Under the pieces are notes generated by a model. That model did not search any database. It was given only the letters and a program-made list of their open reading frames with translations, and had not been told where the DNA came from. Shown here piece by piece: positions 1-64,000 of a stretch of 64,000 nt of DNA; positions within the stretch are counted from its first letter, which is position 1; each line of letters starts with the position of its first letter. The stretch comes from Pseudomonas capeferrum (lineage in GTDB: Bacteria; Pseudomonadota; Gammaproteobacteria; Pseudomonadales; Pseudomonadaceae). Location of the stretch: assembly GCF_013523055.1 (NCBI RefSeq), contig NZ_JAAMQM010000004.1, positions 124,001 to 188,000 on the forward strand, written 5' to 3'. The translations under genes were made by a program, and so were the position numbers.

Positions 1-637
<637 letters not shown>

Positions 638-720
638 GCAAGAGATGGTAAAAAGGCAGCAGCCAAGGCTGTCTGAACCTTCGTACTGAAAGTTCGGACG
701 CTTCACGCAGGTTCTGTCAG

Positions 721-746
721 CGAAGCCTGGTCTCGGCCAGGCTTCG
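721..746 (+). terminator. Hairpin downstream of eno
   Basis: A perfect 10-bp stem (CGAAGCCTGG / CCAGGCTTCG) with a 6-base loop lies in the 172-bp eno-ftsB gap. No T-run follows directly, so it may be an RNA-stabilising or weak terminator hairpin rather than a standard intrinsic terminator. Confidence 0.4.
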
Positions 747-809
747 TGCTATCGGAAGCCTGTTCCTGAAGACTTCGGTGCGGCGGTCTTTTTAATCCTG
801 GATACCTCG

Positions 810-1088
810 ATGCGCAGTCCCTATTGGTTGTTTCTTGTCCTGCTCTTGTTGCTGGGTGGCCTGCAGTATCGCCTATGGGTGGGTAACGGCAGTTTGGCCC
901 AGGTCGCCGAGCTGCAGCAGCAGATCGCGGATCAGCATACAGAGAACGAGCGGCTGCTTGAGCGCAATCGCGTGCTCGATGCCGAAGTGTTGGAACTGAA
1001 AAAGGGCATGGAGACCGTGGAAGAGCGGGCTCGTCACGAACTGGGGATGGTCAAGGAGGGCGAGACCCTCTACCAGTTGCCACAATGA
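810..1088 (+). CDS. ftsB: Cell division protein FtsB
   Basis: Small bitopic inner-membrane protein of the divisome that forms the FtsQ-FtsL-FtsB complex and helps activate septal peptidoglycan synthesis. The 92 residues show a short cytoplasmic start, one hydrophobic helix at about residues 4-21, then a Gln/Glu/Leu-rich coiled coil at about 28-62, and a C-terminal tail with the HELGMVKEGE pattern common in FtsB. Length is normal for the family. Its stop overlaps the ispD start by 4 bases (ATGA), so the two are probably translationally coupled. Confidence 0.95.
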   Translation: MRSPYWLFLVLLLLLGGLQYRLWVGNGSLAQVAELQQQIADQHTENERLLERNRVLDAEVLELKKGMETVEERARHELGMVKEGETLYQLPQ

Positions 1089-1795
1089 CCCGGCCCCTGC
1101 CGGCTTTCTGGGCCGTGATTCCTGCCGCGGGAGTCGGCGCCCGGATGGCTGCCGATCGTCCCAAGCAGTATTTGCAGCTGGGGAGCCAGACCCTTATCGA
1201 GCATAGCCTCGACTGTTTTCTCGATCACCCGGCTCTCAAGGGCGTCGTGGTCAGCATTGCCGCGGATGATCCTTACTGGCCAGGCCTGCGCTGCGCCAGC
1301 AATTCGCATGTTCTATGTGCAACCGGTGGTCGCGAACGTGCCGATTCGGTACTCAATGCGCTATTGCTGTTGCATGCTCAAGGCGCTGCGCAAAATGACT
1401 GGGTGCTGGTGCACGATGCGGCGCGACCCAACCTGGCGCGCAGCGACCTTGACCGGTTGCTGGCGGAGCTGGCAGACGATCCGGTCGGTGGCCTGTTGGC
1501 GGTACCGGCGCGGGATACTCTCAAGCGAGCCGATAAAGACGGTCGGGTCAGTGCAACGGTTGATCGCAGCACCATCTGGCAGGCCTTCACCCCGCAGATG
1601 TTCCGGCTCGGTGCCTTGCACAGGGCCTTGGCCGACAGCTTGGTGGCGGGTGTGACCATTACCGATGAAGCCTCGGCAATGGAGTGGGCCGGACAAGCGC
1701 CGCGCCTGATCGAGGGTCGCAGCGACAACATCAAGGTGACGCGGCCGGAAGATCTCGAATGGCTGCGTCTGCGCTGGGCCATTCGTCCACGCTGA
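1085..1795 (+). CDS. ispD: 2-C-methyl-D-erythritol 4-phosphate cytidylyltransferase
   Basis: Third step of the MEP isoprenoid pathway: transfers CMP from CTP to methylerythritol phosphate. The 236-residue length is normal. The N-terminal nucleotide-binding signature PAAGVGARM followed by PKQYL is clear, as are the VLVHDAARP block and the TDEASAMEW segment. The start overlaps the end of ftsB. ispF, which acts two steps later, lies 3 kb downstream past the formaldehyde genes rather than fused or adjacent as in many bacteria. The next gene, gfnR, converges on it with only 9 bp between stops. Confidence 0.97.
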   Translation: MTRPLPAFWAVIPAAGVGARMAADRPKQYLQLGSQTLIEHSLDCFLDHPALKGVVVSIAADDPYWPGLRCASNSHVLCATGGRERADSVLNALLLLHAQGAAQNDWVLVHDAARPNLARSDLDRLLAELADDPVGGLLAVPARDTLKRADKDGRVSATVDRSTIWQAFTPQMFRLGALHRALADSLVAGVTITDEASAMEWAGQAPRLIEGRSDNIKVTRPEDLEWLRLRWAIRPR

Positions 1796-1804
1796 CAAGG
1801 TTCT

Positions 1805-2701
1805 TTAACTCGCGCTGTACTCTGGCAATCGCGCCAGGCCTTCCTTGAGAAAGTCGACCAGCCGCCGTACCTTGGGTGACAGGTGGCGCTGTTGTGGATA
1901 CAGCGCCCACACGGCGGTATTGGGCGGCTGATGCGCCGTCAGCAATGAAATCAACGCGCCGCCTTGCAGGTGCTCGCGTACGTAATAGTCCGGCAACTGG
2001 CACAGACCGATGCCCTGCAAGGCTGCATCGAGTACCGCCTGGCCGCTGTTGCAGCGCCAGTTGCCCTGCACCCGCTGGCTGATCTCGCGCCCATTGTCCT
2101 GCAACGACCAGATATCGGAACTGCCGACCAGGCAGTTGTGACGCGCCAGTTCCGACAGGCTGTGCGGGCGGCCATAACGTTCCAGGTACCCCGGGGAGGC
2201 GCACACGTACATGCGCCGCGGTGCCAGGCGGGCCGCCACCAGGCGCGAGTCCTGGAGGCGGCCAAGGCGGATGGCCAGGTCCATACCCTCGTGCAGCAGA
2301 TCGAGTGGCCGATTGGTCAATTCCACGTCGATGCGCAGTTGTGGGTAAAGCGCCATGAAGCGTGTTGCCAGCGGCACGATGAAGCGCTCGCCATAAGCGA
2401 CCGCGCAGGTCATGCGCAACAACCCTTTGGGTTCGCTGGCCAGGTCACCCATGGCGCGCAAGGCTTCTTCCCGGCCGTCCTGCAAACGCTGGCAATGATG
2501 AAGAAACGTCTGTCCGGCTTCGCTCAGGGTGACACGGCGCGTGCTGCGATAGAGCAGGCGGGTTTGCAGTCGTTCTTCCAAGCGCGCGATCTGCCGGCTT
2601 ATATGTGAAGAAGACACACCCAGACGCTCCGCCGCCGCCGTGAATTGACCTGCTTCAGCGACCGCGACGAACTCGTCGATGCCTTCCCAGCGGTTACTCA
2701 T
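1805..2701 (-). CDS. gfnR: LysR-type regulator, GfnR-like (formaldehyde response)
   Basis: A 298-residue LysR-type regulator with an N-terminal winged helix (residues ~6-65, including the VSSSHISRQIARLEERL recognition region) and a C-terminal effector domain. It is divergent from frmA across 107 bp. In P. aeruginosa the regulator in the same position (PA3630, GfnR) activates glutathione-dependent formaldehyde detoxification, so I infer the same role. The position and divergent layout are seen directly; function rests on synteny. General LysR similarity alone would not fix the ligand. Confidence 0.85.
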   Translation of the reverse strand: MSNRWEGIDEFVAVAEAGQFTAAAERLGVSSSHISRQIARLEERLQTRLLYRSTRRVTLSEAGQTFLHHCQRLQDGREEALRAMGDLASEPKGLLRMTCAVAYGERFIVPLATRFMALYPQLRIDVELTNRPLDLLHEGMDLAIRLGRLQDSRLVAARLAPRRMYVCASPGYLERYGRPHSLSELARHNCLVGSSDIWSLQDNGREISQRVQGNWRCNSGQAVLDAALQGIGLCQLPDYYVREHLQGGALISLLTAHQPPNTAVWALYPQQRHLSPKVRRLVDFLKEGLARLPEYSAS

Positions 2702-2724
2702 GGATTATCCCTGTACAGCAATAA

Positions 2725-3921
<1,197 letters not shown>

Positions 3922-3929
3922 GGTCCGCC

Positions 3930-4784
3930 ATGAGCCTGGAAAACATTTCCTGCCAGAAGAGCTTCGGCGGCTGGCACAAGCGTTACCGGCATCATTCCCA
4001 GGTGCTGGGGTGCGACATGGTCTTCGCTGTCTATCTGCCGCCGCAGGCCGAGCAGGGCGACAAGCTGCCGGTGCTGTACTGGCTCAGCGGGCTGACCTGC
4101 ACCGATGAGAACTTCATGCAGAAGGCCGGCGCCCAGCGCCTGGCCGCCGAACTGGGTCTGATCATCGTCGCGCCCGATACCAGCCCGCGTGGGGAACAGG
4201 TGCCCGCGGATCCGGACGGCGCGTGGGATTTCGGCTTGGGGGCGGGGTTCTATCTCAACGCGACCCAGCAACCATGGGCCAGGCATTACCAGATGCATGA
4301 CTATGTGGTTCAGGAACTGCCAGCGCTGATCGAAGCGCACTTTCCTGCGTCCGACCAGCGCAGCATCAGTGGCCACTCGATGGGTGGGCATGGCGCGCTG
4401 GTCTGCGCATTGCGTAACCCTGGCCGCTATCGCTCGGTGTCGGCCTTTTCGCCGATCAGCAACCCCATGGATTGCCCGTGGGGCGAGAAGGCGTTCTCGC
4501 GTTTTCTGGGCGAGGACCGCGCGCGCTGGCGCGAATGGGATGCCAGTGTCCTGCTCGCCGAGACACCCGCGGGGCAGTGCCCCGGGTTGTTGGTGGACCA
4601 GGGTGATCGCGACGACTTCCTGGAGAAGCAGCTCAAGCCCGAAGCGCTGGAGCAGGCCGCCAGGAGGGGTGGGCATGACCTGAAGTTGCGCCTGCAGCCG
4701 GGGTATGACCATAGCTACTTCTTCATTGCTACCTTCATCGAGGAACACCTGCGGCATCACGCCATGGCGCTGGGTCGGCTGTAA
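3930..4784 (+). CDS. fghA: S-formylglutathione hydrolase
   Basis: Esterase-D-type serine hydrolase that cleaves S-formylglutathione to formate and glutathione, finishing the pathway begun by frmA just upstream. The 284-residue alpha/beta-hydrolase shows the nucleophile elbow SGHSMGGHGAL, the acid region DQGDRDDF, and the catalytic His in GYDHSYFF. The LSGLTCTDENF oxyanion region is also typical. The 8-bp gap to frmA indicates an operon, probably under the divergent gfnR product. Confidence 0.97.
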   Translation: MSLENISCQKSFGGWHKRYRHHSQVLGCDMVFAVYLPPQAEQGDKLPVLYWLSGLTCTDENFMQKAGAQRLAAELGLIIVAPDTSPRGEQVPADPDGAWDFGLGAGFYLNATQQPWARHYQMHDYVVQELPALIEAHFPASDQRSISGHSMGGHGALVCALRNPGRYRSVSAFSPISNPMDCPWGEKAFSRFLGEDRARWREWDASVLLAETPAGQCPGLLVDQGDRDDFLEKQLKPEALEQAARRGGHDLKLRLQPGYDHSYFFIATFIEEHLRHHAMALGRL

Positions 4785-4827
4785 CCCGACAAAGCCCGCC
4801 CAAGCCAGGGGCAAAGCAGGTAGAATC

Positions 4828-4854
4828 ACGCCCTGAATCAATCAGGGCGTTTTT
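4828..4854 (+). terminator. Intrinsic terminator-like hairpin abutting the ispF start
   Basis: ACGCCCTGA and TCAGGGCGT form a 9-bp stem around a 5-base loop, followed by TTTT. It ends two bases before the ispF ATG. It would end the frmA-fghA transcript. It also leaves ispF without a visible Shine-Dalgarno sequence. A TAGAAT hexamer at 4821-4826 could be an ispF -10 element. Confidence 0.75.
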
Positions 4855-4856
4855 CT

Positions 4857-5330
4857 ATGCGTATTGGCCACGGCTACGATGTGCACCGTTTTGGCGACGG
4901 TGATTTCATTACCTTGGGTGGAGTGCGCATCGCGCACAAGCATGGCCTGCTGGCCCACTCCGACGGTGACGTGCTCCTGCATGCATTGAGCGATGCCTTG
5001 CTCGGTGCCGCGGCGCTGGGTGACATCGGCAAGCACTTTCCGGATACCGATCCGCGATTCAAGGGCGCCGATAGCCGCGTGCTGTTGCGTCATGTAGTGG
5101 GTATCGTCCAGGCCAAAGGCTGGAAGGTGGGCAACGTCGACGCCACCATCGAGGCCCAGGCACCGAAGATGGCCCCGCACATCGAGGCCATGCGCCAGTT
5201 GATCGCCGAGGACCTGCAAGTCGAACTGGACCAGGTCAACGTCAAGGCGACCACCACCGAGAAACTGGGCTTCGTCGGCCGCGAGGAGGGGATTGCCGTG
5301 CATGCGGTCGCCCTGTTGCTGGCCATATGA
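4857..5330 (+). CDS. ispF: 2-C-methyl-D-erythritol 2,4-cyclodiphosphate synthase
   Basis: Fifth step of the MEP isoprenoid pathway: cyclises CDP-methylerythritol 2-phosphate with loss of CMP. The 157 residues match the family. Zinc ligands D8 and H10 (in GYDVHRF) and H42 (in [12 protein letters not shown]) are in place, with the TTTEKLGF block near the end. No Shine-Dalgarno sequence precedes the ATG because a terminator-like hairpin fills that space. The stop overlaps the truD start by 4 bases (ATGA). Confidence 0.97.
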
Positions 5331-6372
5331 CCGAGTTCGAACTGCTCGGGCCGCGGGCCTGGGGCGAAGCGCTTGGCAGTGCGGTGCTCAAGGCGGTTGC
5401 CGAGGACTTTCAGGTTGATGAAGTGCTGGACATCCCGCTCTCCGGTCAGGGCGAGCACCTTTGGCTATGGGTCGAGAAGCGTGAGCTCAACACCGAGGAC
5501 GCGGCCCGCCGCCTGGCTCGCGCCGCCGGTGTGCCCGCGCGCGCCATCAGCTATGCCGGCCTCAAGGACCGCCAGGCCCTGACCCGTCAGTGGTTCAGCC
5601 TGCATTTGCCGGGCAAGGCCGATCCTGACCTGTCGCGCGCGGAGGATGACAGTCTGCGCATCCTCAAGCAGGTGCGCCACCAGCGCAAGCTGCAGCGTGG
5701 CGCCCATTCGGCCAACGGCTTCACCCTGCGCCTGACGGCCCTGGCCGCCGATCGCCGGGCCCTGGACGCGCGTCTTGCGCTGATGAAGCAGCAGGGCGTG
5801 CCGAACTACTTTGGTAGCCAACGCTTCGGCTACGAAGGCGGTAACGTCCATGACGCCATCGACTGGGCAGCTCGCAGGGCCCTGCCCGAGCAACGCAATG
5901 TGCGATCGAGGCTGTTGTCGGCAGCGCGCAGTTTCCTGTTCAACCAGGTACTGGCGAAGCGTGTGGAGGATGGCAGCTGGCGGCTGGCGCAAGTGGGCGA
6001 CCTGTTGGCGTTCACAAATAGTCGTAGCTTTTTTCCGGCTGGCGAGTCGGAATGTTCCGATCCACGGCTGGAAATCCTCGACTTGCACCCCACCGGTCCA
6101 CTCTGGGGAGAAGGCGAGACGCCCGCCACAGGCGCTACGGCGCGAGCCGAAGCCGATATCGGCAATCGACACGCGACCTTGTGCGAGTGGCTGGCACTTG
6201 CCGGCATGGCCCAGGAACGGCGTATCCTGCGGCTCCCTATTGGCGAGCTGACATGGCATTATCCCGAGCCTGATATCCTGCAACTGCAATTCGTCCTTCC
6301 GGCCGGATGCTTCGCCACCGTCGTAGTGCGCGAGCTTGTCGATCTGGTGCCGGCAGGGCAGACGGACAGCCC

Positions 6373-6385
<13 letters not shown>
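5327..6385 (+). CDS. truD: tRNA pseudouridine(13) synthase TruD
   Basis: Makes pseudouridine 13 in tRNA-Glu. The 352-residue protein carries the TruD catalytic motif [15 protein letters not shown] (catalytic Asp in KDR) and the RFGYEGGN and [10 protein letters not shown] blocks. The start overlaps ispF by 4 bases and the end overlaps surE by 13 bases, so ispF-truD-surE-pcm reads as one tightly packed transcription unit. Confidence 0.96.
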
Positions 6386-7799
<1,414 letters not shown>

Positions 7800-7977
7800 A
7801 ACAGCGCGGAATATTTGCATCGGCGACGAATTCTCACGGCGTTGCCCTGTCTATCTGGCGGGGCCCCTGGCAAGCGTTGGCGGCCGTGGGCTGTGCCGAT
7901 GCAACCAACGTGGATGGGCTCGGTTACAATTGAAACAATATTGCATGTCTTATCGTCACCATGAGAGGAAGCGGCGG

Positions 7978-8835
7978 GTGGGTCACACAATCATTCGGCA
8001 GCGCAAGGATCTATCATGCTTCAGGCTTCTGGTGATCGCGCTGGCCATGGGGACCTTCCTGGCGGGTTGCTCCAGCAGCGGTAGCAACAGTGCACGCGTC
8101 GTCGACCGCAATAACGCGGCGCCCAAGCGGCCGACCGTGACGTCTGGGCAATACATCGTCAAACCTGGCGATACCTTGTTTTCCATCGCTTTCCGTTATG
8201 GCTGGGACTACAAGGAGCTCGCTGCCCGCAATAACATCGGTCCTCCCTACACCATCCGTCCGGGCCAGCCCATTCGTTTCAGTAGCGGTTCGGCGGGCAC
8301 TACCACCGTGGTTTCCAGCCCTTCGTCCTCAAGCCGGACCACGGTCACCAGACGCCCTGTCGTAGCGACTGCCCCGAGTACCAGTACCCCCGCCAAGCCG
8401 GTACCGAACACGCCGGCTGTCGGGACTGCCGTAGGCACGCCAGTGCCTGCCGCGGAGATTTCCGCAGGTGGTTGGACATGGCCCGCCAACGGTGTGCTGA
8501 TTGGAAAATTTGCTTCAAACGGTAGTTTGAATAAAGGCATTGATATCGCGGGTGATTTGGGACAGCCTGTTTTTGCTGCTGCTAAGGGATCAGTGGTGTA
8601 CGCCGGGAGTGGTTTGAGGGGCTACGGCGAACTGATCATCATCAAGCACAGCGATACCTATGTCAGTGCCTACGGTCATAACCGCAGGCTTTTGGTTCGG
8701 GAGGGGCAGCAAGTCAAGGCAGGGCAGGCTATCGCTGAAATGGGGTCCACGGGCACTGATCGGGTGAAATTGCATTTCGAGATTCGCCGCCAGGGCAAGC
8801 CAGTCGATCCCTTGCAATTCCTGCCGCGGCGTTGA
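7978..8835 (+). CDS. nlpD: Lipoprotein NlpD (LysM + degenerate LytM; amidase activator)
   Basis: Outer-membrane lipoprotein that activates a septal peptidoglycan amidase. I chose GTG 7978 because AGAGGAAG lies 7-14 bases upstream and the start gives a short basic leader, a hydrophobic helix and a lipobox (Leu-Ala-Gly-Cys, Cys31). A LysM domain follows at about residues 58-102, then a Thr/Ser/Pro-rich linker, then an M23/LytM domain at about 175-283. Zinc ligands are lost: Asn replaces the first His (NKGIDIA), and the HxH motif reads KLHF. This fits a regulator rather than a peptidase. The gene also carries rpoS control elements. The product is 285 residues. Confidence 0.93.
   Translation: MGHTIIRQRKDLSCFRLLVIALAMGTFLAGCSSSGSNSARVVDRNNAAPKRPTVTSGQYIVKPGDTLFSIAFRYGWDYKELAARNNIGPPYTIRPGQPIRFSSGSAGTTTVVSSPSSSSRTTVTRRPVVATAPSTSTPAKPVPNTPAVGTAVGTPVPAAEISAGGWTWPANGVLIGKFASNGSLNKGIDIAGDLGQPVFAAAKGSVVYAGSGLRGYGELIIIKHSDTYVSAYGHNRRLLVREGQQVKAGQAIAEMGSTGTDRVKLHFEIRRQGKPVDPLQFLPRR
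8516..8529. promoter_or_regulatory. PsrA-type operator for rpoS inside nlpD
   Basis: CAAAC-GGTA-GTTTG matches the published PsrA consensus (G/C)AAAC-N2-4-GTTTG(G/C) and extends to a TTCAAAC/GTTTGAA palindrome. It lies within the nlpD reading frame, about 420 bp before the rpoS ATG. That is where PsrA activates rpoS in P. putida and P. aeruginosa. The surrounding DNA is unusually AT-rich for this gene. The motif is seen; the function is inferred. Confidence 0.75.
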
Positions 8836-8907
8836 TTGTTGTACCCGGCCTGTCCTGACGTGGGGGGACAGGCTCCAGCGATACCAGGGAACAGGTGCCG
8901 CTCGAGT

Positions 8908-8923
8908 CTGAGTTCGAACTCAG
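8908..8923. repeat. 16-bp perfect palindrome just upstream of the rpoS ribosome-binding site
   Basis: CTGAGTTCGAACTCAG is a perfect palindrome ending two bases before AAAGGA, the rpoS Shine-Dalgarno region. In RNA it can fold into a hairpin beside the ribosome-binding site. It also fits the loose LexA frame CTG-N10-CAG, but its AT content and position do not suit an SOS operator. Confidence 0.6.
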
Positions 8924-8938
8924 CAAAGGACTATAACA

Positions 8939-9946
8939 ATGGCTCTCAGTAAAGAAGTGCCGGAGTTTGACATCGACGATGACGTTCTCCTGATGGAAAC
9001 GGGCATCGTCTTGGAAACGGATGTGGTGTCAGACGAACCTGCTGTATCTCCGGTTCGGACCAGAGCCAACAAAGGCTCCTCGCTCAAGCAGCACAAGTAC
9101 ATCGATTACACCCGTGCACTCGATGCCACTCAGCTGTATCTCAATGAGATTGGATTTTCGCCTCTGCTTTCACCAGAAGAGGAAGTGCATTACGCACGGT
9201 TGTCGCAGAAAGGCGACGCCGCCGGGCGTAAACGCATGATCGAAAGTAACCTGCGTCTGGTGGTGAAGATCGCTCGGCGTTACGTGAATCGAGGTCTTTC
9301 GCTGCTCGACCTGATCGAAGAAGGCAACCTTGGCCTGATTCGGGCGGTAGAGAAGTTCGACCCCGAGCGTGGTTTCCGGTTTTCTACCTATGCAACCTGG
9401 TGGATCCGTCAGACCATTGAGCGGGCGATCATGAACCAGACCCGCACCATTCGCCTGCCGATCCATGTGGTCAAGGAGCTCAACGTCTACCTGCGTGCCG
9501 CGCGGGAACTGACCCAGAAACTCGATCACGAACCTTCTCCCGAAGAAATCGCCAACCTGCTCGAAAAGCCGGTTGCCGAGGTCAAGCGCATGCTGGGCCT
9601 GAATGAACGAGTGTCTTCGGTGGATGTATCGTTGGGACCGGACTCCGACAAGACACTCCTCGATACCCTTACAGATGATCGTCCAACCGATCCCTGCGAA
9701 CTGCTGCAGGACGACGACCTGTCCCAGAGCATCGACGAGTGGCTTGGCGAATTGACAGACAAGCAACGTGAGGTGGTGATTCGCCGCTTCGGGTTGCGTG
9801 GACATGAAAGCAGTACTTTGGAGGACGTCGGGCTGGAGATAGGCCTGACACGGGAGCGGGTACGTCAGATCCAGGTGGAGGGTCTCAAGCGCCTGCGTGA
9901 GATATTGGAAAAGAATGGCCTGTCCAGCGAGTCATTGTTCCAGTAA
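8939..9946 (+). CDS. rpoS: RNA polymerase sigma factor RpoS
   Basis: Stationary-phase and general stress sigma factor. The 335-residue protein has region 1.2 ([12 protein letters not shown]), region 2 ([27 protein letters not shown] style core with TYATWWIRQ), region 3, and region 4.2 ([20 protein letters not shown]). Start ATG 8939 has AAAGGA upstream. It lies 103 bp after nlpD. Transcription control is expected from within nlpD (see the PsrA site), and the 16-bp palindrome may affect translation. A strong terminator follows. Confidence 0.98.
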
Positions 9947-9965
9947 TTCCCGGCGCTCATGACAG

Positions 9966-9993
9966 GACGCCCCGCTTGGTCGGGGCGTCTTTG
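9966..9993 (+). terminator. rpoS terminator
   Basis: GACGCCCCG and CGGGGCGTC form a 9-bp GC-rich stem around CTTGGT, followed by TTTG. It lies 20 bases after the rpoS stop. Confidence 0.88.
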
Positions 9994-10035
9994 TATCTGT
10001 TGGAAATAACACCGACTCAAAATAGCTGCTCTTCT

Positions 10036-10053
10036 TGTAGGAGATTGCTTATC
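10036..10053. promoter_or_regulatory. GacA upstream activating sequence of rsmZ
   Basis: TGTAGG-AG-AT-TG-CTTATC fits the GacA box TGTAAG-N2-AT-N2-CTTACA at most positions. It lies about 190 bp upstream of the inferred rsmZ start, the usual distance for Pseudomonas rsm RNAs. Confidence 0.75.
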
Positions 10054-10191
10054 TGTGACGTAAGTCATTGTAATGGGGAGCAGTAAACAATTGCCTTTTC
10101 TATCCTCTGATTTTTTATAAGCAGATGATTTAAAAGATTTTTTTAGATATTTTGGAATGTGTTTCCTGTAGCGTTTTGACTGATTTCCGGC

Positions 10192-10219
10192 TTGCTCCCA
10201 TCACTGGAATCGCTAGTAT
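10192..10219 (+). promoter_or_regulatory. Probable rsmZ core promoter
   Basis: TTGCTC (10192-10197) and TAGTAT (10214-10219) are separated by 16 bp, placing initiation near 10228 where the rsmZ-like sequence begins. The -35 is poor, as expected for an activator-dependent promoter. Confidence 0.55.
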
Positions 10220-10227
10220 CTCAACTG

Positions 10228-10355
10228 TGTCTACGGACTGACACAGACTTTCAAGGACGAGAGTCAGGGACATCGCAAGACGCGATTCATCAGGACGATG
10301 ATTGGAGTACAGGGACTACGGAAAAAATGTGGGCGGGTCATACCGCCCCTTTTTT
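10228..10355 (+). ncRNA. rsmZ: RsmZ, CsrA/RsmA-sequestering small RNA
   Basis: Small RNA of the Gac/Rsm cascade that titrates RsmA/RsmE from target mRNAs. About 128 nt contain at least seven GGA motifs (around 10235, 10254, 10268, and several from 10292 to 10322), many predicted to sit in hairpin loops. It ends with a GGGCGG hairpin and T-run. The start resembles known RsmZ (a short hairpin beginning TGTCTACGGAC). Location between rpoS and fdxA is the conserved rsmZ locus. The exact 5' end is inferred from the promoter. Confidence 0.9.
10331..10355 (+). terminator. rsmZ terminator
   Basis: GGGCGG and CCGCCC pair around TCATA and are followed by a run of six or more T. It marks the 3' end of rsmZ. 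Confidence 0.9.
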
Positions 10356-10368
10356 CGTCTACAGAAAA

Positions 10369-10395
10369 TAAAAAAGGCCCTCGCGGGCCTTTTTC
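10369..10395. terminator. Bidirectional terminator, mainly for fdxA
   Basis: AAAAAGGCCC-TCGC-GGGCCTTTTT is symmetrical, with T-runs on both strands. On the minus strand it lies just past the fdxA stop; on the plus strand it backs up the rsmZ terminator. Confidence 0.88.
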
Positions 10396-10410
10396 GGAAT
10401 TGAAGCGCGT

Positions 10411-10734
10411 CTAGCGTTCCAGATCCTTGATCTTGCCTTTCACACCGTCGAATTCCTCGGCCTCAGGCAGCGCGTCCTTCTTCTCGGTGATGTTCGGCCA
10501 GACTTCTGCCAGTTCGGCGTTCAGGTCGATGAACTCCTGCATGTCCTCAGGGACCTCGTCCTCCGAGAAGATCGCTTGGGCAGGGCATTCCGGCTCGCAC
10601 AGGGCGCAGTCGATGCATTCATCCGGGTGAATCACCAGGAAGTTCGGGCCCTCGTAGAAGCAGTCCACCGGACAGACTTCCACACAGTCGGTGTACTTGC
10701 ACTTGATGCAGTTGTCGGTGACGACGAAGGTCAT
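10411..10734 (-). CDS. fdxA: Ferredoxin FdxA (7Fe-8S type)
   Basis: Small electron carrier with one 3Fe-4S and one 4Fe-4S cluster. The 107 residues start [29 protein letters not shown] and later carry the [12 protein letters not shown] block, the Azotobacter FdI-type cysteine pattern. The C-terminal extension of about 50 residues is typical of this class. It lies downstream of mutS on the same strand with a 140-bp gap, and faces rsmZ across a shared terminator. The partner enzyme is not evident locally. Confidence 0.96.
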
Positions 10735-10874
10735 TTCTAGTTTTCTCCTCAGGCAACGGCAGCGCGCCCTCCTTGATCGGGGCGGCGCGGTTTACAGGTG
10801 TGGCTGCAGGCCAGGCTAGTAGCCCGCAGCTCCGGCAAACCGCGCGGGATTCTATCAGCTTGCGCGCGAGCGCG

Positions 10875-13442
10875 TTATAACAGAGTTCGCAGTTGATATA
10901 GCATTTCGATAGCTTGTCGCGGTGTCATGTTGTCCAGATCCAGCTTGCCGAGTTTGTCGATGACCGGATGGGGCAGGCTGGCAAACAAGTCGCTCTGGTG
11001 CGGGATTTCGGAACGACTTTTTTGGGTTGACGGCTTCTCATGCGGCAGGCTGGAAGCCTCCAAGTGGTCCAGATGCTCCCTAGCCCGCTGGATGACTGCC
11101 GCCGGCACGCCGGCCAGCTGGGCGACCGCAAGCCCGTAACTCTGGCTGGCGGGACCTGGCAGCACATGGTGCAGGAACACGATGCGCTCCTTGTGTTCGG
11201 TAGCGCTGAGATGCACGTTTGCCACCAAGGGTTCGCTTTCCGGCAGTACCGTCAGTTCGAAATAGTGGGTAGCGAACAAGGTGTACGCACGCAGCTGTGC
11301 CAGCCGCTCGGCGGCTGCCCATGCCAGGGAAAGGCCATCGAAGGTGCTGGTGCCTCGGCCGACTTCGTCCATCAGTACCAGGCTGCGGTCGGTGGCATTA
11401 TGCAGAATGTTCGCGGTTTCGCTCATCTCGACCATGAAGGTCGAGCGTCCACCGGCCAGGTCGTCACTCGAGCCGATGCGCGTGAAGATCCGATCCACCA
11501 ACGACAGCTCGCAACTCACGGCCGGTACGAAGCTGCCGATGTGCGCCATCAGAACGATCAGCGCGGTTTGACGCATGTACGTCGACTTACCGCCCATGTT
11601 GGGGCCGGTGATGATGAGCATGCGTGTATTGCTGTCCAGCCCCAAGTCGTTGGCCACGAACGGCGTGGTCAGGACTTGCTCGACTACCGGATGGCGACCT
11701 TGCTCGATCCGTAGGCATGGCTCGCTGACGAAGGTGGGGCAGTTCAGGTCCAGATTCAGCGCACGCTCGGCCAGGTTGCTCAACACGTCCAGCTCGGCCA
11801 GCGCGGCGGCGGTGTCCTGAAGCGGAGCCAGGTGGCCGATCAGGTTTTCCAGCAAGGCGTCATAGAGCATCTTCTCGCGGGTCAGGGCGCGACTCTTGGC
11901 CGACAATGCCTTGTCTTCGAACGTCTTGAGCTCTGGCGTGATGAAGCGTTCCGCACCCTTCAAGGTCTGCCGCCGTATGTAGTCGGCCGGTGCCTGTTCA
12001 GCCTGCCGTGTCGGCAATTCGATGAAGTAGCCATGCACGCGGTTGTAGCCGACCTTGAGGTTGGCAAGGCCGGTACGGGCCTTTTCGCGCGCCTCCAGGT
12101 CGATCAGGAACTGGCCGGCGTTCTCGCTCATGGCCAGCAACTCGTCCAGTTCGCTGTCATAGCCGGTCTTGAGCACACCGCCGTCGCGGATCACCGCGGG
12201 CGGGTTGTCGATGATGGCTTTTTCCAGCAGCCCGGCCAGCTCCGGGTAGGTCCCGGCAATGGCAGCCAGGCGCGCCAGGTGCGGAGCCTCCAGTTCGGCC
12301 AGGCCGTTCTGCAGTTCGGGCAGCGCACCCAGCGCGTCACGCAGGCGCGCCAGGTCGCGTGGCCGCGCGTTGCGCAGGCCGATACGCGCCAGAATTCGCT
12401 CGATATCGCCGATTTCCTTGAGCTGCGGTTGCAGCTTTTCGAAACGATAACCATCGAGCAGGCAACGGATCGAACCTTGACGCGCTTGCAATACCTTGAG
12501 GTCGCGCAGCGGACGATTCAACCAGCGGGTCAGCAGACGGCTTCCCATGGCAGTCTGGCAACGATCGATGACCGACTGCAGGGTATTGTCGCGACCGCCG
12601 GCAAGGTTGATGTCCAGCTCGAGATTGCGCCGGCTGGCCCCATCGAGCACGACCGTGTCGTCGATGCGTTCATGACGCAAGCTGCGCAGATGGGGCAGGG
12701 CGGTACGCTGGGTCTCCTTGGCGTACGCCAGCAGGCAGCCGGCGGCACCAATGGCCAGGGTCAGCTTGTCGCAACCGAAGCCCTTGAGGTCCTGGGTAGC
12801 GAACTGCTGGCACAGGCTCTTGCGCGCCGTGTCGCGATCGAAGTCCCACGGCGCCCGGCGTCGGCAGCCTCGACGCTTTTCGGCGGGCAAGCCCTGGGGC
12901 CAGTCATCGGGGATCAACAGCTCCACCGGGTTCACCCGCTCCAGCTCGGCCAGCAGGTTCTCCCACCCCTTGATCTCCTGGACCATGAAGTTGCCACTGG
13001 TGATGTCCAGCACCGCCAGCCCGAACAGGCGCTCGTCACCCAGCAACGCGGCGATCAGATTGTCCCGGCGTTCGTCGAGCAGCGCCTCGTCGCTGACCGT
13101 GCCCGGCGTGATGATTCGCACGACCTGGCGCTCCACCGGCCCCTTGCTGGTGGCCGGATCGCCGATCTGTTCGCAGATCACCACCGACTCGCCCAGCTTC
13201 ACCAGCTTGGCCAGGTAACCCTCGGCCGAGTGATACGGGATCCCGCACATGGGAATCGACTGCCCGGCCGACTGGCCACGGGCCGTCAGGGTGATATCCA
13301 GCAATTTGGCCGCCTTCTTCGCGTCTTCATAGAAGATCTCGTAGAAGTCGCCCATGCGGTAGAACATCAGCTGGTCCAGATGCTGGTTCTTCAGCTTCCA
13401 GTACTGCTGCATCATCGGAGTGTGTGCGGAGAGGTCGGACAT
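10875..13442 (-). CDS. mutS: DNA mismatch repair protein MutS
   Basis: Recognises mismatches and starts methyl-directed repair with MutL. The 855-residue length is typical. The N-terminal mismatch-binding motif Phe-x-Glu is in [11 protein letters not shown], the ATPase Walker A is GPNMGGKST, and [12 protein letters not shown] and ATHYFELT follow. The C-terminal tail ([14 protein letters not shown]) fits the tetramerisation region. I chose ATG 13442 (MSDLSAHTP), matching the usual MutS N-terminus; a longer frame to 13532 encodes non-family residues. pncC diverges 168 bp away. Confidence 0.98.
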
Positions 13443-13610
13443 TCGGGGCCTTACAGCGGATGATCTGGGGGCAAATGCGAAACGGCTAATACTACAGGCT
13501 TTCGAGTGGCTGCGCAGCGTTGGGCATGCCAACGTCAGTGGCGCACGCGGCCATTTGTTCGATGCCGGCGTGGTGATAGGGTAGGAGTCAGTCTTGACAG
13601 GAGCCCTTCA

Positions 13611-14093
13611 ATGGATGCCATTACCGTACTTTCCGTCCGCCTGGGTGAACACTTGCGCCATTTGAATGCCCAAGTCAGTACGGCTGAATCCTGCACCGGT
13701 GGCGGTATCGCCGAGGCGATTACTCGAGTGCCAGGTAGTTCGGCGTGGTTCGAGGCTGGTTACGTGACCTATTCCAACGCCCAGAAGATGCGCCAGCTGG
13801 GTGTGGCCGAAACGCTGTTCAGCGAGGTAGGTGCTGTCAGTCGGGAGGTGGTCGAGGCCATGGCCCGCGGCGCCCGGGCGACCAGCGGCGCGCGTTTCGC
13901 GGTTGCGGTCAGCGGGGTGGCGGGACCCGATGGTGGATCGACGGCCAAGCCTGTCGGCACGGTCTGGCTGGCTTGGGCCGACGGTGAGCAGGTGAAAAGC
14001 GAAAGGCGTTGGTTCGACGGCGACCGCGAAGCCGTACGGAGACAAACCGTGATCGCCGCGTTGGAGGGCCTGTTACACCTTGGTGCAGAGTAA
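13611..14093 (+). CDS. pncC: Nicotinamide-nucleotide amidohydrolase (CinA C-terminal family)
   Basis: Deamidates nicotinamide mononucleotide to nicotinate mononucleotide in pyridine nucleotide recycling. The 160-residue protein is the stand-alone CinA C-terminal domain, with TAESCTGGGIAEAITRVPGSS near the N-terminus and AVSGVAGPDGGSTAKPVGTVW in the middle. ATG 13611 has CAGGAG upstream. It lies directly before recA, the position of cinA-like genes in many bacteria (hence the old competence/damage name). Confidence 0.93.
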   Translation: MDAITVLSVRLGEHLRHLNAQVSTAESCTGGGIAEAITRVPGSSAWFEAGYVTYSNAQKMRQLGVAETLFSEVGAVSREVVEAMARGARATSGARFAVAVSGVAGPDGGSTAKPVGTVWLAWADGEQVKSERRWFDGDREAVRRQTVIAALEGLLHLGAE

Positions 14094-14108
14094 ATGAGCG
14101 GGAGGGCT

Positions 14109-14137
14109 TTGCGGAAACGCATCCCTGTGGAATAATA
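14109..14137 (+). promoter_or_regulatory. recA promoter
   Basis: TTGCGG (14109-14114) and ATAATA (14132-14137) are separated by 17 bp and lie immediately upstream of the LexA box. Confidence 0.65.
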
Positions 14138-14153
14138 CTGGCTACTTATACAG
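14138..14153. promoter_or_regulatory. LexA (SOS) box of recA
   Basis: CTG-GCTACTTATA-CAG fits CTG-N10-CAG with an AT-rich core. It abuts the -10 element, so LexA would block initiation. Confidence 0.88.
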
Positions 14154-14193
14154 TGTATGGCCATCAGGGCCAGTCGATCACGTGAGGATTTCA

Positions 14194-15267
14194 ATGGACG
14201 ACAACAAGAAGCGCGCCTTGGCTGCGGCCCTGGGTCAAATCGAACGCCAGTTCGGCAAGGGCGCGGTCATGCGCATGGGCGACCATGAGCGGCAGGCCAT
14301 TCCTGCCATCTCCACCGGCTCCCTGGGGCTGGACATCGCATTGGGCATTGGCGGCCTGCCGAAAGGCCGTATTGTCGAGATCTACGGCCCGGAATCGTCC
14401 GGTAAGACGACCTTGACGCTGTCCGTCATCGCAGAGGCCCAGAAGAACGGTGCCACCTGCGCCTTCGTCGACGCCGAGCACGCACTCGACCCGGAGTATG
14501 CCGGCAAGCTGGGTGTCAACGTCGACGATCTGCTGGTCTCGCAGCCGGACACCGGCGAGCAGGCGCTGGAAATCACCGACATGCTGGTGCGTTCCAATGC
14601 GGTCGACGTGATCATCGTCGACTCCGTGGCAGCCTTGGTTCCAAAGGCCGAGATCGAGGGCGAGATGGGCGACATGCACGTGGGCTTGCAAGCCCGCCTG
14701 ATGTCCCAGGCGCTGCGCAAGATCACTGGTAACATCAAGAACGCCAACTGCCTGGTCATCTTCATCAACCAGATCCGCATGAAGATCGGCGTCATGTTCG
14801 GCAGCCCTGAAACCACCACCGGTGGTAACGCCCTGAAGTTCTATGCATCGGTGCGTCTGGATATCCGCCGGACGGGTGCGGTCAAGGACGGTGACGAGGT
14901 GGTCGGTAGCGAAACCCGCGTCAAGATCGTCAAGAACAAGGTTGCGCCTCCTTTCCGTCAGGCTGAGTTCCAGATCCTCTACGGTAAGGGCATCTACCGC
15001 AACGGTGAGATCATCGATCTGGGTGTGACTCACGGCTTCCTGGAGAAATCCGGTGCCTGGTACAGCTATCAAGGCAACAAGATCGGTCAGGGCAAGGCGA
15101 ACTCGGCGAAGTTCCTGCAGGAAAACCCTGCCATTGGGGCCGAGGTCGAGAAGATGATCCGCGACAAGCTGCTTAACCCAAGCACTGTCGCCGCGGAAGG
15201 CAAAGCTGCAGCAGTGACTGCGGATGCCAGTGATGTAGCCGACGCCGACGCTAACGCCGGTTATTGA
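14194..15267 (+). CDS. recA: Recombinase RecA
   Basis: Forms filaments on single-stranded DNA, performs strand exchange and triggers LexA self-cleavage. The 357-residue protein has Walker [12 protein letters not shown], the [12 protein letters not shown] region, the [15 protein letters not shown] loop and an acidic/Ala-rich tail. I chose ATG 14194 ([14 protein letters not shown]), with GTGAGGA upstream. It is under a clear LexA box, and recX follows after 8 bp. Confidence 0.99.
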
Positions 15268-15275
15268 TTGATCCT

Positions 15276-15743
15276 ATGTCCGCCATACTCGACACCCCCG
15301 TCGCGGTGCGGCGGACAGCCATGGACCTGCTTGCGCGACGTGAGCATGGTCGAGTCGAGCTGACGCGCAAGTTGCGTCAGCGCGGTGCTCCCGAGGAGTT
15401 GATCGAGCCTGCGCTCGATCGACTGGCCGAGGAGGGGCTGCTCAGCGAAGCTCGCTATTTGGAAAGTTTCATATCCTACCGCTCCAACGCTGGCTACGGT
15501 CCCGCGCGGATACGCGAAGAGCTGGGCCAGCGGGGTCTTGCCCGCGGCGATATCGATCAGGCGCTGCGCGATAGTGGTGTGGAATGGGCGGCTCGCTTGC
15601 AGGAAGTCTGGCAACGCAAATTCTCCGGCCAACGTCCGCAAGATCCACGTAGTAGAGCACAGCAGACGCGTTTCCTGGCTTATCGTGGTTTCTCCATGGA
15701 AATGATCGGCCGCCTGTTGAGCGGCCGAGACCTGGACGACTGA
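15276..15743 (+). CDS. recX: Regulatory protein RecX
   Basis: Modulates RecA by capping or disassembling filaments. The 155-residue, all-helical protein has the repeated three-helix RecX pattern: [20 protein letters not shown], then the [23 protein letters not shown] segment. ATG 15276 was chosen; an upstream TTG at 15264 lies in the recA stop region. The 8-bp gap after recA indicates cotranscription, and therefore SOS induction. Confidence 0.95.
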
Positions 15744-15749
15744 GTTGTA

Positions 15750-16868
15750 TCAGGTCGTCCTTAATGCCTCGCGGGCATGGGGTGTAGTATGCATGGGGCG
15801 AGGTTTTGCCCAGTTTTCCGGCAGATTGATGAAGTCCACCAGTTCGCGCAGGCGCCCTTGATCGCGCCCATTGAAGGCAAAGGTCAGGCGCGTCAGGTGG
15901 CTGAAGTTGCCTTCTTCCCTCTCGACATTGCTATCTGCCTGTTGCTGGTATTTACCCGTCAAGCGCAGGTCGGCAAACCCATCTTGCAGATCGAGTAACG
16001 CGGCATCGCTGAGCGGGTGATGCATGCGAATGACGAACTGGTTTTTCAACCAGCGGCTTGAGTGGTAGTTGCGATAGAACTGATTGATCTCTTCCACGGC
16101 GTCTTCGGCGCTGTGCACCAGGTGCAGCAGTTTCATGTCACTGGGAAGAATGTAGCGGTTCCCTTCGAGCTGGTGGCTGATGAAATTCAACGCGTCCTGC
16201 CAGAAAGTGCCGCCTGGTGAATCCAGCAGCACTACAGGGACTAGCGGGCTCTTGCCTGTCTGTATCAGGGTCAGCACTTCGAGCGCTTCATCCAGCGTAC
16301 CGAACCCTCCGGGGCATAGCACCAGTGCATCTGCTTCTTTGACGAAGAACAGTTTGCGGATAAAGAAGAAATGGAAGGGCAACAGTTTGTCGGTCCCATC
16401 CACGGTAGGGTTGGCGTGCTGTTCAAAGGGCAGGGTGATATTGAAACCAAGGCTGTGGTCTGTCCCCGCGCCTTCGTGGGCCGCCGCCATGATCCCCCCT
16501 CCGGCACCGGTGATGACCATGAGGTTCGACCGCGCCAGTGCGGCGCCCAGCTCGCGTGCCAGCGCATACATAGGGTGTTCCACAGGAGTGCGAGCCGAGC
16601 CAAAGACCGTGACCTTGCGTCGGCCTTTATAACGCGCAAGGGCGCGAAAGGCGTGATCCAGTTCACGCATGGCCTGCAAGGTGATCTTGGCATGCCACCG
16701 ATTGGTGTCGTCATGGGCCATGCGCAGGACCGTCAGCATCATGTCGCGGTACAGCGGCAGGTTGGCGCTGGAAGGCGCCACCAGTTGCAGTTGTTCATCG
16801 ATCTTGCTCAGGTCGATGCCATTGTCCCTGAAATGATTGAATAGCAGTTCGTTGGGTTGGTAAGGCAT
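15750..16868 (-). CDS. LOG family protein (TIGR00730-type Rossmann fold)
   Basis: A 372-residue protein whose central region has the LOG-family signatures: GSARTP, TGAGGGIMAAAHEGA, and PGGFGTLDEALE, with PGGxGTxxE being the phosphoribohydrolase motif. Family members release the base from nucleoside 5'-monophosphates (cytokinin-type LOG or PpnN-like). The substrate here is unknown. N-terminal (~80) and C-terminal (~100) extensions make it longer than plant-type LOGs (~200 residues) but shorter than PpnN (~450). It converges on recX with 6 bp between stops. Confidence 0.85.
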   Translation of the reverse strand: MPYQPNELLFNHFRDNGIDLSKIDEQLQLVAPSSANLPLYRDMMLTVLRMAHDDTNRWHAKITLQAMRELDHAFRALARYKGRRKVTVFGSARTPVEHPMYALARELGAALARSNLMVITGAGGGIMAAAHEGAGTDHSLGFNITLPFEQHANPTVDGTDKLLPFHFFFIRKLFFVKEADALVLCPGGFGTLDEALEVLTLIQTGKSPLVPVVLLDSPGGTFWQDALNFISHQLEGNRYILPSDMKLLHLVHSAEDAVEEINQFYRNYHSSRWLKNQFVIRMHHPLSDAALLDLQDGFADLRLTGKYQQQADSNVEREEGNFSHLTRLTFAFNGRDQGRLRELVDFINLPENWAKPRPMHTTPHAREALRTT

Positions 16869-17343
16869 TCAACGTCTCCTTCTGCAGCAGAGCCTTTCAC
16901 CGGGACGATGGTGGTTCCCGGCCACGACACACGCGTGCCGCCGGCTGCTGTAACTCGAACATGAGCGTCAAGTGGCGCAGTAGGTCTTCGGGTCTGTTGC
17001 AGTGACAGTATCCATCTTGTTGATATTGTCGTGATGTCGGCTGATCAGCTTCAGCGGCAGGCTCCTTCGTTTGCCGTGAAAATAAGGTGGTATCGTTATC
17101 AATCTAGACGCTGGCAGCCGATCATGCCGAGCTACCGGTAGCCGCCGCGCCTCAGGCAGGGTCCAGCAATGCGTCAAGGCTGATGGACGGAAGGGAAGGG
17201 CACACAGGTAGGGATATCAAGGCGATGTCGCGGACGACCGGAAGGGCAGGAGCGCCGGTCTCGCTATTTCCGAAGGCTGATTGCCGCGCTGCGCGCCGAT
17301 GAAGAGCAGCGGCGCAGCGACCATGACAACCAGTCCCTGTCAG
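16869..17343. other. 475-bp stretch without a recognised gene
   Basis: It lies upstream of the LOG gene and downstream of the PA3611-like gene, so it should hold the LOG-gene promoter. I see a 12-bp palindrome GCTACCGGTAGC at 17131-17142 and a GACCGG...CCGGTC pair near 17235-17257, but no clear terminator, tRNA or conserved coding frame. The short open frames do not resemble known proteins. Confidence 0.5.
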
Positions 17344-17763
17344 TCAGTTCTTCTTGCCATCCAGGCCACAGCTGTCGGCGTTGAACAGCTGCTGGCCGAC
17401 CGGGCGGTTGGTCTTGTATTCGGTAAACTCGTAGCGCAATACCGCACCACGCGCCAGCAACTGACGGAACCCGCGATTGTTGCAAACGCTTGCGCCCAAC
17501 TGGTCGCGCACTATTTCCGGATTGGCGCGCATCTGCTGAGCCTGACTCTCGCGAACGCTCAAATGGTTGATCAGGAATTTGCCTTCGACGGTATAGCCCT
17601 GATCGAGCATGTCTTCATTGATCGCACGCGGTGTCCCGACGCTGCTTTCCCGGGCAACCTTCTGCAGCATTTGGTTGAGCTCATAGTCCTGCTTTGAAGC
17701 TGCATTGGCAGCCAGGGGCAGGGCGAGCATCAGGCTCAGGGTCGGGACGATAAGACGCAGCAT
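17344..17763 (-). CDS. PA3611-family secreted protein (quorum-sensing-regulated in P. aeruginosa)
   Basis: A 139-residue exported protein: start MLRLIVPTLSLMLALPLAANA is a signal peptide with probable cleavage near residue 21. The rest is a small soluble domain with two Cys (in ASVCNN and ADSCGL) that could form a disulfide. ATG 17763 has CCAGGAGAG upstream. It resembles P. aeruginosa PA3611 in sequence and position; that protein is named a quorum-sensing-regulated virulence factor, but its biochemical role is unknown. There is no lux box or other evidence of regulation here. Confidence 0.75.
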   Translation of the reverse strand: MLRLIVPTLSLMLALPLAANAASKQDYELNQMLQKVARESSVGTPRAINEDMLDQGYTVEGKFLINHLSVRESQAQQMRANPEIVRDQLGASVCNNRGFRQLLARGAVLRYEFTEYKTNRPVGQQLFNADSCGLDGKKN

Positions 17764-17983
17764 GTAACTCTCCTGGTTCAATGACTGGCGCTTGGACCTG
17801 CGCTGGGGAGTAGTGTTCCGTAGGGCGCAGGCCAAGGGCCGTTTGAATGACGACTTTGTACTAAGTATAAAGCTGTCGTCCTGAACGCTGCACGGCTAAA
17901 CCTTCCGCTCTGGTAGACTGGGCGCCTGTATCCAGTCGAGTCCCTGCTGTGCCCTGTTCCCTTTTCCAAGGATGCCCGCGACC

Positions 17984-18694
17984 ATGAGCCATGCCGTAGC
18001 GCGCTTGCGCGCCGAACGCCTGGCGCGGAGCGTCAAGCCGTTCATCGCTCGCGGTTCACGCGCCCCTCGCTGCCCCGATTGCCGGGTGATCTTCAGTCAT
18101 TGCCTGTGTGCCTGGAAACCCAAGGTGCAGGCGGACTCGGGCATGTGTCTGCTGATGCATGACACCGAGCCGTTGAAGCCCTCCAATACCGGTTGGCTCA
18201 TCGCTGATCTGATCGAAGACACCTCGGCATTCGGCTGGCTGCGTACTGATGTGGACGCACGACTGCTGGCGCTGCTCGATAGCCCGGTATGGCAACCCTA
18301 TATCGTGTTTCCTGGTGAATTCGTGGCCCAGGAGCGGGTGGTTGATGAGGTGGTTCGCCAGCCTGGCAAGCGGCCGCTGTTCATCCTGCTGGATGCCACC
18401 TGGACCGAAGCTCGCAAGATGTTTCGTAAAAGCCCGTACCTGGATCGTTTCCCGGTACTGAGTCTGCAGCCTGAACAACTGTCCCGCTATTGCTTGCGCC
18501 GATCCAAGCGAGACGATCACTTCTGCACCGCCGAAGTGGCCGCCATGTGCCTGGAACTGGCTGGGGATCAGCAGGCGTCACAGGCACTGGACGCCTATCT
18601 CGATGTATTCAGCACGCATTACCTCAGCGCCAAGCGACATTGGCCGCTGGATGAGCAGGACAGCGTCCATCAGCGTCTGCATACCTTCCTATAG
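17984..18694 (+). CDS. DTW-domain tRNA aminocarboxypropyltransferase
   Basis: DTW-domain (SPOUT-like) proteins such as TapA/TuaA transfer an aminocarboxypropyl group from SAM to tRNA uridine to give acp3U. The 236-residue protein has an N-terminal CPDCRVIFSHCLC cysteine cluster (likely zinc), the MHDTEPLKPSNTGWL segment, the DTW-region LLDATWTEARKMFRKSPYL and RRSKRDDHFCTAE. I chose ATG 17984 because the AAGG at 17968 is spaced 12 bases away; ATG 17972 overlaps that site. Which uridine is modified cannot be told. Confidence 0.87.
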   Translation: MSHAVARLRAERLARSVKPFIARGSRAPRCPDCRVIFSHCLCAWKPKVQADSGMCLLMHDTEPLKPSNTGWLIADLIEDTSAFGWLRTDVDARLLALLDSPVWQPYIVFPGEFVAQERVVDEVVRQPGKRPLFILLDATWTEARKMFRKSPYLDRFPVLSLQPEQLSRYCLRRSKRDDHFCTAEVAAMCLELAGDQQASQALDAYLDVFSTHYLSAKRHWPLDEQDSVHQRLHTFL

Positions 18695-18948
18695 TACAAG
18701 GGGCAGACATCGCGGAATGCTTCATAATGTCCGCGCTGGCAGCCAGGGTGGGCGAACACGCCAGGGCGATTGGCTTGACCGCCCGAACCGTGCTCGGCAT
18801 CCTTGGCGCCGCTTCGGGCACGATGAAGAGGCCGTTACCTGGGCCTCGCCTTACCTTTCTGGCCGGCGGCCCAGCCGTTTGCGCCCTGAGTTGCCCGCCT
18901 GGCCCCCAACCTGCCTAGGGTCAGGCACAGAACAGGATCCATAGATCG

Positions 18949-19599
18949 ATGGCCACATACGAAATCCTGATAGCCGATGACCACCCGCTGTTTCGTAGCG
19001 CCCTGCGTCAGGCCGTGACCCTGGGCCTCGGTCCGCAGGTACGCCTGGTGGAAGTGGCGAGTATTGCCGAGCTGGAAACCCGCCTGACCGAAAAAGCCGA
19101 TTGGGATCTGGTGCTGCTGGATCTGAACATGCCGGGCGCTTACGGTTTTTCCGGTCTGGTACTGCTGCGTGGGCAGTATCCGCAGATACCGGTCGTGATG
19201 GTCTCCGCCCAGGAGGAAGCGGCGGTGGTGGTCAAGTCGCGCGAATTCGGCGCCAGTGGTTTCATTCCCAAGTCCAGCCCGTTGGAAACGATCCAGGAAG
19301 CGGTACAGAAAGTCCTCGACGGTGAGGTCTGGTGGCCGCCCCAGGCATTCGAGAAAGTGGACGTCTCCGCCGAGGCCAAGGCCGCCAGTGAAGGTCTCGC
19401 CAGCCTGACGCCACAGCAGTTCAGAGTCCTCACGATGGTCTGCGAAGGTTTGCTGAACAAACAGATTGCCTATGAACTCAGCGTTTCGGAGGCCACCATC
19501 AAAGCCCATGTGACGGCTATCTTCCGCAAGCTGGGGGTACGTACCCGTACCCAGGCCGCCTTGTTGCTGCAACAACTTGAATCAGTTGCCGGCAGCTGA
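18949..19599 (+). CDS. erdR: LuxR/FixJ-type response regulator ErdR
   Basis: A 216-residue two-domain regulator: receiver (residues ~5-120; acidic pair in IADDHPLF, phospho-acceptor Asp in VLLDLNMPG, Lys in FIPKSSP) and C-terminal GerE-type helix-turn-helix (LTPQQFRVLTMVCEGLLNKQIAYELSVSEATIKAHV). It is next to dgkA as in P. aeruginosa PA3604-PA3603, where ErdR participates in control of ethanol oxidation and acetate activation. No histidine kinase is adjacent, so it is an orphan here. The name rests on synteny and similarity. Confidence 0.85.
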   Translation: MATYEILIADDHPLFRSALRQAVTLGLGPQVRLVEVASIAELETRLTEKADWDLVLLDLNMPGAYGFSGLVLLRGQYPQIPVVMVSAQEEAAVVVKSREFGASGFIPKSSPLETIQEAVQKVLDGEVWWPPQAFEKVDVSAEAKAASEGLASLTPQQFRVLTMVCEGLLNKQIAYELSVSEATIKAHVTAIFRKLGVRTRTQAALLLQQLESVAGS

Positions 19600-19672
19600 G
19601 TGCTCCCGGCTTCACGCTTTTTTGACTTGGCCCGCACTAGTCTGCGGCCCTCCACAGGTAAAGTATCCCTCC

Positions 19673-20035
19673 ATGTCACCATTCAAGGGCCAGACGGGCC
19701 TCAAGCGCATCTTCAACGCAGCCGGTTATTCACTGGATGGCCTGCGCGCCGCATTCAGGGGCGAGGCGGCGTTCCGTCAGTTGGTACTGCTCAACGTCAT
19801 TCTGGTACCAGTGGCCTTCTGGCTGCCGGTGAGTCGTGCCGAGCGGGCAGTGCTGATCGCGGTGTGCATGCTCGGCCTGATCGTCGAACTGTTCAATTCG
19901 GCGGTCGAGGCGGCCATCGATCGTATCTCTCTGGATCGTCACCCCTTGTCGAAAAACGCCAAGGACATGGGCAGCGCCGCGCAGTTGGTAGCCTTGACCA
20001 TGATCGCCCTGGTATGGGGTGTGGTCCTGTGGTGA
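19673..20035 (+). CDS. dgkA: Diacylglycerol kinase
   Basis: Small integral inner-membrane kinase that recycles diacylglycerol to phosphatidate. The 120-residue protein has three hydrophobic helices and the DgkA signature ELFNSAVEAAIDRIS followed by KNAKDMGSAAQL. I chose ATG 19673 (MSPFKGQTGLKRI); longer forms overlap erdR. It is 73 bp after erdR on the same strand and converges on finR, with 3 bp between stops. Confidence 0.95.
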   Translation: MSPFKGQTGLKRIFNAAGYSLDGLRAAFRGEAAFRQLVLLNVILVPVAFWLPVSRAERAVLIAVCMLGLIVELFNSAVEAAIDRISLDRHPLSKNAKDMGSAAQLVALTMIALVWGVVLW

Positions 20036-20038
20036 GCG

Positions 20039-20965
20039 TCAGGCAATGGGTGGCAGAACGATCTCGTCGCTGCGCCTGACGCCAGCGGTAAAGCTGCGGC
20101 ACAGGTCAAGGAACTCACGCATGGCCGACGTCTGGTATTTCTGCTTGTGCCAGATGAAGTAGAACTGTCGGGACAGATCCAGCTCGGGCGTTTCGATCGC
20201 GACCAGGCTGCCTCGGCGGAAGGCATCGCGTAGCGCCAATCGCGATATGCAGCCGATCCCGAGCCCGGATTCCACGGCACGCTTGATCGCTTCAGTGTGC
20301 TCGAGCTCCAGCCGGATATTGAGGTTGGCGCGGTGGTGACGCATGGCCTGATCAAAGGTAAGGCGCGTTCCTGAACCCTGTTCACGGAGGATCCAGGCCT
20401 CCTGGGTCAAAGCCTCGATGCTCGCGCTGCCTACCTTGGCCAGCGGATGCTGGGGCGCGCAAAATACGACCAGCTCGTCCTCCACCCATGGCCTGACTTC
20501 GAGGTCGGGATGGCTGCAGTCGCCCTCGATCAGACCCAGGTCAATTTCATAGTGCGCGACCTGTTGCACGATGTGCGCGGTGTTCTGAACGTGCAACTTG
20601 ACCTGGCTCTCGGGGTGACCCTGCATGAAGCTGCCGATCAGCAGCGTTGCCAGGTAGTTGCCGATGGTCAGGGTAGCGCCGACCGACAACGAGCCGAACC
20701 CCGACTTGCCATTGAGCAGGTCTTCGATCTCCTTGGCCTGGTCGAGCAGGGCCACGGCCTGAGGTAATAGCTGATGTCCAAGCGCGTTGAGGCTCAGTCG
20801 CTTGCCCGCGCGATCGAACAGTTGGCAGCTGGACTGACGCTCGAGCTCGGTGATCGAGGTGCTGGCGGCAGATTGCGACAATGCCAGCACGCTGGCGGCT
20901 CGAGAGACGCTTTGATGCTGGGCTACCGCGACGAAGACCTGCAGTTGACGAAGAGTAAATCGCAT
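20039..20965 (-). CDS. finR: LysR-type regulator FinR
   Basis: LysR-type regulator of the divergent fpr gene; in P. putida and P. aeruginosa FinR induces fpr under superoxide/oxidative stress. The 308-residue protein begins MRFTLRQLQVFVAVAQHQSVSRAA with a standard HTH (ALSQSAASTSITELERQ). The ATG lies inside a repeat shared with the fpr promoter region. I chose 20965; the longer frame runs into the promoter. The identification rests on sequence class plus the fpr neighbour. Confidence 0.9.
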   Translation of the reverse strand: MRFTLRQLQVFVAVAQHQSVSRAASVLALSQSAASTSITELERQSSCQLFDRAGKRLSLNALGHQLLPQAVALLDQAKEIEDLLNGKSGFGSLSVGATLTIGNYLATLLIGSFMQGHPESQVKLHVQNTAHIVQQVAHYEIDLGLIEGDCSHPDLEVRPWVEDELVVFCAPQHPLAKVGSASIEALTQEAWILREQGSGTRLTFDQAMRHHRANLNIRLELEHTEAIKRAVESGLGIGCISRLALRDAFRRGSLVAIETPELDLSRQFYFIWHKQKYQTSAMREFLDLCRSFTAGVRRSDEIVLPPIA

Positions 20966-21000
20966 ATCTATATAACCGATAAGGCATATCTTTATAATCC
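20962..21000. promoter_or_regulatory. Direct repeats in the finR-fpr divergent control region
   Basis: Two near-identical blocks, GCATATCTATATAACC (20962-20977) and GCATATCTTTATAATCC (20984-21000), are offset by 22 bp, about two helical turns. They lie between the divergent genes in an otherwise GC-rich area. They are plausible FinR binding sites, promoter elements, or both. Confidence 0.5.
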
Positions 21001-21084
21001 ATTTAACAGATATTGTCGCTACCTCTAAACTATCGCGCAATCGCGCTCTTGGTCAGCGCAGCGTTTTTCTTCAGGAGCCTGTAC

Positions 21085-21864
21085 ATGAGCAACATGAACC
21101 ACGAACGTGTCCTCAGTGTTCACCACTGGAACGACACCCTGTTCAGCTTCAAGTGCACCCGTGACCCGGGGCTGCGCTTCGAGAACGGTCAGTTCGTGAT
21201 GATCGGCCTGCAACAGCCTGGCGGCCGCCCGCTCATGCGCGCCTATTCCATCGCCTCGCCCAACTGGGAAGAACATCTGGAGTTCTTCAGCATCAAGGTG
21301 CCGGATGGCCCGCTGACGTCCCAGCTGCAGCACCTGAAGGAAGGTGACGAGATCATCATCAGCAAGAAGCCTACCGGTACGCTGGTGCTGGACGATCTCA
21401 ACCCAGGCAAGCACCTGTACCTGCTGAGCACCGGTACTGGTCTGGCACCTTTCATGAGCGTCATTCAGGATCCGGAAACCTATGAGCGCTTCGAGAAAGT
21501 GATCCTGGTTCACGGTGTGCGCTACGTCAACGAAGTGGCTTATCGCGAATTCATCACCGAGCACCTGCCGCAGAACGAGTTCTTCGGCGAGCAGCTGCGC
21601 GACAAGTTGATCTACTACCCGACCGTGACTCGCGAACCTTTCGAGAATCAAGGGCGTCTGACCGACCTGATGCGCAGCGGCAAACTGTTCAGCGACATCG
21701 GCCTGCCGCCGATCAATCCGCAGGACGACCGTGCCATGATCTGCGGTAGCCCGAGCATGCTCGACGAAACCAGTGAAGTCCTCGACAGCTTCGGTCTGAA
21801 GATCTCCGCGCGCATGCGCGAGCCGGGCGACTACCTGATCGAGCGTGCCTTCGTCGAGAAGTAA
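21085..21864 (+). CDS. fpr: Ferredoxin-NADP+ reductase
   Basis: FAD enzyme moving electrons between NADPH and ferredoxin/flavodoxin, for redox homeostasis and Fe-S cluster supply. The 259-residue length equals known Pseudomonas Fpr. FAD-binding RAYSIASP, the SKKPTGTLV loop, the NADP-binding STGTGLAPFMS and MICGSPSML are visible. ATG 21085 (MSNMNHERV) has AGGAG upstream. FdxA elsewhere in the window is a plausible partner. Confidence 0.96.
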   Translation: MSNMNHERVLSVHHWNDTLFSFKCTRDPGLRFENGQFVMIGLQQPGGRPLMRAYSIASPNWEEHLEFFSIKVPDGPLTSQLQHLKEGDEIIISKKPTGTLVLDDLNPGKHLYLLSTGTGLAPFMSVIQDPETYERFEKVILVHGVRYVNEVAYREFITEHLPQNEFFGEQLRDKLIYYPTVTREPFENQGRLTDLMRSGKLFSDIGLPPINPQDDRAMICGSPSMLDETSEVLDSFGLKISARMREPGDYLIERAFVEK

Positions 21865-21898
21865 GGCGAACGCTTCATGAAAAACGCGGGCTCAGGTC

Positions 21899-22066
21899 CA
21901 ATGCTGGTCAGTTAAGACCGATGGGCTGCTTCGCACCCCTTCGCGGGCAAGCCCGCTCCCACAAGGGAGTGCGTGGCCCTGAGTTCTGTGGGAGCGGGCT
22001 TGCCCGCGAAGGGGTGCGAAGCAGCCCAACTGCAGACTGTGGGCTTGACTGATCAACATTAGGCTC
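21899..22066. repeat. Inverted REP pair (long hairpin) after fpr
   Basis: A perfect 42-bp inverted repeat, arms 21922-21963 and 21987-22028, contains the pseudomonad REP core CGCGGGCAAGCCCGCTCCCAC. The flanks continue the pairing imperfectly (around 21899-21921 and 22029-22066). It lies between the convergent genes fpr and trmO. Such pairs are mobilised by RAYT transposases encoded elsewhere and can act as terminators or gyrase/Pol I sites. Confidence 0.92.
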
Positions 22067-22131
22067 AGGCCTGCGTTTTTTATGCTTTGGCACACGTCAG
22101 CCAGGCAAGCAGGCCAATGTGTCGCCTGCGC

Positions 22132-22827
22132 TCAACGGTCGTGGACGACCTCAAGCACCTTGATTCTGTCAGGCTGGGGGTAGTGCCAGCGTACCTGCAC
22201 GTCCCAGAACTTCACGCCATATACCCGCTCGACAGGCGGGACCTGATAGGCAGGGCGCGGATCCTGCGCCAGACACTGCTCGATCAGCTCCACCAGTGGC
22301 TGTGCCAAACGCAAGGCATGCTCGCGGGCCTGGGGCAGGGCGACATCGCTCCATTGCACGGCAATAGGCTCCGGCGCGTCGCTGGCCATCTGGTTGCAAG
22401 CGTCGGCGATGCTGTCGGCATAGGGTACGTAAGGTTTGATATCCAGGACCGGCGTGCCATCGAGCAGATCGATGCCGGACAGCAGCAAGCGCCCAGGTTC
22501 GACGCCCTCCAGGCGCACGACCGACTGGCCGATGCCGTTCGGGCGATGGGTAGCTCTGGTCGCGAATACGCCCATGCTCCTGTTGCCGCCCAGCCGAGGC
22601 GGGCGCACCTTCAGGCGTGGCTTGTCTTCCAGTGCCTGATGGAACAAGAACAGCAACCAGACATGGCTGACCTGTTCCAGTCCCGCTACTGCATCACCTT
22701 GGTCGAATGGCGGCAATAGCTCCAATACGCCGCGGGCGGCCGGAGCCAGCCGCGGCTGACGCGGGATGGCGAATTTCTCCTTGAAGCAGGAGCGCACGAT
22801 ACCGACGGGCGAAACACGGTGTTCCAT
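22132..22827 (-). CDS. trmO: tRNA (t6A37) N6-methyltransferase TrmO
   Basis: SAM-dependent methyltransferase that converts t6A37 to m6t6A37 in tRNA-Thr. The 231-residue protein has the TsaA/TrmO N-terminal beta-barrel signatures: PVGIVRSCFKEKFAIPRQP, GLEQVSHVWLLFLF, RPNGIGQSVVRL and VLDIKPYVPYADS. I chose ATG 22827 (MEHRVSPVG). It is followed at 7 bp by the end of the upstream DUF1456 gene, so the two are likely cotranscribed. Confidence 0.92.
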   Translation of the reverse strand: MEHRVSPVGIVRSCFKEKFAIPRQPRLAPAARGVLELLPPFDQGDAVAGLEQVSHVWLLFLFHQALEDKPRLKVRPPRLGGNRSMGVFATRATHRPNGIGQSVVRLEGVEPGRLLLSGIDLLDGTPVLDIKPYVPYADSIADACNQMASDAPEPIAVQWSDVALPQAREHALRLAQPLVELIEQCLAQDPRPAYQVPPVERVYGVKFWDVQVRWHYPQPDRIKVLEVVHDR

Positions 22828-22834
22828 GCCGTGC

Positions 22835-23296
22835 TCAGCCACGTACGCGCTGGGCCAGGCCCTTGAGGAAGTTACGCAGCAGCTGATCGCCGCAGGGGCG
22901 GTAGTTCTCATGTCCGACCTTGCGGAACAATGCACTGAGCTCGGGCTTGGAGACCGGGAAGTCAGCGGCCTTCAGGATCGTATGCAAGTCCTCTTCCTTG
23001 AGTTCGAAGGCCACCCGCAATTTCTTGAGAATGGTGTTGTTGCTTACCGGCACTTCGATCGGCTGAGGCGGGCGGCTGTCGTCACGGCCACGTCGATAGA
23101 TCACCAGGCCATCGAGGAAGTGCGCCATGACCCGATCCGGGCAGCGCACGAAGCCTGCTTCTTCCTCTTTCTTGACGTAATGGGCGACTTCCGTCGCGGC
23201 GATCTTCAGGCCCGACAGGCCGATGATCTCGGCCATCTGCGCATCGTTCACTTTGAGCATGTAGCGCAAGCTGCGCAGTACATCGTTGTGGTTCAT
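22835..23296 (-). CDS. DUF1456 (YehS-like) protein
   Basis: A 153-residue protein made of two tandem DUF1456 repeats: residues ~3-70 (NDVLRSLRYMLKVNDAQMAEI...) and ~82-145 (SNNTILKKLRVAFELKEEDLHTIL...). Each repeat is a helical module; the biochemical role of the family is unknown. I chose ATG 23296 (MNHNDVLRS), which matches the family start. The linker is Arg/Pro-rich. It sits 7 bp upstream of trmO and 50 bp downstream of the RluF-like gene, all on the minus strand. Confidence 0.87.
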   Translation of the reverse strand: MNHNDVLRSLRYMLKVNDAQMAEIIGLSGLKIAATEVAHYVKKEEEAGFVRCPDRVMAHFLDGLVIYRRGRDDSRPPQPIEVPVSNNTILKKLRVAFELKEEDLHTILKAADFPVSKPELSALFRKVGHENYRPCGDQLLRNFLKGLAQRVRG

Positions 23297-23346
23297 TGGG
23301 ACACATCCTGTCGAGGGTTGCCTGCGATGGCAGGCAGCCGTAGTAC

Positions 23347-24057
23347 TTAAAATCTTTCGCTGCCATCCAGGTAGCGCCATTGCCCCAGCGTCAGCTTGCC
23401 CATCGATACCCCGCCCAGACGGATACGTCGCATGCCCAGCACTTCAAGACGCAGGGCGGCACAGAGTTCGGCGACCTGACCGGGTTGCGGGTTCTTCAAG
23501 GCCATGCGCAGGTGCGTTTCGTTCTGCCAGCTGGCCTTGGCCTTGGGCAGCTCGCGGCCATCGCGGGTCACTCCGCGGGCAAGGCGTTCCAAGGCCACGG
23601 GAGTGGTTTCACCGCGTACTTCGATGATGTACTCCTGCTCCAGGCGCCGCAGGTCTGTCTCGATCTTGCGGCTGACCTTCCAGTCCTGGGTGAACACCTG
23701 CAGGCCGCTTGCGCCAGATTGCAGGGGAGCGACGCAAGTCAGGCGAGCGAAGTGCCCGTGAAGCGGACGCACTTGATTGCGGTGAGCCTCGCTCAGGCTG
23801 TCCAGGGTCATGCTGGTGCGGGCGGCTTCGATGTCCTGTCCACGTGGCTGATTGAGCAGCAGAGTGACCGGCTCGAGCGCCTGCGCCTTGGCTCCGGGAA
23901 GCAACTCCACGCGCTGGTTCTCGACCTTGAACTGAGGCTGCTCGATGACCACGCCATCCACGGTGACCCAGCCACCCTCGATATACAGCTCGGCCTCGCG
24001 GCGCGAGCAGTCGAGTTGTTCGACAAGACGTTTGGACAGGCGGACGGGTTCGGACAT
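23347..24057 (-). CDS. RsuA/RluF-family pseudouridine-synthase-like protein lacking the catalytic Asp
   Basis: A 236-residue protein with an N-terminal S4 domain (residues ~5-52: RLSKRLVEQLDCSRREAEL, GGWVTVDG) and an RsuA/RluB/E/F-type domain (LLNQPRG, PLHGHFARL, SGLQVFTQD, YIIEVRG, RRIRLGGVSMGKLTLGQWRYL). The normal catalytic motif is G-R-L-D-x-x-S-x-G-L. Ungapped alignment places PLQSGASGL (residues 111-119) over it, so Gln113 replaces the nucleophilic Asp. The rest of the fold looks intact and the C-terminal RIRxG block is kept. It could be an RNA-binding, non-catalytic paralogue. Annotation as an active enzyme would be unsafe. Confidence 0.85.
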   Translation of the reverse strand: MSEPVRLSKRLVEQLDCSRREAELYIEGGWVTVDGVVIEQPQFKVENQRVELLPGAKAQALEPVTLLLNQPRGQDIEAARTSMTLDSLSEAHRNQVRPLHGHFARLTCVAPLQSGASGLQVFTQDWKVSRKIETDLRRLEQEYIIEVRGETTPVALERLARGVTRDGRELPKAKASWQNETHLRMALKNPQPGQVAELCAALRLEVLGMRRIRLGGVSMGKLTLGQWRYLDGSERF

Positions 24058-24159
24058 GGGGCGTATTCGCACGGCAAAGAAAAGTGGCCCATTGTACCTG
24101 TCCCAGGCGGCCCGGTGCCTGCAATCTCTATCCAAACCCCGTCCTGCAGACAGATGACT

Positions 24160-24624
24160 TCAGTTTTCAGCCATCGTGGCGGGATCGGCGAGCGCCATGT
24201 GAAGCAAAGGATAAGGCTGCCCGAGACCATCCTTCTCGGAACGCCCGATGACCTTGAAACCCTGATGCAGATAGAAGCCGAGGGCCTTGGGGTTCTGCTC
24301 GTTGACATCGAGCTGCCAGGCACCCAACTCATCGATGGCATGACGCAGCAAGCGCTTGCCGACACCCTGGCCATGGCATTCAGGGGCCACGAACAGCATG
24401 TCCACCTGACCATTGGAAGCACCGGCAAAGCCGAGAATTCGCTGGGCGCTGTCCTTGCAGCAGATCAGCTCCACCGCATCGAGGTACTTGCCTAGCACGT
24501 GATCGCGCAGAATCACGAGGTAGGTTTCCGGAAGGAAATCATGGGTGGCACGCACCGATTGCTCCCATATCTGGAGCAATCGCGGATAGTCGGCGCGCTG
24601 AGGCACCTGCAAAGTGAGTGACAT
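24160..24624 (-). CDS. GNAT family N-acetyltransferase (YjaB-like)
   Basis: A 154-residue GNAT acyltransferase: acetyl-CoA-binding loop VAPECHGQGVGKRLLRHAI (R/QxxGxG/A type), an N-terminal WEQSVRATHDFL segment, and a C-terminal VNEQNPKALGFYLHQGFKV block. It resembles E. coli YjaB, whose physiological substrate is not established. It lies between the pseudouridine-synthase-like gene and rimO, with more than 100 bp on each side, so is probably transcribed alone. Confidence 0.87.
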   Translation of the reverse strand: MSLTLQVPQRADYPRLLQIWEQSVRATHDFLPETYLVILRDHVLGKYLDAVELICCKDSAQRILGFAGASNGQVDMLFVAPECHGQGVGKRLLRHAIDELGAWQLDVNEQNPKALGFYLHQGFKVIGRSEKDGLGQPYPLLHMALADPATMAEN

Positions 24625-24772
24625 GACTGTTTCTCGTCGGATCAGCGTGATGGCGCTGTATGCACGCTGTAGCTTTTGGTGTCTCCAGGATCGAGCGCCG
24701 TCGCGCCATGGATAGCAGGGCGGCGTTCGATCTCAAGGGCGCCAGAACCACGCGACTGGCGCTCGATGACCT

Positions 24773-26110
24773 TCAGACGGGCTCGGCCCACATGTCATAT
24801 TCGTCGGCGTCGACGACACGGCAACGGACCTTGTCACCCGGCTTGAAGCCATGGTCGCCGTCGATGAACACACTGCCGTCGATTTCAGGCGCATCGAAGA
24901 AGCTGCGACCGACCGAGCCCTGTTCCTCGACTTCGTCGATCAATACCTCGATTTCCTTGCCGATGCGCAGTTGCAGGCGGGCCGCGCTGATTGCCTGCTG
25001 ATGCGCCATGAAGCGATCCCAACGGTCCTGCTTGATCTCGTCCGGGACTTCTTCCAGGCCCAGGTCATTGGCGGGCGCGCCCTCGACAGGCGAATACTGG
25101 AAGCAGCCGACTCGATCGAGCTGGGCTTCGGTGAGCCAATCTAGCAGGTACTGGAAATCTTCCTCGGTCTCGCCAGGGAAGCCGACGATGAAGGTCGAAC
25201 GAATGACCAGCTCCGGGCATTGCTCGCGCCAGTTCTTGATACGCGCCAGGGTGCGGTCTTCGAAAGCAGGGCGTTTCATCGACTTGAGCACTTTCGGGCT
25301 GGCGTGTTGGAAGGGGATATCCAGGTACGGCAGGATCTTGCCGGCTGCCATGAGCGGGATGACATCGTCCACGTTCGGGTACGGATAGACATAATGCAGG
25401 CGCACCCAGGCACCCAGGCTGCCGAGAGCTTCGCACAGTTCGAGCATGCGGGTCTTGACCGGGCGACCGTTCCAGAAATCGGTCTTGTACTTGACGTCGA
25501 CGCCGTAGGCGCTGGTGTCCTGGGAAATCACCAGGATCTCCTTCACGCCAGCCTTGACCAGGCGTTCGGCCTCGCTCAGTACTTCACCGACCGGACGACT
25601 GACCAGCTTGCCGCGCATGGACGGAATGATGCAGAAGCTGCAGCTGTGGTTGCAGCCCTCGGAAATCTTCAGGTAGGCATAATGGCGCGGCGTGAGCTTG
25701 ACCCCCTGAGGCGGTACCAGGTCGATCAGCGGATTGTGATCCTGGCGTGGCGGCACGACTTCGTGCACTGCGTTGACCACCTGCTCGTACTGCTGCGGGC
25801 CGCTGACCGACAACACGCTTGGGTGCACGTCACGGATATTGCCTTCCTCGACACCCATGCAGCCGGTCACGATGACCTTGCCGTTCTCCTTGATTGCTTC
25901 GCCGATCACCTCGAGCGACTCCGCCTTGGCGCTGTCGATGAAACCGCAGGTGTTGACCACCACCACGTCGGCATCCTCGTAGGTGGGCACGACTTCGTAA
26001 CCTTCCATGCGCAGCTGGGTCAGAATGCGCTCGGAATCGACCAGGGCCTTCGGGCAACCCAGGGAGACGAAACCGACCTTGGGCGAGGTGGGCGTTGGAG
26101 TGGTGGACAT
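24773..26110 (-). CDS. rimO: Ribosomal protein S12 methylthiotransferase RimO
   Basis: Radical-SAM enzyme that adds a methylthio group to Asp88 of ribosomal protein S12. The 445-residue protein has an N-terminal UPF0004 domain with three cluster Cys ([21 protein letters not shown]), a radical-SAM CxxxCxxC (CNHSCSFC) followed by IPSMRGK, and a C-terminal TRAM domain. The order rimO then kup matches P. aeruginosa PA0916-PA0917; here kup is broken. Confidence 0.97.
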
Positions 26111-26370
26111 GACTAACCTCGGTATTGAATAAGGCTACCCGGCCATTGGCGAGGCAGTCCTGACGGGCGCTTTCGGCGCCTCTGATCAAAAAGTGCGCAA
26201 TTCTAGCGACCGTAAAGGTTCTTGACCAGCAGAAAAGCGACGAACGCTGCGCTATGCTTCGCGCCGTTGCGCACCGGCGTCGATCAGCGTGGTAGAGGGC
26301 AGGTGCATGGCCTGAGGCGAAGCTTGCAATGCTGTCGATCGACCCATGGGTCATGTGCAGGGAATTATCG

Positions 26371-26980
26371 ATGGTTCAGGCAAGCAGTTACACCGAGTCC
26401 GCGCGACAGCCGGAACGACCGCTGAGTCTGCTGGTGGCCGCGGTCGGAGTCGGCTATGGCGATATCGGTACCAGTCCCTTGTATACCCTCAAGGAAGTCT
26501 TTGCCGGGGGGCTAAGGCGTGCCGGTGAACCATGACGGCGTGCCGGGCATTCTCGCGCTGATCTTCTGGTCGCTGCTAGGGGTCGTGTCGATCAAGTACG
26601 TGATCTTCATATTGCATCGCCAGGTGGTGCTGCTGACGATGGTGAGCGAAGACCGCCCACGTGTACCGCTCGAAGAACATTTCGAGGTCCAGGCGTATGG
26701 TCAAGGTTTCGTCCGCGTGCTCTTGCACTTCGGCTTCATGGACGAGCCCGACGTGCCTGCGGCGCTGGCGCTCTGTCATCTGGAGGGTCTGGACTTCAGC
26801 CCGATGCGCACGACCTACTTCCTCAGTCGTGAAACCGTCATCGCTTCTCGTCTCGTCGGCATGGCGCGTTGGCGCGGCGCGTTGTTCGATTTCCTGTTAA
26901 AGAACGCCAATGGAAACCTGAGGTTCTTCAACCTGCCGCTCAATCGGGTGATCGAGCTCGGCACCCAGGTGGAGCTATGA
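26371..26980 (+). pseudogene. kup: Degraded potassium uptake permease (kup)
   Basis: Kup is normally a ~630-residue 12-TM K+/H+ symporter. Here only about 200 codons remain. Frame 1 (26371-26535) gives the Kup N-terminus through [19 protein letters not shown]. The frame is lost at a six-G run (26506-26511), and the other frame has a TAA at 26513-26515. Frame 2 (to 26980) continues [19 protein letters not shown], then jumps after SIKYVIFIL straight to the C-terminal tail [21 protein letters not shown]. About 400 residues, almost all membrane helices, are deleted. It cannot encode a transporter. The ends still align well with other Pseudomonas Kup, so the deletion is recent. Confidence 0.93.
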
Positions 26981-27036
26981 GGTCATTGGAATCCAGAAGC
27001 GGAACGCGCGCAGGGTATGCGCGCCCGCTGTCGGAA

Positions 27037-28329
27037 TTATTCCTGGATGGCGACCTTCGCCGCGCTCTGTCGGGCCTGGATCTGCTCGATCAGACGCTTG
27101 GCCAGGGCAGGGTAATCCTCGTCGAAGTGGTGACCGCCTGGTAGTTGCAGGCGTTCGCCGACGGCGGTAGGGGCGGTGCAGCCGCTCTCGTCGCTTTCCT
27201 CGACGCCGTAGATGCAGACCACCTTGGCCGCGGGCAACCTGGCCATCTCCGGGCCGGTAGGCGCTTCATTGCCATCCTTGCCAAGCCAGCCCTCGACTTC
27301 GATCTCGAAGCTGCCGCTACGGGCGAACGCCAGCAGGATCACGGCGTCTACCCGCTGCTGGTCCTTGGCTGCCAAGCGATTGTAGATCGCGGGCAGGACG
27401 TCCGCGCCAAAGGAGTATCCAGCCAGTACGAAGCGCTTGGTGCCCCATTTCTGCCGATAGTGCTGGATGAGTTCGGACAGGTCCTCGGCGCTCTGTTCCG
27501 GGCTCTTGTGCTGCCAGTAATAGCGCAGGGTATCGATGCCCACCACGGGATAGCCGAGCTTGGCCATTTCGCCCGCCACGTTGCGGTCCAGATCGCGCCA
27601 GCCTCCATCGCCGGACAGAAACAGCGTCACGGTATCGGTCGTCTGTCCGGCCGGCACTTCCACCACCGGAATGTTCAGGGCGTTGCCGTCCCGACCAACC
27701 AGCGCTTGTGTCAGTTGCGCCTTGAGGACCTGCGGCAGGTGGATGTCGTAGTCGCTGATGCTGGTCTGGGCATTGGCCTGTTCGCGCACGAAGGCAGCAC
27801 TGGCATCATCGGGATTATCGTTCCAGGCGACGCTCCAGTGACCATGGGCGGCCGAGTGTGGCAATTGCGTGCATTGGTCCTGCTCCAGGCTGAAGCCGAC
27901 CGAGATGGCTTGGGCTCGGTCATCCGTCTGCCCGGCGAGCCAGCGCCACGCCTGGCTCGCGCCAGGACCAATGCCGGCCACCAGGCTCGGCTTGTCGGAC
28001 AGCTTATCGAGGGCCTGCGCGACTGCTTGCCGCTGCGCGTCACAGCTGCCCTGGGGCAGGATGACCTGCACCAGTTGCGCATTGCCCATCTGGCTCAGAT
28101 CGAGCAGTTGCCTGTCGTTCAGTGCCTGATCCTGCGGTACGGCAATGGCGACCCAGGACTTGGCATGCGCGCCCGGGGTGGCGCGCGTCAGGCTGCTGCC
28201 GTCGGCAAGCGTCAGGTGCTCAAGGTGTGCGGCCGGCGTCGGGCGCGTCCACGCCCAAAAGCCGATAATGGCCGCCAGCAAGGCCACCAGCAGGGCGCAG
28301 AGAATGTGCAACCAATAACGTCGGATCAT
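27037..28329 (-). CDS. VirJ/AcvB-type serine hydrolase, probable aminoacyl-phosphatidylglycerol hydrolase
   Basis: A 430-residue protein with one N-terminal membrane anchor (residues ~8-28) and a periplasmic body. Its C-terminal VirJ domain shows FLSGDGGWRDLD, the nucleophile elbow AGYSFGADVLP, and the catalytic His region GGHHFDEDY. In P. aeruginosa PA0919 hydrolyses alanyl-phosphatidylglycerol, and Agrobacterium AcvB hydrolyses lysyl-phosphatidylglycerol. I chose ATG 28329, which overlaps the mprF stop (ATGA-type). The partner synthase is directly upstream, so the pair makes and reverses the same lipid modification. Confidence 0.87.
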   Translation of the reverse strand: MIRRYWLHILCALLVALLAAIIGFWAWTRPTPAAHLEHLTLADGSSLTRATPGAHAKSWVAIAVPQDQALNDRQLLDLSQMGNAQLVQVILPQGSCDAQRQAVAQALDKLSDKPSLVAGIGPGASQAWRWLAGQTDDRAQAISVGFSLEQDQCTQLPHSAAHGHWSVAWNDNPDDASAAFVREQANAQTSISDYDIHLPQVLKAQLTQALVGRDGNALNIPVVEVPAGQTTDTVTLFLSGDGGWRDLDRNVAGEMAKLGYPVVGIDTLRYYWQHKSPEQSAEDLSELIQHYRQKWGTKRFVLAGYSFGADVLPAIYNRLAAKDQQRVDAVILLAFARSGSFEIEVEGWLGKDGNEAPTGPEMARLPAAKVVCIYGVEESDESGCTAPTAVGERLQLPGGHHFDEDYPALAKRLIEQIQARQSAAKVAIQE

Positions 28330-30971
28330 CAGCGTTTCACCAGTCCAGTCAGGCCGCCGGCAATCAGGGCAGCGGTATCGGCCAAGGCCACCAGCGGGTC
28401 CAGTCCGGCAGGCACGGCCATGTAACGGGGCTCCCAGTCCGGCTGGAACTTGTCCTTGAAGCGGCGCAGGCCCTGGAAGTTGTACAGTTGCTCTGCGCGC
28501 CGGAATACCAACGAGCCCAGGCGCTGGGTCAGGGGCGCGCCACGGCGTGGTTGCAGGCCCGAAAGAGGCACCATGCCCAGGCTGAAACGCGCGCAATCCC
28601 GGCTTTTGTAATGCAGGATCAGGCCGACCATCATGAACTCCATGGTGAGCCTGGGCGCCTGTGGGTGGGCGCGCATCAGGTCGAGGCTGGCCAACTCGTT
28701 GCTGTGGGTTTCCAGGAGGTTGGCAAAGGCCACCGGCCGGCCCTGGAAACGGATCACGGCGATGCGGAAATGTTGCAGGTAGTCATGGCTGAATCGCCCC
28801 AGGGAGAAGCCTTTCTCGCGTACATTCTTGTTGCCCAGCCAGGCGTCGGAGATTTCCTTGAGCGCCTCCATGGGTGCCAGGCCGGGCTCATGGATTTCCA
28901 GGCTCAAGCCATCCCTGCTTCCGCGGTTCCAGGTGTAGCGCAGGTCCTTCATCTCTTTGCCCTTGGCTTCGAGGTCGAATCGCCGCAAGTCGACGCGCGC
29001 CTCTTCGCCAAGCTTGATCGCGGTCAGGCCGATGTCCATATAGAACGGCAGGTTTTCCGCGCGCACTTGATAGAACACAGGGCGAGCGTGGTGGATGTCG
29101 CACAGGTCGCGGAATTGCCAGATCATTTCGGCGCGCGCCTGGGTGGGGCCGATAGGGTCGTAAAGCGCTACCAAGCTTCGGCCACGACGGGCGTACATGA
29201 GGAAGGCATTGCCCGAAGGATGGAACAGCAGTGCCTTGTCACCCGTAAGGGCCAGCCCGCCGTCGGGCTGGTCCGAAGCCAGCAGGATGCGCTGAGCGCG
29301 CTGCAGTTGCGCTTCGTCCGGTAGGTGAATGACCGGGCGAGCGGTGCGCAGCAGCCAGGTCAAGGTGACGATCACCAGCAGCACCGCGCTGCCCAGGATC
29401 CCTCGCAATCCACGAGGCGCGTCGGCATCGAGGGTGAACTGCCACCACAGTTCGTGGCTGTAGGGTACATCCTGATAGGCAAACAGCAGCAGCCATACCG
29501 AGGCGCCTACCACGCACGCGCTGGCCACCAGATACACCGGTGAGAAAGGCAGTTCCAGCAATCGGCTGGGCCGGTAGAACGAGCGGCGGAACAGTGCGAG
29601 CAGCGAGGCGGTAAAGGCCAGGATGGACGCTTCCTCCCAGTCGAAGCCCTTGAGCAGCGACAGGACGACACCGAGCAGGAGCAGGACGGTGGTCAGTAGC
29701 CAGGCAGCTGACAGACGGCGCCGCAAGCCCTGGGCCAGCAACAGGCACAGCACGCCGATCAGGCTGGCGCCGAAGTGCGAGGCGTCGATGAGTCGATGAG
29801 GGATGAGAAAACCCATGTGTTCAAGGCGTGTATCGATTTCCGGGGTAGCGCCGGAAAACAGCAGCACTACGCCAGACAGGAACACCAGGATCGCCAGGAC
29901 AGGCGCTGCCAGGCCTGACGCTGCCTTGATGGCTTGCTTGGCAAACAGCAAGCGACGCGCTTCGCTGACTAGCAGCAACACACAGGCCAGCAACAGCGGC
30001 AGTACCACATAGATCAGACGATAAAGCAGCAGGGCGGCGGCCAAAGGAGCGGCACCCAACTGATTGGCGAACGCTGCCAGCAGAACCGCCTCGAAGACGC
30101 CGACCCCGCCCGGTACATGGCTCAGGACGCCGGCCGCGAGGGCCAGTAGGTAAACCAGCATGAAGGCGCCAAAGGGCGGTGCCTGCGGCAACAACAGGTA
30201 GAGGACGGTGGCGGCGACGGCAACGTCCAGAGCGGTGATCAGCAGTTGCAGGGCGGCCAGGCGCGCGTTGGGCAGGCGAAGCGTGCGACGGCCCAGTTGT
30301 ACGAGAAGGTTGTCAGCCACTGGCTGCTCGGCCAAGCGTCGACGATACAGGCCGAAGATGACCGCGCCCGATACCAGCAGCACGCTGACGGCGATCACGC
30401 CGAGCGGCAATGGCGGCAAGCGCAACGCGCCGGTTGCGGCCGGCAGGTCGGCCAGCGTAGCGATCGCTGCCAGGACGGGCAGGGCGCAACCCAGCGAGAG
30501 GCTGGCGAACACCGTCATGCGTGCTACTTCCGCGGCACCCAGCCCGTGACGGGCATACAGACGATAGCGTACCGAGCCACCGGACAGCATCGACAGGCCC
30601 ACCGCATTGCCGATCGCGAAAGCGCTGAAGCCGCCCAGCACCAAAGTGCGACGAGGAAGCTGCACGCCAGCGAAGCGGCTTGCCGACCATTCATAGCCGA
30701 GCAGTACCACGAACCCCACCACGGTCGCCGCCAGTGCTTCGATCAACGTACGTGCGGGGATGTCGAGCATGGCATCGTGCAGGGCAGTCATGTCCAGCTC
30801 ATCGAGCAAGTGACGGCATGCAATCAAAGCCAGGGTGAACAGCAGCAGCATCAGTGCCAGGCCGATGGGTTGACGGTAGCGGCTGATGCGCTCCAGCCAC
30901 GGCAGCCGCTGTGCTGCGGCGGGCAACGTGTCGGTTATCGACACTTGGGGTTCAGGCAGTGCAAGAGTCAT
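28329..30971 (-). CDS. mprF: Aminoacyl-phosphatidylglycerol synthase/flippase (MprF family)
   Basis: Transfers an amino acid from aminoacyl-tRNA to phosphatidylglycerol and flips the product, lowering the negative surface charge and increasing resistance to cationic peptides and acid. The 880-residue protein has about 12-14 membrane helices over residues ~30-540 (flippase) and a C-terminal DUF2156 synthase domain at ~570-850 (FHPSGNAFLMYARRGRSLVALYDPIGP; LGRFSHDYLQHF; FMMVGLILHYKS). The P. aeruginosa homologue PA0920 uses alanine; substrate here is inferred. Its stop overlaps the downstream hydrolase gene. Confidence 0.93.
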   Translation of the reverse strand: MTLALPEPQVSITDTLPAAAQRLPWLERISRYRQPIGLALMLLLFTLALIACRHLLDELDMTALHDAMLDIPARTLIEALAATVVGFVVLLGYEWSASRFAGVQLPRRTLVLGGFSAFAIGNAVGLSMLSGGSVRYRLYARHGLGAAEVARMTVFASLSLGCALPVLAAIATLADLPAATGALRLPPLPLGVIAVSVLLVSGAVIFGLYRRRLAEQPVADNLLVQLGRRTLRLPNARLAALQLLITALDVAVAATVLYLLLPQAPPFGAFMLVYLLALAAGVLSHVPGGVGVFEAVLLAAFANQLGAAPLAAALLLYRLIYVVLPLLLACVLLLVSEARRLLFAKQAIKAASGLAAPVLAILVFLSGVVLLFSGATPEIDTRLEHMGFLIPHRLIDASHFGASLIGVLCLLLAQGLRRRLSAAWLLTTVLLLLGVVLSLLKGFDWEEASILAFTASLLALFRRSFYRPSRLLELPFSPVYLVASACVVGASVWLLLFAYQDVPYSHELWWQFTLDADAPRGLRGILGSAVLLVIVTLTWLLRTARPVIHLPDEAQLQRAQRILLASDQPDGGLALTGDKALLFHPSGNAFLMYARRGRSLVALYDPIGPTQARAEMIWQFRDLCDIHHARPVFYQVRAENLPFYMDIGLTAIKLGEEARVDLRRFDLEAKGKEMKDLRYTWNRGSRDGLSLEIHEPGLAPMEALKEISDAWLGNKNVREKGFSLGRFSHDYLQHFRIAVIRFQGRPVAFANLLETHSNELASLDLMRAHPQAPRLTMEFMMVGLILHYKSRDCARFSLGMVPLSGLQPRRGAPLTQRLGSLVFRRAEQLYNFQGLRRFKDKFQPDWEPRYMAVPAGLDPLVALADTAALIAGGLTGLVKR

Positions 30972-31201
30972 CGATAACCCCGAGCGATCGGCGCCAGGCG
31001 AGAGTGGAGTGTGGCCAAGTTGAGAGCCCTCTGGGAAACGTATCCAGATATTACTCCGGCTCGGAGCGGTTTCACCGGATCGAGAGGGTTAAAGAAAGTT
31101 CATGCTTCCCGATGCGACCTTGGGGATGCGGGCATGCTTGATTGATGAGCGCAGGGGCGATGAGAGGAGGGCTTGGTAAGTTTCCAGGATCCGGAAACAA
31201 C

Positions 31202-31233
31202 AAACCCCGCGCTGTTCGAAACAGGCGGGGTTT
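31202..31233 (-). terminator. Terminator of the first tRNA-fMet gene
   Basis: AAACCCCGC and GCGGGGTTT pair with an inner CTGT/ACAG stem. On the minus strand it lies 14 bases past the tRNA end and runs into TTTGTTG. Confidence 0.82.
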
Positions 31234-31246
31234 GTTCTGACGAATA

Positions 31247-31323
<77 letters not shown>

Positions 31324-31335
31324 TCAGAGGTGCGC

Positions 31336-31363
31336 ATTCTACAGCCTTGCGCTTGGCCGTCAA
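31336..31363 (-). promoter_or_regulatory. Promoter of tRNA-fMet copy 1
   Basis: On the minus strand TTGACG and TAGAAT are separated by 16 bp, 12 bases upstream of the tRNA. Confidence 0.85.
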
Positions 31364-31404
31364 GCCTTGATCGTTGATTTTCTTAAGGTTTTATCACCGG
31401 CAAT

Positions 31405-31436
31405 AAAAAAGGCCACTGTATGTACAGTGGCCTTTT
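31405..31436 (-). terminator. Terminator of tRNA-fMet copy 2
   Basis: GGCCACTGTA-TG-TACAGTGGCC is a perfect stem with a minus-strand T-run (six A on plus, 31405-31410). Confidence 0.9.
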
Positions 31437-31441
31437 CAATT

Positions 31442-31518
<77 letters not shown>

Positions 31519-31531
31519 TCTGAGGTTGCGC

Positions 31532-31559
31532 ATTCTACAGCCTTTCGCTTTGCCGTCAA
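31532..31559 (-). promoter_or_regulatory. Promoter of tRNA-fMet copy 2
   Basis: On the minus strand TTGACG and TAGAAT are separated by 16 bp. It closely resembles the copy 1 promoter. Confidence 0.87.
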
Positions 31560-31600
31560 GCGCTGATGATGGATGTGCTTGAATATTTATTGATAGCAAC

Positions 31601-31633
31601 AAAAAAGGCCACTGCATGTGCAGTGGCCTTTTT
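31601..31633 (-). terminator. Terminator of tRNA-fMet copy 3
   Basis: GGCCACTGCA-TG-TGCAGTGGCC with six A on the plus strand (a minus-strand T-run). It is nearly identical to the copy 2 terminator, including compensatory changes in the stem. Confidence 0.9.
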
Positions 31634-31637
31634 AATT

Positions 31638-31714
<77 letters not shown>

Positions 31715-31727
31715 TCTGTGATTCCGA

Positions 31728-31755
31728 ATTCTACGGATTTTATTCCCCATGTCAA
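31728..31755 (-). promoter_or_regulatory. Promoter of tRNA-fMet copy 3
   Basis: On the minus strand a consensus TTGACA is separated by 16 bp from TAGAAT, 13 bases upstream of the tRNA. Confidence 0.9.
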
Positions 31756-31897
31756 GCTTCTTCCTGGAAAAATCTTTTGGCGTCAACCTCTTACGCTTCT
31801 GATTTACCGCGCAAGGCAGCAATAACGGGGGTTGTAGCTCGATCGCCACAGATGTGCCGGTACTGGCAGCCTTCGTCGCGGGCAGATACCATGCGAT

Positions 31898-31913
31898 CTG
31901 TATGAATTTACAG
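31898..31913. promoter_or_regulatory. LexA (SOS) box of dinB
   Basis: CTG-TATGAATTTA-CAG fits CTG-N10-CAG closely (core TATGAATTTA). It ends 15 bp before the dinB ATG. Confidence 0.92.
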
Positions 31914-31928
31914 TACTGTTGGTCATCC

Positions 31929-32993
31929 ATGTCTCTGCGCAAGATTATCCACATCGACTGCGATTGCTTCTATGCGGCTATCGAGATGCGTGACGACCCG
32001 CGCCTGGCCGGTCGGCCCATGGCGGTGGGCGGTTCCGCGGAGCGGCGTGGGGTTATCGCCACCTGCAATTATGAGGCGCGTGCCTACGGTGTGAGGTCTG
32101 CCCTGTCGTCACGCCACGCGATGAAGCTGTGCCCGGACTTGTTGATCGTCAAGCCGCGTTTCGAGGCCTATCGCGAAGCCTCTCGGGAAATTCATGCCAT
32201 CTTGCGCGACTACACCGAGCTGATCGAACCCTTGTCGCTGGATGAGGCCTATCTGGATGTAACCGACAGTCAGTGGTTTTCCGGCAGCGCCACACGCATT
32301 GCAGAGGATATTCGTCAACGGGTGGCGCGCAAGCTGCATATCACCGTGTCGGCAGGAGTCGCGCCGAACAAGTTCCTGGCCAAGATCGCCAGCGATTGGC
32401 GCAAACCCAATGGTCTGTTCGTGATCACGCCGCCGCAAGTGGAAGCTTTTGTCGCCGAGCTACCGGTCAACCGACTGCACGGCGTGGGCAAGGTGACCGC
32501 CGACAAGCTTGCGCGGCTGGGCGTCGTCACCTGTCTCGACCTGCTTGGCTGGACGCGACATGCCCTGGCGCGCGAGTTCGGTAGTTTTGGCGAACGGTTG
32601 TGGGGGTTGGCACGGGGTATCGATGATCGGGCAGTGCAGAACGACAGCCGCCGACAGTCGGTCAGTGTCGAAAGCACCTACGACAATGACCTACCGGATC
32701 TGGCTGCCTGCCTGGAAAAGCTCCCTGATCTGCTGCTCAGTTTGAATGAGCGGATGGCGCGCATGGATAGCAGCTACAGGCCAGGCAAACCGTTCGTGAA
32801 GGTCAAGTTCCATGATTTCAGTCAGACCACCCTGGAACAGGCGGGGGCGGGGCATGACCTCGACAGTTATCGGCAACTGCTCAGCCAGGCCTTTGCCCGT
32901 GGCGGCAAGCCCGTGCGCTTGTTAGGGGTGGGGGTGAGGTTGCTGGATCTGCGGGGCGCCCATGAACAGTTGGAGCTGTTCACGCCGGACTAG
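31929..32993 (+). CDS. dinB: DNA polymerase IV
   Basis: Y-family translesion polymerase without proofreading, induced in the SOS response. The 354-residue protein has catalytic acidic residues in IHIDCDCFYAAIE and SLDEAYLD, the GVAPNKFLAKIASD block, an HhH region (LHGVGKVTADKLARLGV) and a little-finger domain. It ends QLELF, a beta-clamp-binding motif. I chose ATG 31929 (MSLRKIIHIDCD), directly after a LexA box. Confidence 0.97.
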   Translation: MSLRKIIHIDCDCFYAAIEMRDDPRLAGRPMAVGGSAERRGVIATCNYEARAYGVRSALSSRHAMKLCPDLLIVKPRFEAYREASREIHAILRDYTELIEPLSLDEAYLDVTDSQWFSGSATRIAEDIRQRVARKLHITVSAGVAPNKFLAKIASDWRKPNGLFVITPPQVEAFVAELPVNRLHGVGKVTADKLARLGVVTCLDLLGWTRHALAREFGSFGERLWGLARGIDDRAVQNDSRRQSVSVESTYDNDLPDLAACLEKLPDLLLSLNERMARMDSSYRPGKPFVKVKFHDFSQTTLEQAGAGHDLDSYRQLLSQAFARGGKPVRLLGVGVRLLDLRGAHEQLELFTPD

Positions 32994-33148
32994 AAAAGCT
33001 GGCAACAAGCCTGTATCGATTTGTCGGGTCTGGTAACGCTTGCGCTGATCTCATCACGCGGCGTACCGGAGACCCGGCAAACCCGCGATGGGATCGGCGC
33101 AAGACCCCGATGCTCGAGTGACAGTGTCCCGACCAGCGCCGACCTGGG

Positions 33149-34102
33149 TCATTGCGTGCCCGGGTCCGCAACCAGGCGCCCGGTAGCCTTGGTCAGCGAT
33201 TGCAGAAACTCCTGTTGCAGTTCCGGATCGTTGCGGGTCAACTCGATCAGGCTCTGCTCCAGTTCGCTGGCTTCCTCTTCCAATCCGAGCTCCGACAGGC
33301 GTTTGACTCGATGTACCCACTGGGACACCTCATCGTCTTCCAGGTCATCGAAGATCAGGTCGTGAGCTTCGAGCAGCTTGCTGCGCAGATTACCGCTGAC
33401 CAGCAGGCTGGCATCGGCGCGAACACCGTTATCTTCGTCATGCACTTGCAGATGCAGGGTGCCGACGCGGCTGATGTTCTGTTCCGAAAACGGCGCATCG
33501 AGCAGGTTGAGGCGCAATATGCCCATTCTGTCGGTGGTCAGCTCATGAGTCAGCGCACCCGCCTTGACCTCCACCAGCCGCTCGCTCCACGGCAGGCTGG
33601 TGTATTCCTCGCGTTTGTCCTTCTGCAGTTCGCTGATGCCGGCCAGGTTCTGCTGGGCACGGCCGTTGGACTGTACGTTCATGAACGGGTTGAGCCCGGC
33701 CACGCCGTAGTCCAGCCAGTCGCGCGTCACGCTGTCCGGCAGGTTGCCCAGGGCGAACACGTTCACCACGTTGGCTCCCAGGCCGGCAATCACCGCGACT
33801 GCGCCAAGAGGGATCTCGTAGACCTCCCGCCATGGCTGGAACGGCGTATAGCGGTCATAGCGACGTGTCACCTCGAATTCGGTGACCTCGAAACGCTTCT
33901 GCTCGCTGATACGTACGCGCCGCTGGGGAAGCTCCATGACGTTCGGCTCGCCCACATCGATCTGCAGGCTGTGTTCGAGCAACTTGCGCTCGACACGGTC
34001 CTCCTGCTCGCTGCGCTGGGACATCTGGTTGGCGCAGCCGCTGACCAGCAGAGCGCCGCACAGGACAGCGCTCCCCAGGGTAAAGGTACTTCGCTTGGAC
34101 AT
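33149..34102 (-). CDS. Putative lipoprotein of unknown function
   Basis: A 317-residue exported lipoprotein: basic start MSKRSTF, hydrophobic core, then lipobox Val-Ser-Gly-Cys (Cys near residue 25). It contains one further hydrophobic stretch (EIPLGAVAVIAGLGANVVNVFALGNL) and a C-terminal helical, acidic region. No catalytic motif is recognisable. I chose ATG 34102; GTG 34108 is also possible. proS lies 24 bp upstream on the same strand, so cotranscription is likely. It is conserved next to proS in related pseudomonads as far as I recall. Confidence 0.8.
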   Translation of the reverse strand: MSKRSTFTLGSAVLCGALLVSGCANQMSQRSEQEDRVERKLLEHSLQIDVGEPNVMELPQRRVRISEQKRFEVTEFEVTRRYDRYTPFQPWREVYEIPLGAVAVIAGLGANVVNVFALGNLPDSVTRDWLDYGVAGLNPFMNVQSNGRAQQNLAGISELQKDKREEYTSLPWSERLVEVKAGALTHELTTDRMGILRLNLLDAPFSEQNISRVGTLHLQVHDEDNGVRADASLLVSGNLRSKLLEAHDLIFDDLEDDEVSQWVHRVKRLSELGLEEEASELEQSLIELTRNDPELQQEFLQSLTKATGRLVADPGTQ

Positions 34103-34126
34103 GATCACTCGTGCCTGGGTTGGCTA

Positions 34127-35842
<1,716 letters not shown>

Positions 35843-35946
35843 GGTGGGCCGTGTCGATTGCCTGAGACGTTGAAAAGACCCCGCATTGTACGGGGGCGAG
35901 ATGAAGGCGTACAGGATGCCCCAGGGTGTGGCGCTTGTCAGCCAAG

Positions 35947-35975
35947 AAAAAGCCCGGCATCGCTGCCGGGCTGTT
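35947..35975 (-). terminator. Porin gene terminator
   Basis: AGCCCGGCA and TGCCGGGCT form a stem with a four-base loop. On the minus strand it is followed by TTTTTC, 30 bases past the porin stop. Confidence 0.9.
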
Positions 35976-36002
35976 TCAAGAGCGACGCTGCGAGCCGAGG
36001 GC

Positions 36003-37277
36003 TTACAGGATGCTCAGCGGGTACTCGACGATCAGGCGCAGTTCGTCGATCGATGGGGATCCGTAGTAGACGCCATCGTTGGAACGGTAGGTGGCTTGGC
36101 GCACACGCAGGCTGAGGTCCTTGGCGGGACCTTCCTGGAGCACATACTTGATGTCGATGTCGCGTTCCCATTCCTTGCCGCTGTCGGTAGTGGCGGTATT
36201 GGCGCCGGTACCGCGGATATAACGGGTCATGAAGGTCAGGCCGGGTACGCCGAACTCGGCGAAGTTCAGGTCATAGCGAGCCTGCCAGGACTTCTCGTCT
36301 TCGGCGTTGAAGTCGGAGCGGGCCACGGAGTTGGCCAGGAAGACGGTACCGCCGCCATCCACGCCATAGCCGTAGTCACCGTCGCCAGTCACGCGCTGGT
36401 AGGCCAGGGTGAAGGTATGGGCGCCGAAGTTATAGGCGCCGGACAGGCTGAACGCGCGGTTGTCCAGCTTGGTGGTGTCGTCGTCCGACGAGCGTTGCAA
36501 GCCGGCGCCATCGCTCTTGGTGTCATAGATGTTGAAGTCGAACACCAGGCCCTGCTTGTCGTCGATCGGCAGCGCCCAGTTGACGTTGGCGTAGTACTTG
36601 CGCCAGTAGTCTTCGACCTTGGAATAGTAGAGGCTGGCGCTGAGGCTGTCGTTGAAGGAGTAGGTACCGCCTACAACGTTGGCTTCTTTCAGGTGCAGGC
36701 TGTCACGGAAGGTCTGTGCCTGGGCGTTGAGCGCGGTGAAGCGACCCGCGTTCAGGGTCAGGCCTTCGATTTCGTTGCTGGTGATCAGCGCGCCTTCGGC
36801 GACTTCCGGCAGCAGGCGGCTGTCGTCTGTAGCGAATACCGGCAGCGCGGTAAGCTGGTGACCGAACTTGAGCACCGTGTCGGAGACGCGGAACTTGACG
36901 GCAGCGCCGGCTTCGGAATAGTCATCCTCCGCTCGGCCATCGGAACCGACCGGCAGCACGCCGGTACCGGCGCGGCCGCGACCGCTGTCGAGCTTGAGGC
37001 CGAGCATGCCGATGACGTCCACACCGACGCCGACCGTGCCTTGGGTGAAGCCCGATTCGAAGGTGCCGAGGAAGCCCAGGCCCGTCTCTTCGGCACGGCT
37101 CTGCGCGCCGCTAGGCACATTGCGGAAGTCGCGGCTGAAATACAGCATGCGGGTGTTGACGTTGAGTTTGCTGTCTTCGACGAAGCCCTTGGCTTCATCC
37201 TGCGAAGAGGCAATTGCCAGTTGCGAGGTCCCTGCGGCAACGGCCAGGGCGATCATGCTCCACTTCATCACGCGCAT
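36003..37277 (-). CDS. OprD-family outer-membrane porin
   Basis: Substrate-selective 18-stranded beta-barrel of the OprD/OccD-OccK family, used for uptake of amino acids or organic acids. The 424-residue precursor has signal peptide [23 protein letters not shown] (cleaved near residue 23). The mature chain begins [29 protein letters not shown], typical of OprD. Barrel strands alternate with Gly/Asp-rich turns and end in a C-terminal hydrophobic strand. The substrate is not predictable; the P. aeruginosa gene in this position (PA0958) is OprD itself, a basic amino acid/carbapenem channel. I chose ATG 37277 with GGAG upstream. Confidence 0.92.
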
Positions 37278-38034
37278 CGTGACTTGCTCCTTTGGTTTTA
37301 GGAAGAGTACTGCTGTGCCCAACTGTTCTAGTTATCTGGGCCAGCTCTTTCTTGTTATGTCGGCGAAGATGTATATCACGCTGACGGGTCATGGCGACAT
37401 CGTGAAGTTATGCTCTTTGGAACTTCATGTAATGCCGCTTTAAATAAACTCCATGTCGCAACTCTCGTCCCCATAAAAGGTACGAACAGTCAACGTCATT
37501 CATCTTCTTGAAACGTTTGTTACGGTTCGTTCGGTCCAAGCCTGCGGTCCGACCTGCGGCGCATCGCCTGTCTGGGCGGTTTCGCTGATGCAGGTGTCGT
37601 GCCGACTCTGATCGATGGAAATGCAACAAGCGTGCACAACTGAGGCTCAGTGTTGATGAAATTTTCACATTTATAAGACGGCAGTGGCAAAACCCCTATA
37701 AACCCTAGGCGAACCCTGTCTGATGGTGTGCCAGAAGACGGCTTTTCCCTGACGTTCGAAGCCGCTTTGGAAGTCAAAGCGTTACCGTCGTCGACCTGAG
37801 TTGGGTAGTTTGTGCCACGCAAGTGTGGCGACGTTGACGCTCTCAGCCTTGTTTTGGTGCGAAAAGTAGCGCTGCGTTACCTGACCTTGACCGACAGGGC
37901 CCTGCACCTGAACCACAACGGTGCATCAATGCGGCGAGAAGGTGGTACCGACTGTGAAAAGCCCTGAAGCAAGGTATCCTTCGGCGCCTGGCCGTACCTG
38001 GCGGTCGGATTCGATGTTCAGAAGGAGGTACGCC
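37278..38034. other. 757-bp intergenic region between porin and HIT genes
   Basis: Divergent promoter region for the porin (minus) and the HIT gene (plus). It is more AT-rich than its surroundings at 37370-37520 and 37650-37710. I see a GCCAC/GTGGC hairpin near 37812-37827 but no intrinsic terminator, tRNA or conserved coding frame. Short open frames here look non-coding. A long 5' leader or an unannotated small RNA remains possible. Confidence 0.5.
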
Positions 38035-38460
38035 GTGTTCACCCTGGATTCAAGACTGAAAGAGGATTCCCTGGTCCTGGGGGATTTTCCGTTGTGCCGC
38101 TTGTTGTTGAGCAAGGATGCACACTATCCCTGGTTCATCCTGGTGCCTCGTCTGCCCGATATCAGCGAGCTGTTCGAGCTCGATGAACAGCAGCAGCGAC
38201 AGTTGTGGGAGGAAACCACTTACCTGGCCGAGCAGCTCAAGATCGCCTTCAGCGCCGACAAGATGAACGTGGCTACCTTGGGTAATGTGGTCAGTCAATT
38301 GCACATGCATGTGATCGTTCGTTACCGAGACGACGCCGCCTGGCCGGCACCGGTATGGGGCAGGCAGCCAGCGGGACACTATACGCAAGAGCAGGTCGAA
38401 GGCATTCGTCAGCGCCTGCGTCCGGTGTTGGGCAATGATTTCATCTTCACGGAGGTTTGA
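38035..38460 (+). CDS. HIT-domain protein
   Basis: Histidine-triad proteins hydrolyse or transfer nucleotidyl groups. The 141-residue protein has the HIT fold, but the triad reads Q88-L-H90-M-H92-V-I: the first His is Gln and the last two are kept. The nucleophile His (middle of the active triad) is thus probably H90. GTG 38035 was chosen because GAAGGAGG lies at 38021-38028; the longer upstream frame has no such site. slyX begins one base after its stop. The substrate is unknown. Confidence 0.88.
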
Positions 38461-38461
38461 G

Positions 38462-38668
38462 ATGACTCTGGAAGCACGTGTGATGGAGCTGGAGAGCCGT
38501 ATGGCATTCCAGGACGATACCCTGCAGGCACTCAACGATGTGCTGGTCGAACAGGCTCGAGTCGTCGACCGCCTGCAGTCGCAGATGGCTGAATTGCTCA
38601 AGCGGTATGAGGAGATGGTCGGCCAGTACGAGGCTGGTGAAGATGAGCCACCGCCGCCGCATTACTGA
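38462..38668 (+). CDS. slyX: SlyX family protein
   Basis: A 68-residue, almost wholly helical protein with a heptad-like pattern ([29 protein letters not shown]) and the Pro/His tail PPPPHY that marks SlyX. The role is unknown; in E. coli slyX neighbours slyD. The start has ACGGAGG upstream inside the end of the HIT gene, so the two are cotranslated or coupled. Confidence 0.9.
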
Positions 38669-38716
38669 GTCGACGATGGCTGCCGTGGGGAGCAAAGGCT
38701 CCCACGGGAGGGGGTG

Positions 38717-39310
38717 TCAGCGACGCGTCACGGCAATGACATCTTCGGCCTGCAGGCCTTTGTCGCGGTGCATCACCGAAAACTCGACACGTTGACCTTC
38801 GACCAGCACCCGATGACCCTCGCCACGGATGGCGCGGAAGTGCACGAAGATATCGTCGCCGGAATCACGGGATATGAAGCCGAACCCCTTGGAAGTGTTG
38901 AACCACTTGACGGTACCGGTATCCCGGTTGCCGTTGTCGTACTGAGGGGCTTGCACGCTGTGCGCCTGTCTCGTTGTGGGAATGAAGCCGGCAACGAGAT
39001 GCAGGACCACGGCCAGCGCGGCGCAGCCCAGGGCGGGCAGATCGCCCAGTTCCGGACGGGCGAGCAAGGTGACGGTCTGCAGGATCACCGCCAGTACCAG
39101 CAGAGCGCTGGCCAGTTGTTGCAGTGTCTGCCGCAGACCGGGGGCATACCGTGGCAGCGCCGGGGCCAGCAACAGGTTGAGCAGGCCCAGCAGGCCCAGG
39201 TAGATGGCTTCGGGTTGGAGTGCGAAAGGAATTGCATCGGTTCTGAGGCTGGGTATGAACGACAGCAGCAAGGCTGCTACGCCCGTCACCAGGTGGACGA
39301 TCTTGTACAT
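38717..39310 (-). CDS. Membrane-anchored cold-shock-domain protein
   Basis: A 197-residue fusion. Residues ~1-110 hold three or four hydrophobic helices ([67 protein letters not shown]). After a short linker, residues 130-197 form a cold-shock domain with RNP1 KGFGFISRD and RNP2 DIFVHF. CSDs bind single-stranded RNA/DNA. The gene is at the position of PA0961 in P. aeruginosa, next to a Dps-like gene. I chose ATG 39310; a shorter start would remove the membrane part. Confidence 0.85.
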
Positions 39311-39589
39311 GAGATTTGGCTCGCATTCGATAAGGCCGATCACGGGAAGAGCTGGCAGCACGGTGCGCGTGAGGTATGAAGCGCGAAAAAGTGGCACGCC
39401 AGCCTATGCACCCGGCAATGACAATCCGCACGGGTGGCACGCTGCCTATTTAACAGCAAAGGCGGAGGTATCTCAAATTAGGGGCACCAATGGCATTGGA
39501 CTGCCACAGGTCGCATGCAGCTCGTCGAAAGTCTTGGTACAGTGTTTCCTGTTTGTTTGATCACCACGCCTTGTGCAAAGGGGTACTTC

Positions 39590-40063
39590 ATGGCAATCGA
39601 TATCGGTATCAATGAAGAAGATCGCAAGTCCATCGCCGATGGGCTGTCCCGGCTGCTGTCGGATACGTACGTGCTGTATCTGAAAACCCACAACTTCCAC
39701 TGGAACGTCACCGGTCCTTCATTCCGCACCCTGCATCTGATGTTCGAGGAACAGTACACCGAGCTCGCCCTGGCCGTCGATTCGATCGCCGAGCGTATTC
39801 GCGCCCTCGGCTTCCCGGCGCCAGGTTCCTATGCCTTCTACGCCCGCCACTCCTCGATCAAGGAGGAAGAGGGGGTGCCAAGCTCCGATGAAATGATTCG
39901 CCAACTGGTCCAAGGCCAGGAGGCGGTGGTGCGCACTGCGCGCAGCATCTTCCCCGCGGTCGAAAAGGTCAGCGACGAGCCAACTGCCGACCTGCTCACC
40001 CAGCGCATGCAGGTCCACGAGAAAACCGCGTGGATGCTGCGCTCGCTGCAAGTCGAGCAATGA
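39590..40063 (+). CDS. Dps-like ferritin
   Basis: A 157-residue four-helix protein of the Dps/bacterioferritin class, oxidising and storing iron and protecting DNA under stress. Family features are [15 protein letters not shown] with intersubunit ferroxidase ligands, and the LFEEQYTE and [11 protein letters not shown] segments. I chose ATG 39590 ([11 protein letters not shown]). It is followed by a terminator. It diverges from the cold-shock-domain gene across 279 bp. Confidence 0.93.
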
Positions 40064-40094
40064 TTCCTGCTTGATCCGCACGTCCAGGTGCAAA

Positions 40095-40130
40095 GATGCC
40101 CGGTTCCAGTCGATGGAGCCGGGCATCTTC
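40095..40130 (+). terminator. Terminator of the Dps-like gene
   Basis: GATGCCCGG and CCGGGCATC pair around a ~16-base inner loop that can partly pair (TTCC/GGAG). A T-rich stretch follows. Confidence 0.6.
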
Positions 40131-40236
40131 ATTCAGGGCGGAAGATTTTGCCGCTGTCTTCGGTATCGACCGCAGCGCTTCATTGGGGATAAGCGTGCCG
40201 TGAGGCACGCCTTTCATCCGTCGAAGGAGCCAAGCA

Positions 40237-40575
40237 ATGGAAGCGGTGCCGAGCAGGAACATCCAAGGTATTTGCCAAGGGCGGTGGCCCGGCAAGCAGT
40301 GTATCGACCCGTTCGAAGCGGATTTCGACATGGCACAGGCATGTCCCGTCGCGCGTTCGGTGCGCCTCAATGGCTTTGCCACCTGCCTGCGTCTGGAAGC
40401 GGTCTACTGGCGGATTCTCGAACGCATTGCCGAGGCCAATCACTGCTCGGTCAGTGCAGTCCTGTCCTACGTCGACCGAGAGGTGCATCTGCGTTACGGT
40501 GGCGTGAGAAACTTCAGCGGCCTCATTCGGGTGATCTGCGTCAACTGGCTTCTCGATCCGCCGGCGGCGCACTGA
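40237..40575 (+). CDS. Ribbon-helix-helix domain protein
   Basis: A 112-residue protein whose central part (SVRLNGFATCLRLEAVYWRILERIAEANHCSVSAVLSYVDREV) fits the ribbon-helix-helix family found in proteobacterial genomes (RHH_4-like), normally small DNA-binding or regulatory proteins. ATG 40237 is preceded by AAGGAG at 40224-40229, an excellent site; a later ATG 40330 would lose ~30 residues. No partner toxin is adjacent. Target unknown. Confidence 0.72.
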   Translation: MEAVPSRNIQGICQGRWPGKQCIDPFEADFDMAQACPVARSVRLNGFATCLRLEAVYWRILERIAEANHCSVSAVLSYVDREVHLRYGGVRNFSGLIRVICVNWLLDPPAAH

Positions 40576-40668
40576 TCGGCAGGCGGGCTGCACAGCCCTC
40601 CTTAACCATATATAATCACGCCTTTTGCTGCCCCCGGCGGCCAGCGTAGTGGTTGACGAGAGACCTCC

Positions 40669-40890
40669 ATGCCCCTTTATGACTATCAATGTGCATCCTG
40701 CGATCACCAGATGGAAGTGCTGCAGAAGATCAGCGCCGCGCCATTGACCGACTGCCCCGCCTGCCAGGCGCCAGCGCTGAAGAAGCTGCTGTCCGTGCCA
40801 GGCTTTCGCCTGAGCGGTACGGGCTGGTACGAAACCGACTTCAAGACCGGCGCCAAGAAGAATCTCGCAGGCGGCGACAAGGCCGACTGA
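40669..40890 (+). CDS. FmdB-type zinc ribbon protein
   Basis: A 73-residue protein beginning MPLYDYQCASCDHQMEV, with a CxxC...CPAC zinc ribbon and a C-terminal tail (ETDFKTGAKKNLAGGDKAD). The FmdB/FMDB family is widespread and of unknown function, named after an amidase regulator. It lies directly upstream of aspS with 94 bp between and on the same strand, as in other pseudomonads. Confidence 0.9.
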   Translation: MPLYDYQCASCDHQMEVLQKISAAPLTDCPACQAPALKKLLSVPGFRLSGTGWYETDFKTGAKKNLAGGDKAD

Positions 40891-40984
40891 GTTGAATTGC
40901 ATTGCCTGGGTCTTGCACTATTAGCCTCTTGGGCGGCCAAGACCTCCACCGAATACACGAATCACGAGAAGCGAAACCACCATC

Positions 40985-42760
40985 ATGATGCGCAGCCATT
41001 ATTGCGGCCAGTTGAACGAGAGCCTGGACGGCCAGGAAATCACCCTTTGCGGCTGGGTACATCGTCGCCGCGACCACGGCGGGGTGATCTTCCTCGATAT
41101 CCGTGATCGCGAAGGCATGGCCCAGGTCGTCTTCGACCCGGACCGCGCTGAAAGCTTCGCTGCCGCCGACCGCGTGCGCAGCGAATACGTGGTGCAGATC
41201 ACCGGCAAGGTGCGTCCACGTCCGGCGGGTGCTGTGAACGCGAACATGGCGTCCGGCGCCATCGAAGTGCTTGGTTACGAGCTGACCGTGCTCAACGAGG
41301 CGGAAACCCCTCCATTCCCGCTCAATGAATACTCCGACGTCGGCGAGGAAACCCGCCTGCGCTACCGCTTCATCGATCTGCGTCGCCCGGAGATGGCCGA
41401 AAAGCTGCGCCTGCGTTCGCGCATCACCACCAGCATTCGCCGCTTCCTGGACGAGAACGGTTTCCTCGACGTCGAGACGCCAATCCTGACGCGCGCCACC
41501 CCGGAAGGCGCTCGCGACTACCTGGTGCCAAGCCGCACGCACGCCGGTAGCTTCTTCGCGCTGCCGCAATCGCCTCAACTGTTCAAACAGTTGCTGATGG
41601 TCGCCGGCTTCGATCGCTATTACCAGATCGCCAAGTGCTTCCGCGACGAAGACCTGCGCGCTGACCGCCAGCCTGAATTCACCCAGATCGACATCGAAAC
41701 CAGCTTCCTGGACGAGTCCGAGATCATGGGCCTGACCGAAAGCATGATCCGCAAGCTGTTCAAGGAAGTGCTCGACCTGGAGTTCGGCGAGTTCCCGCAC
41801 ATGACCTTCGAAGAAGCCATGCGCCGTTACGGTTCCGACAAGCCAGACCTGCGTAACCCGCTCGAGCTGGTGGACGTTGCCGATCAGCTCAAGGAAGTCG
41901 AGTTCAAGGTCTTCAGCGGTCCGGCCAACGATCCGAAATGCCGCGTCGCCGCATTGCGCGTGCCGGGCGGTGCGAGCATGCCGCGCAGCCGTATCGACGA
42001 GTACACCAAGTTCGTCGGCATCTATGGTGCCCGCGGCCTGGCGTACATCAAGGTCAACGAGCGCGCCAAAGGTGTCGAAGGCCTGCAGTCGCCGATCGTC
42101 AAGAACATCCCTGAAGCCAACCTCAACGTGATCCTCGATCGCGTCGGCGCGGTCGACGGCGACATCGTGTTCTTCGGTGCCGACAAGGCCAAGATCGTCA
42201 GCGAGGCCCTGGGCGCGCTGCGGATCAAGGTCGGTAACGACTTCAACTTGCACACCTGCGAGTGGGCACCGATGTGGGTCGTCGACTTCCCGATGTTCGA
42301 AGAGAACGAAGACGGCAGCTTCACCGCGCTGCACCATCCGTTCACCGCGCCGAAGTGCACCCCGGCGGAGTTGGAGGCCAACCCGGCTACCGCCTTGTCC
42401 CGTGCCTACGACATGGTCCTGAACGGTACCGAACTGGGTGGCGGCTCGATCCGTATTCACCGCAAGGAAATGCAGCAGGCCGTGTTCCGCCTGCTGGGCA
42501 TCGAGCCAGCGGAGCAGGAAGAGAAGTTCGGCTTCCTGCTGGACGCCCTGAAGTTCGGTGCGCCGCCGCACGGTGGCCTGGCCTTCGGCCTCGACCGCTT
42601 GGTAATGCTGATGACCGGCGCCCAGTCGATCCGTGAAGTGATCGCCTTCCCGAAAACCCAGAGCGCCGCGTGCGTCATGACCCAGGCGCCTGGCCTGGTC
42701 GACGCCAAGGCCTTGCGAGAGTTGCACATTCGCCTGCGCGAGCAGACCAAGGTCGAGTAA
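40985..42760 (+). CDS. aspS: Aspartyl-tRNA synthetase (probably non-discriminating)
   Basis: Class IIb synthetase charging tRNA-Asp and, in pseudomonads that lack AsnRS, also tRNA-Asn for GatCAB conversion. The 591-residue protein has an OB anticodon domain ([22 protein letters not shown]), motif 2 ([24 protein letters not shown]), a GAD domain and motif 3 ([12 protein letters not shown]). Start may be 40985 or 40988 (MM). Discrimination state is inferred from the genus, not seen. yebC follows. Confidence 0.96.
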
Positions 42761-42771
42761 GCGGGCCCAGG

Positions 42772-42796
42772 GCGCATCCTTCGGGATGCGCTCTTG
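42772..42796 (+). terminator. Hairpin after aspS with UUCG loop
   Basis: GCGCATCC-TTCG-GGATGCGC is a perfect 8-bp stem with the very stable UUCG loop, followed by TCTTG. The weak T-run makes it a moderate terminator or a 3' stabiliser. Confidence 0.6.
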
Positions 42797-42871
42797 CGTT
42801 CAGGCACAGGATTTTGTCGTCTCGCCCCGTGGGCGGGACCAGATTTTTGTTTCAGAGGATTTGGAGTCGTT

Positions 42872-43618
42872 ATGGCTGGTCATTCCAAGTGGGCGAACAT
42901 CAAGCACCGCAAAGAGCGCCAGGATGCCAAGAGAGGCAAGATCTTCACCAAGTGGATCCGTGAGCTGACCGTGGCCGCCAAGCAAGGGGGCGGCGATCCC
43001 GCGGCCAACCCGCGCTTGCGTCTTGCCCTGGACAAGGCGCTCGGCGCCAACATGAGCCGCGATATCATCGATCGCGCCATCGCTCGTGGCGCCGGGACCG
43101 CTGAAAGCGACAACGTCGAAGAGCTTACCTACGAGGGCTATGGTCCTGGTGGTGTGGCGATCCTGGTCGAGACCATGACCGACAACCGCAACCGGACCGC
43201 CGCCGCCGTCCGTCATGCCTTCACCAAGTGCGGAGGCAACCTCGGTACCGACGGTTCGGTTGCCTATCTGTTCGAGCGCAAGGGTCAGATCAGCTTCGCC
43301 GCTGGTCTGGACGAGGACGCGCTGATGGAAGCCGCCATGGAGGCGGATGCGGACGATGTCGTCAGTCACGAGGACGGCTCCTTCGACGTGTTCACCTCGT
43401 TCAGCGGTTTCTATGCGGTGCGCAGTGCTTTGGAAGAGGCCGGCTTCAAGGCCGCCGACGCCGAAATCGTCATGCAGCCGACGACCAGCGCGGAATTGGA
43501 TCTGGAGGGTGCGGAGAAGGTGCTCAAGCTCATCGACATGCTCGAGGATCTCGATGACGTGCAGAACGTCTACTCCAATGCCGAGATCCCCGACGAAGTC
43601 CTGGAAAAACTCGGCTAA
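42872..43618 (+). CDS. yebC: YebC/PmpR-family transcriptional regulator or ribosome factor
   Basis: A 248-residue YebC protein, start [23 protein letters not shown]. In P. aeruginosa PmpR binds the pqsR promoter and represses quorum sensing; recent work on YebC-type proteins also points to relief of ribosome stalling at proline-rich stretches. Which applies here is not decided by the sequence. I chose ATG 42872. It stands upstream of ruvC, a common arrangement. Confidence 0.95.
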
Positions 43619-43733
43619 GGTTGACTCCAGGGCTATCTAGAGGCCGGAGCTGCCTGTGCGCCATGCGCCACGGGCGGTTCCGGCTTCTGTATTTCCGGCG
43701 CATCAAATGATGCGCCCTTTGCATGCAGGCGTT

Positions 43734-44258
43734 ATGACTCTGATTCTTGGTATCGACCCCGGTTCGCGCATTACCGGCTACGGCGTGGTGCGCCATACGC
43801 CGCGCGGGTGTGAATACGTGGCGTCCGGCTGTATCCGCACCGGCGCGGGTGAACTGCCCGAACGCTTGCAGATCGTTTTTCGCGGTGTGCGCGAAGTCAT
43901 CCGGCAGTATGGTCCGGTGACCATGGGCATCGAACGCGTGTTCATGGCCCGTAACGCCGACTCGGCGCTCAAGCTCGGGCAAGCCCGCGGTGCCGCCATC
44001 GTCGCGGCGGTGGAGGAGGGCCTGGAGGTGGCCGAATACAGCGCGACTCAGGTCAAGCAAGCTATCGCGGGCACGGGTGGGGCGAACAAGGAGCAGGTGC
44101 AGATGATGGTCATGCATCTGCTGAAGCTTACTCAGAAGCCGCAGATCGATGCCTCCGATGCCCTGGCCATCGCCATGTGCCATGCCCATACGCAGTCCAG
44201 CCTGGTGCCTCATGGCCTGGCGACGGCGCGACGTCGCGGCGGGCGCTTGCGCCTGTAG
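43734..44258 (+). CDS. ruvC: Crossover junction endodeoxyribonuclease RuvC
   Basis: Resolves Holliday junctions by paired nicks. The 174-residue protein has catalytic acidic residues at IDPGSR (Asp7), GIERVF (Glu), and DASDALAIA (C-terminal Asp pair). I chose ATG 43734 ([10 protein letters not shown]). ruvA and ruvB follow. The Ruv genes are usually damage-inducible, but I see no LexA box just upstream. Confidence 0.97.
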
Positions 44259-44365
44259 GCGCTTCATGCGCTGATACATATTTTGTCCGGGTGAAACGTT
44301 CACCTGTCGTATTTGCTGATAGGGTTGTCCGGTCATTGACCGGCCCCGAGAGGAAGGATCGGAAC

Positions 44366-44983
44366 GTGATTGGACGCTTGCGCGGGACCCTGGCGGAGAA
44401 ACAGCCGCCGCACCTGATTGTCGACGTCAATGGCCTGGGCTACGAGCTCGAAGTGCCCATGACTACGCTGTACCGCTTGCCGAAGGTAGGCGAGCCGGTC
44501 ACGTTGCACACTCACCTGGTCGTTCGCGAGGACGCCCACCTGCTTTATGGCTTTCATGAAAAGCGCGAGCGCGAGTTGTTCCGCGAGCTCATCCGCCTCA
44601 ACGGCGTCGGGCCGAAGCTGGCCTTGGCATTGATGTCCGGCCTCGAGGTCGATGAGCTCGTGCGTTGTGTCCAGGCCCAGGATACCTCGGCACTGGTACG
44701 TGTGCCGGGGGTCGGCAAGAAGACAGCCGAGCGCCTGCTGGTCGAGTTGAAGGATCGCTTCAAGGCCTGGGAGACGTCGCCCGCGATGTTCACCCTGGTC
44801 TCCGACGGTCCCGTGCCGATCGGCGGTACCGCCAGCGCCGAGGCCGACGCGGTCAGCGCGCTGGTCTCCCTGGGCTACAAGCCGCAGGAAGCCAGCAAGG
44901 CCGTGGCGGCCATCGAAGGCAAGAGCGGCCTTAGCAGTGAAGACCTGATACGTCGCAGCCTCAAGGGGATGATTACCAAGTGA
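44366..44983 (+). CDS. ruvA: Holliday junction DNA helicase subunit RuvA
   Basis: Tetramer that binds Holliday junctions and loads RuvB. The 205-residue protein begins [12 protein letters not shown], has a central HhH pair ([33 protein letters not shown]) and a C-terminal RuvB-binding helix domain. GTG 44366 has AGAGGAAGGA upstream. Its stop overlaps the ruvB start. Confidence 0.97.
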
Positions 44984-46026
44984 TCGAAGCCGACCGACTG
45001 ATAGCCGCCACAGGACGCGATCGCGAGGAAGTCCAGGACCGAGCGATACGACCCCTGCGTCTTGACGAATACATCGGTCAGCCGGTGGTTCGCGAGCAGA
45101 TGGCATTGTTCATCCAAGCCGCCCGTGGGCGTAACGAATCCCTGGACCATACGCTGATCTTCGGACCACCCGGCCTTGGCAAGACGACCTTGGCCAATAT
45201 CATCGCCCAGGAAATGGGCGTCTCGGTGAAGAGCACCTCTGGCCCCATCCTCGAGCGTCCCGGGGACCTGGCGGCCATGCTGACCAACCTCGAACCCCAT
45301 GATGTGCTGTTCATCGACGAGATCCATCGCCTGTCGCCTGTCGTCGAGGAAGTGCTCTATCCCGCGATGGAGGACTTCCAGCTGGACATCATGATCGGCG
45401 AGGGGCCGGCAGCCCGCTCGATCAAGCTCGATCTGCCGCCGTTCACCCTGGTGGGGGCCACCACCCGCGCGGGCATGCTGACCAATCCCCTGCGCGACCG
45501 CTTCGGTATCGTTCAGCGCCTGGAGTTCTACAGCAACAAGGACCTGGCGACGATCGTCATCCGTTCCGCGGGTATCCTCGGCCTGGTGATCGAAGAGCAG
45601 GGCGCTTTCGAGATAGCGCGGCGTGCCCGAGGCACCCCGAGGATCGCCAACCGCCTGCTGCGGCGCGTGCGCGACTATGCCGAAGTGCGTGGCAAGGGCC
45701 AGATCACCAAGGCCGTGGCCGACATGGCGCTCAATCTCCTGGATGTCGATGAGCGTGGTTTCGATCATCAGGATCGGCGCCTGCTGCTGACGATGATCGA
45801 GAAGTTCGACGGCGGGCCGGTGGGGGTCGACAACCTGGCCGCGGCGATCAGCGAGGAGCGGCATACCATCGAAGATGTGCTCGAGCCCTATCTGATCCAG
45901 CAGGGCTACATCATGCGTACGCCACGCGGACGTGTGGTCACGCGGCATGCCTATCTGCACTTCGGGCTGAACATTCCGGGCCGCTTGGGCGAGGATGCGA
46001 ATTTTTCCGTCTCTGGCGATGAATGA
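44980..46026 (+). CDS. ruvB: Holliday junction DNA helicase subunit RuvB
   Basis: AAA+ motor that drives branch migration. The 348-residue protein has Walker [13 protein letters not shown], Walker [10 protein letters not shown], sensor 1 and the arginine finger region (LRDRFG), and a C-terminal winged helix. GTG 44980 overlaps the ruvA stop by 4 bases. Length is normal. Confidence 0.98.
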
Positions 46027-46150
46027 CAGATCGAAACGGGGTTTTCGTGGTCCTACCGCAGGCACCCCGTCCGAGCGCTGGCAATCCGACATTATCGATG
46101 AAAAACAGTTGCCGGGGCGGATTGGCAAGCTGAGGAGTAAGCACTAGAGT

Positions 46151-46603
46151 ATGCGCGCGCAAAATGGAGCGGAATCGTTCGCACATCGTTGTCGAGTCTA
46201 TTACGAGGACACCGATGCGGGCGGCGTGGTGTATTACGTCAACTACCTGAAATTCATGGAGCGTGCGCGCACCGAGCGGTTGCGCGATCTTGGCTTTTCC
46301 CAGTCTGAACTCGCGGGGCAGAATCTGCTGTTCGTGGTGCACTCCAGTGAGGCGCGCTACCACGCGCCGGCACGTCTGGACGATGAACTGCGGGTGACCG
46401 CACAAGTACTTGAATTGAATCGCGCCAGCCTGCGCTTCGTGCAGCAGGTCTGGCGCGAGAAAGATGAAACGCTGCTCTGCGAAGGGCAGTTCCTGGTGGC
46501 CGCGGTGCGCGCCGACACATTCAAACCCCGGGCCATGCCCCCTGAGCTCAGAGATGCTTTCAGGCGGGATGGCACGGGTACTCAATCGAACGCAGGAGAT
46601 TAA
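46151..46603 (+). CDS. ybgC: Tol-Pal-associated acyl-CoA thioesterase YbgC
   Basis: Hot-dog-fold thioesterase, start [40 protein letters not shown], with the catalytic Asp in YEDTDAGG. The 150 residues match the family. It acts on acyl-CoA or acyl-ACP and precedes tolQ, as in most gammaproteobacteria. tolQ starts 2 bases later. Confidence 0.95.
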
Positions 46604-46605
46604 GC

Positions 46606-47301
46606 GTGGAAGCTAACGTCGTCGACCATACCTCCATGTGGAGCTTGGTCAGCAATGCCAGCATCGTGGTGCAGCTGGTGATGCTGATTCTGGTTGCTGC
46701 ATCGGTGACCTCGTGGGTCATGATTTTCCAGCGCAGCAACATGCTGCGCGCCGGTCGTCGTGCGCTGGATGCCTTCGAGGAGCGCTTCTGGTCGGGTATC
46801 GACCTGTCCAAGCTGTACCGTCAGGCAGGCAGCAATCCAGATCCGGATTCGGGTGTGGAGCAGGTGTTTCGTGCAGGTTTCAAGGAGTTCTCGCGTCTGC
46901 GTCAGCAGGCGGGCGTCGACCCTGACGCGGTCATGGAAGGCGTAGGCCGCGCGATGCGCGTGGCTATCTCGCGTGAAGAAGAAAAGCTCGAGCAAGGCCT
47001 GCCGTTCCTCGCGACAGTCGGCTCGACCAGTCCGTACATCGGTCTGTTCGGTACCGTCTGGGGGATCATGAACTCCTTCCGTGGCCTCGCTTCCGCCCAG
47101 CAGGCGACCCTGGCCACCGTTGCGCCCGGCATCGCCGAGGCACTGATCGCCACCGCGATCGGCCTGTTCGCGGCGATCCCGGCCGTTATCGCCTACAACC
47201 GTTTCGCCGCCCGCAGCGAAACGCTGATTGGCCGTTACTACACCTTTGCCGATGAGTTCCAGGCAATCCTGCACCGCAAGGTGCACACCAGCGAAGAGTG
47301 A
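46606..47301 (+). CDS. tolQ: Tol-Pal system protein TolQ
   Basis: Inner-membrane proton-channel subunit that with TolR energises TolA during cell constriction. The 231-residue protein has three membrane helices (residues ~15-38, ~135-160 and ~170-192) and the conserved TVGSTSPYIGLFGTVWGIM and TAIGLFAAIPAVIAYN blocks. GTG 46606 has CAGGAG upstream. It is related to ExbB and MotA. Confidence 0.97.
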   Translation: MEANVVDHTSMWSLVSNASIVVQLVMLILVAASVTSWVMIFQRSNMLRAGRRALDAFEERFWSGIDLSKLYRQAGSNPDPDSGVEQVFRAGFKEFSRLRQQAGVDPDAVMEGVGRAMRVAISREEEKLEQGLPFLATVGSTSPYIGLFGTVWGIMNSFRGLASAQQATLATVAPGIAEALIATAIGLFAAIPAVIAYNRFAARSETLIGRYYTFADEFQAILHRKVHTSEE

Positions 47302-47315
47302 TCAGGTAAAAAACC

Positions 47316-47768
47316 ATGGCCCGAGTTCGCCACAAACGCAAGCCGGTCGCCGAGATGAACGTAGTGCCCTACATCGACGTGATGCTGGTGCTGCTGGTCA
47401 TCTTCATGGTGACCGCCCCCATGCTCAATCAGGGCGTGAAGGTCGACCTGCCCAAGGTTTCCAGCGAAGCCTTGCCGCAGGACAACAATGTCCAGATCCT
47501 CACCATCTCGATCAAGGCTGACAAGACCTACTACTGGAACCTTGGCAGTGAAGTGGACACCGAAAAGCAGATGGACAAGGCCATGGCCTTGCCGGAAATG
47601 ACCAGCGCCGTCACCAAGATCATTGCCGCCGGGCGTGATCAGGGCAAGCAGACCCAGGTCTTCATTCGTGGCGACAAGAGCGTCGACTACGGTGCGGTAA
47701 TGGGCGCCATGGGCGGGTTGCAGCAGGCCGGTGTCGGTAACGTTGGTCTGATTACCGAGGCGCCCTGA
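47316..47768 (+). CDS. tolR: Tol-Pal system protein TolR
   Basis: Bitopic partner of TolQ. The 150-residue protein has one membrane helix at residues ~15-35 with the proton-handling Asp in VVPYIDVMLVLLVIFMV, followed by a periplasmic domain. It is 14 bp after tolQ and its stop overlaps the tolA start by one base (TGATG). Confidence 0.97.
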   Translation: MARVRHKRKPVAEMNVVPYIDVMLVLLVIFMVTAPMLNQGVKVDLPKVSSEALPQDNNVQILTISIKADKTYYWNLGSEVDTEKQMDKAMALPEMTSAVTKIIAAGRDQGKQTQVFIRGDKSVDYGAVMGAMGGLQQAGVGNVGLITEAP

Positions 47769-48922
47769 TGCAACAGCGAGAGCCCTCCGCCTCGGAAAGC
47801 TACTTCTGGCCCAGTGTCTGGGCCATTGGCCTGCACGTGCTGGTGTTCGGCATGCTGTTCGTCAGTTTCGCCATGACGCCCGAACTGCCGCCGTCCAAGC
47901 CGATCGTTCAGGCTACGCTCTATCAGCTCAAGTCCAAGAGTCAGGCGACGACCCAGACCAATCAGAAGATTGCCGGGGAAGCCAAGAAGACCGCTTCGCG
48001 TCAGACCGAAGTCGAGCAGATGGAGCAGAAGAAGGTCGAGCAGCAAGCTGTGAAGGCCGCGGAACAAAAGAAAGAGGAAGCCGCTCAAAAGGCCGAGGCC
48101 GCACGCGAGGCCGCTGAAGCCAAGAAGGCCGAACAGGCCGAGAAAGCCGAGCAGGCGAAGAAGGCTGAAGAAGCGAAGGCTACCGAGACCAAGAAAGCAG
48201 CCGAAGCCAAGAAGGCCGATGAGGCGAAGAAGGCCGCCGAGAAGCAACAGGCCGATATCGCCAAGAAGAAGGCCGAGGAAGAGGCCAAGAAGAAAACTGA
48301 CGCGGAGGCCAAGAAACAGGCTGCCGAAGAGGCCAAGAAGAAAGCCGCCGAAGACGCGAAGAAAGCCGCGGAAGACGCCAAGAAGAAAACTGTAGAAGAC
48401 GCCAAGAAAAAGGCAGCCGAGGACGCCAAGAAGAAGGCGGCGGCCGAGGATGCCAAGAAGAAGGCCGCGGAAGAGGCCAAGAAGAAAGCGGCAGCCGATG
48501 CGGCCAAGAAGAAGGCGGCGGATGCAGCCCGCAAGGCGGCGGAAGACAAGAAAGCCCAGGCCCTGGCCGAGCTCCTGTCCGACACCACCGAGCGGCAGCA
48601 GGCGTTGGCCGATGAGCAGGGCGATCAGGTAGCCGGTGATTTCGACGACCTGATCCGCATGCGCGCATCCGAAGGCTGGGCTCGCCCACCGTCCGCGCGC
48701 AAGGGCATGGCGGTAGTGCTGCAGATCAACATGTTGCCGGATGGCACCATTACCAATGTGAGCGTATCGCGCTCGAGCGGCGACGGACCGTTCGACAGTT
48801 CGGCGGTCGCGGCCGTGAAGAACATTGGTCGATTGACCGAGATGCAGGGTCTGAAGCCAAGCGATTTCAACTCCTACCGTTCATTCAAGATGACATTTAC
48901 ACCTGAGGATCTTGCGTTGTGA
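47768..48922 (+). CDS. tolA: Tol-Pal system protein TolA
   Basis: Transduces the TolQR proton-motive force to the outer membrane via TolB and Pal. The 384-residue protein has a membrane helix at residues ~14-36, a long charged helix at ~60-265 made of Ala/Lys/Glu repeats ([11 protein letters not shown]-type), and a globular C-terminal domain at ~285-384 ([17 protein letters not shown]...). The repetitive helix is encoded by degenerate repeats at ~48000-48560. The stop overlaps the tolB start. Confidence 0.96.
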
Positions 48923-50220
48923 TTAAACTCCTTCAAGGGCTGCTGATCATGCTCTGCTGCGTGGCGGGTCTGGCCGTGGCAGAGGAAAAGAACATCCTGG
49001 TCACCAGTGGTAGCGACCGGGCCACGCCGATCGCGGTGGTGCCTTTCGGCCTGCAGGGCGGTAGCGTCCTGCCGGAAGACATGGCCGATATCATCGGCAA
49101 CGACCTGCGCAACTCCGGCTACTACGCGCCGATCCCGCGGCAGAACATGATCAGCCAGCCGAGCCAGGCCAGCGAAGTCATCTTCCGTGACTGGAAAGCC
49201 CTCGGCGCCCAGTACGTGATGGTCGGTAGCATCGTGCCGTCCGGTGGTCGCCTGCAGGTGCAGTACGCATTGTTCAACGTTGCCACCGAGCAACAGGTGC
49301 TGACCGGTAGCGTATCCGGTGGCGTCGACCAGCTGCGTGACATGTCGCACTACATCGCCGACCAGTCGTTCGAAAAACTCACCGGCATCAAGGGCGCGTT
49401 CTCTACCCGCATGCTGTACGTGACGGCCGAGCGTTTCTCGACCAACAATACCCGCTACACCTTGCAGCGCTCCGACTATGACGGCGCCCGTGCGGTCACC
49501 CTGCTGCAGTCGCGCGAGCCGATCCTGTCGCCACGCTTCGCCCCGGATGGCAAGCGTATCGCCTATGTCTCGTTCGAGCAGAAGCGTCCACGTATCTTTG
49601 TCCAGCACATCGATACCGGTCGCCGCGAGCAGGTCACCAACTTCGAAGGCCTCAATGGCGCGCCGGCCTGGTCGCCCGATGGCTCGCGCCTGGCATTCGT
49701 GCTGTCCAAGGATGGCAACCCTGACATCTACGTGATGAACATGGGTTCGCGCCAGATCACTCGTGTCACCGCAGGCCCTGGCATCAATACCGAGCCCTTC
49801 TGGGGCAAGGATGGCAGCACCATCTACTTCACGTCCGACCGTGGCGGCAAGCCGCAGATCTACAAGACGTCGGTCGGTGGCGGCAGCGCCGAGCGGGTAA
49901 CCTTCGTGGGTAACTACAACGCCAACCCTAAACTTTCGGCAGACGAAAAGACCCTGGTGATGATCCATCGTCAGCAAGGTTTCACCAACTTCAAAGTGGC
50001 AGCCCAGGATCTTCAGCGCGGAAGTGTAAAGATTCTTTCGGAGACCAGTCTTGATGAGTCGCCTACTGTTGCGCCAAACGGCACCATGCTAATCTACGCC
50101 ACCCGCCAGCAGGGCCGGGGAGTCTTGATGCTCGTCTCTCTCAATGGACGCGTGAGGCTCCCGCTTCCTACCGCTCAAGGCGAAGTCAGAGAACCGTCCT
50201 GGTCCCCTTACCTGAACTGA
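48919..50220 (+). CDS. tolB: Tol-Pal system protein TolB
   Basis: Periplasmic beta-propeller that binds Pal. The 433-residue precursor has a signal peptide (cleaved near AVA-EEK at residue 21), an N-terminal TolB domain and a six-bladed propeller whose blades carry [24 protein letters not shown] and [12 protein letters not shown] 48919 overlaps the tolA stop by 4 bases. Confidence 0.97.
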
Positions 50221-50278
50221 TGCGGCGTATAAGCTTTACGTTTTACTTAACACACTGGGGTTCACAAGGAGTTTCATG

Positions 50279-50785
50279 ATGGAAATGCTGAAGTTTGGTA
50301 AATTCGCTGCGCTGGCTTTGGCCATGGCCGTAGCTGTAGGTTGCTCGTCCAAGGGCGGTGACAACGCTGGCGAAACTGGCGGTGCCGCTGTAGATCCTAA
50401 CGCTGGCTACGGTGCCAACACTGGCGCTGTCGACGGCAGCCTGAGCGAAGAAGCCGCCCTGCGCGCAATCACTACCTTCTACTTCGAATACGACAGCTCG
50501 GACCTGAAGCCAGAAGCCATGCGCGCCCTGGACGTTCACGCCAAGGACCTGAAAGCCAACGGCAGCCGTGTTGTCCTGGAAGGCAACACCGACGAGCGCG
50601 GCACCCGCGAGTACAACATGGCTCTGGGTGAGCGTCGTGCCAAGGCTGTACAGCGTTACCTGGTCCTGCAGGGTGTTTCCCCTGCTCAGCTGGAACTGGT
50701 CTCCTACGGTGAAGAGCGTCCTGTTGCCACTGGCAACGACGAGCAATCCTGGGCTCAGAACCGCCGCGTCGAACTGCGCAAGTAA
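50279..50785 (+). CDS. pal: Peptidoglycan-associated lipoprotein Pal (OprL)
   Basis: Outer-membrane lipoprotein that binds peptidoglycan and TolB. The 168-residue precursor has lipobox Ala-Val-Gly-Cys (Cys near residue 22) and a C-terminal OmpA-like domain with [26 protein letters not shown] and QNRRVEL. I chose ATG 50279, 7 bases after AAGGAG; ATG 50276 is only 4 bases away. Pseudomonas Pal is known as OprL. Confidence 0.97.
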
Positions 50786-50791
50786 TTCGAT

Positions 50792-51613
50792 ATGCGTATA
50801 TGCCGTCGTGCTTTAACCGTCCTTGCGCTCTCCCTGCCGCTCGCGGCCTGGGCCGAGATTCCCGTAGTTGATGACAACGCAGGCAATAGTGGCGCGAGCA
50901 GCTATCCGCCCGCGGGTTATGGCACGAACGGCGCCTATGCCGGGGGAGGGGTTTCGACCCCTGCCTCGGCACAGGGTCAGTTGTTCATGCAACTGCAACA
51001 GATGCAAGATCAGATTTCCCGGCAACAAGGCATCATCGAAGAGCTGCAGAATGATGTAGCCCGCATGAAACAGGAGAACCTGGAGCGTTACCAGGACCTG
51101 GATCGGCGTATCGGAACCGGTGTCGCCCCTGCCGCGGCACCACAGAATTCTCCTGCCGGTGGCGCGCCCGATGCCGCCACCGGTGCTGCTGCAGGCGCTG
51201 CTGCCCAACAGGCTGCAGCCAGCAGCGAACCGGGTGATCCAGCGAAAGAAAAGCTCTATTACGATGCAGCTTTCGACTTGATCAAGGCCAAGGACTTCGA
51301 CAAGGCCAGCCAAGCGTTCAATGCTTTCCTGCGCAAGTACCCCAACAGTCAGTACGCCGGCAATGCCCAGTACTGGTTGGGTGAAGTCAACCTGGCCAAG
51401 GGTGACCTGCAAGGTGCGGGTCAGGCCTTCGCCAAGGTCAGCCAGGTCTATCCGAAGCACAACAAGGTGCCTGACTCCTTGTACAAGCTGGCCGATGTAG
51501 AGCGCCGTCTCGGCCACTCGGACCGGGTCAAGGGCATACTGCAACAGGTTGTGACCCAATATCCGGGTACCTCCGCCGCACAGCTGGCTCAGCGCGACCT
51601 GCAAAGGCTCTAG
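50792..51613 (+). CDS. cpoB: Cell division coordinator CpoB (YbgF)
   Basis: Periplasmic TPR protein coordinating PBP1B peptidoglycan synthesis with Tol-Pal constriction. The 273-residue precursor has a signal peptide to ~residue 21 (LPLAAWA), a Gln-rich coiled coil at ~63-100 (FMQLQQMQDQISRQQ...), an Ala/Pro linker and C-terminal TPR repeats (~150-273). It ends the ybgC-tolQRAB-pal operon and is followed by a terminator. Confidence 0.96.
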   Translation: MRICRRALTVLALSLPLAAWAEIPVVDDNAGNSGASSYPPAGYGTNGAYAGGGVSTPASAQGQLFMQLQQMQDQISRQQGIIEELQNDVARMKQENLERYQDLDRRIGTGVAPAAAPQNSPAGGAPDAATGAAAGAAAQQAAASSEPGDPAKEKLYYDAAFDLIKAKDFDKASQAFNAFLRKYPNSQYAGNAQYWLGEVNLAKGDLQGAGQAFAKVSQVYPKHNKVPDSLYKLADVERRLGHSDRVKGILQQVVTQYPGTSAAQLAQRDLQRL

Positions 51614-51630
51614 TCTGGTCCAAAGAAATA

Positions 51631-51656
51631 AACCCGCGCTTGCCGCGGGTTTTTTC
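51631..51656 (+). terminator. tol-pal operon terminator
   Basis: AACCCGCG and CGCGGGTT form an 8-bp stem with a five-base loop and then TTTTT. It separates the tol-pal operon from queE. Confidence 0.9.
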
Positions 51657-51771
51657 GTTAGAATCCTTGCCCTTTTTCACGAACGCTGTCGCGGATAACG
51701 CTTTGTCGAGTTCGCGCCAGTGCCTGACGGAGGCGGACGGCCTGTTCAGCCGTTACGCCCGTGGCGACTCT

Positions 51772-52419
51772 ATGCAAGATACATTACGCATCACAGAAGT
51801 CTTTTACTCCTTGCAGGGTGAGACACGAACAGCCGGGCTGCCTACGGTATTCGTGCGCCTGACCGGCTGCCCCCTGCGCTGCCAATATTGCGACAGTGCC
51901 TATGCCTTCAGTGGCGGCACAGTCCGTACCCTCGATTCCATCATCGAGCAGGTGGTCGGTTTTCGCCCGCGCTATGTATGCGTCACCGGTGGCGAGCCCT
52001 TGGCGCAGCCCAATGCGCTTCCATTGCTGCAGCGGTTGTGCGACGCAGGTTTCGAGGTCTCGCTGGAAACCAGCGGTGCCTTGGATATCTCCGCGACGGA
52101 CACGCGCGTCAGTCGCGTGGTCGACCTCAAGACTCCGGGTTCCGCGGAAGTGCACCGCAACCGCTATGAAAACATCGAGCACCTGACGCGTAATGATCAG
52201 GTGAAGTTCGTCATTTGTTCCCGTGAGGATTACGACTGGGCAGTTTCCAAGCTGATTCAGTACAACCTTGCCGAGCGTGCGGGCGAAGTGCTGTTTTCCC
52301 CGAGCCACCATCAAGTCAATGCCAGTGAGCTGGCCGATTGGATCGTTGCCGACAATCTTCCCGTGCGTTTCCAGCTGCAGCTGCACAAGCTGCTGTGGAA
52401 TGACGAACCAGGGCGCTGA
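51772..52419 (+). CDS. queE: 7-carboxy-7-deazaguanine synthase QueE
   Basis: Radical-SAM enzyme of the queuosine/deazaguanine pathway: converts carboxy-tetrahydropterin to 7-carboxy-7-deazaguanine. The 215-residue protein has the radical-SAM cysteines in CPLRCQYCD and the SLQGETRTAGLP and VCVTGGEPLAQ segments. I chose ATG 51772 (MQDTLRITEVFYSLQGE). queC follows 15 bp later. Confidence 0.96.
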   Translation: MQDTLRITEVFYSLQGETRTAGLPTVFVRLTGCPLRCQYCDSAYAFSGGTVRTLDSIIEQVVGFRPRYVCVTGGEPLAQPNALPLLQRLCDAGFEVSLETSGALDISATDTRVSRVVDLKTPGSAEVHRNRYENIEHLTRNDQVKFVICSREDYDWAVSKLIQYNLAERAGEVLFSPSHHQVNASELADWIVADNLPVRFQLQLHKLLWNDEPGR

Positions 52420-52434
52420 TCGAGGAGTATGAAC

Positions 52435-53109
52435 ATGAGTGAAAAACGTGCGGTAATCCTGCTGTCGGGCGGGCTTGACTCGGCAACGGTCGTTGCCATG
52501 GCCAAGGCCGAAGGCTACAGCTGCCATACCATGAGTTTCGACTACGGTCAGCGTCATCGTGCCGAACTGGATGCCGCCGCGCGCGTGGCGCGAGACCTGG
52601 GCGTGGTCGAGCACAAGGTCATCGGTCTCAATCTCGATGGCATCGGTGGCTCGGCGCTGACCGATAGCAGCATCGATGTGCCAGAGACGCCAGGAGAAGG
52701 TATCCCGGTGACCTACGTGCCGGCGCGCAATACCGTGTTCCTGTCCTTGGCGCTTGGCTGGGCCGAAGTGCTCGAGGCTCGTGACATCTTCATTGGCGTG
52801 AATGCGGTGGACTACTCCGGTTATCCCGACTGCAGGCCCGAGTTCGTCGAAGCGTTCGAGCGCATGGCCAACCTTGCGACCAAGGCCGGCGTGGAGGGGC
52901 AGGGCTTCCAGATCCAGGCGCCATTGCAGAACATGAGCAAGGCGCAGATCATCCAGGCCGGTATCGCCCGCGGTGTGGATTACGGCCTGACTGTCTCTTG
53001 CTACCAGGCCGATGATCAAGGTCGCGCTTGTGGCAAGTGCGACAGCTGCCGCCTGCGCGCGGAAGGCTTCAAGGCGGCCGGTGTAGAGGACCCGACACGG
53101 TATTTTTGA
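52435..53109 (+). CDS. queC: 7-cyano-7-deazaguanine synthase QueC
   Basis: ATP-dependent enzyme that turns QueE product into preQ0. The 224-residue protein has the PP-loop [10 protein letters not shown] and a zinc site CGKCDSC near the C-terminus. I chose ATG 52435, with GAGGAG at 52422-52427; ATG 52429 is only one base from that site. tRNA-Lys follows. Confidence 0.96.
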
Positions 53110-53127
53110 TTTTTTTGCAGTAGGGTG

Positions 53128-53155
53128 TTGATTTCCCGTTAGAAATCAGTATTAT
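53128..53155 (+). promoter_or_regulatory. Promoter of tRNA-Lys
   Basis: TTGATT (53128-53133) and TATTAT (53150-53155) are separated by 16 bp, with initiation expected a few bases before 53169. Confidence 0.78.
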
Positions 53156-53168
53156 ACGCGCATCCAAC

Positions 53169-53244
53169 GGGTCGTTAGCTCAGTTGGTAGAGCAGTTGGC
53201 TTTTAACCAATTGGTCGTAGGTTCGAATCCTACACGACCCACCA
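53169..53244 (+). tRNA. tRNA-Lys (UUU)
   Basis: 76 nt with encoded CCA. It begins GGGTCGTTAGCTCAG, has anticodon loop CTTTTAA (TTT) and ends CGACCCACCA. It is the lone tRNA downstream of queC, the same locus that serves as integration site for pKLC102/PAPI-type elements in P. aeruginosa. Confidence 0.98.
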
Positions 53245-53353
53245 AATATGATCGGAGTGTGAGTCTAGAACGGGTATTTTTGATAGTGCCTTCGTACTGG
53301 GTTTGCAGCCGTTTGTGGCGAACATTAGATCCGTTTGCCATGATGTCAATATG

Positions 53354-53390
53354 AAAAAGCCCGCCTTCTGTTGCAGAAGGCGGGCTTTTT
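53354..53390. terminator. Bidirectional terminator after tRNA-Lys
   Basis: GCCCGCCTTCTG and CAGAAGGCGGGC form a 12-bp stem with a TTG loop, flanked by A5 on the left and T5 on the right. Confidence 0.92.
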
Positions 53391-53498
53391 CATCTCTTGG
53401 ATCCCATTCTGACGGCCGGGTTCGGGGGCATCCTGCTGCTCATCCTCAGCAAACATGGCCGTACCATCAAGGTGTTACGAGAGGTCTTTCCCGCTGGC

Positions 53499-53690
53499 TT
53501 AGCGCTCTAATGGCCCCTGATACAGAAGCTTGAACTGCTGTCTGGACATGGAAGCCCTGTGCCATATGTTTTCCAGGAGCTGCTGGCGACGGGACGTATT
53601 TAGCAGGTCTTGGCTGCGTGCCGGGGCAACATAGCCCGTCGAAGACAGTTGTTCCTTGGTCGGACGCTTTCTTATGAGCCATGAAAGCAT
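53499..53690 (-). pseudogene. Remnant of an integrative-element MobH-type relaxase (N-terminus only)
   Basis: About 63 codons that read MLSWLIRKRPTKEQL, then a short linker, then SQDLLNTSRRQQLLENIWHRASMSR, then QQFKLLYQGPLER and a stop. The latter half closely resembles the start of the TraI_2/MobH relaxases of PFGI-1/pKLC102-class integrating elements (pattern L..PRRQ.LL..IWQRTS.SR..F..LY..PLERYAELVQ). The frame breaks exactly where PLERYAELV should continue, and no HD domain follows. It lies 250 bp from tRNA-Lys. I interpret it as the scar of a lost or decayed integrative element. Recognised from memory of the family, not a search. Confidence 0.68.
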
Positions 53691-53971
53691 GGGTTGCTCC
53701 ACGAATTGGTCATGGAGCGGGCTTTTCCGCTAAAGGCGGAGTGACATCAAGAGAAAAGCAACACCGGGATCGGATGATATTTCTGGGTGATGTGCCGTTA
53801 TCGGCCTGGAAATTGGATGCTGAGCAGAGCAAGACATCACCCCGGCAGCCTGCGAGAGCTACGCTTTCGCAGGGTAATTTTTATTTTATCTGTATCGGGT
53901 GTTGGCCTGCCGCCCAAGGCAGGCCAGCAGGCTGCAGGTATGGATACGGGCGTTGGTACGATGGCGCGAGG

Positions 53972-55009
53972 CTACTGCGCCGCCCAGGCAATGAAGCGTT
54001 GTTCCAGCGCCTCGCCATAGTCGGCCCAGAAGACCGTGTCGTTCTGCACCTGCTGGGCGATTCGCGCTGGGGTATTGGGCAGGTTGGCCGCGATCGAAGG
54101 ATCCAGTAGCGGGATTGCCGCGAGCGTCGCCGGCCCGTAGGCGATTGCTTGGGCAAAGTGCTGTTGTTGCGCTGTGGCGAGGGTGAACTGGATGAATTTG
54201 TGGGCTTGGTCCAGATGCTTGGAGCCCTTGGGGATGGCCCAGGCATCGAAGTCATAGATGCCACCGTTCCAGACCACACGCAAGTTGCTGTCTTTCTGCG
54301 CGGCGATGATTCGCCCGCTGTAACCCGCACTCATGACCACATCACCGGAGGCCAGATACTGCGCTGGCTGCGCGCCGGCTTCCCACCACTGGATCGATGG
54401 CTTGATCTGATCAAGCTTGGCGAACGCGCGGTCTTGTCCGGCCTGGGAGGCAAGTACCTTGTACACGTCCGCTGGCGCTACGCCGTCGGCCATAAGGGCA
54501 AATTCGAGGCTGAACTTGGCCGACTTACGCAGGCCACGCTTGCCCGGATATTTCTTCAGATCCCAGAAGTCCACCCACCCGGTTGGCGCGGTGGCGAGCT
54601 TGTCGGCGTTGTAGGCCAGGATCGTCGACCAGATGAAGAAACCCACCCCGCAGGGGTGGATAGCGCCTTTGAGATACTGTTCCGGCGCGCCAAGCAGATC
54701 CGGCGGTAGAGGTTCGAACAGGCCCTCTTCACAGCCGCGTGACAGCTCCGGCAGTTCGACCTCTACTACGTCCCAGTTGACGCTGTGGGTGTCGACCATG
54801 ACCTTGAGCTTGGCCATTTCGCCGTTGTATTCGCCGGCAATGATCTTGCCGCCCCCTTGCGCCTCCCAGGGCTTATAGAACGCCTGAGCTTGCGCTACCT
54901 TGTTGGTCCCGCCAAACGAGATGACTGTCAAACCATCGTCTGCCCACGTACTCGGAACGGCCAATGCGGCCAATGCGACTGTCAAAGCCTTGCCAATAGT
55001 GTGCATCAT
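53972..55009 (-). CDS. ABC transporter substrate-binding protein (PotD/type-II periplasmic family), orphan
   Basis: A 345-residue exported protein: signal peptide to ~residue 23 (PSTWA), then a two-lobed SBP of the spermidine/putrescine/iron-type family, with AYNADKLATAPTGWVDFWDLKKYPGKRGL and VMSAGYSGRI segments. No permease or ATPase is adjacent, so its transporter is elsewhere or it acts as a sensor. It is transcribed in the same direction as the dehydrogenase gene 102 bp upstream. The ligand is unknown; the PotD-like features suggest a polyamine or amino acid derivative. Confidence 0.85.
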   Translation of the reverse strand: MMHTIGKALTVALAALAVPSTWADDGLTVISFGGTNKVAQAQAFYKPWEAQGGGKIIAGEYNGEMAKLKVMVDTHSVNWDVVEVELPELSRGCEEGLFEPLPPDLLGAPEQYLKGAIHPCGVGFFIWSTILAYNADKLATAPTGWVDFWDLKKYPGKRGLRKSAKFSLEFALMADGVAPADVYKVLASQAGQDRAFAKLDQIKPSIQWWEAGAQPAQYLASGDVVMSAGYSGRIIAAQKDSNLRVVWNGGIYDFDAWAIPKGSKHLDQAHKFIQFTLATAQQQHFAQAIAYGPATLAAIPLLDPSIAANLPNTPARIAQQVQNDTVFWADYGEALEQRFIAWAAQ

Positions 55010-55111
55010 GACGCTCCTGCTGGTGTTGTATATCCGCGCGCCCGAGCAGCGCGCGGGAAAAGGGGGCGGTATACGGAAGCTGCCGGTTCTAGCGACCGGC
55101 GTCGGCGCAGG

Positions 55112-56221
55112 TCAGTCGACGACGGTGTCGGTCCAGTCGATCTGCAGTTCGCCGTAGGTCTTGATCAGCTCAAGCATGTGATTCGGGTCGAACAACAACT
55201 CTGAAGGCACCACGCCGCTGAGAGGACTCGTCAGGCCCGCGAGCATCTGCGCCTGGACCGCAGCGCATAGGCCGGTCATCCGGCTCATGGCTTCCTCACC
55301 CCAGCTTTGTGGGCCGCGGATCGTATAGCGGCGCACGACGGTATTGCCGTTGAGCGGCCCGCTGGCTTCAAAGACCGCCGCTGAGTGCTCTGGCCATCCA
55401 AACTGATGCCGTCCGCCCTGTTGAGCCCATATTTGTGCTTTGGTCTGTTCAATGGTGTCGGCTTCGAGCAGGCCGTAGCTGTTGAGGATGCGAAACTCTT
55501 CCATCAATTCGCGCTGCCAGGTGCCACGCACGGAGCAATAGCGAAGCGAAGGAAAACTTCGGGGCAGATCGGTCACTTCCGGGTGAGGAACGAAATACAC
55601 CCGCTGCTCGCCAATAGCTCCACCGAAATCGACCAATCGTGAACCTTCCATGAAGCCAGCGGGGCGCCACCGCCCGTTGAGGAAGTAACCTCGCTCAGGG
55701 CAGTGGTTGGCCAATTCCCATGTGATGGTGTCTAGTCCTCCGCGCGTAGGTGCAGGGCTGCGGAAAGACACCCAGTAGATATGATATTCGTGCAGCTCGC
55801 CGAAGGCCCTTGACGCATGCTGCGCCAGAATATTTGCCAATCCGGGTGACAAACCCAGGCCGGCCACTGCGATCACGCCGTTTTGCCTGGCGCGGTGATC
55901 ATTGCTGCCATCATCATGAGCAGAGATCAGGTTGGCGTAGCGTGCGTTGGCCTGCATGGCCAGGTCGAATACAGCCTGGCTACCGAAGCTGGTGCAGTCC
56001 ATGACCAGGTCCGCCCCTCGGGCAGCCTGGGCCAGTGCAGCCGGGTCTGCGGCGTTCGGGACCTGTGACAGCCCTGGCCGGCTGATGGCCGCTACTAGGT
56101 CACATGCCCGTTGCTCGTTGAGGTCGGCAATCAGTAGTTGTTCGACATCCTTCGCCACAGCCAGACCTCTTGATACCCACTGTCCGACTTGGCCGGCGCC
56201 ACCTATGACGAGAATTTTCAT
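55112..56221 (-). CDS. Saccharopine dehydrogenase-like NAD(P)-dependent oxidoreductase
   Basis: A 369-residue protein with an N-terminal Rossmann fold (MKILVIGGAGQVGQW; second block LLIADLNE) and a saccharopine-dehydrogenase-type C-terminal domain (GLGLSPGLANILAQ; WSFRSPAP-like region). I chose ATG 56221 with AGAGGAAC upstream. The family includes lysine, spermidine and carboxynorspermidine dehydrogenases; the substrate here is not determined. The gene is divergent from a PucR-family regulator 318 bp away and lies upstream of the orphan SBP gene. Confidence 0.85.
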   Translation of the reverse strand: MKILVIGGAGQVGQWVSRGLAVAKDVEQLLIADLNEQRACDLVAAISRPGLSQVPNAADPAALAQAARGADLVMDCTSFGSQAVFDLAMQANARYANLISAHDDGSNDHRARQNGVIAVAGLGLSPGLANILAQHASRAFGELHEYHIYWVSFRSPAPTRGGLDTITWELANHCPERGYFLNGRWRPAGFMEGSRLVDFGGAIGEQRVYFVPHPEVTDLPRSFPSLRYCSVRGTWQRELMEEFRILNSYGLLEADTIEQTKAQIWAQQGGRHQFGWPEHSAAVFEASGPLNGNTVVRRYTIRGPQSWGEEAMSRMTGLCAAVQAQMLAGLTSPLSGVVPSELLFDPNHMLELIKTYGELQIDWTDTVVD

Positions 56222-56539
56222 ATGTTCCTCTTGTTGGTCAGTGTCGTTGTGCAAGGTGGTCAACACCCTTCGGTCCTCCTTCAAAGCGTCCAGCAGCCTG
56301 CGCAGGTTGACGCTGAGGGGATGTTCACCACTCACGGCACCTTGAACAATTCGGTGATCGTAATAATTGGATCATGAGCATTGGACGATGGTACAAACGC
56401 CGCTGCAGCCGCGGTTTTACCGCCGTAGGTGTCCGAATCGATTGGGCAAGTGTTTGATCGTAAGATGAGCGCTTATGGCTATTTTCAGGCATGACAATGC
56501 CTTTGGTTCTTCCACCAGACTTCCTGGAGTAGCGCGCCA
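56222..56539. other. 318-bp divergent control region
   Basis: It lies between the dehydrogenase (minus) and PucR-family regulator (plus) and should hold both promoters. GGAG at 56526-56529 serves the regulator. The middle (56340-56380) is AT-rich. I see no terminator or clear palindromic operator. Confidence 0.5.
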
Positions 56540-58030
56540 ATGTCCTTGCGCATCAATGATCTTCTGCGTGCTCCACAGCTGTGCACTCGATTGGTGAGTG
56601 GCGGGGCAGGCTGCGATAACGTCATCGGCTGGGCGCACGTCTGCGAACTCGCGGACCCGGCAAAGTGGTTAAGCGCAAGGGATCTGTTGATGACCATCGG
56701 GATCGGCATCCCTTTGGACTACCAAGCACAGTTTGAATACGTGCAGCGCCTTTCAGATGCGGGTTTGGCCGGAATCGTGATTGGCGAAAACCCGCATGCG
56801 CCGACGGAACTGAGTGGTGTCTTCGATAGTTCGGAGCGATTCGGCTTCCCGGTCTTGATGACTGCGTATGGAGTGCCCTTTACAGCGATTGCCAAGGCGA
56901 TAGCGCAAGAGGGCCAGCATCGCGATTTCGAGCGTCGTCAACGCATGGCCAGGATCTACGAGAGCGCTCGGGCCAACCTGCTGGGGCTCGCTCTGCCTCA
57001 GTTGCTCGAGCGCCTGGAGCAAGACGTGGATGCCTCTTTATGGGTGGTCGACTCCATGACGGTTGAGCCGTGGGTCAAAGGGTTGCCGTCTCTGCCGCTC
57101 TCCTGCCAACCTTCCGTGGCGAGATTGCCGCCCAGGCCCCACTGCGGTACGGACACTGTCCACAAAGTGCGAGTGGTTGACGATACCTTCTGGGTCGCAG
57201 GTATCCCTGAGCATGACGACTGCATACTGGTCTGCCGCACCTCTTCGCCGTGCGACTACCTCGTACTGCAGCATATCGTTGCGGTGCTCGGGCTCGAAAT
57301 ATCAAGGCTGCACGTCGCTCATGAGCGAAGGATGAAGGTTGGCAGGGAGTTGCTCGAAGGCTTGCTCCGACAGGAGCTGACGGCGTCCCGACTCGAAGAG
57401 GCGCTTGAAGCACTGGCGATGCGGCTCGACAACGCAGTGTTGGCGGTGACTCGACTTGAGCATGCATCGCTGGCCCTGTTCCACTCTACGGTGCGACGGC
57501 AGGTTGTGCCTGTCGCAAGTGTCACCATAGGCGAGGAGCTGTTACTGCTCTTGAACCTCGACCACGCCTGTAAAATTCAGACCTGCCTCGGCTCTGCGCT
57601 CGGTGTAAGCGGCATCATTCATACGCCAGGCAGGGCAGCAGAAGCGTTAAGGGAGTCAAGATTGGCGCTTGCACACACCGATGGCGAGCGCCCCATCGTC
57701 AGCTACGGACTGATCTCAGGCGGCTCGCCATGGTTGCCTCAGAGCGTGGAAAGCGCTACCAGGACCTATCAGCAGGTACTGGGCAAGGTCTGCGCGTACG
57801 ATGAACAGCAAGGACGGGTGTTGTTACACACCTTGAACGTATTCCTGAGCAACAACCGGTCCTGGCTCAAATCCGCCAAGTTGCTGCATATTCATAAGCA
57901 GACACTGGTGTACCGAATCAAGAAAATAGAAGAACTGACAGGGCGCTCGCTAAGTGATACCGAGGATGTGTCCGTCCTGTGGCTCGCGCTCAAGGCATCC
58001 TCGATGTGCGGTTCTGAATGGCCAGCCTGA
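56540..58030 (+). CDS. PucR-family transcriptional regulator
   Basis: A 496-residue regulator with an N-terminal PucR ligand-sensing domain (residues ~5-125, motifs VIGWAHVCELADPAKWLSARDLLMT and GIVIGENPH) and a C-terminal PucR-type HTH (~430-480: VFLSNNRSWLKSAKLLHIHKQTLVYRIKKIEELTGRSL). Such proteins typically activate a divergent catabolic gene in response to a purine, amino acid or polyamine. It probably controls the divergent dehydrogenase and SBP genes. The inducer is not known. Confidence 0.9.
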   Translation: MSLRINDLLRAPQLCTRLVSGGAGCDNVIGWAHVCELADPAKWLSARDLLMTIGIGIPLDYQAQFEYVQRLSDAGLAGIVIGENPHAPTELSGVFDSSERFGFPVLMTAYGVPFTAIAKAIAQEGQHRDFERRQRMARIYESARANLLGLALPQLLERLEQDVDASLWVVDSMTVEPWVKGLPSLPLSCQPSVARLPPRPHCGTDTVHKVRVVDDTFWVAGIPEHDDCILVCRTSSPCDYLVLQHIVAVLGLEISRLHVAHERRMKVGRELLEGLLRQELTASRLEEALEALAMRLDNAVLAVTRLEHASLALFHSTVRRQVVPVASVTIGEELLLLLNLDHACKIQTCLGSALGVSGIIHTPGRAAEALRESRLALAHTDGERPIVSYGLISGGSPWLPQSVESATRTYQQVLGKVCAYDEQQGRVLLHTLNVFLSNNRSWLKSAKLLHIHKQTLVYRIKKIEELTGRSLSDTEDVSVLWLALKASSMCGSEWPA

Positions 58031-58592
58031 TCAGGTCGCAGACTTCAAGATGTCTCGAAAGTTGGAAGGACCACCACACAGGCATCTGGGCACTTTTGCC
58101 AGCCAGGGATGTGAATGAAGTATTCCCCTCTGTGTCGGCCGGCGCCGGCAATTGGTACGGGCACTGCTGTGCCTTGGTCTGGTCGAGTTGGAGGGTGTCG
58201 AAGCTCACGTTTACTGCAGGTACTCCACAGAGCGCTATGACGACGTAACCACGTAGATATGAGTCTCGATGCGTGCCAACGACAGAACACCGTTGTTGCC
58301 CTCGTCAGCGCCTCCCACGGACCTGACCATTCCCGGGCGACGATGATCAAAGGCAGTGCAAACAAACCTGTGTCTGCAATCATCCCCAAATTTCGTTGTT
58401 AAATTCACCCGACAAGGAGTTAGGTAGTACTCAGGTAGTCACTGGTGCAGGGCTTTGGGCTTGGTCTCGTAGTTTTTCTGAATCACCGGGGTAAGGCCTA
58501 CACCTGTGCTTCGTTGCTATGAAAAGCATTTTTAAATCCGAATTTTCGCGTAAATTTAAGCCGTTTTCCTGCAGCAATCACTGACCATTCCG
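58031..58592. other. 562-bp stretch without a recognised gene
   Basis: It separates the PucR regulator from a glycosyltransferase pseudogene and is AT-rich at 58380-58420 and 58520-58570. A 114-codon minus-strand frame (58045-58389) has a hydrophobic start but no recognised family and no good ribosome-binding site. Possible decayed coding DNA, but I cannot identify it. Confidence 0.45.
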
Positions 58593-59453
58593 ATGCAGGC
58601 TCCTGCTTCAAAGCACAGAGAAAGGCATCCAGTCGCGATGACTAAAGGAGCCATTCAGCCGCAGCCCACGCTAGCCGAACTGTCACTCTTGGTGTCAATA
58701 ATCGCGCCTTGCTACAACGCCGAGAAATATCTCGGAGCTGCCTTGCAAAGTATTTTTGCCCAGGACTACCCGAATTATGAGGTCATCATCGTCGATGACG
58801 GCTCGACCGACCGCAGCGTGGAAATGCTCGGGGCGCTGCAGAAAACCCACGATTTACAGCTGCTGACCCAGGCGAATCAAGGTGTCAGCGCTGCGCTCAA
58901 TACTGGACTGTAATATGCCAAGGGTGTTTACGTGGCGACGCACGATCTGGACGACATCATGCTGCCCCACTCCATCAGTGTCAGGGCGCGTTACCTTGAT
59001 GAGCACCCGCGAGTGGGTTGTGTCGGCGCCTGATCACCTACATGGATTACGAGGCCGCGATGTCAAGACGCAGCGGCGCAGTGAAATCCACACTCACACC
59101 TTCGATGAGATTCTTGCCGGCGGTGTAGTGATCGGTGCGCCAGGCGCACTGTACCGCAGGAAGCCCTGCGCGCGGCCGGCTTGTACGATCCTGCAATCAA
59201 GGTGCAGGATTTTCCGATGACGCTGCGTATCGCCAACCAGGGCTACCAGATCCACGAGTTGCCGGTGTGCGTGACGCGTTACCGCGGCAACCCCTGCAAG
59301 TTCATTCGCTGGCGCTTCGAAGAGGAGGTGCGCGAACTGCTGCTCGAGGCCGCTTGGTGGGACTGGTTGATCGAGGAGGTCAAAGCGGTTTCCAGGCAGC
59401 TGTGCAGTTGCGACCTGAAAGGTTTCGTCGCCTACCTCAAGACGCGCAGGTAG
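58593..59453 (+). pseudogene. Family 2 glycosyltransferase pseudogene
   Basis: The 5' part encodes a GT-A fold start (VSIIAPCYNAEKYL, DYPNYEVIIVDDGSTDRS), then a TAA at 58911-58913. The same frame continues YAKGVYVATHDLDDIMLPHSISVR with the Asp-x-Asp region before TGA at 59031. The product then resumes in other frames: EIHTHTFDEILAGGVVIGAPGALYRR, and after another shift YDPAIKVQDFPMTLRIANQGYQIHELPV to 59453. Reading the whole needs one nonsense repair and at least three single-base insertions (near 59029, 59053 and 59160). All three apparent losses are in G or C runs. It makes no functional enzyme as read. Confidence 0.88.
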
Positions 59454-59539
59454 CGCCCGACAGTGGTACCCTTGACGTCCCGCGCGGATTCGCTGTGGCG
59501 GCTGCGCTTCACCTTCTATGGACAGCAATCGGTTTATTC

Positions 59540-61042
59540 ATGAAGAAATCAGTCGGCATTCTCTGCGGCCTGGCCATCGCCATCGCCGTGGTTACCACCG
59601 CGGGTGCCTGGTACACCGGCAAGCAGTTGCCTCGCGAACTCGACAATTCGATCGCCCGGGCCAACCAGGAACTCGTCAAGGCCCTGGCAGGCGTGGGCGG
59701 CAGCGCAACGATCGAACTGACCTCCCTTGATCGGCACCTGTTCACCAGCACCGCCCACTACCGCATCAAGGTCAAGGATGTGCAGGCGGGTGAGTTGCCG
59801 GTGAGTTTCGAGTTGGCTGCGGTCGACAAGATCGAGCACGGCCCGTTTCCATGGTCCCGGGTCAAGTCGCTCAAGCTGATGCCGGTCATGGCAGCCGGCA
59901 ATGCCCGGTTAGAGAGGACAGAGGCGACCGCTTCCTGGTTCGCCGCCGCCAACGAACAGTCGCCGCTGCGGGTGCATTCGAGTCTAGGGTATGACGGTGG
60001 GGTGACGAGCGAACTCGAGCTGCTGCCATTGAAAGTGGACGAGGCTAATGGCAACAAGGTGGATTTCACCGGTCTACGTCTGCGAGTGAACGGTGACCGC
60101 GACGGCAAGGCGGTGAAGATCGAGGGCGAAGCCGGAAGGCTGGACTTGACCCTGATCGATCAGATGCAGCTGCCTGTGACGCTGCAGTTCAACGGCCTGA
60201 CTATCGGTGGCGACCTGTCACGCACCGACCATGACAGTCTCTATGTGGGCTCGCTCGACCTGGGCCTGGCCGAAGCTCGGATCACGCAGGGCCACCAGCA
60301 GAAGCTGCTGCTGATCAAGGGCCTGGAACAAAACAATCTTTACGGTGCCGACGGCGACAAGATGCATGGCCGCCTGGAATACAAGATTGGCGACATCACC
60401 TACGACAACCGCCCGGTCGGTTCCGGCCACATGCTCTTCACCTTCAAGGACGTGGACATGACGGCCCTGCAGTCGCTCAACGACTGGTACCAGACGCGCC
60501 TGCCTGAGTTCCGCGAAGCCGCCGCTGCGGGCCAGGTGTTGCCGAACATCGACATGGGTCCCGAGGAAAGGGCCAAGGTCCAGGCCGACCTGCAGAAAAT
60601 GCTCGCGGCCAAGCCACAGGTCGCTCTTGAGGATCTCTCGTTCAAGACGGCCAAGGGCACCAGCCGTTTCAACCTGATCGTCGACCTCGGCAACCCGGCT
60701 TCCCTGGATCTGCCAGCCGATCAATTGACCCGCCAGATCATCGCTCGATTGCAGGCGAAGCTTTCGTTGTCCAAGCCCATGATCGGCGATCTCGCCACTT
60801 TGCAGGCTTTCCTGCAAGGCCAAACCGACGCCCAGGCGATCGCCCGGCAATCCGGCCAGGCGGGCGAGATGGTCGGCATGATGGCCGTGCAGAGCGGAAT
60901 GGCGAGAGTAGAGGGCGATGATGTGAAGGCCGATCTGCACTATGCCGACGGCCAGGTCGACTTCAACGGCAAAAAGATGTCGGTCGAAGAATTCGCACTG
61001 TTCCTCAACACCCAGATGGCTGGCGTGGTTCCGCGCGGCTGA
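59540..61042 (+). CDS. DUF945 (YdgA-like) family protein
   Basis: A 500-residue protein with one N-terminal membrane anchor (MKKSVGILCGLAIAIAVVTTAGAWY) and a large periplasmic DUF945 region, rich in beta-type repeats and ending EFALFLNTQMAGVVPRG. YdgA of E. coli is a periplasmic/membrane-associated protein of unknown function, reported to dimerise. The protein is longer than the open frame beginning inside the pseudogene suggests; I chose ATG 59540 to give the signal anchor. The ribosome-binding site is weak. Confidence 0.85.
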   Translation: MKKSVGILCGLAIAIAVVTTAGAWYTGKQLPRELDNSIARANQELVKALAGVGGSATIELTSLDRHLFTSTAHYRIKVKDVQAGELPVSFELAAVDKIEHGPFPWSRVKSLKLMPVMAAGNARLERTEATASWFAAANEQSPLRVHSSLGYDGGVTSELELLPLKVDEANGNKVDFTGLRLRVNGDRDGKAVKIEGEAGRLDLTLIDQMQLPVTLQFNGLTIGGDLSRTDHDSLYVGSLDLGLAEARITQGHQQKLLLIKGLEQNNLYGADGDKMHGRLEYKIGDITYDNRPVGSGHMLFTFKDVDMTALQSLNDWYQTRLPEFREAAAAGQVLPNIDMGPEERAKVQADLQKMLAAKPQVALEDLSFKTAKGTSRFNLIVDLGNPASLDLPADQLTRQIIARLQAKLSLSKPMIGDLATLQAFLQGQTDAQAIARQSGQAGEMVGMMAVQSGMARVEGDDVKADLHYADGQVDFNGKKMSVEEFALFLNTQMAGVVPRG

Positions 61043-61283
61043 TACCTTTCGCAGGCCCGGCCGATACCCAGTCGGCGCGGGCCCTGCGGCGCAAAAAACG
61101 CTTTTGAATTGAAGCGATTGTCTGTAGCCTTCGGCGTCCGACAATAATCCGTGCCCGCAATGGGACCGCGATTGCAAGGCTGGTGCCCGTTCAGCCCTTG
61201 CCATCCGGTGCCTCTAGCCGATTTGCCAGGGTTCGGTGATACACTCGATTCGACGCGCATGCGCGCCCGCAGGTCCAGCGATC

Positions 61284-62342
61284 ATGACCCAGATTTCCGA
61301 ACGCCTGTTGGTTCAAGCACACCTTGACGCCAAGCAGCCCAATCCGCTGACAGTCGAGCAGGAGGCCGAATACTGTGCGGCCATCGCTGCGGAGCTCAAG
61401 GCCCAGAACGCTGTTCTGGTCGCCCATTTCTATTGTGATCCGGTCATCCAGGCCCTGGCCGAGGAGACGGGCGGTTGCGTATCCGACTCCCTCGAGATGG
61501 CCCGCTTCGGCAAGAACCATCCGGCCAGCACGGTGCTGGTGGCCGGTGTGCGCTTCATGGGCGAGACGGCGAAGATTCTCACTCCTGAAAAACGCATCCT
61601 GATGCCGACCCTGGAGGCGACCTGCTCGCTCGACCTGGGCTGCCCGGTCGAGGAGTTCTCGGCGTTCTGCGACAAGCACCCCGAGCGGACCGTGGTGGTG
61701 TATGCCAACACCTCCGCTGCGGTCAAGGCGCGCGCCGATTGGGTCGTGACCTCCAGCTGCGCCCTCGAGATCGTCGAGAGCCTGATGGACAACGGCGAGA
61801 CCATCATCTGGGGACCGGACCAGCATCTGGGACGCTACATCCAGAAGCGTACCGGTGCCGACATGCTGATGTGGGACGGTGCCTGTATCGTTCACGAAGA
61901 ATTCAAGTCGCGGCAGTTGGCCGACATGAAGGCGTTGTACCCTGACGCGGCGATCCTGGTCCATCCCGAGTCCCCCGAGTCGGTCATCGAGCTGGCCGAT
62001 GCGGTGGGCTCCACCAGCCAGTTGATCGCCGCTGCGCAGACCATGCCGAACAAGACCTTCATCGTTGCGACCGACCGCGGCATCTTCTACAAGATGCAGC
62101 AGCTGTGCCCGGACAAGGTCTTCGTCGAAGCGCCTACCGCCGGTAACGGCGCGGCATGCCGCAGCTGCGCGCATTGCCCATGGATGGCCATGAACACGCT
62201 CGAGCGTACCCTGGATTGCCTGCGCAAGGGCAGCAACGAGATCTTCGTCGAGCCAGCGCTGATCCCGCGGGCCATCAAGCCGCTGAAACGGATGCTCGAC
62301 TTCACCCAGGCGGCGCGCATGAAGCTGTCGGGCAACGCCTGA
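61284..62342 (+). CDS. nadA: Quinolinate synthase NadA
   Basis: Condenses iminoaspartate with dihydroxyacetone phosphate to form quinolinate in NAD synthesis. The 352-residue protein has the three cluster cysteines of the 4Fe-4S site ([11 protein letters not shown] region, TSSCALEI, and CRSCAHCPW), with the [21 protein letters not shown] and GNGAACRSC segments typical of the family. I chose ATG 61284 ([11 protein letters not shown]). Confidence 0.97.
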
Positions 62343-62425
62343 TCGCGACAGGCGTGCACGGCTGTCTTGGTGCGATCAAACAGGAAAAGCATTCGAGTTT
62401 CGATGCTGAAGCTTATCGTTCGGCA

Positions 62426-62557
62426 TTCGAATTTTCTTTGATGCGAGTGGCCTATCGCGGGACAAGCCCGCTCACCACCAAGTACTGAGGCGCTGCAATC
62501 CCGGTGGTGAGCGGGCTTGCCCCGCGATAGGCCGCCCGCATCGAAGAAGATTCAAAG
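62426..62557. repeat. Inverted REP pair between nadA and bepA
   Basis: Arms 62449-62479 and 62503-62533 match over 31 bp with one mismatch (core GCGGGACAAGCCCGCTCACC and its complement). The flanks (62426-62448 and 62534-62557) extend the pairing imperfectly. It is a different REP subtype from the pair at 21.9 kb: CTCACC rather than CTCCCAC. It lies between convergent genes. Confidence 0.9.
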
Positions 62558-62618
62558 GCCAGAATCCAAGTCTCAACGCTTGCGGATCGAGTAACACGCA
62601 CGCCACGGATGCTCTGCG

Positions 62619-64000
62619 TCAGCGCATCATCTCCTTGACCATCCGCTGCTGCTCCATGATGTCCCGCTGCCGGGCATCGATACGCGAGGCCAGCTGGAAG
62701 TTGCCGCCGGCACGGCGCTTGGCGTAGTCCAACTGCTGAATGGCCTGGTCGTAATCGCCTACCAGGGCAAAGTACTCGGCACGTGCCTGGTGCAGGCCGA
62801 TGGTGTTGCCGGACAGTCCGCGTACTTCGGCGATGTCGTACCACACATCCGGATCGTACGGCCGACTCTTCAACAGTTCGTCCAGCGCCTTTTCCGCCTC
62901 GGCGGGCTGGTTCTGCTTGATCAGCAGGTCCGCGCGCACCTGGCGCAGGGGGTAACTGCTCGGGTACGATCCGCGCATGCGCTCGACGCGTTGTTGAGCA
63001 TCGGCCAGACGGTTGTTGGTGATGTCCAGGTCGATCTGCGCCAGGTTATAGGTAAGGTCGTTGGGCGCCTTGGCCAGCAATGGCTTGAGGCTTTCCCGAG
63101 CGTCGTTGAGCTGGCCACCCTTGATCTGGGCGAGCGCAAGGCCATAGCGGGCGGCGTCCAGTTTCGGGTTTTCGTCGAGCTGGGCGCGAAAGCGTTTGCC
63201 GGCCAAACCCGGTGTGCCTTCATAGGTCAGTGCTACACGGGCACGGATCAGTTGGTAGCGAAGGCTGTCTTCCACGCCTCCCTTGGGAACCTGCTCGGCG
63301 CGGTTACGGGTGTCGGCGATACGCGACTCGGTGACCGGGTGAGTCAACAGGAACTCGGGAGGCTTGGCGTCGTAGCGGTACTGGCGCATCAGGCGTTCGA
63401 ACATGGTCGGCATGTTGCGTGGATCGAAGCCGGCCTTTTCCAGGTTCTGGATACCGATGCGGTCGGCTTCCTGCTCGTTCTGCCGGGAGAAGCGCCGCTG
63501 CTCCTGGATCGCTGCCGCCTGAGTGCCTGCGATCGCGGCAATACCGGCGTCACCGCCCCCCGAGGCAGCCAAGACGATACCGGCCAGCAGCGCGGCCATC
63601 ATCGGCAGCTGCATGCGCTGCTGGGCCTCGACGCCACGGGCGAAGTGGCGCTGGGACAAGTGCGCCAGCTCGTGGGCAAGCACCGAAGCGTACTCGCCTT
63701 CGGTCTGTGCGTTGAGGAAAAGTCCGCCATTCACCCCGACGATCCCACCGGGCGCGGCGAAGGCATTGAGCTCGCGGCTGTCGATGAGGATGAACTCCAG
63801 GCGCCGATCCTGCAGCTGGCTGGTTTCGGCCAGGCGATAGACGCTGGTTTCCACATAGTCCTTGAGCTGCGGGTCGTTCAATTGATTGACGTTGCCGCGC
63901 AGCATGCTGAGCCAGGCACGACCGAGCTGATGCTCCTGCTGCGGCGAGACGATCGCGGAACTGGCATCACCCAGCGACGGCAGGTCGTCGGCATGGCCAG
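62619..64000 (-). CDS. bepA: Periplasmic chaperone/M48 metalloprotease BepA (5' end outside window)
   Basis: Outer-membrane protein quality-control factor: M48 metalloprotease plus C-terminal TPR repeats. About 460 residues are present; the frame is open to the window edge (upstream residues include LPSLGDASSAIVS). The zinc motif HELAH lies in SVLAHELAHLSQRHF, with the third ligand in EQEADRIG. TPR-type helices cover the C-terminal ~200 residues. It is followed by nothing on the minus strand for 276 bp (REP pair). Confidence 0.95.
   Translation of the reverse strand, partial: GHADDLPSLGDASSAIVSPQQEHQLGRAWLSMLRGNVNQLNDPQLKDYVETSVYRLAETSQLQDRRLEFILIDSRELNAFAAPGGIVGVNGGLFLNAQTEGEYASVLAHELAHLSQRHFARGVEAQQRMQLPMMAALLAGIVLAASGGGDAGIAAIAGTQAAAIQEQRRFSRQNEQEADRIGIQNLEKAGFDPRNMPTMFERLMRQYRYDAKPPEFLLTHPVTESRIADTRNRAEQVPKGGVEDSLRYQLIRARVALTYEGTPGLAGKRFRAQLDENPKLDAARYGLALAQIKGGQLNDARESLKPLLAKAPNDLTYNLAQIDLDITNNRLADAQQRVERMRGSYPSSYPLRQVRADLLIKQNQPAEAEKALDELLKSRPYDPDVWYDIAEVRGLSGNTIGLHQARAEYFALVGDYDQAIQQLDYAKRRAGGNFQLASRIDARQRDIMEQQRMVKEMMR

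Follow-up and report, generated by a model that had tools for sequence, protein, structure and literature searches.

Remnant of a probable PFGI-1/pKLC102-class integrative and conjugative element at the queC-adjacent tRNA-Lys gene of Pseudomonas capeferrum

The tRNA-Lys gene beside queC in the analysed stretch of Pseudomonas capeferrum DNA (64,000 nucleotides, hereafter the window) is followed by what is very probably a decayed integrative and conjugative element (ICE) of the PFGI-1/pKLC102 class, reduced by deletions. Four pieces, here called A to D, their order and the losses within the locus can be read directly from the sequence. An initial annotation of the same DNA had proposed the past insertion and decay of a large mobile element, and the proposal was supported by the four collinear pieces, by shuffle controls and by the occurrence of occupied and empty versions of the locus in related genomes. 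It had placed the scar at 53169–53971; a scar is present there, but its end was set wrongly, as the element sequence resumes at 58065–58504, beyond three accessory genes. The locus adds one more decayed ICE to a hotspot already on record; neither the element class nor the site is new, and a search of the open-access literature returned no description of the scar at 53169–58504. The features of the locus, with the evidence for each, were as follows.

53169–53244, plus strand: tRNA-Lys (TTT), directly after queC; its 3′ part, from 53193, is the attachment core
53245–53400, no strand: piece A, non-coding tRNA-side terminus of the putative lost element (blastn and shuffles)
53401–53496, no strand: 96 bp at the presumed A/B deletion junction (at shuffle level against all seven related elements)
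53497–53804, minus strand: piece B, predicted relaxase N-terminus (frame 53499–53702) and upstream region (profile matches, alignments, shuffle control)
53852–53874, no strand: hairpin-like repeat 3′ of the solute-binding-protein gene (similar copies elsewhere in the genus)
53972–55009, minus strand: putative cargo 1, periplasmic solute-binding protein, 345 aa (SBP_bac_8, PotD-like; family search)
55112–56221, minus strand: putative cargo 2, saccharopine-dehydrogenase-like protein, 369 aa (family search)
56540–58030, plus strand: putative cargo 3, PucR-family regulator, 496 aa (PmfR-like; family search)
58065–58453, minus strand: piece C, fragment of the TraG_N conjugation gene, ~130 codons in three frames (blastn identity, frame tracing)
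58446–58504, minus strand: piece D, fragment of a conjugation gene that lies 0.8–1.1 kb further on in related elements (shuffle control, five of seven elements)
58623–59318, plus strand: glycosyltransferase family 2 pseudogene with a broken frame, 59.5% aa identity to an intact 303-aa gene of genome G015
59286–59453, plus strand: C-terminal 55 codons of a hexapeptide acetyltransferase, 72.7% aa identity to residues 151–205 of 207 in G015
59540–62342, plus strand: right flank, DUF945-like gene and nadA, in an order shared with many fetched relatives, some of which have nadA alone

Pieces of an element between tRNA-Lys and nadA

Pieces A–D were located by blastn at loose settings against related elements, and each was compared with 200 dinucleotide shuffles of itself, the best score over seven elements being taken as the control. 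Two of the seven, pKLC102 (NC_019202) and pUM505 (NC_016138), come from P. aeruginosa; the other five came from genomes of the genus and are called here by their genome handles. A search of 298 genus genomes with 53245–53900 as the query gave some match in 41, including the window's own, many of them short alignments with a hairpin or with a repeat at ~53837–53887. Six genomes besides the window's own (G301, G008, G143, G240, G258 and G090) had matches at the tRNA-side terminus as well as at the relaxase start. All but G090 were fetched, and for four of these the sequence obtained covers just the two ends (~19 kb each). Pfam recognised an integrase and TraG_N in all five fetched elements, and each also contained a TIGR03760 relaxase, which in G258 appeared as two matches. 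All six plasmid matches were in Pseudomonas, and phage records gave no match. As a separate observation, the relaxase of G258 (C1:5119426–5120078, L070) is split into overlapping profile matches 1–73 and 67–218, a possible frameshift, so that this element may be starting to decay.

The minus-strand frame 53499–53702 within piece B is 67 codons long from a GTG and 63 codons long from an internal ATG at 53690. It matched Pfam TraI_2 (E 2.7e-9, 36.9 bits, gathering cut-off 23.9) and positions 2–46 of the 218 in NCBIfam TIGR03760 (E 3.5e-9), where its 36.6 bits fall below a cut-off of 161.4 set for the whole domain; the match to the MobH profile NF041494 was weak (E 0.0016). The frame ends in PLER followed by TAA, which replaces the Tyr or Phe codon of PLER[YF]AELV, and the Ala codon after it is still recognisable before the similarity ends; G008 has PLERFAELV, and the DNA of G301 has a Tyr codon at the position of the stop. 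On the evidence of its sequence, the fragment is the N-terminal part of a MobH/TraI_2 relaxase of the PFGI-1 class. The initial annotation had recognised it as a 63-codon minus-strand MobH N-terminus lying 255 bp past tRNA-Lys and stopping where the PLERYAELV block should continue. It was right about the place, strand, length and identity; the coordinates agree with the distance, the TAA falls at the Y with similarity gone one codon later, and the profile searches did return TraI_2 and TIGR03760.

Piece B as a whole scored 68–115 bits against all seven elements, compared with 35.4 bits for the best of its shuffles. Piece A, which contains a hairpin terminator (53351–53393), scored 57–93 bits against all seven, compared with at most 32.6 in shuffles, and its blastn identity was 73% to G301 and 69–78% to the six other elements including pKLC102. 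Piece C reached 179–225 bits and 67.8–72.2% DNA identity in six of the seven elements, against a shuffle maximum of 32.6; it can be traced only with two frame changes (frames −2, −1 and −3) and shows 16–26 gapped columns against five relatives, which among themselves show 0–13. The 59 bp of piece D gave 35–44 bits in five of the seven elements, against a shuffle maximum of 26.8.

In the related elements, A lies between the attachment site and the integrase gene, B covers the beginning of the relaxase gene and the region upstream of it, and C corresponds to the opening part of TraG_N, as annotated in pUM505. The A-B-C-D order and orientation were kept in all five fetched genome elements (G301, G240, G143, G258 and G008), piece D of G008 being found by tblastx and by a more permissive blastn. 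In pUM505, A, B and C matched by blastn and D by tblastx only, its blastn score being at chance level; in pKLC102, A and B matched, and no C was present in the 8.1 kb fetched. When the four pieces were queried in 20 fetched queC-to-nadA loci lacking such an element, 19 gave no match, and the twentieth (G009) gave a single 55-bp match to the hairpin. The extent of the scar can thus be read from collinearity with living elements, though only ~0.9 kb remains in four pieces. Because the pieces are just ~57–78% identical to known elements, a value that varies with piece and method, the exact parent would be an unsampled element.

Three stretches, 53401–53496, 53805–53971 and 58505–58634, stayed at shuffle level against the seven elements and hence are not claimed as element sequence, and no further element sequence was found to the right of piece D. 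The 96 bp between A and B had no match in the related elements, and none longer than 30 bp in other genomes of the genus sample; two short matches, one of 30 bp in G262 (53413–53442) and one of 28 bp in G056, lie in an apparent transporter frame (by eye) and were taken as chance. Neither Pfam nor NCBIfam gave a family for the short plus-strand frame that ends at 53511. The hairpin-like repeat at 53852–53874 is single in the window and has similar copies of ~40–50 bp in many genomes of the genus, sometimes two per genome, one of them (L036) just ahead of an apparent IS110-type transposase frame (by eye). Short matches at ~53837–53887 in many genomes were attributed to this repeated sequence and rejected as element sequence.

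Losses and the state of the site across the genus

Distances between the pieces were compared with those in the related elements. A and B, ~3.1–3.2 kb apart there, are separated by 96 bp in the window; C and D, 0.8–1.1 kb apart there, have nothing between them; and the 2.0–8.0 kb from B to C in six elements, which include the 3′ part of TraG_N, are represented by three other genes. The integrases of G301 and G008 gave no tblastn hit in 53245–61235 (best E 4.1), no DUF3742-type gene was found between the tRNA and nadA (best E 0.074), and there is no relaxase body beyond profile positions 2–46 of 218, so that the relaxase gene is not intact. A search of the window for another copy of the tRNA-Lys 3′ repeat found none with at least 36 of 52 identities, and the repeat shared no 12-mer with either strand of 53260–61300; direct repeats of at least 16 nt were absent from 53245–59540. 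Among the sequences compared, C and D were the only conjugation-gene matches between the tRNA and nadA.

By its relaxase, integrase, direct repeats and conjugation gene set, the locus is not a functional ICE of the PFGI-1/pKLC102 class. It has the properties of a remnant, namely the tRNA-Lys site beside queC, ordered pieces and inactivating lesions, the latter being the TAA and truncation in B, the two frame changes in C and the missing genes. Since the integrase, the relaxase body and the second attachment site are lost, what is left should no longer be capable of excision or transfer by itself.

Deletion is the presumed mechanism, and we infer the number and order of events as follows. A PFGI-1/pKLC102-class element would have inserted into the 3′ end of tRNA-Lys with its integrase-relaxase end towards the tRNA, as in living relatives, and would then have decayed through at least four deletions: (1) of the integrase and most of the relaxase (~3.1 kb), (2) of the interval with the DUF3742-type gene and the 3′ part of TraG_N, (3) of ~0.8–1.1 kb between C and D, and (4) of everything from D to beyond the right attachment repeat. 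The three genes between B and C may have been retained as cargo while the rest was lost. Points against the decayed-element reading are the absence of a right attachment repeat from the window, the modest identity of the pieces to known elements, the shortness of piece D with its chance-level blastn score in pUM505, and the unmatched 96 bp between A and B.

The gene preceding the tRNA is queC, which we take to be the one called exsB in older usage. According to its description (PMC2647930), PFGI-1 of P. fluorescens Pf-5 resides in the tRNA-Lys beside exsB and is bounded by 49-bp repeats, 45 bp of which are the 3′ end of the tRNA; the same description terms this tRNA-Lys a probable integration hotspot and notes putative integrase genes adjoining exsB also in P. 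putida KT2440 and others. Our sample gave a consistent picture. Near-empty sites, with ~0.1–0.2 kb from tRNA-Lys to nadA, were seen in G002, G005, G016, G023 and the queC copy of G008, and the same queC-tRNA-Lys...nadA interval was occupied by an element in G301, G240, G143 and G258. The left border in these four genomes consists of queC and tRNA-Lys, and the right border of nadA and a tRNA 3′-part copy, with a span from the tRNA to the far copy, taken from coordinates, of 84 kb in G240, 98 kb in G143, 130 kb in G301 and 138 kb in G258; the copies at the far ends of related elements gave alignments of 52–69 bp. The ~83-kb element of G008 lies at another tRNA-Lys, within an Asn-Pro-Lys tRNA cluster. 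The initial annotation had named, as an outcome that would speak against it, an identical sequence in all relatives with no trace of an element. The sequence was not common to all relatives: six of the 298 genomes besides the window's own match piece A and the relaxase start, and the five fetched have integrase, relaxase and TraG_N genes next to a tRNA-Lys and a far copy of the tRNA 3′ part, four of them at this locus. The tRNA-Lys beside queC was confirmed as a recurrent landing site whose empty, occupied and scarred states are visible in one genus.

Many fetched relatives carry a different block of ~5 kb between tRNA-Lys and DUF945 (L080 3214–7985; similar in L076, L082, L083, L081 and L085), with frames that by eye resemble a cation-efflux protein, a chemotaxis receptor and an amino-acid permease. 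The window has no trace of this block between the tRNA and nadA.

The three middle genes and the right-hand side

The initial annotation had regarded the accessory genes up to 59.5 kb as cargo or later arrivals, and this holds in part. For the three genes between B and C, the resumption of the scar beyond them adds a positional argument for cargo, which is not proof; the 58.6–59.5 kb stretch proved to be something else. There, a ~0.7-kb deletion fuses the glycosyltransferase pseudogene to the acetyltransferase tail, and G015 carries both genes intact, adjacent and beside the same tRNA-Lys (L060 10048–11632). To judge from these alignments, the two genes are a separate decayed pair related to that of G015. 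A family match of 59181–59453 to CatB-like chloramphenicol acetyltransferases does not mark a resistance gene, the stretch being the decayed hexapeptide acetyltransferase tail fused to the glycosyltransferase pseudogene.

The three middle genes are all open frames, and they differ in how widely relatives were found. For the dehydrogenase, no match came from 298 genomes of the genus at E 1e-60, from 299 of the phylum at 1e-40 or from plasmids at 1e-20, apart from the window's own genome, and distant relatives may lie beyond these thresholds; a pattern scan of GTDB contigs, limited in reach to close relatives, likewise gave none. Relatives of the solute-binding protein are numerous: among at least 80 loci the best segments were 65–71% identical, 76 of the best 80 named relatives are titled Pseudomonas, and the other two genes were absent from the flanks of these at least 80 loci at E 1e-10. 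Relatives of the PucR regulator, at 30–49% identity, occurred in six other genomes of 149. In two of four enlarged PucR stretches (L186–L189) a solute-binding-protein gene adjoins the PucR gene, so the pairing itself is not unique; the dehydrogenase was absent from all four (13–14 kb).

The interval from the relaxase start to the TraG_N end, in which the three genes would have been carried, varies in length, from 1.0 kb in pUM505 to 7.0 kb in G301; G240, G143 and G258 have 2.0–2.3 kb, and G008 has 3.5 kb. At a tblastx threshold of 1e-6, G240, G143 and G258 share 1.1–1.7 kb pairwise, G301 shares at most ~1.0 kb and G008 at most ~0.8 kb with any other element, and neither the window's interval nor the 4.6 kb fetched from pKLC102 shares anything with any element. 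A DUF3742-type gene recurs in the interval: it is annotated in pUM505, Pfam recognised it in G008 and, weakly, in G301, and tblastn detected it in the other three genome elements, those of G240, G143 and G258. The lengths and the sharing together suggest that extra DNA has been taken up here in some elements, not all.

We lean slightly towards the reading that the three middle genes came as cargo in this length-variable interval and were retained after the rest was lost, because the interval takes extra DNA in some elements and the genes sit between two element pieces. The abnormal right edge of the block and the lack of a known carrier call for caution, and both point to a less favoured but serious alternative, in which the scar is real and the solute-binding-protein, dehydrogenase and PucR genes are later arrivals that replaced part of the dead element. 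The block ends at 58030, abutting a mid-TraG_N fragment at 58065 where no normal gene boundary lies, and the DUF3742-type gene and the 3′ part of TraG_N are missing; no known element was found with the three genes, the dehydrogenase having no plasmid counterpart at the 1e-20 threshold; and G240, G143 and G258 share much of the interval, so that not every element offers it as a free site for cargo. Late arrival is in turn opposed by the position of the block, in an interval that holds extra, mostly unshared DNA in G301, G008 and pKLC102, by the absence of direct repeats of at least 16 nt across 53245–59540, and by the absence of a transposase or integrase among those frames that were given to family searches, a subset of all frames. 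Returning to the cargo reading, we tentatively suggest that the three genes might form a metabolic module from an unsampled pool, delivered by the element and outliving it, possibly for the uptake or use of a polyamine- or amino-acid-like compound. If they were cargo, a mobile element would have left a lasting metabolic addition.

Other origins and known elements

A single element is not the only conceivable source of the four pieces. It is improbable that A-B and C-D stem from two different elements inserted successively at the same tRNA: the locus is a hotspot with contents that differ among relatives, and the identity to relatives is unequal (57–64% for B, 70–74% for C), but a similar B/C difference is found between most other elements, and one element explains the order, orientation and spacing. 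The genome is a draft of 95 contigs, in which assembly or contamination could in principle join an element end to a contig; such an artefact is very improbable here, given that frameshifts and deletions have damaged the pieces and that the locus is internal to its contig, of which the window covers 124001–188000, and is bordered by the neighbours that relatives predict. The relaxase piece taken alone, covering 45 of 218 profile positions and scoring below the curated TIGR03760 cut-off, might even pass for ordinary chromosomal sequence or chance similarity that was never an element. The chance of this is negligible, since the four collinear pieces each exceed 200 shuffles (against at least five of the seven elements) and find no match in 19 of 20 element-free loci; the collinear elements and the shuffle control already refute it.

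The same genome contains a second PFGI-1-class relaxase (C33:253378–254031, L020), a full-length match of 298 bits to TIGR03760 in a 641-aa frame, and it is through this other locus that the window's own genome is counted among the 75 of 298 genus genomes with a TIGR03760 match above the cut-off. Its locus was considered as the source of the scar and rejected as a different lineage: it shares 49% aa identity with the fragment over 69 aa, and at the DNA level C alone matches, at 61%. No tRNA was present within the 34 kb fetched around it.

The preferred reading is therefore one decayed ICE at a known site. Decay of genomic islands is common, and the scar changes nothing in the understanding of such elements.

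Compared with PFGI-1 as described (PMC2647930), the locus has in common the tRNA-Lys next to exsB and an attachment site derived from the 3′ end of the tRNA, which in PFGI-1 is adjoined by the integrase; PFGI-1 differs in being a 115-kb element with an integrase and 49-bp repeats, whereas the window holds four pieces without an integrase or a second repeat. pKLC102 and pUM505 likewise begin with the terminal sequence at the attachment end, followed by the integrase and by mobH on the minus strand, with DUF3742 and TraG_N coming next in pUM505; unlike the remnant, they are typed as conjugative with the genes present, and their DNA identity to it is ~62–78% over the matching pieces. The closest counterparts in position are the elements of G301, G240, G143 and G258, which share with the window the chromosomal neighbours, the tRNA and the A-B-C-D order and differ from it in extending over 84–138 kb from the tRNA to a far attachment copy recognised by its 52–69-bp alignments.
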